Positions 1 through 42,849 of a stretch of 42,849 bases of DNA are shown here, piece after piece. Origin of the DNA: Sedimentisphaerales bacterium (GTDB lineage Bacteria; Planctomycetota; Phycisphaerae; Sedimentisphaerales; Anaerobacaceae). The notes under the pieces were generated by a model that saw only the letters and a list, made by a program, of their open reading frames with translations, did not search any database and was not told where the DNA came from. The stretch covers positions 1 through 42,849 of the forward strand of contig JAUVXL010000006.1 of the NCBI GenBank assembly GCA_030603595.1, in the 5' to 3' direction. Numbering within the stretch: the stretch's first letter is position 1; each line of letters begins with the position of its first letter. A program made the position numbers and the translations under genes.

Positions 1-149
1 TCGGGATTCTTCAATGATCACTTAACCGCTTATTGAACAAGACGTTGGCGTTAAAAAGAAAAAATCAGGAAAGGATTTTTTCTTTTATTAAGTAGGCCTA
101 CCCTGCAATTTTGCAGAGGGCTTAAACGTTAAATGAAAGGAAGCGGATA
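1..149. other. Left-edge non-coding leader
   Basis: No coding region is supported before the first gene. The stretch is AT-rich around 50-95 and holds one inverted repeat: CTGCAA at 103-108 pairs with TTGCAG at 111-116, about 34 bases upstream of the first start codon. It could be an operator or a small RNA hairpin. No convincing -35/-10 pair was found. A Shine-Dalgarno-like AAAGGAA lies at about 136-142. Confidence 0.4.
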
Positions 150-1994
150 ATGAATAGGCTCGGCTCTGTGGTTGTCGGTTTGGTTGTTGTTTTGGCGTTT
201 GGGGGGGTTGTTTTTGGTGAGGAAGGTGTGGCGACGATAATTGTCGATGCGGGGGCATACGATCGTGTTGATACACCGGTATCGGTTTCGCTTGAGGGCG
301 TTGCGCTGGGGCCTGGGGAGGGGGCGTTAATGTTGGTGGAGAAGGCGGGCGGGGAGACGGCGACTTATCCGGCGCAGTTGGAGGCGGGTAGTGAGCCGAG
401 GCTTTGGTTTGTGGTTGCGGGGCGGACTAAGGCGGGGACGAAGCGGACTTTTAGCCTTATGAAGGCGGGGAAGGCGAAGTGGAGCGGGGTTACGGTGGCG
501 AAGACGGACGAGTATCTCGACCTCGTTCATCAGGGCGATAAGGTTCTCAGGTATAATCATGCGATAGTGCCGCCGCCTGATGGTCAGGATAAGCTTTATG
601 AGCGTAGCGGGTTTATTCATCCGTTGTGGTCCACGAAGGGTACGGTGCTGACGAATATTCATCCGAAGGACCATATTCATCATTTGGGGATATGGATGCC
701 TTGGACGCATACTGAGTTCGAGGGTAAGGCGGTTGATTTCTGGAATCTCAAGGCGGGGCAGGGGACTGTTCGGTTTAATCGGTTCCTCTCGGCGGCTCGG
801 GGGCCTGTCTATGGCGGATTCCAGGCCGAGCAGGAGCATGTTGCGCTGCAGACGGCAGAGGGGGAGAAGGTTGTGCTGAACGAGGTTTGGGACGTTCGCG
901 TGTTTAACGTTGGCGGGCCGAAGAAAGGATATTGGATTTGGGATTTCGTCTCGACGCAGCGGTGCGTTGCGGACAGTCCATTGAAGCAGGTGAAGTATCG
1001 TTACGGCGGGTTCGGGTATCGCGCTACCGGCGAGTGGGACGAGGCGAACGCAGAGTATCTGACGAGCGAGGGGAAGAACCGCAAGAACGGACATGCTACG
1101 CGGGCGCGGTGGTGCGATACATCGGGCGAGATTGACGGGTGGGAGGGGATTACTTTCTACAGTCATCCGGAGAATTTCCAACATCCCGAGCCGATGCGGA
1201 TTTGGCCTGAGGGGCAGGTGTTCTTTAATTTCTGTCCTTCTCAGGCGACTGATTGGGAGATGGAGCCGGGGGTGGATCATGTTTTCCGGTATCGGATGTA
1301 TGTTCATGAGGGGAAAATCACGGTGGCTGCGGCGGAGCGTGTTTGGGCGGATTACGCCGAGCCGCCTAAGGTGACTATCGATGCGGTTAAGCCCGATGGG
1401 GCGATTATTCTTTTCGACGGAAAGGACCTCTCGACGCACTGGACGGCGGGGAATAAGGATATCGGCTGGAAGGTCGCCGATGGTGTGGCGACGATCACTC
1501 CCAATAGCGGGAGCATCTGGACTAAGGATGATTTCAGCGATTTCAGGATGCACTTAGAGTTCAGCACGCCTTATATGCCTGCGAAGGCCAAGGGGCAGGG
1601 GCGGGGCAATAGCGGGGTGTATATCCAGAGGCGTTATGAACTTCAGATTCTGGATTCTTCGGAGTGGGAACTGAAGCGTCAGAATCGGGAGCTGGGGAAT
1701 AATGATTGTGGATCCCTCTACAAGACGCGGCGGCCTGATGTGAACATGTGCAAGCTGCCGGGGCAGTGGCAGAGCTATGATATCATCTTCCGTGCGGCGA
1801 AGTTCGAGGGGGAGAAGAAGGCTAAGAATGCGAGGCTTACGGTCTGGCATAACGGGGTCCTGGTACATGACGATTATGAGATTCCGAATAAGACGGGGGC
1901 CGGCCAGCAGGAAGGGCCTAAAGCGGGGCCTATTCTGTTGCAGGAGCACGGGAATGCGGTTAAGTTTCGGAATGTTTGGATAGTTCCGTTGTAG
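150..1994 (+). CDS. Secreted DUF6807-DUF1080 fusion protein
   Basis: The start is an ATG behind AAAGGAA at a suitable distance. Residues 1-23 form a signal peptide with a valine-rich core ending at VFG-EE, so the protein is exported. The N-terminal part (about 40-410) resembles DUF6807 (annotated 'PmoA' by homology, though unrelated to methane monooxygenase), with a His-rich stretch HPKDHIHHLGIW near 171-181. Residues from about 417 to the end form a DUF1080 (3-keto-disaccharide hydrolase) domain, recognised by FDGKDL, GRGNSGVY, YELQILDS, GQWQSYDI and a final HGNAVKFRNVW. DUF1080 enzymes cleave 3-keto-glycosides made by partner oxidoreductases; the DUF6807 role is unknown. The fusion and the downstream DUF6807 gene suggest a shared substrate. 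Domain calls are firm; the reaction is inferred. Confidence 0.85.
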   Translation: MNRLGSVVVGLVVVLAFGGVVFGEEGVATIIVDAGAYDRVDTPVSVSLEGVALGPGEGALMLVEKAGGETATYPAQLEAGSEPRLWFVVAGRTKAGTKRTFSLMKAGKAKWSGVTVAKTDEYLDLVHQGDKVLRYNHAIVPPPDGQDKLYERSGFIHPLWSTKGTVLTNIHPKDHIHHLGIWMPWTHTEFEGKAVDFWNLKAGQGTVRFNRFLSAARGPVYGGFQAEQEHVALQTAEGEKVVLNEVWDVRVFNVGGPKKGYWIWDFVSTQRCVADSPLKQVKYRYGGFGYRATGEWDEANAEYLTSEGKNRKNGHATRARWCDTSGEIDGWEGITFYSHPENFQHPEPMRIWPEGQVFFNFCPSQATDWEMEPGVDHVFRYRMYVHEGKITVAAAERVWADYAEPPKVTIDAVKPDGAIILFDGKDLSTHWTAGNKDIGWKVADGVATITPNSGSIWTKDDFSDFRMHLEFSTPYMPAKAKGQGRGNSGVYIQRRYELQILDSSEWELKRQNRELGNNDCGSLYKTRRPDVNMCKLPGQWQSYDIIFRAAKFEGEKKAKNARLTVWHNGVLVHDDYEIPNKTGAGQQEGPKAGPILLQEHGNAVKFRNVWIVPL

Positions 1995-2039
1995 AGATAT
2001 GTGACGCGTATTAACGTTGCATCTTTGCGATGGCGAGGC

Positions 2040-2098
2040 CCCCCAAATGAATTTGGGGGCTAAATATAGTTGACGCTTTCGTCGTCGTGCCGACGACG
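2040..2098 (+). repeat. Two adjacent perfect hairpins between DUF6807 genes
   Basis: CCCCCAAAT at 2040-2048 pairs with ATTTGGGGG at 2051-2059, a 9-base stem with a GA loop. CGTCGTCG at 2080-2087 pairs with CGACGACG at 2091-2098, an 8-base stem with a TGC loop. Each hairpin is followed by GCTAAA. Neither has a T-run, so they are not ordinary intrinsic terminators. They may be repeat elements or mRNA processing/stability structures between the two DUF6807 genes. Confidence 0.6.
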
Positions 2099-2141
2099 GC
2101 TAAACGGGATTTGGATACAACATGAAAGGCAGGAGTGAATA

Positions 2142-3095
2142 ATGATTAGGACGAGAATTGTTTTTGTGTTGTTGGTTGTTGGGGTTGTCGGCGGAGTTGG
2201 TTTTGGTGCGGGGTTTTCTTGGAAGGATACTAAGGGGGAATATCTTGATTTGCTCTATGACGGGCGGAAGGTTACGCGGTATATGTATGCCTACGATACG
2301 TCGAGCCCGCAGCGGATATTCGAGACTTATAAGGTGCTGCATCATGCGTTCGATGAGGACGGCGAGAAGCTGCTTACGAACGGGCCTGACGGAGAGAAGC
2401 CGTATTTGAAAAGCGTGTTGTATCCGCATCACCGCGGGATATTCATCGGGTGGAACAAGCTTTCTATGGGAGGAAAGTCTTATGATACGTGGCACATGAC
2501 GAAGGGTGTGGCGCAGGTTCATCAGATGTTTTTGGAGCAGAAGGCCGACGCGAGGAAGGTTGTTTCGACGGCTCTGATTCACTGGAAGGGCGGGGACGGG
2601 AAGGTGCTTATCGAAGAGAATCGCACGACGACGGTGCATCAGCCTGGCAATGGGACGATTTTGCTGCTGGACTTCGAGACGGAGTTAAAGGCCGTCAGCG
2701 GGGAGGTCTATCTCAATGGGGACCCGGAACATGCGGGGTTTCAGTATCGGCCTCACGACGACGTTGCGAAGGGGCCGGCGGGTGTTAAGGCGAAGTACCT
2801 GTTCCATAAGGACGGGATCGACCCTAAGAAGGATAAGGACCTGCCGTGGGTTGCGATGTCATACGGATTGAACGGGAAGCGGTATAGCGTTCTGTATCTA
2901 AGCCATCCGAGCAATCCTAATGCGGAGGCGGTGTATTCTGCGTATCGCGACTACGGGCGGTTCGGGGAGTTTTTCAAGCATAGGATCCCTGCCGGCGAGA
3001 CGCTTAAGCTACGGTATCGAATTTGGGTCGGGCAAGGTGCGATGCCGAATCGAGGGGAGTTGGCGAAGATGTACGCGGCGTATATTGCGAAGTAG
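2142..3095 (+). CDS. Secreted DUF6807 family protein
   Basis: The ATG is preceded by GGCAGGAG. A signal peptide covers about residues 1-23 (valine/glycine-rich core, cleavage near FGAG). The rest is one DUF6807-type domain: an early EYLDLLYDGRKVTRYMYAYD, then YPHHRGIFIGWNKL near residue 92, aligning with the HIHHLGIW part of the preceding gene, and a C-terminal GETLKLRYRIWVGQG. At 317 residues it lacks the DUF1080 tail of its neighbour. These proteins are common in planctomycete sugar clusters; the two conserved histidines of the H-H-x-G-I motif may bind a substrate or metal, but the biochemistry is not known. It lies 147 bases after its paralogue and is probably co-transcribed. Confidence 0.85.
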   Translation: MIRTRIVFVLLVVGVVGGVGFGAGFSWKDTKGEYLDLLYDGRKVTRYMYAYDTSSPQRIFETYKVLHHAFDEDGEKLLTNGPDGEKPYLKSVLYPHHRGIFIGWNKLSMGGKSYDTWHMTKGVAQVHQMFLEQKADARKVVSTALIHWKGGDGKVLIEENRTTTVHQPGNGTILLLDFETELKAVSGEVYLNGDPEHAGFQYRPHDDVAKGPAGVKAKYLFHKDGIDPKKDKDLPWVAMSYGLNGKRYSVLYLSHPSNPNAEAVYSAYRDYGRFGEFFKHRIPAGETLKLRYRIWVGQGAMPNRGELAKMYAAYIAK

Positions 3096-3350
3096 TTTGG
3101 ATGAGAGGTGTTTTTGGTGGAAATTTCTGTTGTTTGCGTTTTGGGGGCGGGTATAATAACTGGTTTGTGTGTAGGTCCAGGGTAACCGGGGTCCGGGTTC
3201 TGGGCGTTAAGTCTTTTTTAGACAAGTAGTTGCATATTAGTGATCCTCGTTAAAGGAGGAAAATGCAATAAAACGGCGGTCGCGAGCGTTTTTTTATGTG
3301 AAGCGACCGGCCAATGGGAAGCTTCTGATTTTAGATAAGGAGATTTTGAA
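3096..3350. other. Intergenic region with a two-codon ORF and hairpin
   Basis: No normal gene is seen. A strong Shine-Dalgarno AAAGGAGG (3252-3259) sits just before ATG CAA TAA (3263-3271), a Met-Gln-stop mini-ORF. Downstream CGGTCGC (3277-3283) pairs with GCGACCG (3303-3309) across a loop containing seven T. The real ribosome-binding site of the next gene, AAGGAG, lies just before the ATG at 3351. A leader or regulatory role is possible but unproven. Confidence 0.35.
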
Positions 3351-4358
3351 ATGGCACGAGCTGTAACACTGTTTACGGGACAATGGGCCGATCTGCCTCT
3401 GGCGGATTTGGCCAAGAAAGCGGCTGATTGGGGCTATGAGGGCCTTGAGTTGGCTTGTTGGGGGGACCACTTCGAGGTGGATAAGGCGCTGGCGGACGAC
3501 GGCTACTGCAAGGCGAAGCGTGAATTGCTGGACAAGCACGGGTTGAAAGTTTTTGCGATTTCGACTCATTTGGTCGGTCAGGCGGTCTGCGATAATATCG
3601 ACGCCCGTCATCAGTCGATTCTGCCGCCGGATATTTGGGGCGACGGGAATCCTGCGGGCGTTCAGAAGCGTGCTGCGCAGGGGGTTATCGATGCGGCCAA
3701 GGCTGCTAAGAAGCTTGGCGTGGACGTTGTGAACGGGTTTACGGGCAGCTCAATATGGCATTACCTGTATTCGTTCCCGCCTGTAACTGCTGATATGATT
3801 GATGCCGGGTATGCGGACTTCGCGAAGCGTTTTACGCCGATTCTCGATGCTTTCAAGAAAGAGGGCGTGAAATTCGGGCTGGAGGTTCATCCGACGGAGA
3901 TAGCATTCGATATCGCTTCGGCGGAGCGTGCGGTTGAGGCTGTCAAGGGCCATGAATGCTTCGGGTTCAATTACGATCCGAGCCATCTGGGGTATCAGGG
4001 CGTCGATTACGTTAAATTCATCCGCACTTTCGGCGACCGGATTTTCCATACGCACATGAAGGACGTATGGTGGGGTCACGGGGACGGCACTGTGGGCGTG
4101 TTCGGCGGGCATACGGAATTTGCCGATCCACGTCGCTTCTGGGATTTCCGCTCTTTGGGTCACGGCGATATCGATTTCGAGGAGATTATCGTTGCCTTGA
4201 ACGATGTCGGCTATCAGGGTCCTCTGTCGGTCGAGTGGGAAGACAGCCGAATGGACCGCGAGCATGGGGCGAAAGAGGCGTGTGAGTTCGTTAAGAGCGT
4301 CGATTTCAAGCCTTCGCAGGTTGCCTTTGACTCGGCGTTTGACAAGGAGTCGAGATAG
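3351..4358 (+). CDS. Sugar phosphate isomerase/epimerase (xylose isomerase-like TIM barrel)
   Basis: The ATG follows AAGGAG. There is no signal peptide, so the enzyme is cytosolic. The 335-residue sequence fits the AP-endonuclease family 2/xylose isomerase-like barrel. Candidate metal ligands come in the expected order: Glu178 (GLEVHPTE), Asp209 (NYDPSHL), His235 (FHTHMKD) and Glu295 (SVEWED). Members isomerise or epimerise keto sugars or sugar acids at a divalent metal; some act with Gfo/Idh/MocA oxidoreductases on 3-keto sugars or inositol-like compounds. Its position between DUF6807 and Gfo genes supports a role in processing the oxidised sugar after uptake. The exact substrate cannot be read from sequence. 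Confidence 0.88.
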
Positions 4359-4392
4359 AATTTAGGCCTGCCGAGTGGGGTAACGCTCGACA

Positions 4393-4540
4393 GGGGGGCT
4401 GTTGAAGAACCCCATAGCAATGACCGGCCAATGGCACGAAAGGTGATTCTCGGTGTCTGGACACGGCCAAACAAGTTTGACCGTGCCACCCTTGGTGGTG
4501 AAGTCGAACTTTTTCAACAGCCCCACAGGCCGTTTTTTTT
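4393..4540. repeat. MITE-like inverted-repeat element
   Basis: A perfect 12-base inverted repeat, GGGGCTGTTGAA (4395-4406) and TTCAACAGCCCC (4513-4524), bounds about 130 bases without a gene. A nested pair, TGGCACG (4432-4438) with CGTGCCA (4482-4488), adds a second stem. Ends resembling CTGTTGAA are common on transposons, so a non-autonomous miniature element is the best guess. A run of eight T follows at 4533-4540, so the structure could also end transcription of the isomerase gene. Only one copy was seen in the window. Confidence 0.45.
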
Positions 4541-4558
4541 GTTACGGGCAAGTTTGAA

Positions 4559-4579
4559 GGTGGGCAGTGCCCACCCTAC
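4559..4579. repeat. Short palindromic repeat, copy 1
   Basis: GGTGGGCA and TGCCCACC flank a single G (4559-4575), followed by CTAC. A related palindrome with the same CCTAC tail lies at 6024-6044, also just upstream of an oxidoreductase gene. It looks like a dispersed intergenic palindrome of unknown role. Confidence 0.55.
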
Positions 4580-4671
4580 ATTTTATTGTTTGCATGGAGC
4601 GAGCGGTTCTTTTGGGCACGGATAGCCTGGGCGCAAGTTAGCACTGTTTTTCGGTATTTGGAGTTATTGTT

Positions 4672-5952
4672 ATGACGAGGCTTGAGGTTAATCGGCGTGG
4701 ATTCCTTAGGATGGCGGGTGCTGCGGCTGTTGGATTTCCTTATTTGGTTTCATCGAGTGCTTTGGGTGGGGCCGGCTCTACGGCGGCGAGCGAGCGGATT
4801 ACTATGGGATTCATCGGCGCGGGCAAGCAGAGCAAGCACTTGATGCGGTCTTTTCTGAATTCTCGGGGCACGCAGGTTTTGGCGGCCTGCGACGTTGATA
4901 AGCTCAAATTGGCCCGGGGCAAAAAGATCGTCGAGGACCACTACAAGGGCAAGGGACGTTCGGAGCAATGCGCTGCTTACGGCGATTATCGCGAGATTGT
5001 GGGACGGGACGATATCGATGCTGTTGTGATAGCGACGCCGGACCATTGGCACGCTATTACCGTTATCGATTCGGCCAAGGCTGGTAAGGATATTTACTGC
5101 GAGAAGCCTTTGTGCCAGACGATTAAAGAGGCCCGTGCGATGGCCAATGCGGTTCGTCGGTATGGGAGGGTGTTCCAGGTTGGGAGTATGCAGCGTTCGG
5201 ACTGGCATTTCCGGTTGGGGTGCGAGCTTGTGCGGAACGGATATATCGGCGATTTGAAGACTGTTACGGTCGGAGTCGGGGGACCTCCAAATGACGATAA
5301 GCTGCCTGCGATGCCGGTTCCGGACTATCTGAACTGGGAGATGTGGGTTGGGCCAGCTTTGTGGCGGCCTTATAATTCGGAATTGTCGCCTAATTTGAGT
5401 TGGGACGGATTTCCGAATTGGCGTCATCATCCGAGTTTCGGCGGGGGTGGTATGACGGACTGGGGCGCCCATCATTTCGATATTGCTCAGTGGGGGATGG
5501 GGATGGATGAGAGCGGGCCTGTTGAGATTATTCCGCCGGACGGGAAGGACATTAAAGTTTTGACGTATAAGTACGCCAGCGGGGTTACGATGACTCGCGA
5601 TAGTGCAAACGGCGTTTTGTTTACGGGGACCAAGGGCAAGGTCGAGACTAATCGCGGGCATTTGAAGACGTGGCCCGATGAATTGAAGAATACGAAGCTC
5701 GGGCCGAATGAGAAGCATTTGTATGAGAGCAAAAACCATTACGTCGATTGGCTGGACGCCATACGCAAGCGGACCAAGCCGATTTGCGATATCGAGACGG
5801 GGCTTAGGTCGGTTAGCGTTTGCCATTTGGGGAGTATTGCTTATAAGCTGGGTCGGCCTTTGAAGTGGGACCCGGAGCGTGAGGAGATTCTTGGCGATGC
5901 TGATGCGAGCAAGCTGCTTTCGCGGCCTTATCGGAGTCCCTGGCATTTGTAG
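4672..5952 (+). CDS. Tat-exported Gfo/Idh/MocA oxidoreductase
   Basis: The ATG follows GGAG (4660-4663). The N-terminus carries a Tat signal (NRRGFLRMAGAAAVG, about residues 8-22) ending near SSALGGAG. The Rossmann nucleotide-binding loop is MGFIGAGKQ from residue 45, and the family motif EKP is at 144-146 with its active-site lysine. The C-terminal substrate domain has GGGMTDWGAHHFDIAQWGMG, with His267/His268. Family members oxidise sugar hydroxyls with NAD(P); Tat export implies folding with cofactor in the cytoplasm, as known for Zymomonas glucose-fructose oxidoreductase. The protein ends in PWHL, an ending echoed by four other paralogues here. It pairs with the next gene as a tandem duplicate. 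Role inferred: oxidation of a glycoside to a 3-keto derivative. Confidence 0.92.
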   Translation: MTRLEVNRRGFLRMAGAAAVGFPYLVSSSALGGAGSTAASERITMGFIGAGKQSKHLMRSFLNSRGTQVLAACDVDKLKLARGKKIVEDHYKGKGRSEQCAAYGDYREIVGRDDIDAVVIATPDHWHAITVIDSAKAGKDIYCEKPLCQTIKEARAMANAVRRYGRVFQVGSMQRSDWHFRLGCELVRNGYIGDLKTVTVGVGGPPNDDKLPAMPVPDYLNWEMWVGPALWRPYNSELSPNLSWDGFPNWRHHPSFGGGGMTDWGAHHFDIAQWGMGMDESGPVEIIPPDGKDIKVLTYKYASGVTMTRDSANGVLFTGTKGKVETNRGHLKTWPDELKNTKLGPNEKHLYESKNHYVDWLDAIRKRTKPICDIETGLRSVSVCHLGSIAYKLGRPLKWDPEREEILGDADASKLLSRPYRSPWHL

Positions 5953-5965
5953 GATTTGTTTTGAC

Positions 5966-6004
5966 CACAGATTGCACAGATTTTGACACAGATTAACGCA
6001 GATT
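5966..6004. repeat. CACAGATT short tandem repeat
   Basis: CACAGATT occurs at 5966-5973, 5975-5982 and 5987-5994, followed by the variant CGCAGATT at 5997-6004 and a T-run. Similar strings are frequent in intergenic regions of many environmental genomes. No function is known; transcription termination through the following T-run is possible but there is no strong stem. Confidence 0.6.
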
Positions 6005-6023
6005 TTTTTGAATTTAAGGTTGT

Positions 6024-6044
6024 GGTGTGCGGTGCACACCCTAC
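6024..6044. repeat. Short palindromic repeat, copy 2
   Basis: GGTGTGC (6024-6030) pairs with GCACACC (6034-6040), followed by CTAC. It matches the organisation of the palindrome at 4559-4579, with compensating changes in both arms: GG/CC in one copy is GT/AC in the other. The paired changes suggest that the stem itself is maintained. Confidence 0.55.
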
Positions 6045-6103
6045 GGATTATTAGTTGGATCGTTGAGTACGAGGTACTTGGATAGTAGTCAGGGAGTATC
6101 ATT

Positions 6104-7396
6104 ATGAGTAGAAAGAAGCTTGATCGACGTGGTTTTCTTAAGAGCGCTACGAGTATGGCTGCGGGGGCGGTTGTGTTTCCATACATTGTGCCTTCTTCCG
6201 CTTTGGGCGGAGCCGGGGGCGTTGCGGCGAGTAATCGGATTGTGATGGGGTCTATAGGAGTCGGGGGGATGGGGACCGGGGATATGCGAGGGTTTTTGGG
6301 TAAGAAAGAGGTGCAGTATGTTGCGGTTTGCGATGTCGATAAGGGCAAACGCGACGGTGCGAAAGGGATTGTGGATAAGAAGAACGGCAACAGCGACTGC
6401 GCGACTTATCTCGATTTTCGCGAGTTGATCGGTCGGGGGGACCTCGATGCTGTAGCTTTGGCTACGCCGGACCACTGGCATTCGATACCTGCGATAGCAG
6501 CGGCCCGTGCGGGGCTCGATGTTCACGCTCAAAAGCCTTTTGCGCGCACGATTCGGGAGGGTCGGGCGATGTGCAATGCAGTAAAGCGGTACGGGATTAT
6601 ATGGCAAACGGGCAGCCAGCAGCGTTCTGAGGGGAATTTTCATCGTGCTTGCGAATTGGTTCGCAACGGACGGATCGGGAAGATACAAAGGGTCGAGGTC
6701 GGCCTGCCTACGGGCGGCGGTTCGGGGAACAATCCGGTTCAGGATGTTCCGCCGGGCCTTGACTGGGATTGGTGGCTTGGTCCGGCGCCGTGGGTTCCTT
6801 ACCGGGGCGTGTCGCACTGGAACTGGCGATGGATAATGGACTATTCGGGCGGCCAGCTCACCGACTGGGCGGGTCATCATATCGATATCGCGCACTGGGG
6901 TATGGACACCGAGCGCACCGGCCCTGTTGAGATCGAGGGCAAGGGCGTGTATCCCAAAGACGGGATATACGACGCTCCGACGGAGTATAAGTTTACGTGC
7001 AAATACGCTAACGGGATGGTGATGACGGTTGCCAATAATAAGCAGATTCCACAGGGTACGAAGTGGTACGGCGATAAGGGATGGGTCTATGTTAAGCGCG
7101 GCAAGCTGGAGTCCAATCCTGCGAGTGTCCTAAACGAGGTGATCGGTCCCGACGAAGTGCATCTTTATAAGAGCAGGAACCACAGGCAGAATTTCCTGGA
7201 TTGCATTAAGAGCAGAAAGGAAACGATCGCTCCGGCGGAAATTGGGCATCGGTCTATCAGCGTTGGACTTCTTGGCGAGATTGCGATGCTTACCGAGCAG
7301 AAGCTCAAGTGGGATCCGGACAAAGAGGTTTTCCATGATAGCGACGCGGCGAACCGTCTGCTTGGGCGGTCGATGCGTGCGCCTTGGCACCTTTAG
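6104..7396 (+). CDS. Tat-exported Gfo/Idh/MocA oxidoreductase (QKP variant)
   Basis: The ATG follows GGGAG (6092-6096). A Tat signal (DRRGFLKSATSMAAG) ends at PSSALGGAG. The nucleotide-binding loop MGSIGVGGMGTGD begins at residue 48. The usual EKP motif is QKP at 143-145, keeping the lysine. The C-terminal domain has SGGQLTDWAGHHIDIAHWGMD, very like the preceding gene, and the protein ends in APWHL. The two adjacent genes are clear paralogues, so a tandem duplication followed by substrate divergence is likely. The predicted role is a periplasmic NAD(P)-bound sugar dehydrogenase; the Glu-to-Gln change may tune but need not abolish catalysis. Confidence 0.92.
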   Translation: MSRKKLDRRGFLKSATSMAAGAVVFPYIVPSSALGGAGGVAASNRIVMGSIGVGGMGTGDMRGFLGKKEVQYVAVCDVDKGKRDGAKGIVDKKNGNSDCATYLDFRELIGRGDLDAVALATPDHWHSIPAIAAARAGLDVHAQKPFARTIREGRAMCNAVKRYGIIWQTGSQQRSEGNFHRACELVRNGRIGKIQRVEVGLPTGGGSGNNPVQDVPPGLDWDWWLGPAPWVPYRGVSHWNWRWIMDYSGGQLTDWAGHHIDIAHWGMDTERTGPVEIEGKGVYPKDGIYDAPTEYKFTCKYANGMVMTVANNKQIPQGTKWYGDKGWVYVKRGKLESNPASVLNEVIGPDEVHLYKSRNHRQNFLDCIKSRKETIAPAEIGHRSISVGLLGEIAMLTEQKLKWDPDKEVFHDSDAANRLLGRSMRAPWHL

Positions 7397-7471
7397 AATT
7401 GATTATTTACTATTGGTTCCGCCCAACCAACGGCGGATCTGCGATATTTTAGACGACTGAAAGGAATTGCT

Positions 7472-8374
7472 ATGTGTAAGATGGGAAGGTTGATTGGTAT
7501 ATTGCTTGTCTGCGCGGTTATTGTATCGCTGACGGCGAGTGCTGTGCGGGCTGAATCGCCTGATAAGCTGCGTGATTTGAAGGCTGATGAGATTGAGAAG
7601 ATCAAGGCTGCGCTTCCTGCGAAGGGAGTTGTCGAGGCGCCTCGTCGGAAGATGCTTGTTTTCTGGCGTTGCGAGGGTTTCTTCCACGGCTCGATACCTG
7701 TTGTGAACAGGGCGATGGAGGAGATGGGCAAGAAGACGGGTCTTTACGATGTTGTTGTTACGGACGACTACTCGTATTTCACGGCTGCGAAGCTCAAGCA
7801 GTTCGACGCGATCTGCCTGAACAACACGACGGGATTGAAGTTTAACCCAAAAGAGACGCCTGATCGCTGCAAGGCCTTGATGGATTTCGTGAAGAGCGGC
7901 AAGGGTATTGTGGGCGTTCACGCGGCGACGGACAACTTCAAGCAATGGCCTGCGGGCGAAGAGTTGATGGGGGGGAAGTTCACCGGCCATCCGTGGGGCA
8001 GCGGGGGTACGTGGGCGATCAAGCTCGACGAGCCGAAACATCCTCTTACGGCTGCTTTTAAGGGCAAGGGTTTTAAGATTAAGGACGAGATTTATCGCAC
8101 TGAGCCGCCTTTGTATTCTCGTAGCAAGCAGCTTGTTTTGATGAGTCTTGATATGAGCGACCCGGCGACGAAGTCGAAGGCTTCCAAGCCGAGCGATGCG
8201 GATACCGGCATTAGCTGGGTCAAGACCGTGGGCAAGGGGCGGGTATTCTATTGCTCCCTGGGCCACAACAACGAAATTATGTACAACGCTGCGATTATGC
8301 AGCATTACCTGGCCGGGATTCAATTCGCCTTCGGCGACTACAAAGTTGATACAAAACCGAAACCGAAACGTTAA
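7472..8374 (+). CDS. ThuA domain protein
   Basis: The ATG follows AAAGGAA. Residues 1-26 look like a signal peptide (LIGILLVCAVIVSLTASAVRAES), so the protein is probably periplasmic. The remainder is a ThuA-like class I glutamine amidotransferase fold: LVFWRCEGFFHGS near residue 57, GKGIVGVHAATDNF near 145-156, GGKFTGHPW, and a late GKGRVFYCSLGHNNEI. ThuA from rhizobia works with the Gfo-type ThuB in trehalose use through 3-ketotrehalose. The presence of Gfo and DUF1080 genes on both sides fits a 3-keto-glycoside pathway. The C-terminus is a lysine/proline-rich tail. Spacing to the next gene is 27 bases, suggesting co-transcription. Confidence 0.9.
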   Translation: MCKMGRLIGILLVCAVIVSLTASAVRAESPDKLRDLKADEIEKIKAALPAKGVVEAPRRKMLVFWRCEGFFHGSIPVVNRAMEEMGKKTGLYDVVVTDDYSYFTAAKLKQFDAICLNNTTGLKFNPKETPDRCKALMDFVKSGKGIVGVHAATDNFKQWPAGEELMGGKFTGHPWGSGGTWAIKLDEPKHPLTAAFKGKGFKIKDEIYRTEPPLYSRSKQLVLMSLDMSDPATKSKASKPSDADTGISWVKTVGKGRVFYCSLGHNNEIMYNAAIMQHYLAGIQFAFGDYKVDTKPKPKR

Positions 8375-8401
8375 GTTTTAGCTCTGTAAAGGGGAATAGA
8401 A

Positions 8402-9106
8402 ATGGAACAACAATTGCTTGATAAGGTAAAGACTTACGATTGGGGTCAGAGCCGAGCGGCGCTGACCGAGATAACAGAGGGCATCAAGAAGGTTCACGGC
8501 AACAAGACTGAGACGGCGAAGATCGAGAAGGGCCTGTTGGGCGTGCTCGGTTCGGACGCCAAACGTGCGGGCAAGCAGTTTGCTTGCAGGCAGTTGAGCC
8601 TCATCGGTACGGATGCTTCGGTCGCGACTCTGGGCAAGATGCTTACGGGCGAGGAGACCTCGGATATGGCTCGTTATGCCTTGGAGCGGATACCTGGTTC
8701 TGCGGCGGATGGCGTATTGCTTGCTGCTTTGAGCAAGGCATCGGGCAAGGCTAAGGTCGGCATCGTTAATACGTTAGGCCAGCGCAAGTGCAAACGAGCA
8801 TCCGCTCCATTGACCGGGCTCTTGGGCAATTCGGATGAGACTCTTGCGGCAGCGGCGGCTGCGGCGCTGGGTGAGATTGCCGATACTGCTGCGTCTGCGG
8901 CTTTGGGCAAGGCGGCCGGGACGACTAAGGGCAAAGTTCGGCTGCGCGTTCTCGATGCTTATCTTAAGTGTGCCGATGTGATGGTAAAGAGCGGCAAGAA
9001 GACTCAGGCGCGGGCGATCTACCTACAGCTTCAAAAGAAAGATATGCCCAAGCCGATTCGCACTGCGGCTTTGCGCGGTGTTATTGGTTCCGGCAGCAGG
9101 CGATAA
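8402..9106 (+). CDS. HEAT-repeat protein, no signal peptide
   Basis: The ATG follows AAGGGGAA. The 234-residue product is rich in alanine, leucine and lysine, with repeated paired-helix units such as ALTEITEGIKK, LLGVLGSDAKRAGKQFACRQLSLIG and LAAAAAAALGEIAD, typical of HEAT/PBS-lyase repeats. No export signal is visible, unlike the next HEAT gene. HEAT solenoids are protein-binding scaffolds and no enzymatic residues can be claimed. Position between ThuA and a DUF1080 lipoprotein recalls planctomycete proteins where ThuA, HEAT and cytochrome modules are fused, so it may act with these neighbours. The localisation mismatch with exported neighbours is unexplained. Confidence 0.85.
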   Translation: MEQQLLDKVKTYDWGQSRAALTEITEGIKKVHGNKTETAKIEKGLLGVLGSDAKRAGKQFACRQLSLIGTDASVATLGKMLTGEETSDMARYALERIPGSAADGVLLAALSKASGKAKVGIVNTLGQRKCKRASAPLTGLLGNSDETLAAAAAAALGEIADTAASAALGKAAGTTKGKVRLRVLDAYLKCADVMVKSGKKTQARAIYLQLQKKDMPKPIRTAALRGVIGSGSRR

Positions 9107-9175
9107 GGACGTTCAATGAATAGCCTTACAGGGTAATAAATTCCCGCGAGAAGATTACTATTGTTTTGAGGTTGC

Positions 9176-9202
9176 TTGCCCGCCCCTATGGGGCAGGCGA
9201 AC
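9176..9202. repeat. GC-rich hairpin before the second HEAT gene
   Basis: GCCC-G-CCCC and GGGG-C-AGGC fold around a TAT loop (about 9178-9200, one mismatch). It contains a TTG and an ATG in frame with the following gene, but both lie inside the stem and lack a good Shine-Dalgarno, so they are poor starts. A role in setting expression between the two HEAT genes is possible. Confidence 0.4.
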
Positions 9203-9220
9203 AAACGGGGAATTTCAATC

Positions 9221-10621
9221 GTGAACACTAAAGAGTACATATTTGCAGGCTTATGTTTTTTTCTTCTTCTGAGTGTATGTGGTCTGTGTGCTGCTGCTGC
9301 GGAGGAAGGCGAAGAGAAGCCTATTGATATTGTTCTTGAGATTCTCAAGAGCGACGATCGGGAGATGCAGGCCGCTGCGATTGCGATGGTCAAAGATATG
9401 GAGGGGGCGGATGTTACCAAGGCCCTTGCCAAGGAGTTGCCGGGCCTTTCGGCAGCGAGTCAGGTACAATTGTTGGCTGTGCTCGGCGATCGCGGCGATG
9501 CGGCGGCGATTGGCGCTGTTGTTGCGGCGACGAAGGCTTCGGAGGCGTTTGTTCGGGAGGCGGCGTTGAAGGCGGTGGGGCAATTGGGAGATGCGTCTTC
9601 GGTTATGCTGCTGGCCGAGAGGGCTGCTGCTGTGAAGGGGGCCGAGCAGAAGGCGGCGCGTGAGAGCCTGTATCGTTTGCGAGGGGAGGGCATCGATGAG
9701 GCGATTTTAGGCGGTATCGGCAAGGCTGAGGCGAAGACAAAAGTTGAGTTGATAACGAGCTTGGGGCAGCGGAATGTGTATGCGGGTGTTGAGACGCTTT
9801 TGAAAACGGCGAAGGATGCGGACCGTAAGGTTCGGGTCGAGTCGTTTAGGGTTCTTAGCTCTGTCGGCAAGGGCAAAGACCTGCCTGCTCTGGTGGATTT
9901 GCTTATCAGCGCCAAGAGTGCATCGGACCGCACGGAAGGCGAGAAGACCGTTGCCGCGGTGGCGCATAAGATTGCGAAGAAGGACGAGCAGGCGAGGGCT
10001 GTATTGGCGAAGCTGCCTTCGGTTAAGGATGTTAAGGCGCGCTGCTCTCTCTTGATCGCATTGGGCAGGATCGGGGACAACAGCGGTTTGGGCGTCTTGC
10101 GGAAGGGGCTGGGGGGCAAGGAAGTTGAGGAGCAGACTGCGGCGATTCGCGCATTGAGCATGTGGCCTACGGGCGAGCCTGTGGCCGATTTGCTGACGGT
10201 GGCTCAAGGGTCGAAGCTCCAGTTGCATAAGATTCTTGCGCTTCGCGGGTTCGTTCGGTTGCTGGGTCTTAAGAGCGAGCGGGCTACGAGCGAGACTATT
10301 GCGATGTACAAGCAGGCGATGTCGCTGGCGCCGAATGCGATGGAGAAGCGGCGCGTGCTTTCGGGTCTTTCGAGTACGGCGAGCGTCGATGCTCTGGCGA
10401 TGGCTGCTGATTTTTTGGCCGATAAGGAGCTTTTCCGTGAGTCGGAGGTTGCGGTGGTTAAGATAGCCAAGGGGATTTATGGAAAGCATCCGAAAGAGAG
10501 CGAGGCGGTGTTGAAGAAGGTTATTTCGAGTACGAAGGTCGATTCTGTTCGTGAGCAGGCTCAGGAAGTTATTGAGCTGATTGAGGCGAAAGACGACGAG
10601 ACTAAGGGTACGGCCGGTTGA
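9221..10621 (+). CDS. Exported HEAT-repeat protein
   Basis: GTG at 9221 is chosen as start because GGGGAA lies eight bases upstream and translation then begins with a good signal peptide (KEYIFAGLCFFLLLSVCGLCAAAA); upstream in-frame TTG 9176 and ATG 9188 fall in a hairpin. The mature protein is an alanine- and lysine-rich solenoid with HEAT-like units through its length, for example AAAIAMVKDMEG, QLLAVLGDRGDAAAIGAVVAA, REAALKAVGQLGDASSVMLLAE and RCSLLIALGRIGDNSGLGVL. No catalytic motif is visible. It likely serves as an interaction scaffold with the adjacent ThuA and DUF1080 proteins. The following gene starts 37 bases after its stop, so they are probably one transcript. Confidence 0.85.
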   Translation: MNTKEYIFAGLCFFLLLSVCGLCAAAAEEGEEKPIDIVLEILKSDDREMQAAAIAMVKDMEGADVTKALAKELPGLSAASQVQLLAVLGDRGDAAAIGAVVAATKASEAFVREAALKAVGQLGDASSVMLLAERAAAVKGAEQKAARESLYRLRGEGIDEAILGGIGKAEAKTKVELITSLGQRNVYAGVETLLKTAKDADRKVRVESFRVLSSVGKGKDLPALVDLLISAKSASDRTEGEKTVAAVAHKIAKKDEQARAVLAKLPSVKDVKARCSLLIALGRIGDNSGLGVLRKGLGGKEVEEQTAAIRALSMWPTGEPVADLLTVAQGSKLQLHKILALRGFVRLLGLKSERATSETIAMYKQAMSLAPNAMEKRRVLSGLSSTASVDALAMAADFLADKELFRESEVAVVKIAKGIYGKHPKESEAVLKKVISSTKVDSVREQAQEVIELIEAKDDETKGTAG

Positions 10622-10658
10622 TCGATTTTGCCGGGCATTATTTCTGGAGATAAGACTT

Positions 10659-11771
10659 ATGGTAAGGAAATTGACGAGCAAAGATGTTAGGCGATGGTTT
10701 CGGGTTTACGGCGGCAGAGTTGCGACGACGGTGTCGCTGCTGGCTCTCTGCGTGGTATTGTCATCATGTGGGGGTACTGCCGGCGCGGGAGCAGGTCCGG
10801 TGGTCAAGGACTTCAAGGCCGAGGCCGAAGAAGCGATTACGGGGCTGGACCCGGCTATGGGGGACTGGCAGGGCGGCTGGAAGCTGAACGATGGGAGCGA
10901 TTCGGGGCCGTTGGTTGCGCAGGTGATAGCTTTGGGCAAGGGTGAATATAAGGCGAATTTCCTCGAAGTATTCGATACGCGAATGGAGCCGATAGGGATA
11001 CTCGTCGGCCGGCTCGAAGACGAAGCGGTTCAACTCGCAGGAAGGGCGTATCACAGCGGCATAGACTTCAACGTCGAGGCTAAGATCGAAGGGGGCAAGC
11101 TTACGGGCACCTTCGCAGGGCAGGATGTTGACGGGACTTTTACGCTCAATCGAGTGTTCCGCGTTTCCGAGACGATGGGGGCGAAACCTCCCAAGGGGGC
11201 GGTTGTGCTCTTTAACGGGAAGAACTTCAAGAATTGGAAGCGTGCGAACGCGAAGGAAGGCGAAGATGATTCGGTTCGGTGGGAGCTTGTGGACGGTGCG
11301 ATGCGCGCCAAGCCGGGCGCCGGATCGATTATATCGAGGAAGGAATTCACGAACGTGGCGGTGCATGTAGAGTTTCGCAGCCCATTTATGCCGAGTGCCC
11401 GCGGTCAGGGCCGGGGCAACAGCGGGGTGTACCTGCAGGGCAGATACGAGGTTCAGGTGCTGGATAGTTACGGCCTGAAGGGCGAGAGCAACGAATGCGG
11501 GGGGATATACAAAGTCAGCGCTCCACGGGTGAATATGTGCGCTCCTCCGGGTCAGTGGCAGACCTACGATATTACGTTCCGGGCGGCTACGGCGAACAGC
11601 AAGCCGACTCTGACCGTGCTGCACAACGCTGTGATGATTCAAGATGGAACGGAAGTCGGCGGGACGACGACTGCGGGAATGGGCGGCAAGGCGTCGGAGC
11701 CTGCGGGGCTATATCTGCAGGACCACGGTAACGCGGTTGAGTATCGCAATATTTGGTTGGTCGAGCAGTGA
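10659..11771 (+). CDS. DUF1080 (3-keto-disaccharide hydrolase) lipoprotein
   Basis: ATG 10659 follows GGAGA (10645-10649) and gives a 370-residue lipoprotein: a basic N-region, hydrophobic core and lipobox LSSC at Cys37. A longer in-frame start at 10581 would overlap the HEAT gene and bury the signal, so it is rejected. Residues about 50-165 form a beta-rich module of unknown type (DWQGGWKLNDG, VGRLEDEAVQLAG, GTFAGQDVDGTFTLNRV). From about 182 to the end is DUF1080, with VLFNGKNFKNW, GRGNSGVYLQGRYEVQVLDS, PGQWQTYDITFRA and a terminal HGNAVEYRNIWLV. It resembles the DUF1080 half of the first gene. Predicted role: cleavage of 3-keto-glycosides at the membrane surface. Confidence 0.88.
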   Translation: MVRKLTSKDVRRWFRVYGGRVATTVSLLALCVVLSSCGGTAGAGAGPVVKDFKAEAEEAITGLDPAMGDWQGGWKLNDGSDSGPLVAQVIALGKGEYKANFLEVFDTRMEPIGILVGRLEDEAVQLAGRAYHSGIDFNVEAKIEGGKLTGTFAGQDVDGTFTLNRVFRVSETMGAKPPKGAVVLFNGKNFKNWKRANAKEGEDDSVRWELVDGAMRAKPGAGSIISRKEFTNVAVHVEFRSPFMPSARGQGRGNSGVYLQGRYEVQVLDSYGLKGESNECGGIYKVSAPRVNMCAPPGQWQTYDITFRAATANSKPTLTVLHNAVMIQDGTEVGGTTTAGMGGKASEPAGLYLQDHGNAVEYRNIWLVEQ

Positions 11772-11846
11772 GATAGTTGAAATAACAGTTTCGGTTATAA
11801 GAAAGAGATTATTGACCAGAGCTTTTTTTTGTTAAGGAATATTGAT

Positions 11847-13193
11847 ATGACCGAGAAGAAGAAAAGTAAGCATGACAGTAAGCTGTCAAGGCGGAGGTTT
11901 ATGGGCGGCGCTGCTGCGGTTGCGGCTTTTACGATTGTTCCTCGGCATGTTCTCGGTGGGGCGGGCAATACGGCGGCGAGTGAGAAGCTTAGTATTGCGG
12001 CTATCGGCGCGGGGGGGCGCGGGGCCGGCAATATCGGTTCGGTGAGCCGTGAGAATATCGTTGCGCTTTGCGACGTTGACTGGAGGACTGCGGCGGGGAC
12101 TTTCAAGAAGTACCCGAATGCGAAAAGGTACAAGGATTTTCGCAAGATGCTCGATAAGGAGGATAAGAACATCGATGCTGTTATAGTCGCCACGCCCGAC
12201 CACGTTCATGCGGTTGCGACGATGGCGGCTATCAAGCGGGGCAAGCATGTTTATTGCGAAAAGCCGCTTGCGCATTGCATATATGAGGTTCGCAAAGTGA
12301 CCGAGGCTGCGCGTAAGATGGGCGTTGCAACTCAGTTGGGGAACCAGGCGCAGGCGACGGAAGGACCACGGCTGGTTGCCGAGTATATCCGTGCCGGCGC
12401 GATTGGCAAGGTTCGCGAGATTCATTCTTGGTGCAATCGCTGGATTTCTCAGCGTGGTCAGAATCGGCCGACGGATACGCCGGCTGTTCCGGAAGGGCTG
12501 GACTGGGATCTGTGGCTTGGTCCGCGCAAAGAGCGTCCTTATCATCCATCCTATCTGCCGTTTACGTGGCGCGGGTGGTGGGATTTCGGTACGGGCGTTT
12601 TAGGTGATATCGGTTGCCATCAGTTTGCGCCGATTTGGCGTGGTCTTGAGCCGGGTTATCCTGTTAGCGTTGAGGCTTGTTCGAGCGGTGTGAACGAGGA
12701 GCAGGCGCCTTTGGCGTCGATAATCCGATACGATTTCCCTGCGAGGGGGGAGATGCCTGCGTTCAAATTGAGTTGGTATGACGGCGGTCTGATGCCTGCT
12801 CGTCCGGCGGAGTTGGAGGAGGGCAGGCGGTTCGGCGGCGCGGACGATAATCTCTATGTGGGCGATAAGGGCAAGATGCTCAGCCACAGGCTGCTGCCGG
12901 AGCCTCGCAATGCCGAGTACGGCAAGCCTGCTCGGCTTTATGAGCGTTCGCCGGGTCATCATAAGGAATGGCTGATTGCGTGCAAGGGCGGGCCGAAGGC
13001 GGGGTCGAATTTCGATGTTTCCGGGCCGATGGCGGAGGTCGTGCTGCTGGGCAATATCGCGATCAAGATGGGGCAGAAGATGTATGAGAAGGGCATGAAG
13101 CTCTATTACGACGGGCCCGGGATGAAGATTACTAATCTGGAGGAGGCGAATAAGTATATTCGGGATGAATATAGAGAGGGGTGGACTTTGTGA
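11847..13193 (+). CDS. Tat-exported Gfo/Idh/MocA oxidoreductase, triplet member 1
   Basis: ATG 11847 is preceded by AAGGA (11834-11838); an upstream TTG at 11829 has no such site. The 448-residue product has a Tat signal (SRRRFMGGAAAVAAF) followed by VLGGAGNTAASEKLSIAAIGAGGRG, running into the Rossmann loop. EKP lies at 138-140. Shared landmarks with the next two genes are KDFRKMLDKE, LDWDLWLGP, WWDFGTG, GDIGCH, FPARGEMPAFKLSWYDGG and a final GWTL. It is the first of three consecutive paralogues. Predicted to be a periplasmic sugar dehydrogenase with tightly held NAD(P). Substrate unknown; sequence differences around the conserved GDIGCH motif mark the paralogues apart. Confidence 0.92.
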   Translation: MTEKKKSKHDSKLSRRRFMGGAAAVAAFTIVPRHVLGGAGNTAASEKLSIAAIGAGGRGAGNIGSVSRENIVALCDVDWRTAAGTFKKYPNAKRYKDFRKMLDKEDKNIDAVIVATPDHVHAVATMAAIKRGKHVYCEKPLAHCIYEVRKVTEAARKMGVATQLGNQAQATEGPRLVAEYIRAGAIGKVREIHSWCNRWISQRGQNRPTDTPAVPEGLDWDLWLGPRKERPYHPSYLPFTWRGWWDFGTGVLGDIGCHQFAPIWRGLEPGYPVSVEACSSGVNEEQAPLASIIRYDFPARGEMPAFKLSWYDGGLMPARPAELEEGRRFGGADDNLYVGDKGKMLSHRLLPEPRNAEYGKPARLYERSPGHHKEWLIACKGGPKAGSNFDVSGPMAEVVLLGNIAIKMGQKMYEKGMKLYYDGPGMKITNLEEANKYIRDEYREGWTL

Positions 13194-13244
13194 TTTTAGC
13201 TACGAAGGCACTAAGGCACGAAGTGAATTGCTATTGGAAGATAC

Positions 13245-13295
13245 TGGATTCCCGCTCCCCGATCGGGGTCGAGGACAAGCTTCGCGGGAATGACA
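13245..13295. repeat. GGATTCCCGC palindromic repeat, copy 1
   Basis: TGGATTCCCGC (13245-13255) and GCGGGAATGACA (13284-13295) form the arms of a dispersed palindrome; the inner part carries CCCCGATCGGGG (13257-13268). Other copies are at 14700-14726 and 39042-39068. It lies in the 129-base gap between two tandem Gfo genes, just upstream of a GTG start. Such repeats are widespread in bacterial genomes and often mislead start-codon calls. Confidence 0.75.
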
Positions 13296-13322
13296 TGCTA
13301 AATTTTAGTTGGGAGTTATGCT

Positions 13323-14666
13323 GTGAATAAGAAAGACATATCTCGACGTGAGTTCTTGGGTGCTGCCGGGGCGATTGGTGCGTTTACGATTGTGCCGCGG
13401 TACGTGCTTGGCGGGGCAGGCAATACGCCGCCGAGCGAGAAGCTGAATATTGCCGGTATTGGTGTGGGGGGGCAGGGCGGGGGGGACCTGAACGCGGTCA
13501 GCAGTCAGAATATTGTTGCTCTTTGCGATGTCGATTGGCGTCATGCGGCCGGGACGTTCAGGCGGTATTCGAGTGCGCGGAAGTATAAAGATTTCCGCAA
13601 GATGCTTGATAAGGAGGATAAGAATATCGATGCGGTTGTGGTTGCGACTCCAGACCATATTCACGCGCCGGCGTCGATGGCGGCGATCAAGCGGGGCAAG
13701 CACGTGTATTGCGAGAAGCCTTTGACGCACTCGGTGTATGAGGCGCGGAAGATTGCCGAGGCTGCACGGAAGGCCGGTGTTGCTACTCAGATGGGCAATC
13801 AGGGTCAGGCGTCGGAGCAGACTCGGCTGATGTGCGAGATGGTGTGGGACGGAGCGATTGGTCCCGTTCGTGAGGTGCATGTTTGGACGGACCGTCCGAA
13901 CAGGGGGCTTAACGCAGTTTATTGGCCGCAGGGCATTGATCGTCCCAAAGATACTCCGCCGGTTCCCGATACTTTGGATTGGGATTTGTGGCTCGGACCT
14001 GCTCCGCAGCGGCCTTATAATCCGGCTTACCTGCCTTTCAAGTGGCGCGGATGGTGGGACTTCGGCACCGGTGCGATGGGCGATATCGGCTGTCATGCTC
14101 TGGACCCGATCTTTCGTGCGCTGAAGCTCGGGGCGCCGACGAGCGTGGAAGGTATCTCTACATTGGTGAATACCGAGACTTATCCTCTATCTTCCAAGAT
14201 TCATTATGAATTTCCTGCTCGTGGGGATATGCCTGCTGTTAAGGTTGTTTGGTATGACGGCGGTATGAGGCCTCCGCGTCCGGAGGAACTCGAGGACGGG
14301 CGACAGGTGGGTGACAACGGCAAGCTGTTTATCGGGGACAAGGGCAAGATGCTCGGCGAGAGAATCATACCGCAATCGCGGATGACAGAATATGGCAAAC
14401 CGCCTCAGAAGTTGGAGCGTTCGCCGGGGCACCATATCGAGTGGATAAATGCGTGCAAGGGCGGCAAGCCGGCCGGTTCTAACTTCGATCATGCCGGTCC
14501 GCTGGCTGAGGCGGTGCTGTTGGGTAATGTCGCGCTTCGGCCTGAGTTGAGAGAAATAACAAACCGCAAGAAGCTGCTGTGGGATCCGGAGAAATTCGAG
14601 ATAACCAACGTGCCTGAGGCGAATCAGTTCCTCAGACGGGAGTACCGGAAAGGGTGGACTTTGTGA
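13323..14666 (+). CDS. Tat-exported Gfo/Idh/MocA oxidoreductase, triplet member 2
   Basis: GTG 13323 is the start: GGGAG (13311-13315) is seven bases upstream and the nearby ATG (13318) stops after two codons. The 447-residue protein has the Tat motif SRREFLGAAGAIGAF, then VLGGAGNTPPSEKLNIAGIGVGGQGGG. EKP is at 131-133. Substrate-domain landmarks are WWDFGTGAMGDIGCHALDPIF and FPARGDMPAVKVVWYDGG, and it ends in RKGWTL. It differs from its neighbours by an insertion near TDRPNRGLNAVYWPQGIDRP, which may shape substrate choice. It is closest to the preceding and following genes, in line with tandem duplication. Confidence 0.92.
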   Translation: MNKKDISRREFLGAAGAIGAFTIVPRYVLGGAGNTPPSEKLNIAGIGVGGQGGGDLNAVSSQNIVALCDVDWRHAAGTFRRYSSARKYKDFRKMLDKEDKNIDAVVVATPDHIHAPASMAAIKRGKHVYCEKPLTHSVYEARKIAEAARKAGVATQMGNQGQASEQTRLMCEMVWDGAIGPVREVHVWTDRPNRGLNAVYWPQGIDRPKDTPPVPDTLDWDLWLGPAPQRPYNPAYLPFKWRGWWDFGTGAMGDIGCHALDPIFRALKLGAPTSVEGISTLVNTETYPLSSKIHYEFPARGDMPAVKVVWYDGGMRPPRPEELEDGRQVGDNGKLFIGDKGKMLGERIIPQSRMTEYGKPPQKLERSPGHHIEWINACKGGKPAGSNFDHAGPLAEAVLLGNVALRPELREITNRKKLLWDPEKFEITNVPEANQFLRREYRKGWTL

Positions 14667-14699
14667 GTTTTTTGCCACGAAGACACGAAAATGAATAAA

Positions 14700-14726
14700 T
14701 GGATTCCCGCTTGCGCGGGAATGACA
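14700..14726. repeat. GGATTCCCGC palindromic repeat, copy 2
   Basis: TGGATTCCCGC (14700-14710) and GCGGGAATGACA (14715-14726) form a compact hairpin. The ATG at 14699 overlaps it and is in frame with the next gene, so it would add the spurious N-terminus MDSRLRGND. The preceding bases (CACGAAGACACGAA) resemble those before copy 1. Confidence 0.8.
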
Positions 14727-14752
14727 GGTTGTTCAATGTTAGGAGTTTTGTT

Positions 14753-16060
14753 TTGAAGAAGTTGAATATATCTCGGCGTGAGTTTTTGGGTGCTGCTGCT
14801 GGTGTTGCGGCTTTTAGTATTGTTCCGAGAAGCGTTCTTGGCGGGGCGGGCAATACTGCTCCGAGCGAGAAACTGAATGTTGCTTGTATCGGTATCGGCG
14901 GTATGGGCGGGGCGGATTCCGGTCAGATGGGGGCGGAGAATGTTATTGCACTGTGCGATGTCGATTCGAAGCACGGGGCTGGGACGTTCAAGCGGTATCC
15001 GAAGGCGACGCAATATAAGGATTTCCGCAAGATGCTGGATAAGGAGAAGGGCATCGAGGCGGTGACTGTATCGACGCCGGACCATACTCATGCGGTCGTT
15101 TCGATGATGGCTATCAAGATGGGCAAGCACGTGTATTGCCAGAAGCCGCTGGCGCACGATCTTCACGAGGTGCGTCAGATGACCGAGGCTGCTGCCAAGC
15201 ATGAAGTGATGACGCAGATGGGTACGCAGCTTCATGCTGAGGGGTATCTCAGGCAATTGGTCGAAATGATTAAGACGGGGGTAATCGGTAAGGTTCGTCG
15301 GGTGGATATCTTTAGCAATAAGAACTGGGGCGGGGGAACTCGGCCAACGGATACGCCGCGCGTGCCTGAGACGCTGGATTGGGATTTGTGGCTCGGGCCC
15401 GCTCCGTATCGGCCCTACCATCGGGTCTATGCTCCTGGGAACTGGCGGAGATGGTGGGATTTCGGGACGGGGACGTTAGGCGATATGGGCTGCCATATAA
15501 TCGACCCTGCGTGGTGGGCTCTTGATTTGAAGTACCCGACGAGCGTCGAGGCCGAGCCGGGGCCTTTCAGCGATGAGACGTATCCGACCAAGACAATCGT
15601 TAAATGGGAGTTTCCGGCCAGGGGCGATTTGCCGCCGGTTACTATGAAGTGGTATGACGGGTCGAACAGGCCACCTCGGCCCAAAGAACTGGAAGAGGGC
15701 CGAAATCTGCCGGGCCAGGGGGGGATATATTACGGCAATAAGGGCGTTATCCTTGCTCCGCACGGCGGGGGTTCGAGGCTTATACCGGAGTCGCGGATGA
15801 AGGGGGTTAAGGCCCCGAAGCAGTTGTTCGAGAGGGGGATCGGCCATTGGCAGGAGTGGATCAGGGCGTGCAAGGGCGGGCCTAAGCCGCTATCGAACTT
15901 CGACTACGCCGGTCCTTTGACCGAGAGTATCCTGCTGGGCAACGTGGCCGCCAAGGCGGGGGCTAAATTGGAGTGGGACGGGGAGAAATTCAAGGTAACG
16001 AACGTCAGGAAGGCGAATAATTATCTCAAGTGCAAATATCGCAGCGGCTGGACATTATAA
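14753..16060 (+). CDS. Tat-exported Gfo/Idh/MocA oxidoreductase, triplet member 3 (QKP)
   Basis: TTG 14753 is preferred: AGGAG (14741-14745) sits seven bases before it and the product then begins directly at the Tat region (LNISRREFLGAAAGVAAF). An in-frame ATG at 14699 belongs to a palindromic repeat and has no ribosome-binding site. Predicted length is 435 residues. After VLGGAGNTAPSEKLNVACIGIGGMGG comes the Rossmann domain; the EKP motif is QKP at 130-132. Other landmarks are RWWDFGTGTLGDMGCHIIDPAWW, FPARGDLPPVTMKWYDGS and the terminal SGWTL. It is the third of a tandem triplet and is followed at 47 bases by a fused epimerase-DUF1080 lipoprotein, which may use its product. Confidence 0.9.
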   Translation: MKKLNISRREFLGAAAGVAAFSIVPRSVLGGAGNTAPSEKLNVACIGIGGMGGADSGQMGAENVIALCDVDSKHGAGTFKRYPKATQYKDFRKMLDKEKGIEAVTVSTPDHTHAVVSMMAIKMGKHVYCQKPLAHDLHEVRQMTEAAAKHEVMTQMGTQLHAEGYLRQLVEMIKTGVIGKVRRVDIFSNKNWGGGTRPTDTPRVPETLDWDLWLGPAPYRPYHRVYAPGNWRRWWDFGTGTLGDMGCHIIDPAWWALDLKYPTSVEAEPGPFSDETYPTKTIVKWEFPARGDLPPVTMKWYDGSNRPPRPKELEEGRNLPGQGGIYYGNKGVILAPHGGGSRLIPESRMKGVKAPKQLFERGIGHWQEWIRACKGGPKPLSNFDYAGPLTESILLGNVAAKAGAKLEWDGEKFKVTNVRKANNYLKCKYRSGWTL

Positions 16061-16107
16061 TTGTAACGCCGAGGGTATTTGCGCAACTAACGTAAGGAGA
16101 AAGACAA

Positions 16108-18303
16108 ATGAACAAGCGTATGAAACAAATTGTTGTGTTGTCAATTGTGGTTTTGAGCGTGTGCCTGTCTGCCTGCGGGTGGGCGGCCCAGAGGTCCAGG
16201 CGCAGGCCTGGGATGAGGGCCCCCTGGAAACTCGGTATGCAGGCCTATAGCTTCAACCGGTTTACGTTCGAAGAGGCCGTTGCGAAGACCAAGGCCCTTG
16301 GCATGGGGTATATCGAGGCCTATCCGGGCCAGCGCCTCAGTAAGGAAAAGCCCGATGTCAAGACCGATCACAATATGTCGAGCGCCGAGAGGCTCTTGAT
16401 GAAGCAGATTCTCCGCGAGGCGGGCATTAAGCTGATGAACTACGGCGTTGTGGGGCTGCCTAACAACGAGGCTGAGTGCAAAAAAGTGTTCGAATTTGCG
16501 AAGGAAATGGGTATCGAGACGATTGTCTCGGAGCCGCCGGAGGATGCGTTCGACGTCATTGAGGCGCTTTGCGATGAGTATGAGATTAACGTTGCGATTC
16601 ACAATCATCCGAAGCCCTCACGTTACTGGGACCCTGATACTGTTTTGAAGGTTTGCGAAGACCGCAGCGAGCGGATTGGGGCGTGTGCGGATACCGGGCA
16701 CTGGATGCGGTCGGGGGTAAATCCTCTTGAGGCGATTAAGAAGCTGGGCGGCGCCAAGCGTATTATCAGTTTTCACTTCAAGGACCTCAACCAATTCGGC
16801 GGCGGGCACGATGTTATCTGGGGCACGGGCAAGGCGGACGTCAAGGCGATCTTGACCGAGCTAAAGAAGCAGGAATTCGCGGGCGTTTTCTCGATTGAAT
16901 ACGAACATAACTGGGACAATTCGATGCCTGAGATAGCCGGGTGCGTATCGTTTTTCGAGCGGACGGAGTCGGAGTTGGGGCTTAGCCGGTGGCAGTACAT
17001 ATTCAACGGCGAGGACCTGAGCGGCTGGGACGGCGATCCGAGGCTTTGGTCGGTCAAAGACGGGGTCATTCGCGGCGAGACGACGAAAGAGAATCCGGCT
17101 CGCGGCAATACATTCCTGGTCTGGCGGGACGGGACGCTCAAGGACTTCGAGTTGAAGCTGAAATTCAAGATTCGCAACGGCAATTCGGGCGTTCAGTACC
17201 GCAGCAAGGAATTCGATAAGTGGCGTATCGGCGGCTATCAGGCTGAGGTCGAGAATGCGCCGGGTAAGGTCGGGTTTTTGTATCACGAGGCCGGTCGCGG
17301 GTGGCTGGTGAACGTTGGCGACATGATGGAGATCGACAAGGACGGCAATAAAAACGTAGTCGGGCGTGTCTCCGATAAGGATGCGCTGATTAAAGCCGGT
17401 TATTACAACGACAAGGACTGGAACGAGTACCACATTATCGCTCAGGGCAATCACCTGACGCATTACCTCAACGGGTATCCGACGATGCAGTTGATAGATA
17501 ACGACCGCGTAACGGACCCCGAGGACAAGAATGACCGCAAGGGCGCGGCGCGGGAAGGTTTGCTCGCGTTGCAGATTCATGCGGGTCCGCCTATGGTAGT
17601 CGAGTTCAAGGATATTCGTATTCGTCAGTCGCGGCGGGGCAGCTTTTTGGAGGATGCGAAGGTTTTGTTTAACGGCAAGGACCTGGCTGGCTGGACCGTC
17701 AAAGATAAAGATAAGAGCAAGTGGGAGGTCGGCAAGGCCGCTGTTTCGCCGGACGATCCGAAAAAGCTCATCAATGTCGGCGGCGGGGGCGAGCTGATCA
17801 ATCTTGCGGGCAGCCACGGCGATAGCATCGATATCTTCTCGAACGAGACATTCGGTGACTGCCTGATCGAGCTGGAGGTAATGGTTCCGCAGGGCTCTAA
17901 TTCCGGTATCTATGTTATGGGCCAGTACGAGATTCAGGTTCTGGATAGCTGGAATCGCGGTGATAATCTTGGCATGGGCGACATGGGCGCGATTTACGGT
18001 GCAAGCGAACCGAAGGTTAATGCAACGAGGCGACCGGGCGAGTGGCAGAAGTATAAGATTTATTTCCGTGCCCCGAGATTCGATGCGGCCGGCAACAAGT
18101 TAGAAGAGAACGGGAACGCCACTTTCAGGTCAGTGGAGCTTAACGGGGTCCGAATTCATGACTGGGGCCAAGAAATCGATAAGGTCACCGGCGGGGCGCT
18201 GCCGGGCGGGGAAGTTCCTAAGGGGCCTTTGATGTTCCAGGGCAATCACGGGCCTGTTGCGTATCGTAACATCGTTGTTAGGCCATTACGGTCTCGTGAT
18301 TAA
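16108..18303 (+). CDS. Lipoprotein: TIM-barrel epimerase fused to two DUF1080 domains
   Basis: The ATG follows AAGGAG. The lipobox LSAC places the lipid at Cys23. Residues about 38-285 form a xylose isomerase-like barrel, with WKLGMQAYSFNRFTFEEA, IHNHPKPSRYW, CADTGHWMRSGV, SFHFKDL and FSIEYEH supplying likely metal ligands. A first DUF1080 domain starts near 297 (IFNGEDLSGW) and a second near 518 (VLFNGKDLAGW), each with an NSG[VI]x(Y/V) motif and a terminal RNI or KDIRIR strand. At 731 residues it is roughly three times the size of a single-domain enzyme. The fusion joins 3-keto-glycoside cleavage with keto-sugar isomerisation in one anchored protein, strongly supporting a common pathway. 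Individual activities are inferred from families. Confidence 0.9.
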   Translation: MNKRMKQIVVLSIVVLSVCLSACGWAAQRSRRRPGMRAPWKLGMQAYSFNRFTFEEAVAKTKALGMGYIEAYPGQRLSKEKPDVKTDHNMSSAERLLMKQILREAGIKLMNYGVVGLPNNEAECKKVFEFAKEMGIETIVSEPPEDAFDVIEALCDEYEINVAIHNHPKPSRYWDPDTVLKVCEDRSERIGACADTGHWMRSGVNPLEAIKKLGGAKRIISFHFKDLNQFGGGHDVIWGTGKADVKAILTELKKQEFAGVFSIEYEHNWDNSMPEIAGCVSFFERTESELGLSRWQYIFNGEDLSGWDGDPRLWSVKDGVIRGETTKENPARGNTFLVWRDGTLKDFELKLKFKIRNGNSGVQYRSKEFDKWRIGGYQAEVENAPGKVGFLYHEAGRGWLVNVGDMMEIDKDGNKNVVGRVSDKDALIKAGYYNDKDWNEYHIIAQGNHLTHYLNGYPTMQLIDNDRVTDPEDKNDRKGAAREGLLALQIHAGPPMVVEFKDIRIRQSRRGSFLEDAKVLFNGKDLAGWTVKDKDKSKWEVGKAAVSPDDPKKLINVGGGGELINLAGSHGDSIDIFSNETFGDCLIELEVMVPQGSNSGIYVMGQYEIQVLDSWNRGDNLGMGDMGAIYGASEPKVNATRRPGEWQKYKIYFRAPRFDAAGNKLEENGNATFRSVELNGVRIHDWGQEIDKVTGGALPGGEVPKGPLMFQGNHGPVAYRNIVVRPLRSRD

Positions 18304-18339
18304 GGATTCCAAGGGCGTGAAGATGGGTAAAATGTGTGG

Positions 18340-18368
18340 TTGACAGCAGCGAGTAAAGTTGCTACAGT
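18340..18368 (+). promoter_or_regulatory. Sigma-70-type promoter
   Basis: TTGACA (18340-18345) is followed after 17 bases by TACAGT (18363-18368), four of six matches to TATAAT. It lies about 65 bases before the ATG at 18432, after the stop of the fused epimerase gene. It suggests that the divergent Gfo gene downstream has its own transcription start. Confidence 0.55.
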
Positions 18369-18431
18369 ACCGTTTCGCAAAAATTGAGAATTGGGCAAAA
18401 TGTTGTATTTTTTGGAGTTAACGAGAGCAAA

Positions 18432-19793
18432 ATGAATGATCAACAGGCAAAAAAAGGCATAAACAGACGCAGCTTTCTTCAATCTACGGCGGCAGCGGGC
18501 GCCGGCCTGGCGTTTTCTCCGATGGTTTTAGGGGCGGCAAGCGGTGGCGACGATCTGAATGTTGCCATTTTAGGTTGCGGTGCCCAGGGCCAGGAACTGA
18601 TGAACGCGATTATCAAAGGCAAGCTCCCTGGTATTCGGTTCAAGGCGATTTGCGATATCTGGACAGCTTACAATCAGAAGCGCGTCTCAGGCATACTGCG
18701 AGCGTATAAGCACGAGCACAACAAGTATGTGGACTACCAGGAAATGCTCGCGGCGGAAAAGGACCTTGATGCTGTTATAATCGCAACGCCTGACTTCTGG
18801 CACTCTCCTCACGCGGTTGCTTGCCTGGAGGCGGGTTTGGACGTTTATTGCGAAAAGGAGATGTCGAACACGCTGGAAGGGGCGAAGAAGATGGCTGAGA
18901 CCGCGAAGAAGACGGGCAAGCTGCTTCAGATCGGTCATCAGCGTCGGAGCAATCCTCGTTATCGCCACTGCTACGACAAGCTCATAACCGAGGCGAAGCT
19001 GTTAGGGCAGATAACGACGGTTAACGGCCAGTGGAACCGCAGCAAGACTGCGTGCGAAGATATCGGCTGGCCGAAGAAGGCTGAGATGGATGCGGCAACG
19101 CTCGAAAAGTACGGTTTCAAGACGATGCAGCAGTTTAGGAACTGGCGTTGGTACAAAGGATTGGGCGGGGGTCCGATTGTCGATCTTGGCTCGCACCAGA
19201 TCGATATTTATAGCTGGTTCCTCGGGGCCAATCCGAAATCGGTGATCGCCAGCGGCGGGATCGATTACTGGAAGGGCCATGACTGGTACGACAACGTTAT
19301 GGTGATTTACGAGTACGAGACCAAGGCCGGAGTTGCGCGGGCTTTCTATCAGACGATAACAACCAACAGCGCGCAGGGCTACTTCGAGACTTTTATGGGC
19401 GATGAGGGCACACTTGAAATCTCCGAGGCATCTTCACGGGGCACCGTTTATCGGGAGGCGTGGGTTTCCGCGGACAGTTGGGATAAATGGGTTAAGCTTG
19501 GGTACATCAAGCCGCCTGTGGAGGAAGAAGAGGAAAAGCCGGCAGCGAGCGATACGGTACTCGATGTACGCGAGTCGCCGAAGCCGCCGAGCTACGATAT
19601 CCCGGTGACTATGGGAGGCAAGGCGTACCATCAGCCTCACCTTGAGAACTTCTTCGCTGCTGTTCGCGGCAAGGCGAAATTGAACTGCCCGGGCGAGATA
19701 GGCTACGAGACTGCTGTTACTGTTTTGAAAGTGAACGAAGCCATCGCGGCCGGCAAGAAGTTGGAGTTCAAGCCGGAAGACTTCGAGGTTTAG
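18432..19793 (+). CDS. Tat-exported Gfo/Idh/MocA oxidoreductase, divergent (EKE)
   Basis: ATG 18432 is favoured over an upstream in-frame TTG (18384), because the latter sits almost at the predicted transcription start. The product is 453 residues with a Tat motif NRRSFLQSTAAAGAG. The nucleotide loop is VAILGCGAQGQ. The EKP motif reads EKE at 141-143: the lysine remains but proline is replaced by glutamate. Downstream landmarks are GGGPIVDLGSHQIDIYSWFLG and an acidic, low-complexity insert (PPVEEEEEKPAAS) near residue 373 not seen in the other paralogues. The C-terminus lacks the W-(H/T)-L ending. It is therefore a separate subfamily. It probably oxidises a different substrate; function beyond the family is unknown. 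Confidence 0.9.
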   Translation: MNDQQAKKGINRRSFLQSTAAAGAGLAFSPMVLGAASGGDDLNVAILGCGAQGQELMNAIIKGKLPGIRFKAICDIWTAYNQKRVSGILRAYKHEHNKYVDYQEMLAAEKDLDAVIIATPDFWHSPHAVACLEAGLDVYCEKEMSNTLEGAKKMAETAKKTGKLLQIGHQRRSNPRYRHCYDKLITEAKLLGQITTVNGQWNRSKTACEDIGWPKKAEMDAATLEKYGFKTMQQFRNWRWYKGLGGGPIVDLGSHQIDIYSWFLGANPKSVIASGGIDYWKGHDWYDNVMVIYEYETKAGVARAFYQTITTNSAQGYFETFMGDEGTLEISEASSRGTVYREAWVSADSWDKWVKLGYIKPPVEEEEEKPAASDTVLDVRESPKPPSYDIPVTMGGKAYHQPHLENFFAAVRGKAKLNCPGEIGYETAVTVLKVNEAIAAGKKLEFKPEDFEV

Positions 19794-19899
19794 GCGGGGT
19801 TTTGGGTGCGAAAACCATGTTACTTCGTCAAGATCGAAACTGTGGGCGTTTTCGTTAGGCGATTTGGCGCTGGAGCAGTCCGTATCCTTCGAGGGATAT

Positions 19900-19938
19900 G
19901 AGATTGCCACGTCGGCCTCCGGCCTCCTCGCAATGACG
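19900..19938. repeat. GATTGCCACG...CGCAATGACG palindromic repeat
   Basis: GAGATTGCCACG begins at 19900 and CGCAATGACG ends at 19938; ATTGC and GCAAT are the arm cores and GGCCTCCGGCC lies between. Its AATGAC end resembles the GGATTCCCGC family at 13245, 14700 and 39042. It is an intergenic repeat in the 277-base gap before the cytochrome gene. Confidence 0.65.
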
Positions 19939-20001
19939 ACGGCTACAGAATCGAGTTTGACGGATACTTAGGCACAAGTTAGCAGTGTTTATTGAAATTG
20001 A

Positions 20002-20029
20002 GGGTGGGGCAAAAGCCCCACCCTTTTTT
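20002..20029 (+). terminator. Intrinsic terminator
   Basis: GGGTGGGGC (20002-20010) and GCCCCACCC (20015-20023) form a perfect 9-base stem with an AAAA loop, followed by six T. It terminates rightward transcription arriving from the Gfo gene at 18432 and separates region A from the cytochrome genes. Confidence 0.85.
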
Positions 20030-20055
20030 GAAACCGACGTTGATGGTTCTATAAT
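20028..20055 (+). promoter_or_regulatory. Possible promoter for the seven-haem cytochrome
   Basis: TTGAAA (20028-20033) and a perfect TATAAT (20050-20055) are 16 bases apart. The predicted transcript would start near 20062, only about nine bases before the TTG start at 20071, and would lose part of the AAGGTGG site (20056-20062). That tight fit lowers confidence. Confidence 0.35.
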
Positions 20056-20070
20056 TAAGGTGGCGGAACG

Positions 20071-21933
20071 TTGGCAAAGAAACTGATATTGATAGGCGTT
20101 TTGTGCTTGGCGGCTCTGGCGGTTTTTGTCCGTGCCGAAGGCGAGGAGAAGAAGCTTGGCGACGAGAGCGACGGCAGTCGTGCTCATCCGGTTCATCTTA
20201 TACCTTTGCTGACCGAGGAGGGCGAGAAGGTGGCGTCGGACGACGATCCGCTCTTGCCTTTCTCTACGAAGGAGACTTGCGGCGAGTGCCACAGTTATGC
20301 AACGATTAGCAAGGGGTGGCATTTCAATGCGGCGGATTCCGACCTCGGTGCCGAGGGGCATGGGCGAATCGGTCAGCCCTGGATACTTGTCGATGGTGGG
20401 ACGGGCTTGCAGATTCCGATTTCTTATCGTCCGTGGCCCGGCGCGTTTCGGCCCGAGGAGGTGGGGCTAAGTTCGAGGCTTTTCCTGAAGATTTTCGGCA
20501 GACATTTGCCGGGCGGGGGAATCGGGGAGATCCCGAGCGATGATCCGGATGATATTATGCGGTCGATGGTTTCGGGTTATTTAGAGGCTAATTGCCTGGC
20601 CTGCCACGACGGCGATGCGGGGCATAACCAGGGCGAATACGCCGGGCAGGCTATGCGCGAGAATTTTCGGTGGGCGGCGGCGGCGACCTGCAGCTTTGCG
20701 AAGGTGACGGGCTCGGCCAAGGACATGCCGGATATGTACGATCCGATGATGCCTGAGGCGCCGGAGGACCCGAAGTTGGTTCCTCCGGGGATCAAGTATG
20801 GGGCGAATACGTTCGCCGAGGACGGCAGCGTCTTGCTGGATATTCAGCGTGAGGCGCCGAACCATCGATGCTACTTCTGCCATTCGGACCTTTATCTCCA
20901 GGACGACCATGCGGAGAAGTGGACTGCCGACGAGGATATCCATCTCAAGGCGGGGATGACGTGCGTTGACTGTCATCGCAACGGCATCGATCATAATATC
21001 GTTCGGGGGTACGAGGGTGAGGTATCTGATAATGTGATGGCTGCGAGGTCATCGTGCAAGGGTTGTCATTTGCCGGAGGATTCATTGACGGCGATTCCCG
21101 AGGCTGGCAGGTTTGGTGCTCCTGTTCCGGAGCATCGCGGGCTGCCGCCTGTGCACTTCGAGAAGATAAGCTGCACGGGCTGTCATTCCGGTCCGTGGCC
21201 GGGAAAGAGGACGTATTTGACGAAGACGGCGATGGCGCATCGGCTGGGGACGGTGGGCGTGAATAAATCGCCGGATGCGCTGCCGCACATTTACTCACCC
21301 GCTTTCGCGGAGCAGGAAAACGGACAGATTGCCCCTCACAAGCTGATTTGGCCTGCGTTCTGGGGCGATATGAAGGATGCTAACATAACTCCGGTCGGCT
21401 TTGACAATGTTCGGGAGATAGTCGGAAAGGTCAAAGCACCGGCGTCCTCGGTCTGGGGCGATGCGGACATAATCGCTCGGCTCAAGGCCTTAGCGGCGGC
21501 CGGCGTGATCAAAGGCAAAGCGGTCTATATCAGCGGCGGGAGCCTGTACCGTCTCGGCGATTCAGGCGAGTTGATAACAGAGGCGGATCATCCGGCGGCG
21601 AAGCCTTATATGTGGCCTATTGCCCACGGTGTTCGTCCTGCGGCGCAATCACTTGGGATTCGGTATTGCACAGATTGCCATGCGACCGATTCTCCGTTCT
21701 TTTTTGGTGGAGTCGGTGTTGACGGGCCGGGCGTTGTCATTGAGGATGCGGGCAGGGATATGGTTGAGTTTCAAGATGTTGATGCGACGTACGCGAAGTT
21801 GTTTGCGATGTCTTTTGTATTCCGGACGATGTTGAAGATAGTCTCTCTTTGCGCGTGCGCGGTTTTGGGGCTTGTTTTGTTGTTGTATGGGCTTCGGGCG
21901 CTGCGGTGCGTTGTCAGGGTCTTTTGCAGTTAA
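20071..21933 (+). CDS. Membrane-anchored seven-haem cytochrome c
   Basis: The TTG start follows AAGGTGG and begins a signal peptide (KKLILIGVLCLAALAVFVRA). Seven CXXCH haem-attachment motifs are at residues 70, 175, 267, 298, 329, 368 and 533. Residues about 585-612 form a transmembrane helix (LCACAVLGLVLLLYGL) with a short basic end, so the haem domain faces the periplasm. Length is 620 residues. The spacing of the first six motifs does not obviously match cytochrome c554 or NrfA, and no specific enzyme is claimed. A small b-type-cytochrome-like membrane gene follows after 27 bases. Together they could carry electrons between the quinone pool and periplasmic acceptors or dehydrogenases. Confidence 0.9.
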   Translation: MAKKLILIGVLCLAALAVFVRAEGEEKKLGDESDGSRAHPVHLIPLLTEEGEKVASDDDPLLPFSTKETCGECHSYATISKGWHFNAADSDLGAEGHGRIGQPWILVDGGTGLQIPISYRPWPGAFRPEEVGLSSRLFLKIFGRHLPGGGIGEIPSDDPDDIMRSMVSGYLEANCLACHDGDAGHNQGEYAGQAMRENFRWAAAATCSFAKVTGSAKDMPDMYDPMMPEAPEDPKLVPPGIKYGANTFAEDGSVLLDIQREAPNHRCYFCHSDLYLQDDHAEKWTADEDIHLKAGMTCVDCHRNGIDHNIVRGYEGEVSDNVMAARSSCKGCHLPEDSLTAIPEAGRFGAPVPEHRGLPPVHFEKISCTGCHSGPWPGKRTYLTKTAMAHRLGTVGVNKSPDALPHIYSPAFAEQENGQIAPHKLIWPAFWGDMKDANITPVGFDNVREIVGKVKAPASSVWGDADIIARLKALAAAGVIKGKAVYISGGSLYRLGDSGELITEADHPAAKPYMWPIAHGVRPAAQSLGIRYCTDCHATDSPFFFGGVGVDGPGVVIEDAGRDMVEFQDVDATYAKLFAMSFVFRTMLKIVSLCACAVLGLVLLLYGLRALRCVVRVFCS

Positions 21934-21960
21934 GGTATGAATAATTGATCGAGGTTCAGA

Positions 21961-22461
21961 ATGGTTAAGCCACTTTCGGTTTTGCGGAAACTTGTGTATT
22001 TGGTAGCGATGCTGTGCGGCGCAGTGCTGGCGGTTACGGGGTTCTATCCGGTGTGTGTTCTGGGCGAACATATTTCGGGTTATCCGATGATGCTGCACGC
22101 TACGTGCGCGCCTGTTTTCGCGGCTTGCATGGCGGCTCTGGCGGTGATGTGGGCCGGGCGGTGCTGCTTTGAGGACGGGGATTGCCCTGTTACGAAGCGT
22201 TTGGTGCAATGGCTAACCGGTAGCAAAGACCCGGAGCAGAAGGAGAAATGCAAGAGTTCGGGTGTGGGGCAGAAGGTTTTCTTTTGGCTGCTGGTTGTGC
22301 TGGCGCTGCCCTTGATCTTGTCGATTGTTGTCAGCATGTTTCCGCTTCTGGGGACGCATTGGCAGAAGGTTCTTCTGGGCGTGCATCGGTACGTTGCCGG
22401 GGCGTTCGTGGTGTGCGGCGTCATTCACGCGTTTTTGCTGGTGCGAGGGCGGGCCAAGTGA
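21961..22461 (+). CDS. Four-helix membrane protein, cytochrome b-like
   Basis: The ATG begins a 166-residue integral membrane protein. Helices are predicted near residues 10-30, 42-66, 104-127 and 138-160. Histidines lie in or beside helices at 46 (MLHATCAP), 140 (GVHRYVAG) and 154 (GVIHAFLL), a pattern seen in dihaem b-type subunits of formate dehydrogenase and related quinol-linked enzymes. A soluble cysteine-rich loop between helices 2 and 3 (CCFEDGDCPVTKR) is unusual. It starts 27 bases after the seven-haem cytochrome and is very likely in the same operon. Haem binding is inferred from histidine placement, not proven. Confidence 0.75.
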   Translation: MVKPLSVLRKLVYLVAMLCGAVLAVTGFYPVCVLGEHISGYPMMLHATCAPVFAACMAALAVMWAGRCCFEDGDCPVTKRLVQWLTGSKDPEQKEKCKSSGVGQKVFFWLLVVLALPLILSIVVSMFPLLGTHWQKVLLGVHRYVAGAFVVCGVIHAFLLVRGRAK

Positions 22462-22712
22462 AGATTGTGGGGGATATTCCACCCACCTGGTGGATGAAAT
22501 ATTGGGTCGCCGTACCGGTGACCGCTAAACGGGGGGAAGCACTTTGGGCTGTTTTTCTTTTCTTGACATGGGTTTACGTGGGATTACACTGTTTTTGTAC
22601 GGAATTGGATTTCTCCGCTCCGGCACAACGTAATCGTGCTTTCGGTCGGAATGATCGGAGTGGGGAATCTTGAGTTAGTGCCCCATTAGACGGGGCGGAA
22701 AGGAGGCCGAAA
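22462..22712. promoter_or_regulatory. Intergenic region with promoter
   Basis: No gene is supported in this 251-base gap. TTGACA (22563-22568) and TACACT (22585-22590) are 16 bases apart and form a plausible sigma-70 promoter, giving a leader of about 115 bases. A strong AAAGGAGG (22699-22706) precedes the ATG at 22713. Near 22643-22660 there are small imperfect repeats of CGGTCGGAATGATCGG type with no assigned role. Confidence 0.5.
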
Positions 22713-23819
22713 ATGGGGCAGGTAAAAGTTGCTGTAGTTGGGCTTGGGTTCGGGGCGGAGTTTATTCCGATTTATCAGAGGCACCCGGATGCGGAGTGCT
22801 ATGCGATATGCCAGAGGAACGAGGAGCATCTCAACGAAATCGGTGATCAGTTCGGGATCCAGAGGCGTTTTACGAAATTCGAGGACCTTTTGAGTATCGA
22901 CGAGCTTGATGCGATTCACGTTGTCTCGCCGATAGCGGACCATGCGCGGATGAGCCTGGCGTCTCTCAAGGCCGGCAAACACACGGCGTGCACGGTTCCG
23001 ATGGCTACGACGACGGAGGACTGTCTTGCACTTTATGAGGCGAGGAAGGCGTCGGGCAAGGTTTATATGATGATGGAGACGGCGGTTTATTCGCGCGAGT
23101 TTCTCTATGCCAAAGAGCTGGTCGAGTCCGGCAAGTTAGGTAAGATTCAGTTTTTGAGGGGTTCGCATCAGCAGAATATGGGTCTGCCGGGCTGGCCTGC
23201 ATATTGGTATGGCTTTCCGCCGATGCACTACGCTACTCATGCGATTAGCCCTCTGCTTTGGCTTGCGAAGGCTCGCGCCGAGTCGGTGGTGTGCCTTGGC
23301 TCGGGGCGGATTCAAAAGGACTACATCGAGAAGTACGGCGCGCCTTTTGCGATAGAGACGGCTCTTTTGAAGCTGACCGATTCGGAGCTTGCGTGCGAGG
23401 TTACGAGGTCGCTGTTCAATACTATTCGGCAGTACCGGGAGAGCTTCGATGTTTATGGTACGGAGCTTTCTTTCGAGTGGGAGCAGACGGCGGGCGAGGG
23501 GCCAGTGATTTATTCCGGGTATGAGGACGCCAAGCGCATAGAGGCGCCTGACTACGGGCATCTTCTGCCGAAGGAGATAGCGCCTTTTACGGGACATGGA
23601 GTCTATGACGAGGAGCACGAGCATACTTCGTTTATTCAGGGCAGCGGGCACGGCGGGTCGCATCCGCATCTGACGCATGAGTTTGTGCGGGCGATTGTCG
23701 AGGGACGAGAATCAACGGTCGATGCGGCCACGGCGGCGAACTGGACTATGGCCGGTATTTGCGCCCACGAATCAGCGTTGAAGGGCGGCGAAAGAATCGA
23801 CATCCCGCTGACAAAATAG
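22713..23819 (+). CDS. Cytosolic Gfo/Idh/MocA protein lacking EKP
   Basis: The ATG follows AAAGGAGG. There is no signal; the chain begins at the Rossmann strand VKVAVVGLGFGAEF. Length is 368 residues. At the position of EKP the sequence is C93-T-V-P-M (TVP at 94-96), so the usual catalytic lysine is valine. The second family region, normally GGxxxDxGxHxxD, is PPMHYATHAISPLL, keeping a histidine pair. Late histidine-rich stretches (YDEEHEHTSF, GSGHGGSHPHLTHEF) could bind metal. The missing lysine means that ordinary alcohol dehydrogenation is doubtful; the protein may do another chemistry or be a binding or regulatory protein. It has its own promoter and precedes the NCS1 permease by 141 bases. 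Confidence 0.88.
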   Translation: MGQVKVAVVGLGFGAEFIPIYQRHPDAECYAICQRNEEHLNEIGDQFGIQRRFTKFEDLLSIDELDAIHVVSPIADHARMSLASLKAGKHTACTVPMATTTEDCLALYEARKASGKVYMMMETAVYSREFLYAKELVESGKLGKIQFLRGSHQQNMGLPGWPAYWYGFPPMHYATHAISPLLWLAKARAESVVCLGSGRIQKDYIEKYGAPFAIETALLKLTDSELACEVTRSLFNTIRQYRESFDVYGTELSFEWEQTAGEGPVIYSGYEDAKRIEAPDYGHLLPKEIAPFTGHGVYDEEHEHTSFIQGSGHGGSHPHLTHEFVRAIVEGRESTVDAATAANWTMAGICAHESALKGGERIDIPLTK

Positions 23820-23880
23820 GCAATTTAGAGCCGGCGACAAAATTGTCCCGAAAGGCACAAAAAACTGGTGGATTTTGGAC

Positions 23881-23926
23881 GCCGGTGGTATATTACTGCG
23901 AATATCCGGCAAGGTGCCGGTGGTAT
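23881..23926. repeat. Direct repeat GCCGGTGGTAT
   Basis: The 11-base string occurs at 23881-23891 and 23916-23926, start-to-start distance 35. It lies 35 bases upstream of the permease start and could be a pair of regulator sites. There is no further support. Confidence 0.35.
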
Positions 23927-23960
23927 GTGATCGATGTATTTCATTTAGGAGACTTCAATC

Positions 23961-25349
23961 ATGAGTAATGGAGTATTGCCAGATTATGTAAGTATGGCAA
24001 AGCCGAATCCGGCTGCAAACAGGGCTCCCTGGTACAAGAATACGGCACCGACGTATGCGGGAATCATGCTGTGGTTTGTGTTCTGGCAGGATGTTCCCGG
24101 AGGAGCCGGGGCTCTTGGTGGTGTGCTGTCACATGGATTGGCGACTGCACTTTTGGGTCTGATCCTGGCAGCGTTGCTGTGCCACTTCCTCTACTACCTT
24201 GTTCCCGCAATGCTCGGGATGAAAACGGGTCTGCCCCTCTATATCGTGGGCACCTCCACCTACGGAGCTACCGGGGGTTTCCTGATGCCAGGCTTTGTGA
24301 TGGGGTTGTTGCAGTTCGGCTGGTTAGGGGTTAACGCCTGCTTCTCGGCGGCGTTCCTTGTCAAACCGTTCTATCCGGATCTTGGCCTGCTGGAGGTAAT
24401 CAGCACGCCTCCGCATATTATCGTTGCCATTCTCTGGGCGGCGGCAGCGGCTTTCATGGGCTTGAAGGGAATCCAGTATGTTGCAAGAGTCGCCACGTAT
24501 CTGCCTCTGATCCCGTTGGCCGTACTTGTTGTGCTGTTCTTCTGCTCGGTCGGTGGGGTGGGCTCTTTCGAACCTGCCCAGGTCGGAGTGACCGACGATG
24601 CGGAGGGCGCTTTGAGCGTTTTAGGCGTGATTGCCGTGCTGCTGACCTACGTGATTGGCTTCTTTGCGACGGCAGGCGCCGCCGGAACGGACTTCGGCAT
24701 GAACAACCGGAACGCCAAGGACGTGAGCATGGGCGGATTGATAGGGATAAGCGGAGCAACTATCCTTGCCGGGGGGCTCGCATTGGTTATCGTTGCCGGT
24801 GCATTTGGCTCGGGCAAGGCAACTGATGCATCTGTCTTGAATCCGACCCAACTGATGGGCGCACTGATTGGCGCCAAGACAGGCGCCGTATTCATGTGGT
24901 TGATGGCGTTGGCGGCCTTCCCGCCCGCGTGCTTCTCCTCGTTCATTGCCGCCAATAGCTTCAAAACCACTTTGCCGAAAGTGAATCCGTTTATCACGGT
25001 CGGTATCGGCACGGCGATCAGTATTCTGCTTGCCGTGACGGGCTGGGCAGCGGATGTGATGAGTGTCTTCGGTGTGATTGGGGCTTCGTTTGGCCCGGTA
25101 TGCGGCGCTATGATGGTCGACTACATCATGGCCGGCAAGAAATGGGCCGGTCCTCGGGCCAGTTTTAACCCGGCGGGCTGGATTTCCTGGGTTGCGGGCT
25201 TTGTCGTGGGTATGCTGCCGCTCGTGAGCAGTGTTAACATCCCAGTCGCGCCGCTGGCGGCGTTTGTCGTCGGTGCGGTGCTCTATTTCGTCCTTGCCAA
25301 GGCGGGGCTTGAGTCGAAGGTTCTTGAAATGCCAGCGTCAGAGGCCTAA
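23961..25349 (+). CDS. NCS1-type purine/cytosine permease family transporter
   Basis: The ATG follows AGGAG at nine bases. The 462-residue product is highly hydrophobic with about twelve membrane segments. The N-terminus (NRAPWYKNTAPTYAGIMLWFVFWQDVPGG) and the following LPLYIVGTSTYGATGGFLMPG and QFGWLGVNACFSA are typical of NCS1/cytosine permease-like carriers, which import nucleobases, hydantoins or vitamins with cations. No cytosine deaminase or purine gene is nearby, so the substrate is open. Codons are richer in C at third positions than in flanking genes, hinting at a different history. A terminator follows at 25423. Its likely partner is the upstream Gfo-like protein. Confidence 0.85.
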   Translation: MSNGVLPDYVSMAKPNPAANRAPWYKNTAPTYAGIMLWFVFWQDVPGGAGALGGVLSHGLATALLGLILAALLCHFLYYLVPAMLGMKTGLPLYIVGTSTYGATGGFLMPGFVMGLLQFGWLGVNACFSAAFLVKPFYPDLGLLEVISTPPHIIVAILWAAAAAFMGLKGIQYVARVATYLPLIPLAVLVVLFFCSVGGVGSFEPAQVGVTDDAEGALSVLGVIAVLLTYVIGFFATAGAAGTDFGMNNRNAKDVSMGGLIGISGATILAGGLALVIVAGAFGSGKATDASVLNPTQLMGALIGAKTGAVFMWLMALAAFPPACFSSFIAANSFKTTLPKVNPFITVGIGTAISILLAVTGWAADVMSVFGVIGASFGPVCGAMMVDYIMAGKKWAGPRASFNPAGWISWVAGFVVGMLPLVSSVNIPVAPLAAFVVGAVLYFVLAKAGLESKVLEMPASEA

Positions 25350-25422
25350 TGTTGAAAATTAAGCGAATAATCGCTTTTGGCGTTTGAATTCGCTATAGTT
25401 TTCATTGATTTTGAGATTTTAG

Positions 25423-25457
25423 CAGGGATTCGGCAAATGCCGGATCCCTGTTTTTTT
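25423..25457 (+). terminator. Intrinsic terminator after the permease
   Basis: CAGGGATTCGGCA (25423-25435) pairs with TGCCGGATCCCTG (25438-25450), with one T-G wobble and an AA loop, followed by seven T (25451-25457). The stem is long and GC-rich, so this is a strong rightward terminator. Confidence 0.9.
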
Positions 25458-25609
25458 GGGCCGAGGGGGCGATTCCGGGCGGAAAATGAGGGAAGTTGAG
25501 ATTTTTTGAAACTTTTTGCAGTGCGGCGCAATTAAAACGTATGCATTCGGCAGTTGTGCGATGCCTGTCTCTTGCAGGATGGACGTGTGAAAAATAACTC
25601 TGCGGGAGC

Positions 25610-25641
25610 TTGACAATCCTACATGAAGCTAATAGTATAAT
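25610..25641 (+). promoter_or_regulatory. Promoter for the lipoprotein-Agl23-ApbE operon
   Basis: TTGACA is at 25610-25615. A TAGTAT hexamer (25633-25638) lies 17 bases after it, and a perfect TATAAT overlaps at 25636-25641 with 20-base spacing. One of these probably serves as the -10 element. The leader to the ATG at 25737 would be about 90 bases. Confidence 0.55.
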
Positions 25642-25736
25642 GAATCCAGCTTGGTGGAATACGTAGTGTTTTGCTGCGTACTAAGCCGTTTTGTTAGTAA
25701 CGAAGAATTGTTGATTTTTGAGGTTAAAAGGAAACG

Positions 25737-26504
25737 ATGAGAAAAGGGTTGAACTCGAGTGTGAAGATTTGTGTGTTGGCGATGCTTTTGGTGTCTTTGT
25801 GCTTCGTTTGCTCGTGCAAGAAATCGGAGCCCGCTGGTGGTGGGTCCGAGCCGGCGAAGACGACTCCTGTGAAAGACCCGGGCAAGGTGGCTGTGAAGCC
25901 GGCCGAGGATATGGCGCCGATTGAGCTTGAGTTGCCCAAGCCGATGTTTGTGGGCACTCCGCAGGATACGAAGGTAGAGAATTTGGAGAAGCCTTTGGGT
26001 CGTCCTCGCGCGCCGTTTTTGGCGCCTAAGGGGACTACGAATGTTGCCGAGGGCAAGGCTGTTTCGAGTAGTGACGAAGAGCCGATTATCGGCGAGATCG
26101 AGATGATCACCGACGGCGATAAGGAGGCTGCGGACGGCAGCTATGTCGAGTTGGGGCCGTTTAGGCAAGACGTAACGGTCGATCTGGAAGCGGCTTACAA
26201 TATCTATGCGATTGTGGTGTGGCATTACCATAAGCAGGCTCGCGTCTATTACGACGTGGTGGTTCAGGTGGCCGACGATGCCGATTTTATCAATAACGTC
26301 CAGACGGTCTTCAACAACGACATCGACAACTCGGCCGGTCTTGGCGTTGGCAAGGACAAGCACTATACCGAGACGAACGAGGGCAAGCTTATCGATGCGA
26401 AGGGCGTTAAGGGACGTTATGTTCGGTTTTATAGCAAGGGTAACACGAGCAACGACTTGAACCACTATATTGAAATAGCGGTTTACGGTAAATCCGCACA
26501 ATGA
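25737..26504 (+). CDS. Lipoprotein with discoidin (F5/8C)-like C-terminal domain
   Basis: The ATG follows AAAAGGAAACG. The hydrophobic signal ends in a cysteine cluster FVCSC; lipidation is likely at Cys25 or Cys27. A proline/lysine-rich linker (about 28-75) leads to a C-terminal domain of roughly 150 residues: NVAEGKAVSSSDEEPIIGEIEMITDGDKEA, then a beta-sandwich ending KGRYVRFYSKGNTSNDLNHYIEIAVYG. This resembles F5/8 type C/carbohydrate-binding discoidin domains. It may bind glycans at the membrane surface. The stop overlaps the next gene's start by four bases (ATGA), so translation is coupled with the membrane glycosyltransferase-like protein. Confidence 0.85.
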   Translation: MRKGLNSSVKICVLAMLLVSLCFVCSCKKSEPAGGGSEPAKTTPVKDPGKVAVKPAEDMAPIELELPKPMFVGTPQDTKVENLEKPLGRPRAPFLAPKGTTNVAEGKAVSSSDEEPIIGEIEMITDGDKEAADGSYVELGPFRQDVTVDLEAAYNIYAIVVWHYHKQARVYYDVVVQVADDADFINNVQTVFNNDIDNSAGLGVGKDKHYTETNEGKLIDAKGVKGRYVRFYSKGNTSNDLNHYIEIAVYGKSAQ

Positions 26505-28138
26505 GAAGTTCTGTAAAATGTTGCGTGCTTATATTAGCCGCGACAATTATTGCAGTGGCGCTGCGTCTGCCTCGGCCGGCGCGGCGTCCGATGCACGGTG
26601 ACGAAGCGGTTCACGCCGACAAGTTCGCCGATTTACTGGAGGGGAGGGGATATGAGTACGATCCCAATGAGTACCACGGTCCGACACTCAATTATTTCAC
26701 TTTAGTTCCGGCGTGGTTGAGTTCCGTCGGGACTTATGCGGAGATGACGGAGTTTACGGTTCGGATCGTTCCGGTTTTTTTCGGGGTGTTGCTGGTCCTT
26801 CTTAGCTTGCTGCTGCTTGACGGTCTGGGGCGGTGGGCGTGCGTTGGTGCGGCGGTGCTTACGGCGATTTCCCCGGCTATGGTCTTCTACAGCCGATACT
26901 ACATCCAGGAAATGCTGTTAGTGTGCTTCGCGTTTGGGGCGATTGGGTTCGGGTATCGATATACTCAGCGCAAAACAATTATCCGGGCGATTCTGACGGG
27001 CGTGTGCTTCGGGCTGATGCACGCGACGAAGGAGACGTGCATCATAGCGTTCGGCGCGATGTTGGCGGCTTTCTGGATCGTGGTGTTCCTGCGTCAACGA
27101 GAACATGCGGGCGGCTTTGCGGACGACATCAGGCGCGTCAAACTTTCGCATTTTATTGCGACGGTTGTGGCCGGTGCGATTGTCTCGGCCTTGTTCTACT
27201 CATCGTTTCTAAGAAACCCCGGTGGCGTGTTGGATTCTCTCCGCACTTACACGACGTATTTCGACCGTGCGGGGAACAATCATATCCACGAGCATTCGTG
27301 GTATTACTACCTGAAGATGCTCATCTATTCGAGATACGGCAACGGGCCTGTCTGGAGCGAGGGCATTATTGTGCTGCTTGCAGTGGTTGGGGGAACGGCT
27401 GTGCTGATGAGGAAGGGCTTGCCGAAGATCGATATTGACTTGCTGCGGTTCATCGTTTTTTACACGCTCGGTATGGTCGTATTGTATTCGGTGATTCGGT
27501 ATAAGACGCCTTGGTGCATGTTGGGATTTCTGCACGGGATGATATTGCTGGCAGGGCTGGGGGCGGTGGTGCTGGTTAGACTGGCGCCTCACGTCTTGCC
27601 GCGCTTGATAATTATGTGTCTGTTGTTGGGAGGTTCGGCGCATTTGCTCTGGCAGGTTTATGCGGGCAATTACATATATGCTTCGGACAGTCGGAATCCT
27701 TATGTCTATGCTCATCCGACTGCGGAGGTTTTTGAGATTGTCAGCCGAGTGGAAGAATACGCGCGCGGACACGAAGGCGACCCTAATATGGCGATTGACG
27801 TTATCTGTCCGGGTGATGACTACTGGCCCCTGCCCTGGTATTTTCGTTCGTATTCGACAGTGCGTTGGGCGAACAGGGTGCGCGGGGAAACAGGTTTATC
27901 GTCGCTGATTTTGGCCTCGCCTTCTGTTGAGGCGGACCTGACGGAGAAGTTCTATGACGAATCGATTCCCTTCGAGCAACGGCAGATGTACTTGTATCTT
28001 TTTGACAAGCCTTATTACTTGTGGTTGCGGCCCCAGGTTAGACTACTCGGTTTTGTCAGAAAGGATATTTGGGAGGCCCGCCAGGCGGCGACAGCGCCGG
28101 ACCCGAACGAGTTGATCAGAAAGGCATCCGAGAAATGA
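26501..28138 (+). CDS. Agl23/GT39-like polytopic membrane protein (TIGR03663-type)
   Basis: The start ATG overlaps the preceding stop. The 545-residue protein has about ten to twelve membrane helices. After helix 1 comes MHGDEAVHADKF (residues 31-42), whose Asp-Glu pair is the catalytic-type signature of GT39/PMT-like, lipid-linked sugar transferases; the wording of the motif matches the family annotated 'flippase activity-associated protein Agl23'. A C-terminal soluble part (from about 430) has GDDYWPLPWYFRSY. Family members transfer sugars from polyprenyl carriers on the outer face, or help flip them. Neighbours (discoidin lipoprotein before, ApbE after, both with 4-base overlaps) indicate a cell-envelope job. 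Specific donor and acceptor are unknown. Confidence 0.82.
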   Translation: MRSSVKCCVLILAATIIAVALRLPRPARRPMHGDEAVHADKFADLLEGRGYEYDPNEYHGPTLNYFTLVPAWLSSVGTYAEMTEFTVRIVPVFFGVLLVLLSLLLLDGLGRWACVGAAVLTAISPAMVFYSRYYIQEMLLVCFAFGAIGFGYRYTQRKTIIRAILTGVCFGLMHATKETCIIAFGAMLAAFWIVVFLRQREHAGGFADDIRRVKLSHFIATVVAGAIVSALFYSSFLRNPGGVLDSLRTYTTYFDRAGNNHIHEHSWYYYLKMLIYSRYGNGPVWSEGIIVLLAVVGGTAVLMRKGLPKIDIDLLRFIVFYTLGMVVLYSVIRYKTPWCMLGFLHGMILLAGLGAVVLVRLAPHVLPRLIIMCLLLGGSAHLLWQVYAGNYIYASDSRNPYVYAHPTAEVFEIVSRVEEYARGHEGDPNMAIDVICPGDDYWPLPWYFRSYSTVRWANRVRGETGLSSLILASPSVEADLTEKFYDESIPFEQRQMYLYLFDKPYYLWLRPQVRLLGFVRKDIWEARQAATAPDPNELIRKASEK

Positions 28139-29118
28139 CCAAGCCGAAGCCACAGACGCCCTACGTCGAGAGCGATTGCGGGGCCGTTGCGGGGATGAGG
28201 CGGTTTTCTCACGAGGCGATGGCGACGACGTTCGAGGTTATCGTGGTGCATGATGATGAGCGGTACGCAGGGCAGGCCGCGGCGGCGGCGTTCGAGGAGG
28301 TTGATCGGCTGGAGGCGGAGTTGAGCAGATTTATCGAGAATAGCGACATTTCGCGGATTAACGATCTTACTGTCGGCGAGCCGTTGGTGCTCGGCCTGCC
28401 GACGTTCGAGTGTTTGGAGATAAGCCGTCGGGTATATGAGGATACGAAGGGGGCTTTTGATATTACTATCGGCTCTTTGCTGAAGTGCCGGCGGGGCGAC
28501 GAGGGCGAACCGCGGACGCCGAGGCAAGAAGAGTTGAGCCTGGCCCGTGAGCATACGGGAACGGATTTGCTAAGATTAGATGCAGAGGAGCATACGGTTG
28601 AGGTCTTGAGCGAGGGTGTGCAGGTTGATTTGGGGGGAATGGGCAAGGGTTATGCGGTTGATCAGATGGCGAAGTTGCTGCGGGAGTGGAGTATCGACGT
28701 TGCACTTATCCACGGCGGGTACAGTTCGGTGCTTGCTCTCGACGGGCCTGCGGATATGAAGGGCTGGCCTGTGACGATGAGCGATCCGGGCAAGGGTAAG
28801 AGGACTCTGGCCAAGCTTCATTTTCAGGGCCGGGCGCTGAGCGGCTCGGGCGTTCAAAAGGGCCGGCATATTATCGATCCGCGGACCTCTCGGCCCATCA
28901 AGGGCAGGCGTGCGGCGTGGTCTTCGACTCCCGATGCGGCGACGGGCGATGCGCTTTCGACTGCTTTCATGGTGATGGCCCCGGATGAAATCAAGCAATA
29001 CTGCCGGTGTCATCCTGATGTGTCGGCGATAGTCATATTGCAAGAACAGGGTGAAGAGGCAAAAAAAGAAAAAATTCTGCGTTTCGGCCAATGGAAAAAG
29101 TATGAACTACCCAAATGA
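28135..29118 (+). CDS. apbE: FAD:protein FMN transferase
   Basis: ATG 28135 overlaps the previous stop (ATGA) and gives 327 residues; a longer in-frame start at 28069 lies inside the Agl23-like gene. ApbE motifs are clear: FSHEAMATTFEV, EEVDRLEAELSRF, DLGGMGKGYAVDQM from Asp165, HGGYSSVLAL near 193, SGVQKGRHIIDPRT (His245) and PDAATGDALSTAFMVM (Asp267, Asp272) for magnesium and FAD binding. The enzyme attaches FMN to threonine or serine in redox proteins such as RnfG and NqrC. Odd: no signal peptide or lipobox is seen, though most bacterial ApbE proteins are exported. No obvious flavinylated partner was identified in the window. Confidence 0.92.
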   Translation: MTKPKPQTPYVESDCGAVAGMRRFSHEAMATTFEVIVVHDDERYAGQAAAAAFEEVDRLEAELSRFIENSDISRINDLTVGEPLVLGLPTFECLEISRRVYEDTKGAFDITIGSLLKCRRGDEGEPRTPRQEELSLAREHTGTDLLRLDAEEHTVEVLSEGVQVDLGGMGKGYAVDQMAKLLREWSIDVALIHGGYSSVLALDGPADMKGWPVTMSDPGKGKRTLAKLHFQGRALSGSGVQKGRHIIDPRTSRPIKGRRAAWSSTPDAATGDALSTAFMVMAPDEIKQYCRCHPDVSAIVILQEQGEEAKKEKILRFGQWKKYELPK

Positions 29119-29460
29119 TGCTATGCACGCCTTTTCGCTCCGTTGGACTGCGTATCTCGCGTTGCCGAACCCTGCCAAACCCGCATCCACTCACACACCC
29201 TTTCTTTGGCGACTACTGCCGCCGAGACATCGCCGGTCTGCGCGTCCTATAATTCTCGTCGCCGCACCGCTCTATTATGTGAGCCGGTATCTCAAGGAAT
29301 GCTCCTGCAGTGGTGAAACCCGGCTTACCAAGGTTGATACCGCAGCCTTCTACGCCCTTGCCGCTCGTTTCGCCGAAATGCATAATCTTCGTAATATATC
29401 ATCGTACATCCAATGGCAAAAATAGTTAAATCCCCTCAGCCTGAAACCCGACATTAACCG
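29119..29460. other. Non-coding junction at a composition change
   Basis: This 342-base gap holds no gene that can be supported. One open frame from inside apbE runs to 29425 but begins with a lysine run and an unlikely composition. No terminator, repeat or RNA gene was recognised. The + strand shifts here from G-rich (left genes) to C-balanced (right genes), so it may be an insertion or rearrangement boundary. No Shine-Dalgarno precedes the next start. Confidence 0.5.
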
Positions 29461-31548
29461 ATGTTGATGGCGAACACTACAAAACATATCTCTTTGACAA
29501 GAGCAAGGGGCTGCTTAGGGTTGTTCGGTAAGGGCATACCGGCAGGTTGTGCAATGCTCTTCTCGGCATTTGTCCTGTTGGCAATTGTCGCCGCGGCGCG
29601 AGGCGGAGTTGTCGAATCACCCTCAGGCTATGCTTTTGAGAGTGCAATTGTGGTAACGCAGCTTCCGGTCGGGACCGCCTCGGAGAAACGAGGCCCGGCT
29701 GCCGGGGGAATGCTGCGTGCCGACTACGGTGACGGGGCCCGCCTCATAATCGTTAACCCGGATCTGTCTATAGAGATCGTGAGTCAGGGTTTCCAGAGCG
29801 CGTGTGAGCCCGATATTTCATTCGACGGGTCGCGCATCGTGTTCGCAGGCAAGAGGAAGGCTACCGATGGCTGGGACATCTTCGAGATGGATAGTGACGG
29901 TTCGCATCTGCGGCAAGTCACCAGTGGGCCGAGAAACTTTCGCAGCCCGGGTTACCAGTCGTCGCTGTACACGCTCAAGCCTGTGGGTGTGCCTTCTGAG
30001 CCGGAGTATCACCTGACGTTTGTGGCGTACACCGGCGCGATGAACGAATACGGCGGGTCGCCGGCGACGAGTTTGTATTCCTGCAAGCTCGACGGCTCGG
30101 CTATCCGCAGGCTGACTCACAACCTCTCAAGCGATATGGATCCGTTCATCCAATCCAACGGGCGATTGCTCTTTGCGAGTTGGCAGCGGTCCGGCCTGAA
30201 TCATGGACTCCTCGGACGCGTCGCTCTGTTCGGCGTCAACATCGAGGGCACCGACTATGCGGCGTTTTCCACCGACGAGGGCAAGCGGATAAAACACATG
30301 CCCTGCACGACTACAAAGGGTCTGGCCGTCTTTGTCGAAGCCGAGAGGGTCCCCTGGGATGGAGCAGGGACTCTCGGATCTGTTCGTTTGCGCAGGCCTC
30401 TTCACTCCTATCGGCCCATCACGGATGAATCCGCCGGCCTGTTCCATTCGCCCTCGCCACTTCCCGACGGGACGATCCTTGTCTCGCGAAGGCCCTCTGA
30501 CGGCGCCGGGACGCACGGCGTCTGCCGACTCGACCCTGCAACCGGAAAGTATGAGCCGGCTTTCGACGACCCCGACTATCACGACATACAGGCAAAAATA
30601 ATTTGGCCACACGCCGAGCCGGACGGACGATCCAGCGTAGTCAATGAGAAATACCCTAACGGCAAGCTCTACTGTCTGGATGTCTATATCTCCGACCTCA
30701 ATGGCTCGGCAGGCCTGGCCCGCGGCGCCGTCAAGAGGCTGCGCGTTATCGAAGGAGTGCCGTTGGAGGCTCCCGGTCCTATCGGCGCGTCAGCGGCGAA
30801 GGTCCCGGATGTTTACCGCGATGCGATTCCTGCGCCGGCGCCAAGGCGTATCCTGGGCGAAATAGCGGTGGGAGAAGACGGTTCCTTCAACATCGAGATA
30901 CCTGCAAACATCCCCATCGAGCTGCAGACGCTGGATGCCGACGGTATGGCCCTGCGGAAATGCGGCTGGATCTGGGCGAAGAATCGTGAACCCCGCGGGT
31001 GTATCGGCTGCCATGAGGACGGCGAGCTGACTCCGGAAAACAATCTGGTCGACGCGCTGGTTCGACCCTCGGTCAAACTGACTCTGCCGCCGAACCGAAG
31101 GCGAACCGTGGATTTCCGGAGCGATATCATGCCGATCATAACGAAGAAATGCGTCGGCTGTCACAACAAGCCCGATGCTTCGATTCGTTTTACGCCGCAG
31201 CTATCATCGGTTTCTGCATCCGAAGAAAAGAACCTGCCCAATCGCAGCTACAGAAATCTTCTTGTCGCCACAGACAAGCCCGATGGTGGGAAGTACGTCC
31301 ACCCCGGAAGGGCCCGGACCAGCCCGCTTATATGGTGCATCTTCGGGAGAAATACATCGAGACCGTGGGACGACACTTTCTCGGAAAGGCCCGCCAGGCA
31401 AATGCCCCCGGGCGAATCCGGCGGGCTAACCGAAGACGAAAAACGCACCTTTGTGGAATGGATTGATCTGGGCGCAATTTGGGATAATAGACCAGGCCCT
31501 GACAATCTGCTCGGAAAAAGAGACAAGGTTGGAGGAGGTAAAAAGTGA
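29461..31548 (+). CDS. HzsA-like dihaem beta-propeller cytochrome
   Basis: A start at 29461 (or ATG 29467) gives about 695 residues with a long N-region and signal (AMLFSAFVLLAIVAAARGG); no Shine-Dalgarno is visible, so the start is uncertain. Residues about 95-450 form a TolB/PD40-type propeller: ACEPDISFDGSRIVFAGKR, GWDIFEMDSDGSHLRQVT and CKLDGSAIRRLTHN. CXXCH motifs are at 514 (CIGCH) and 564 (CVGCH), followed by MPPGESGGLTEDEKRTFVEWIDLGA, as in planctomycete cytochrome domains. The order recalls the alpha subunit of hydrazine synthase, but no HzsB/C gene is present, so anammox chemistry should not be inferred. Its last four bases overlap the next start (GTGA). Confidence 0.82.
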   Translation: MLMANTTKHISLTRARGCLGLFGKGIPAGCAMLFSAFVLLAIVAAARGGVVESPSGYAFESAIVVTQLPVGTASEKRGPAAGGMLRADYGDGARLIIVNPDLSIEIVSQGFQSACEPDISFDGSRIVFAGKRKATDGWDIFEMDSDGSHLRQVTSGPRNFRSPGYQSSLYTLKPVGVPSEPEYHLTFVAYTGAMNEYGGSPATSLYSCKLDGSAIRRLTHNLSSDMDPFIQSNGRLLFASWQRSGLNHGLLGRVALFGVNIEGTDYAAFSTDEGKRIKHMPCTTTKGLAVFVEAERVPWDGAGTLGSVRLRRPLHSYRPITDESAGLFHSPSPLPDGTILVSRRPSDGAGTHGVCRLDPATGKYEPAFDDPDYHDIQAKIIWPHAEPDGRSSVVNEKYPNGKLYCLDVYISDLNGSAGLARGAVKRLRVIEGVPLEAPGPIGASAAKVPDVYRDAIPAPAPRRILGEIAVGEDGSFNIEIPANIPIELQTLDADGMALRKCGWIWAKNREPRGCIGCHEDGELTPENNLVDALVRPSVKLTLPPNRRRTVDFRSDIMPIITKKCVGCHNKPDASIRFTPQLSSVSASEEKNLPNRSYRNLLVATDKPDGGKYVHPGRARTSPLIWCIFGRNTSRPWDDTFSERPARQMPPGESGGLTEDEKRTFVEWIDLGAIWDNRPGPDNLLGKRDKVGGGKK

Positions 31549-33182
31549 AAATATCAGGACTGTTCACACTAACAGTTATATTCCAGTTCGTTGTCATTGC
31601 GGGAGCATCGGATAAGTTGCCTGTCTTCACCGACGTCACCAAAAAATCCGGCATTCTCGTAAAGAACAGCTACGGCGACTCGGAACTTACCAACATCGTC
31701 GAGGGAACCGGCTCCGGTGCGATGTTTTTCGACTATGACGCCGACGGGTGGCTCGATATCTATTTTCCCAGTCCTTGCTGGCTGAAAGAGGTTAGTGACA
31801 ACAGGAGCCGAAGAATCAGAGGCAAACTCGTCAACCGGCTGTATCGAAACAACGGCGACGGGACATTTACGGATGTTACTGATAAAGCCGGTGTCGGCGA
31901 CAAAGGCTACGGAGTCGGCTGCTCGGCGGCGGATTTCGACAATGACGGCGATCTTGACCTCTATGTTCTCAACTACGGTCCCAACGTTTTCTATCGTAAC
32001 AACGGCGACGGCACTTTCACCGATATATCCAAGGCCTCAGGCCTGGCCAATTCCAGTTGGAGTCTCTCGGCTCCCTGGTTTGACTACGATGGCGACGGTG
32101 ATCTCGATGTTTATCTCGCAAACTATCTCGAATACGACAGCGGCAAGTTCAAGTCGTACTACGCAGCGGCCGGCTACCCGGGGCCACTTAGTTACAACGG
32201 ACAGACGGATGTCCTTTACCGTAACAACGACGATGGAACATTTACCGATGTCACTAAAGATGCAGGAGTGCACCGGGCAAACGGGCGAGCAATGAGCGCT
32301 GCGGTCTCGGATTTGAACAATGACGGCCTTCTGGACATCTATGTAACCAACGACGGAATGGAAAACTACTATTTCAAAAACCTCGGCAACGGCAAGTTCC
32401 GAAACGAAGGCCTGATTATGGGTCTGGCGTTCGGCGAAGGCGGCCAGGGGGTATCTTCTATGGGGCCGACTATCGGGGATGTGGACCGCGACGGCCTGCT
32501 CGATATCTATATCCCTGATATGGGGTACGGCTGCCTTCTAATGAACCGCGGCGAGTATTTCGAGGATCGCACGGCAACGTCGAATCTGGCCGTTGTCTGC
32601 GGGCAGTACACCGGCTGGGGCGGCTTGCTCTTCGATTACGACTGCGACGGGTACCTCGATGTTTTTGTCTCCAATGGCAACGCACATCACGAATACACCG
32701 AAGAAGATGTCCTCATGCGCAACGACGGAAAAGGCAACTTCATAAATGTTGCAGCAGTCTCAGGCCCATACTTCAAGGAAAAGTACGTCGGCCGCGGCTC
32801 GACTTTCGGCGATTACGACAACGACGGCGATCTTGATATTCTCATCGTCAACCTTAACGACACTCCGAAGCTGCTGCGAAACGACGGCGGCAACAGCAAC
32901 AATTGGCTGATCGTGGAAGCCAAATTGCCCGGCGGCAAGAGCGACGCAATCGGCGCCCGCGTCACCGTTAAGACCGGCTCTCTCATACAAATCCAGGACC
33001 TTATACCGGTTGCCGGTTATCTTTCGCAGGTGGACCCAAGGCGCCATTTTGGCCTCGGCAAGGCCTCCAAAGCCGATTCAGTAGAGATTCGCTGGCCGGA
33101 CGGGCAAATTACCAAACTGACAGATGTAAAGGCAAATCAGTTTCTTAGCGTAACACAGGAACCTCGTAAAACGGAGCAGTGA
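31545..33182 (+). CDS. Secreted CRTAC1 family protein (FG-GAP/VCBS repeats + ASPIC)
   Basis: GTG 31545 is preceded by GGAGGAGG and overlaps the previous stop. A signal peptide (LFTLTVIFQFVVIAGA) is followed by seven calcium-binding-type repeats with D-x-D-x-D-G cores: DYDADGWLDIYF, DFDNDGDLDLYV, DYDGDGDLDVYL, DLNNDGLLDIYV, DVDRDGLLDIYI, DYDCDGYLDVFV and DYDNDGDLDILIV. The last 100 residues are a UnbV/ASPIC domain (IGARVTVKTG, QVDPRRHFGLG, VEIRWPDGQ). Such proteins are integrin-like propellers, often extracellular and adhesive or scaffolding; no enzyme activity is known. The gap to the ten-haem cytochrome is four bases, indicating linked expression. It is only distantly similar to the two - strand paralogues at the right end. 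Confidence 0.9.
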   Translation: MKISGLFTLTVIFQFVVIAGASDKLPVFTDVTKKSGILVKNSYGDSELTNIVEGTGSGAMFFDYDADGWLDIYFPSPCWLKEVSDNRSRRIRGKLVNRLYRNNGDGTFTDVTDKAGVGDKGYGVGCSAADFDNDGDLDLYVLNYGPNVFYRNNGDGTFTDISKASGLANSSWSLSAPWFDYDGDGDLDVYLANYLEYDSGKFKSYYAAAGYPGPLSYNGQTDVLYRNNDDGTFTDVTKDAGVHRANGRAMSAAVSDLNNDGLLDIYVTNDGMENYYFKNLGNGKFRNEGLIMGLAFGEGGQGVSSMGPTIGDVDRDGLLDIYIPDMGYGCLLMNRGEYFEDRTATSNLAVVCGQYTGWGGLLFDYDCDGYLDVFVSNGNAHHEYTEEDVLMRNDGKGNFINVAAVSGPYFKEKYVGRGSTFGDYDNDGDLDILIVNLNDTPKLLRNDGGNSNNWLIVEAKLPGGKSDAIGARVTVKTGSLIQIQDLIPVAGYLSQVDPRRHFGLGKASKADSVEIRWPDGQITKLTDVKANQFLSVTQEPRKTEQ

Positions 33183-33186
33183 CACA

Positions 33187-36042
33187 ATGAAATATATTCT
33201 TTCAATTTCATTCAGCATTGTATTATGCATATCTGTCTGTTGGGCGGGCGAGGGCCGGGATAAACATCCCGTCTATGTGGGGGCAAGGGTATGCGCGACC
33301 TGCCATCAGACTGAACGTATGGGCCACCAGTTCAGCAAATGGCTGGCATCAAAACACGCCGGCGCCTATGCCGTACTGGCTAACCCCCAATCCAAAAAGA
33401 TTGCTGAGTTGAGCGGAATTCCGCAGGAACCTCAGGAATCCACGATGTGTCTCGGATGCCATGCAACCGGCGCACATGCCGAGGCCTGGGAAAAAGACGA
33501 CACTTTCTTCGTTGAAGACGGCGTTCAGTGCGAGAGATGTCACGGGCCGGGAAGTGAATATATGGATGCCGCTATTATGACGGACCGCGATGCAGCCGTC
33601 AAGGCAGGACTCATGATCCCGACAATGCTCGATTGCATGGGCTGTCACCAGGTAAAAGGCTCCCACGTGGCAATACACAACTTGCCGAAGCTTGATATGG
33701 AAAAGGCTTGGCGGGATATTGCTCACCCAACCGGCAAGGACGGCGATCGTAAATCGAAACCGCCGCCGGAACCGGCAGGGGCCGGGAGCGGCGAGCCTAA
33801 GTATGTGGGGGTTTATGTCTGCGGGCGCTGCCATAAAGGGCCCGGCCACAGCTATCAGTTCAGCAAATGGCGCATGAGCAGGCATGCTCTCGCCTACGCT
33901 ACGCTGGCCGCGCCGAAGGCATACGCCATTGCCAAAAAGCAGGGCCTCAAGACGAGTCCGCAGGCCAGTGCTGAGTGTCTGAAGTGCCATACTACAATCT
34001 TCACGAATCCTGCCGGCGGGGCGCTTGATTCGTACTCTCCGTACGAGGGGGTCGGCTGCGAGGCTTGCCATGGCGCGGGCGGCAAGTATATCCCGCAAGC
34101 CGTTATGACAGATCCGCGGGCTGCAAAAGCTGCCAGGCTCAGAGAAGTAACGCGCGAAGTATGCCTGCGGTGCCATGAAAACGCGCACGACAAGCCCTTT
34201 GATTTCGAGCAGGCGGTTAAGAAGATAGCGCATCCGGCGGTCCCGGCCAAGGCGGCACAGACGCCGCGCTACAAAACACCGCTGAACATGGCATTCAGCC
34301 CCGACGGCAAGGAGTTATATGTCGCCTGCGAAGCCTCTCACACGGTCATTGTTGTTGATGTGCGTCAGCGGCGGAAAATTGCGGAGATACCGGCCGGCCA
34401 TCACCCGACGGAGGTAACATTCAGCCCCAACGGCGCCCGGGCTTACGTCAGCAATCGCCTTGACGACACCATCTCGGTGATCGACGTCTCCTCTCGCGAG
34501 GCAGTAGCGACTGTGCCAGTCGGAGATGAACCGCACGGCGTGCTAACCGACAACTCCGGCAAACATCTGTATGTCCTCAATACATCCGCAGACAGTATTT
34601 CAGTTATTGATACGAAGACGCTGAAAGAAATCAAGCGACTTACCGCAAGTCGCAGTCCGTGGTCGCTCTCACACTCGCCGGACGGGTCGCTGATTTACGT
34701 GACCAACAATCTTTCTAGGTTCGTCGATTTCCGCAAGCCTTCAATTTCTGAAGTTACGGTCATCGACACAAGCCGTGCGGCTGTCCGAGACCGCATAGCA
34801 GTACCCGCGGCCAATCTTCTTCAGGGCGTCGATTGGCATCCAAGCGGCAAGTTCGCCCTAATCACATGTAACCGAACAAAGAATCTCGTACCGATGACTC
34901 GCCTCGTGCAGGGCTGGACGATTACCAACGCCCTCGGAGTGATATGGAAAGACGGACGTGTGGATCAGGTGCTCCTCGACGAGCCGGGCATGTGTTTTCC
35001 GGATCCGGCGGACGTGGCGATAACGCCCGACGGACGCCTGGCTCTGGTGACAAGTTCGGGATCGGATCGCGTAGCGGTCGTAGATATTCCCAGACTCCTC
35101 TCAATACTCGAAGCAGCCACCGACGAGGAGCGACTCCACGTCCTTCCCAACCACTTGGGCAAACCCACAGAATTCGTCATCACCCACATACCCACAAAGA
35201 ACAGCCCCCGAGGCGTGCTGATCACCGCCGACGGCAAAACGGCCTTTGTGGCAAACGCCCTCGATGACTCGCTGACGGTAATCGATATAGACAAGCTCGA
35301 GGCCGTGCAGAGAATCGACCTTGGAGGCCCAAAGGCTATTACTAAGGTGCGTTATGGCGAACGCCTTTTCCACAGCGCAAATATCACCTTCAAGCGTCAG
35401 TTCTCATGTCACTCTTGTCATCCCGACGGGCATGTTGACGGACTCACGTACGACATTGAACCCGACGGAATCGGGATCAGTCCGGTTGACAACCGTACTC
35501 TGCGGGGGATTCTCGACACGGCCCCATTCAAATGGGAAGGGACCAACCCAAGTCTTCAACGACAATGCGGGCCTCGCCTGGCCGTTTTCTTCACACGAAT
35601 CCAGCCGTTTACGCCCGAGGAGCTCTCCGCCCTGGATAATTACATCTGCACTATTCCACGCCCGCCGAACCGCTACCGTCCTTTGGGGGCGGAACTGACA
35701 GACGCCCAACATCGCGGGAAAAAGATGTTCGAGAGGACTATGACCAACGACAACCGAGTCATCCCGAAGGGAAACAGGTGCATTACATGTCACTTTCCTC
35801 CGCTTTATACCGACCGTCATACCCATAAGGTGGGAGAAAAACTCTGGCTTGACGGAGAATCTGAATTCGATACTCCACACCTGAGCAACATCTATGATTC
35901 CGCACCGTATCTCCACAATGGAATCGCGCAAACCCTTGAAGAAATATGGACACGGTACAATCCCGACGATGAGCACGGCGTCACCAACGACATGACGAAA
36001 GACCAGCTCAACGATCTGATCGAATACATCAAGACATTGTAG
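33187..36042 (+). CDS. Ten-haem cytochrome: two c554-like modules, YVTN propeller, CCP-like module
   Basis: The ATG follows the previous stop by four bases. After a signal peptide (ending VCWA), CXXCH motifs occur at residues 36, 88, 115 and 150, then 212, 264, 291 and 326: two four-haem cytochrome c554-like repeats sharing VGxxVCxxCH and QFSKWxxSxHA. Residues about 355-725 form a YVTN propeller (MAFSPDGKELYVACE, AYVSNRLDDTISVIDV, TAFVANALDDSLTVID). The tail carries haem motifs at 741 (CHSCH) and 865 (CITCH) with SNIYDSAPYLHNG, as in cytochrome c peroxidase/MauG-like proteins. At 951 residues it could be a complete electron path with its own catalytic end. The substrate is unknown; the neighbours suggest a periplasmic oxidation. 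Confidence 0.9.
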   Translation: MKYILSISFSIVLCISVCWAGEGRDKHPVYVGARVCATCHQTERMGHQFSKWLASKHAGAYAVLANPQSKKIAELSGIPQEPQESTMCLGCHATGAHAEAWEKDDTFFVEDGVQCERCHGPGSEYMDAAIMTDRDAAVKAGLMIPTMLDCMGCHQVKGSHVAIHNLPKLDMEKAWRDIAHPTGKDGDRKSKPPPEPAGAGSGEPKYVGVYVCGRCHKGPGHSYQFSKWRMSRHALAYATLAAPKAYAIAKKQGLKTSPQASAECLKCHTTIFTNPAGGALDSYSPYEGVGCEACHGAGGKYIPQAVMTDPRAAKAARLREVTREVCLRCHENAHDKPFDFEQAVKKIAHPAVPAKAAQTPRYKTPLNMAFSPDGKELYVACEASHTVIVVDVRQRRKIAEIPAGHHPTEVTFSPNGARAYVSNRLDDTISVIDVSSREAVATVPVGDEPHGVLTDNSGKHLYVLNTSADSISVIDTKTLKEIKRLTASRSPWSLSHSPDGSLIYVTNNLSRFVDFRKPSISEVTVIDTSRAAVRDRIAVPAANLLQGVDWHPSGKFALITCNRTKNLVPMTRLVQGWTITNALGVIWKDGRVDQVLLDEPGMCFPDPADVAITPDGRLALVTSSGSDRVAVVDIPRLLSILEAATDEERLHVLPNHLGKPTEFVITHIPTKNSPRGVLITADGKTAFVANALDDSLTVIDIDKLEAVQRIDLGGPKAITKVRYGERLFHSANITFKRQFSCHSCHPDGHVDGLTYDIEPDGIGISPVDNRTLRGILDTAPFKWEGTNPSLQRQCGPRLAVFFTRIQPFTPEELSALDNYICTIPRPPNRYRPLGAELTDAQHRGKKMFERTMTNDNRVIPKGNRCITCHFPPLYTDRHTHKVGEKLWLDGESEFDTPHLSNIYDSAPYLHNGIAQTLEEIWTRYNPDDEHGVTNDMTKDQLNDLIEYIKTL

Positions 36043-36072
36043 TTGTTAGAGGACAAGGAAAAGGAATTATTT

Positions 36073-37329
36073 ATGAAATATCTGATAATTTCTGCAAGAA
36101 TCCTAATGGTGCTGTGGCTTGGGGAAACAGCGCTCTGTCAGGCCAAGGATTTAACGAGCGGCTTGCCCGCGTTTTCTTCTATTTCCGTCTGCGCCACTGA
36201 ACAGAAGCTTCCTTACGTCTATACCGAATGGAAGCACTTCACGACCAAAGACGGGCTTCCAAACGACCACGTTTTCGCGGTCAAGGCCGACGGTTCGAAG
36301 GTCTGGGTGGGCACGGAAAACGGTCTGGCCTGTATCGACAAAACGACCGGGAAGATTAAGAGCTGGAAAGAAAAAGACGGCTTGCCCTGGCGGGTGGTCT
36401 CCGCCCTCGACGTCAATACCAAAACCGGAGAGCTATGGGTAGGACTCTTCGGAGGCGGGCTTGCACGTTTCAGCGGCGGACGATTCGACCACTGGCACCA
36501 GTTGAATAGCGGACTTATCAACGACGTCGTCTACGGCGTAGCCATCGAGAATGACAACGTTTGGGCTGCCACCACAGCGGGTGCAAGCAGATACAATACC
36601 GTTACCGGTGAATGGACGATATATACCGAGAAGAATGCGCCGATGGAGGAGATCTGGAACTACGGCGTCTCCTACGACGCGGGAAAAGTCTATCTTGGCA
36701 TCTGGGGCAGCGGGGTCCTGGAGTTCGATGTGGCCACCGAATCATGGAAGGACTACCTCGACCCGGACGGCGAAATGGAGATCGACCTCTATCGTGACGA
36801 CGGTATAGTCCATGTCATCACCACCGGCACCAGTTACATCGACGGCATTTTGTGGGTGTCAAGCTATTTCGGCATGTGCCGCTACGACGGCCGGCACTGG
36901 CGAGGGTATTTTGCTCACGAAACCGGGCTGCCCAGCGACTTCGGCAATGCCGTTAAGGGCCGGGACGCCAACGAAGCGTGGTTTGCAACCGATAAAGGTG
37001 TAGGCGTACTGGCGGATTTTCCCTCCGATACCTGGGTAACATATACCATGGATCCCAACACCCACCGGGGCAAAGCAGTCGTTACTCAAGGCCAAATAAC
37101 CCTTGAAATCGTCGATATGCCAAGGGGAATCCCCCACAACTACGCGCTTTGGACGGAATTTGACGGTAATAATATTTGGGTGGGAACCTCAAAAGGACTT
37201 GCAAATGCGATCGGAATCGGTTATTATAAAGGACTGAGGAGCCGAGCAAGATGGGTGGCGCCCAGCGGTGAGATCGAAGCCGGAAAATCGGGCGGCCACA
37301 AGACAAAAAGGCCTAAACGGTCTGGATAA
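36073..37329 (+). CDS. Secreted Reg_prop (two-component-regulator-type) propeller protein
   Basis: ATG 36073 is chosen over TTG 36043 because AAGGA (36061-36065) precedes it and a signal peptide (KYLIISARILMVLWLGETALCQA) then starts cleanly. The 418-residue protein is a propeller of Reg_prop-like blades: TTKDGLPNDHVFAVKADGSKVWVG, KEKDGLPWRVVSALD, GELWVGLFGGGLARF, DGILWVSSYFGMCRYDG and NIWVGTSKGLANA. In hybrid two-component systems this domain is the periplasmic sensor; here the kinase part is absent. It may act as a stand-alone ligand-binding or scaffold protein in the operon. The next gene starts 25 bases after its stop. Confidence 0.85.
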   Translation: MKYLIISARILMVLWLGETALCQAKDLTSGLPAFSSISVCATEQKLPYVYTEWKHFTTKDGLPNDHVFAVKADGSKVWVGTENGLACIDKTTGKIKSWKEKDGLPWRVVSALDVNTKTGELWVGLFGGGLARFSGGRFDHWHQLNSGLINDVVYGVAIENDNVWAATTAGASRYNTVTGEWTIYTEKNAPMEEIWNYGVSYDAGKVYLGIWGSGVLEFDVATESWKDYLDPDGEMEIDLYRDDGIVHVITTGTSYIDGILWVSSYFGMCRYDGRHWRGYFAHETGLPSDFGNAVKGRDANEAWFATDKGVGVLADFPSDTWVTYTMDPNTHRGKAVVTQGQITLEIVDMPRGIPHNYALWTEFDGNNIWVGTSKGLANAIGIGYYKGLRSRARWVAPSGEIEAGKSGGHKTKRPKRSG

Positions 37330-37354
37330 GGGTTATGGAAAAGTGAGGTTGATT

Positions 37355-38824
37355 ATGAAGCGGTGCCAATTCCTTTTACTAATGGTTTTTGTTGTGTTAG
37401 CCGGTTCCTGCGCCACCCGGAAACAGGCGCGCTTGGGCGATCAGATTACGGAGATTGATGCGGAAACGCTTCAGCTTCTGGAAAAGATCAATTCAGCCAG
37501 CGCCTATGAGGTCCCGGACCTGGGTTTGCGCAAGGACTACAACTACGCGAAGACCGCACAAGATGTCGAGCCTTTCAGGCATGTGAAGCCGTATAAAGAG
37601 CATTTCTTGCTCCAAATGGAGTACACCGGGCCCGGTCGGGCAATTCCCGAACCGACAGATGTTGATTCCGTTAAGATTGGTTTCATCGGTCCGATTATGT
37701 CCACTGTTTCGGTCGCAACCGGCGGCAAGAGCCACGAGGAGGCGCTGGGCATCAAGATGCTCCAGGGCGCACGGCTGGCCATCGAGGGCGCCAACGCCGC
37801 AGGAGGATATCTCAAGAGGGATATCCCGTTTGAACTGGTCGTCAGCAACGATAACGGGCTTTGGGGCGCCTCCGGTAATGAGATTATCAAGATGGCATAT
37901 AAGGACAAGGTCTGGGCGATACTCGGCACGATTGACGGCGCCAACAGTCATATTGCAATCCGCGTGGCGCTCAAGGCCGAGGTCACTATGATGAACTCCG
38001 CCGACACGGATCCTACATTCATCGAAACGAATATCCCCTGGGTGTTCCGTTGCATCAGCGACGACCGCCAGCAGGGGTATCTCTTGGTTGACTACATGTA
38101 CAGAAAGCTCAAGCTCAAACGCGTCGGGGTCATACGCGCCAGCAACCGGTACGGTCGATTCGGAGTGCGCGAGATAAGCGACGGCAGCCGGCGTCTCGGG
38201 AACCCCATCATCATCGAGATGGCTTATGCGTTGGGAACCGAGGACTTTTCGTTGCAGCTTGAACGGCTCAAAGATGAGAACCTCGAGGCGATCGTTCACT
38301 GGGGAGATGCGCACGAAGGGGCCCTGATTCTGAATCAAATGCGCCGGATGGGCATGGACCAGCCCTACTTTGTCTGTGACCGCTGTTTGTCTGAGGAGTT
38401 TGTCGAGATTACCGGTGACAACGCCGAAGGCGTGATTTGCGCGTATCCTTGGAATCCAACGAGGAAGGATTCTCGTTTAGAGAGGTTTTATGAGGATTTC
38501 CTGAAGCGTTTCGGCGAGCAGCCTGAGACATACGCGGCCCATGGCTACGACGGCATGAGTATGCTGATCTGGGCTATACAAGCGGCAGGCCTCAACAGAG
38601 CCAAGATACGCGACGTCCTTGCCTACCAAAGTAAGCCCTGGCATGGTGTTACGGGCGACATAGTGTTCAGCGCCGCCCTGGATGACGTCGGCGAGGTCTA
38701 TCTTGCCAAACGGCGGAAGGGCGAGTGGAAATTCTATTCCAGAGAAGACCTCAAGATACCTCAAGGGTATATTCCACCTCGCGACAGGGTAAGCAGGCCG
38801 ACCTTGACCGCACAGTCGCGTTGA
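37355..38824 (+). CDS. Branched-chain-type substrate-binding lipoprotein, paralogue 1
   Basis: ATG 37355 follows GAGG and begins a signal with lipobox LAGSC-type (Cys19); a longer in-frame start at 37268 would overlap the previous gene and is rejected. Residues 20-103 are a linker unique to this protein. From about 104 (DSVKIGFIGP) comes a type I periplasmic binding fold (Peripla_BP_6/LivK): GARLAIEGANAAGGYLKRDIPFELV, WAILGTIDGANSHIAIRVALKAEV, RVGVIRASNRYGRFGVREI and YAAHGYDGMSMLIWAIQAAGLNRAKIRD. Such proteins deliver amino acids, urea or related compounds to ABC importers, yet no permease or ATPase is present. Within this cytochrome operon it more likely works as a ligand carrier or sensor. 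Confidence 0.88.
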   Translation: MKRCQFLLLMVFVVLAGSCATRKQARLGDQITEIDAETLQLLEKINSASAYEVPDLGLRKDYNYAKTAQDVEPFRHVKPYKEHFLLQMEYTGPGRAIPEPTDVDSVKIGFIGPIMSTVSVATGGKSHEEALGIKMLQGARLAIEGANAAGGYLKRDIPFELVVSNDNGLWGASGNEIIKMAYKDKVWAILGTIDGANSHIAIRVALKAEVTMMNSADTDPTFIETNIPWVFRCISDDRQQGYLLVDYMYRKLKLKRVGVIRASNRYGRFGVREISDGSRRLGNPIIIEMAYALGTEDFSLQLERLKDENLEAIVHWGDAHEGALILNQMRRMGMDQPYFVCDRCLSEEFVEITGDNAEGVICAYPWNPTRKDSRLERFYEDFLKRFGEQPETYAAHGYDGMSMLIWAIQAAGLNRAKIRDVLAYQSKPWHGVTGDIVFSAALDDVGEVYLAKRRKGEWKFYSREDLKIPQGYIPPRDRVSRPTLTAQSR

Positions 38825-38834
38825 GGCAACCGAA

Positions 38835-40340
38835 GTGGAAAAAAGACACATGGGCAGAACATTCAGCGCCGCTTATATACTCTTGGTCCTGTTGCTTGCC
38901 GTATGCAAGCAGTTGTCACCTCTGGCTACGACCAGGGGCCCAGAGAGAAAGCAGTTGTCACCCCTGGCTACGACCAGGGGTCCAGAGAGAAAGCAGTTGT
39001 CACCCCTGGCTACGACCAGGGGTCCAGAGAGAGCGGAGGAATGGATTCCCGCTTTCGCGGCAATGACATGCGGGGCGGCAATGACACAAGGCCAGTGCCC
39101 AAACGCCGAGTCCGATTGTCCGGCAGGTTCTTCGCAAAGCCGCGAGCTTCCGGAACGCCCCGGCAAGTCCCGTAAGGGACGCCTTGCGGCTGCGAAGATG
39201 TCTCGAAGAAACTGCACAGGCCCTGGAGGAGAGGAGCCTGCGCCGGCGGATATCGACGAAGTGTTAATAGGCTATTTTGGCCCTGCAGATCCCTGTCATG
39301 TCCAGGGGGGCGGCATGTGGTGTGCGGCGTCTCTGGCAATTGAGCAGGCCAATCTTTCAGGGGGATACAAAGGCCTGCCGTTCCGTCTGGTTCACGGTTG
39401 GTCGGATAACCCGTGGGGCTCCGGCGTCAAGCAGGTAGTCCGCATGGCCTACGTGGACAAGGTCTGGGCCGTCATCGGAGGAATCGACGGATCCTCGACC
39501 CATTTGGCCGAGCAGGTGGTCGCCAAGGCTCGGCTAACTTTGATAAGCCCCGGAAGCACCGATAGAACGGCGAATCTCGCCAATGTCCCGTGGATGTTTT
39601 CATGCCTGCCTGGCGACAATCTTCAGACGTGCGTTCTCGCCCAGGCAATAGAGGCACACGTTCAAAGAAAGCCGTTTCTGCTTGTCTCGGCCGTGGACCA
39701 CGATTCGCACATTTTCGCGGTCGAATTGACCAAGTCATTGGCCCGAAAACAAATGGTTCCGGCTTATCATTTCGAGTTTAGGCCCGACGAAAAGAACCTT
39801 GCGGACCTCGTGCAGAAAGTCATAAACACTCAGACCGATGCTGTCGTTTTAATCGCCGGCTCACAACAAAGCGCACGGCTGACCTCTGCCATGCGAGAAA
39901 GTGGCTTTCAAGGGCTAATCTTTGGCGGACCGACTATGGGCCAACGCGATTTCACGAAGAAAGCAGGCAATGCCGCTGAAGGAGCGATTTTCCCTTTGCT
40001 TTATGCCCCCGGCGGGACCTCGGAGGATTTTGAGCGGACATTCACCGCACGATTTGGAAATCGCCCAGACTACCTCGCCGCACACACCTATGACGTCGTC
40101 AACCTTCTGGTTGCGGCCATACGCAAAGCCGGCCTGAATCGCACCCGCATACGCGATGCGGTAAAAGAACTTTCCGGGTGGCAGGGCGTGGCAGGGCCGA
40201 TACTGTGGGATTCGAGGGGAAGCAATTCAAGGCCGATTGTCTTGGGAACAGTAACTTCGGGCCAACTGAAACAACTCTCTCAGATTGAACGGGACCCTGA
40301 ATCGTTCATTTCCTCCGGATTTCTGAACTGCCTTCAGTAA
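38835..40340 (+). CDS. Substrate-binding lipoprotein, paralogue 2, with repeat-built linker
   Basis: GTG 38835 lies ten bases after the preceding stop; ATG 38850 is an alternative. The signal (SAAYILLVLLLAVC) ends at Cys24, a poor but plausible lipobox (Val at -1). Directly after it come three copies of the 14-residue unit KQLSPLATTRGPER (residues 25-66), then peptide EEWIPAFAAMT from another palindromic repeat, then a third palindromic stretch. The Peripla_BP_6 domain starts near 141 (DEVLIGYFGP) and runs to the end: CAASLAIEQANLSGGYKGLPFRLV, WAVIGGIDGSSTHLAEQVVAKARL and AAHTYDVVNLLVAAIRKAGLNRTRIRD. It is paralogous to the preceding gene but its linker is entirely repeat DNA. The 3' end overlaps the convergent gene by 35 bases. 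Confidence 0.85.
   Translation: MEKRHMGRTFSAAYILLVLLLAVCKQLSPLATTRGPERKQLSPLATTRGPERKQLSPLATTRGPERAEEWIPAFAAMTCGAAMTQGQCPNAESDCPAGSSQSRELPERPGKSRKGRLAAAKMSRRNCTGPGGEEPAPADIDEVLIGYFGPADPCHVQGGGMWCAASLAIEQANLSGGYKGLPFRLVHGWSDNPWGSGVKQVVRMAYVDKVWAVIGGIDGSSTHLAEQVVAKARLTLISPGSTDRTANLANVPWMFSCLPGDNLQTCVLAQAIEAHVQRKPFLLVSAVDHDSHIFAVELTKSLARKQMVPAYHFEFRPDEKNLADLVQKVINTQTDAVVLIAGSQQSARLTSAMRESGFQGLIFGGPTMGQRDFTKKAGNAAEGAIFPLLYAPGGTSEDFERTFTARFGNRPDYLAAHTYDVVNLLVAAIRKAGLNRTRIRDAVKELSGWQGVAGPILWDSRGSNSRPIVLGTVTSGQLKQLSQIERDPESFISSGFLNCLQ
38909..39034. repeat. Three tandem 42-base hairpin repeats in coding sequence
   Basis: Copies begin at 38909, 38951 and 38993, each exactly 42 bases. Each contains CCCCTGG-CTACGA-CCAGGGG (the first copy has CCTCTGG), a 7-base stem. 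The period is divisible by three, so the reading frame of the lipoprotein stays open and gives a 14-residue repeat. Copy 3 diverges after GAGAGA. Confidence 0.9.
39042..39068. repeat. GGATTCCCGC palindromic repeat, copy 3
   Basis: TGGATTCCCGC (39042-39052) with GCGGCAATGACA (39057-39068) matches the intergenic copies at 13245 and 14700 apart from one base. Here it is inside a coding sequence and read as EEWIPAFAAMT. Confidence 0.8.
39129..39198. repeat. Long imperfect palindrome in coding sequence
   Basis: TCTTCGCAAAGCCGCGAG (39129-39146) is largely complementary to CTTGCGGCTGCGAAGA (39183-39198). A central hairpin GTCCC-GTAA-GGGAC lies at 39167-39180. It directly follows the other repeats and completes the replacement of the linker of the binding lipoprotein. 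Confidence 0.6.
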
Positions 40341-41994
40341 TCGTCACGAACTGGTCCGCATCTATGTTCTCAATAACATCTACCCCGCCGCCTATCCAGC
40401 GCACCTCGATGCGATCCACCTTCTTCTTATCGCCTAATCCAAAATACTGCCGCATTCCGTAATGGCTCTGATAGCTGCGGCCACTGTGGACTTCGCTGAT
40501 CTGCGCCAAATCGCCTGCTACGACTTTGACCCTGGCCCCCACGCCATCGCGATTGGTTTTTACGCCTCGAAGACGAATCTGAAGCCAATGGCTTGCGTTG
40601 CGCGAGTCATTTCTTAGAATTGTGGGTTCCCGGCGGGAGTTTAGAATCACAATATCCACATCGCCATCGTTATCGAGATCGTCAAAGCCTGCGCCGCGAC
40701 TGCTAAGCTTGACTTTCATCCCGTCGCCGCTGCTCTTCGATACGTCCTTGAATTTGCCGTCTCCGGTGTTCATCAGGAGTATGTTCTCCTGGAAATAGGT
40801 CTCCAAACTGCTGTAAAGCTCGATCGTATCCTCGAGGTGGCCGCAGGCTACGAAGATGTCTCGGTCGCCGTCGTTGTCGAAATCGACAAATCCGGTGCCC
40901 CAGGTGACAGGGGCGTAGGTTACGCCGCCTGTGCCGCTTGCTATACTGACGTCCTCAAACATTCTGCCTTCTATGTTCCTGTAGAGGACGGCCATTTGCG
41001 TGTTGTAGGAGGTCTGAAAGAAGTCGAGCCAGCCATCGTTGTCATAGTCCACGCAATCCACTGCCATGCTGCCTAACCGATCGCCCTGTATATTGTAAGC
41101 CAGGCCGGCCATCAGAGCTACTTCTTCGAACTTTCCCGTCCCGTCGTTCTGGAACAGGAAATCCGCATACGCGTCATTGAGGATGTGGACATCGGTGTCT
41201 CCGTCGTTGTCATAATCGGCGCAGATCCCCCCCATTCCCCATCCCTTGTGGTCGGCAATTCCCGACTCGACGCTGACGTCGGTAAACGTTCCGTCGCCGT
41301 TGTTGCGGTAGAGGTTGTTGGCCGTGGGTGGGTAATCCAGCGGGCTTGCGTATCTGGTGACTCCGCTTACGCTGCCGAGTTGGTGTTTGTCGTATGTGAA
41401 GTCGACGTAATTGGCGACGAACAGGTCGAGGTCGGCGTCCTTGTCCATATCGAGGAAATGTGCGGCGGCTCCCACCTTGTTGCCGTTGGCTACGCCGGTC
41501 TGTGCCGTAACATCGGTGAATGTTCCGTCACCGTTGTTGCGATACATGACATTCGGGCCGTAGTTATTCACGTACATATCGAGGTTGCCGTCGTTATCGT
41601 AATCTGCGACGGCAACACCGAGCGCGAATCCGGTATCGCCGACGCCCGCCCCGGCGGTGACGTCCGTGAACTTGAAGCTACCGTCGTTGCGATAAAGTGC
41701 GTTCTTGGCGGGTGTATCGACCTTTGCTCCTCTCAACGCAGCTCCGTTGAGGAAATAGATGTCGACATCGCCGTCGCGGTCGTAGTCAAAGAGTGCCAGC
41801 CCCGCCGAGACGGTTTCCATTATGTAGAATTTTCCCGTGCTGCCGTCGGTATGTATGAACGTTATTCCCGTCTCTTTGGTGACATCTCGAAGCACTATCG
41901 CCTCGTCGGCGCCGGGGCATATAGACATGCAAGATACCACGAGCACAATTGCAACCAGATGCCTGTTACTTAAAGAAAAGATTGGGCCAACCAT
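40306..41994 (-). CDS. Secreted CRTAC1 family protein (FG-GAP/VCBS repeats + ASPIC)
   Basis: Read on the - strand, the ATG at 41994 follows GGAG. A signal peptide (HLVAIVLVVSCMSICPGA) precedes a propeller with calcium-type cores: DYDRDGDVDIYF, DYDNDGNLDMYV, DMDKDADLDLFV, DYDNDGDTDVHI, DYDNDGWLDFFQ, DFDNDGDRDIFV and DLDNDGDVDIVI. The C-terminus is a UnbV/ASPIC domain (GVGARVKVVAGDLAQI, SHYGMRQYFGLG, VEVRW-like IEVRWIGGG). The 562-residue length is normal for the family. It shares about four-fifths identity by eye with the gene upstream on the same strand, so a tandem duplication is clear. Its end overlaps the convergent lipoprotein gene by 35 bases, with no terminator between. Role: probably a secreted scaffold or adhesin. 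Confidence 0.9.
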   Translation of the reverse strand: MVGPIFSLSNRHLVAIVLVVSCMSICPGADEAIVLRDVTKETGITFIHTDGSTGKFYIMETVSAGLALFDYDRDGDVDIYFLNGAALRGAKVDTPAKNALYRNDGSFKFTDVTAGAGVGDTGFALGVAVADYDNDGNLDMYVNNYGPNVMYRNNGDGTFTDVTAQTGVANGNKVGAAAHFLDMDKDADLDLFVANYVDFTYDKHQLGSVSGVTRYASPLDYPPTANNLYRNNGDGTFTDVSVESGIADHKGWGMGGICADYDNDGDTDVHILNDAYADFLFQNDGTGKFEEVALMAGLAYNIQGDRLGSMAVDCVDYDNDGWLDFFQTSYNTQMAVLYRNIEGRMFEDVSIASGTGGVTYAPVTWGTGFVDFDNDGDRDIFVACGHLEDTIELYSSLETYFQENILLMNTGDGKFKDVSKSSGDGMKVKLSSRGAGFDDLDNDGDVDIVILNSRREPTILRNDSRNASHWLQIRLRGVKTNRDGVGARVKVVAGDLAQISEVHSGRSYQSHYGMRQYFGLGDKKKVDRIEVRWIGGGVDVIENIDADQFVTITEGSSEIRRK

Positions 41995-42073
41995 AGAACT
42001 CCGTGCCTCAATTCATCTGCCAAATCACCATCAACAAGTGTCTTTGTGGAAAAACGTGTCCCGGTATTCCGGT

Positions 42074-42849
42074 TCATTTCCTGTTCGTTTCGGAGGCTCC
42101 TTCGGTAAGCGTTATGAGTTTGTCCACGGCAATATTCTCAAAAACGTCGCTCCCGCCGCCGATCCAGCGGACCTCCACGCGGTCGATGTGATCGCGTTTT
42201 CCCAACCCGAAGTGCAATCGCATCCCGTAATGGCTCTGATAGCCGCGTCCGCTGTGGACTTCGTCGATTTGCGTCAAATCGCCCGCAACGACTTTCACGC
42301 GAGCGCCCACTCCGTCGCGATTGGTCTTTACCCCGCGAAGGACAACCTGGAGCCAATGGTTCGAGTTGCGAGAATCGTTTCGTAAAACTGTCGGTTCCCG
42401 GCGGGAGTTTAGAATCACGACGTCCACGTCGCCATCGTTATCGAGATCATCAAAGGCTGCGCCGCGACTGCTCAACTTTACTTTCATCCCGTCACCGCTG
42501 TCCTTCGATACGTTCGTGAATTTACCTTCGCCCGTGTTCATCAGGAGTACGTTCTCCTGGAAATAGGTTTCGGTGCTATTGTAAAACTCAATCATATGCT
42601 GCAGGTGCCCACAGGCAACGAAGATGTCGCGATCTCCGTCATTATCGAAATCGACTGAGCCTATACCCCAGGTGACGGGGGCGTATGTCCCCGCCCCTGC
42701 GCCGGTTACCACACTCACGTCTTCAAACATCCTGCCGTTTATGTTTCTGTAGAAGACGGCCATTTGCTTATTGTAGGAGGTCTGGTAGAAATCGAGCCAG
42801 CCGTCGTTGTCATAATCTGCGCCATCCACGCCCATGCTACCCTGCTCAT
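42074..42849 (-). CDS. CRTAC1 family protein, 5' part beyond the window
   Basis: This - strand gene enters from the right edge: the frame is open to 42849, where residues ...EQGS precede the internal MGVDGADYDNDGWLDFYQ. It contains two or three D-x-D-x-D-G repeats (DYDNDGWLDFYQ, DFDNDGDRDIFV, DLDNDGDVDVVI) and a complete UnbV/ASPIC end (GVGARVKVVAGDLTQI, SHYGMRLHFGLG). It matches the C-terminal 250 residues of the downstream paralogue closely, and the DNA is also similar with an offset of about 1,768 bases. The signal peptide and first repeats are not in view. The gap to the next gene is 79 bases, so the pair is likely one transcript. Confidence 0.88.
   Translation of the reverse strand, partial: EQGSMGVDGADYDNDGWLDFYQTSYNKQMAVFYRNINGRMFEDVSVVTGAGAGTYAPVTWGIGSVDFDNDGDRDIFVACGHLQHMIEFYNSTETYFQENVLLMNTGEGKFTNVSKDSGDGMKVKLSSRGAAFDDLDNDGDVDVVILNSRREPTVLRNDSRNSNHWLQVVLRGVKTNRDGVGARVKVVAGDLTQIDEVHSGRGYQSHYGMRLHFGLGKRDHIDRVEVRWIGGGSDVFENIAVDKLITLTEGASETNRK

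Follow-up and report, generated by a model that had tools for sequence, protein, structure and literature searches.

A gene for a periplasmic substrate-binding protein in the window (the whole stretch of 42,849 nt that was analysed, from an uncultured planctomycete) very probably carries a REP/BIME-type element, inserted in frame between its signal peptide and its linker. The anatomy of this segment (Table 1), its repeated parts, the absence of the array from orthologues, the open reading frame and the homology of the signal peptide and domain on either side of it are direct observations. Intragenic REPs are already known in other bacteria, and the array described here is a new and unusually clear instance of them.

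Anatomy of the array and its host protein

The host gene is the second member of a tandem pair of Peripla_BP_6 genes, the same synteny being found in G001, G018, G024, G026, G028 and G029, and its score of 116 bits against PF13458 (curated cut-off 31.7) places its product in that family. The frame is open from 38835 (GTG) or 38850 (ATG) to 40340, and the repeats begin at 38907, i.e. in codon 25 when counted from the GTG, as a preliminary description of this DNA had reported. That description was also right about the three in-frame 42-base hairpin repeats (spacing 42 and 42, identity 95-100%, two copies being identical at the DNA level), about a single GGATTCCCGC palindrome of the type found between genes in the source genome, about the lack of any stop codon across the repeats, and about the ordinary linker of the adjacent paralogue (84 residues claimed, ~85 by our count). 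Its three kinds of palindrome stand as units, but are better described as two orientations of one REP architecture together with a separate palindrome.

Table 1. Features of the host gene, its upstream neighbour and the inserted segment (positions in the window)
Feature	Position	Strand	Basis
Upstream paralogue, Peripla_BP_6, uninterrupted linker of ~85 residues	37355..38824	+	Pfam PF13458 E 9e-39, ORF
Host gene, periplasmic substrate-binding protein (Peripla_BP_6), 496 aa from ATG	38850..40340	+	Pfam PF13458 E 3.4e-33
Signal peptide MGRTFSAAYILLVLLLAVC, homologous to orthologues, e.g. MHRIFTAASILLALSFVVW	38850..38906	+	Alignment
Three tandem 42-bp units (KQLSPLATTRGPER x3)	38907..39032	+	Repeat search; 6 genome copies; absent from 60 relatives
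TGTC...CCA hairpins in the 42-bp units	38914-38942, 38956-38984, 38998-39026	+	Repeat search
REP of opposite orientation with a TGTC tag (TGTCATTGCCGCGAAAGCGGGAATCCA) and a single mismatch in its stem; GGATTCCCGC...GCGGCAATGACA palindrome	39042..39068	-	Genome comparison
Decayed half unit of REP type (CGGCAATGACA), resembling the tails of other genome arrays	39069..39087	-	Comparison with C245 and C197 arrays
Rest of the inserted segment; right boundary inferred from alignment only	39088..39120	+	Alignment
Probable native-linker remnant (AGSSQSRELPERPG vs AGDTYPRERPSRK)	39121..39164	+	Alignment, weak
Third palindrome AAGTCCCGTAAGGGACGCCTTGCGG (KSRKGRLA), a separate small family	39165..39189	+	Genome copies
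Native linker and first strand (SRRNCTGPGGEEPAPADIDEVLIGYFGP), matching ARKHQTNYAGPGREKRPPTDIKEVLIGYFGP	39190..39302	+	Alignment
Peripla_BP_6 domain	39303..40259	+	Pfam match, residues 152-470

The earlier estimate of about 290 inserted bases proved too high. The net gain relative to orthologues is 78 codons (234 bp), since in the alignment the native linker accounts for part of 39121-39234, and the foreign DNA comes to ~214 bp plus the separate small palindrome. The stretch 39088-39120 has no repeat match elsewhere in the source genome, and no Rfam family matches anywhere in the window. The open frame alone is the weaker evidence, since the 42-bp unit is free of stops in all three forward frames and shuffled sequence of the array's composition is open in 4.5% of cases over 292 bp (8.5% over 214 bp). 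Nor is hairpin energy alone the argument, since the array gives only modest folding z-scores (-1.4 and -1.6).

In a PROSITE-type lipobox pattern, A, G or S stands at -1 before the cysteine. The host gene had been taken to encode a lipoprotein, and this part of the description we do not uphold: its candidate lipobox, LLAVC, has Val at -1 and fails the pattern, a lipobox is present in only 3 of 16 orthologues (13 are without one), and the host protein is probably not a lipoprotein. The LAGSC of the paralogue fits the pattern by inspection. The pN/pS values of the host gene against five orthologues (0.28-0.34; ~0.29 for the downstream domain) follow a purifying pattern, although as an average over a long divergence they are no proof of function after the insertion. 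AlphaFold, run on the whole protein with a three-sequence alignment, gave a mean pLDDT of 41 and was confident for no more than the signal helix and a portion of the domain; because this model is poor, the low pLDDT of the linker was left out as evidence of disorder.

Orthologues and genomic copies of the repeats

The host gene or a close relative was found in 17 of the 161 genomes of the order. Neither the array nor its peptide is present in any of the other 16 orthologues. From the Met to GYFGP there are 62 residues in six orthologues (that of the congener G001 among them), 54-65 in four further ones and 140 in the host gene. In an alignment of the host protein with two named Phycisphaerae/Planctomycetota records, the only orthologues that a scan of named genomes yielded, the break falls directly after the signal peptide (between ...VLLLAVC and AG...), and the native linker and domain resume downstream. 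The signal peptide and linker are shared by the congener and by members of other genera, in which the repeats are missing; comparison with the congener at the DNA level does not resolve the linker. With 62 residues against 140, and a congener that has no array, the host gene is a clean before-and-after case of intergenic hairpin DNA becoming protein sequence, a kind of capture that is little described in this phylum.

Two orthologues contain unrelated palindromes of the form CCTTCGAC...CTCAGG, inside this N-terminal segment or close to it. In G026 (L065) a CCTTCGACAAGCTCAGG element, whose motif occurs 14 times in that genome, lies behind the signal peptide; in G018 (L013) CCTTCGACTTCGCTCAGG and a larger palindrome come just past GYFGP, the motif having 111 genomic copies there.

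The 29-bp core of the 42-bp unit, searched with at most 3 mismatches, occurs six times in the source genome (three copies in the window, one on contig C197 and two on C245), with no match in a reversed-pattern control or in 60 related genomes. The composite of the last 42-bp unit and the GGATTCC unit at 39042-39068 is found again on C245 and C197, where 86-89% of positions are identical across 90 bp. Both kinds of unit have a TGTC tag and a CCA tail, as CGTC-type REPs do, the 42-bp unit being laid out as TGTC-ACCCCTGG-CTACGA-CCAGGGGT-CCA and the unit at 39042-39068, on the minus strand, as TGTC-ATTGCCGC-GAAA-GCGGGAAT-CCA. The latter fits the CGTC stem and loop consensus as well, with one mismatch in the stem. 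The 42-bp subtype, with its six-base loop, is called here REP-like, of the same architecture, because its stem start and loop length depart from that consensus.

The high copy number and mainly intergenic position typical of CGTC-type REPs are found here too, the 42-bp subtype itself having only six copies. In ~1 Mb of the source genome, read as stretches that were partly picked for repeat hits (one or two clusters being counted doubly at overlaps), there were ~136 REP matches in ~75 clusters, against 0 in the reversed sequence. Coding genes were called by a codon-usage score on both flanks; two of the ~75 clusters (those in the host gene and in a ParB_N gene on C245) lie in frame in such genes and ~73 lie outside a coding frame, a proportion that is an estimate because of the way the stretches were picked. 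Strict REPs number 194 in the source genome (G000), 22 in the congener G001 and 0 in G002, all within one genus, and 0 in all reversed controls. Near the ParB_N gene (locus L039 on C245), a GIY-YIG nuclease gene at 11063-11350 has 42-bp-type hairpins at 11361-11389 and 11007-11035. From this single case an association of GIY-YIG genes with REPs is possible; we found no literature on the two together.

Where REPs lie within genes, all three sense frames and antisense readings are represented: LSPLATTRGP and, in antisense, EEWIPAFAAMT in the window, VTPAKAGVQ and MDSCLRRND in the ParB_N gene of the source genome, and CHSCESRNP in the ParB_N gene of G029. Because the frames differ, selection does not appear to act on a peptide, and these readings point to the DNA, not a peptide, as the unit that is conserved and spreads. 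There is a warning in this for annotators: a captured repeat can lie behind a peptide such as WIPAFAGMT or CHSCESRNP in a genuine protein.

Elsewhere in the source genome there are five more copies of the third palindrome (at most 3 mismatches). They are mostly inside ORFs, including, in frame, a POTRA/Omp85 protein, where the palindrome stands ahead of the signal peptide (L214, C24), and a PilZ protein (L213, C2), as well as a DUF3352 protein. It is also found in frame in an HI0933-like flavoprotein (G001, L240), a sulfatase (G036, L231) and an Mfd-like protein with UvrB_inter, CarD_TRCF_RID and helicase domains (G007, L217), and some copies look intergenic. It behaves as a separate, small family that is tolerated in genes.

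Origin of the array and competing explanations

The order of events that we infer begins with the insertion of a REP/BIME-type pair, two oppositely oriented hairpins each with a TGTC tag and a CCA tail, where signal peptide and linker meet. Tandem duplication of the 42-bp half would then have given three copies. Such growth cannot disturb the reading frame, 42 being a multiple of three and the unit stop-free in every forward frame. A second, unrelated small palindrome would have inserted slightly downstream. If translated, the product would consist of the signal peptide, a linker that exceeds those of close orthologues by 78 residues, and a normal binding domain. The array may persist because the linker tolerates length changes; insertions that shift the frame, or that fall in folded regions, would be lost. 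Neutrality and actual translation are, like this order, presumed, and so is the route of mobilisation, which could have been a Y1-type transposase acting in trans or replication slippage. The source genome has six Y1-transposase loci; in the stretches read no REP flanks them, none being closer than ~1.4 kb. A dedicated RAYT beside the REPs was also looked for, and none was seen in those stretches.

The insert does fall at the cleavage region of the signal peptide, and one may ask whether the array destroyed that region, leaving a recent pseudogene or a protein that is no longer exported, whose frame is open by chance. The chance openness given above is not negligible. On the other hand, the net gain is a whole number of codons, the signal helix and the complete domain are both preserved with no stop, and with the third palindrome the gene has received a further in-frame insertion, so that both events had to keep the frame; we regard a pseudogene as unlikely. 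The mostly intergenic position of REPs in this genome would likewise suit an array that is a 5' regulatory or intergenic element, with translation starting 3' of the repeats, and in-frame ATGs are available near 39063, 39081 and 39198. However, a periplasmic binding protein would then be without a signal peptide, whereas the upstream peptide MGRTFSAAYILLVLLLAV is homologous to the signal peptides of orthologues from other genera and lies in the expected place. Given this conservation of the signal peptide upstream of the array, a downstream start is very improbable.

No greater probability attaches to the idea that the repeats were selected as a feature of the protein (a spacer or surface-binding repeat). 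It could draw on the three near-identical 14-residue repeats, two of them from identical DNA, but such identity is explained by recent duplication, the same DNA is found outside genes (C197, C245), other proteins contain related REPs in different frames, and the peptide occurs in no orthologue. Misassembly is a real hazard in a repeat-rich MAG of 361 contigs and 86% completeness, since repeats cause mis-joins, and the tandem copy number may be affected. Yet on both sides the contig shows the conserved order, paralogue before host gene, that six relatives also have, and the frame is kept across every junction, which makes an artefact a slight prospect. In-frame insertion of a REP/BIME-type element is the reading that we prefer.

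Recurrence in ParB_N genes and relation to known repeats

The ParB_N gene of the source genome (L039:12244-13308, C245) contains an in-frame REP array of ~130 residues near its C-terminus, with native sequence on both sides; the array splits two parts that can be aligned with an uninterrupted relative in G001. Among 31 relatives, the loop from YEPLIVR to FQIINGHH has 8 residues in most and 19-40 in seven (G015, G096, G036, G029, G034, G009 and G021; 25-40 in the first six, L188-L193). The inserts include a REP (G029: TTGTCATTCCTGCGAAAGCAGGAATCCA), REPs that contain additional nested DNA (G036, G009) and other palindromes (G034, G015). The C-terminal loop has REP arrays in G000 and G015 and a different palindrome set in G011 (fold z -7.1). 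In-frame palindromic inserts are thus found at the same two loops in several genera, the fraction of genes with inserts being no rate because the genomes were partly picked for split matches. The ParB_N tree is too poorly resolved to count independent insertions, and the three REP inserts at the first loop (site 1) may have one origin. No literature on palindromes with ParB was found.

The preliminary description had proposed that surface linkers act as tolerant landing sites. In-frame palindromes in a tolerant linker agree with this, but the restriction to the surface does not hold, as inserts are also found in cytoplasmic ParB_N loops, the Mfd-like protein, the flavoprotein and the sulfatase. 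That particular loops in this planctomycete family (the two in ParB_N and the N-terminal segment of the host gene) are recurrent landing sites, receiving unrelated palindrome families independently and in frame, is a proposition on which we are evenly divided. If true, palindrome capture would be a regular route of protein length evolution and no rare accident. The ParB_N series offers orthologous loops with and without inserts in which the tolerance of folded proteins and the number of captures could be measured, and the recurrence at the same loops across genera is the part most worth following.

CGTC-type REPs (CGTC-1 to CGTC-4; Di Nocera, De Gregorio and Rocco 2013, PMC3733652) have a CGTC tag, often TGTC, a stem of 8-9 bp that almost always starts AT, a loop of 4-5 and a CCA tail, and are without a dedicated transposase. 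Their superfamily includes Neisseria dRS3 and R. conorii RPE-4 and RPE-6, Planctomycetes are among the carriers of REPs, and the clusters found in genes encode 43 to 82 residues (PMC3733652). The REPs described here are similar in their TGTC tag, 8-bp stem, CCA tail, high copy number and opposite-orientation dimers, in being mostly intergenic with some in frame inside genes, and in that no dedicated transposase was seen. They differ in that the stem of the 42-bp unit starts AC instead of AT, in its six-base loop and head-to-tail triplication, and in the ~130 residues of the ParB_N array, which exceed the known range.

The likeness to Rickettsia palindromic elements put forward earlier is more than superficial. 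RPE-4 and RPE-6 share the CGTC REP layout, and, as with RPEs, palindromic DNA lies in frame in unrelated genes (the host gene and the ParB_N gene) with intact proteins predicted. However, RPEs, as summarised in PMC3733652 and PMC10969869 (citing Ogata et al. 2000, 2002), are ~150 bp long, code for one conserved peptide and are located for the most part within genes, whereas the REPs of the source genome are short, are read in several frames with no one conserved peptide or preferred frame, and are overwhelmingly intergenic, with only ~2/75 sampled clusters in genes. With RAYT-associated GTAG REPs and REPINs (PMC3116915, PMC2817692) they have in common that they are short, paired, dispersed hairpins and presumably non-autonomous mobile DNA, but they have no GTAG tag, and no REP-flanked Y1 transposase was seen in the stretches read. 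The recB genes of X. campestris and X. oryzae have REPs at about the same site (PMC3733652), which resembles the ParB_N case in that orthologous genes of different species are affected at the same site; in ParB_N, unlike recB, two loops, several genera and clearly different palindrome families are involved.
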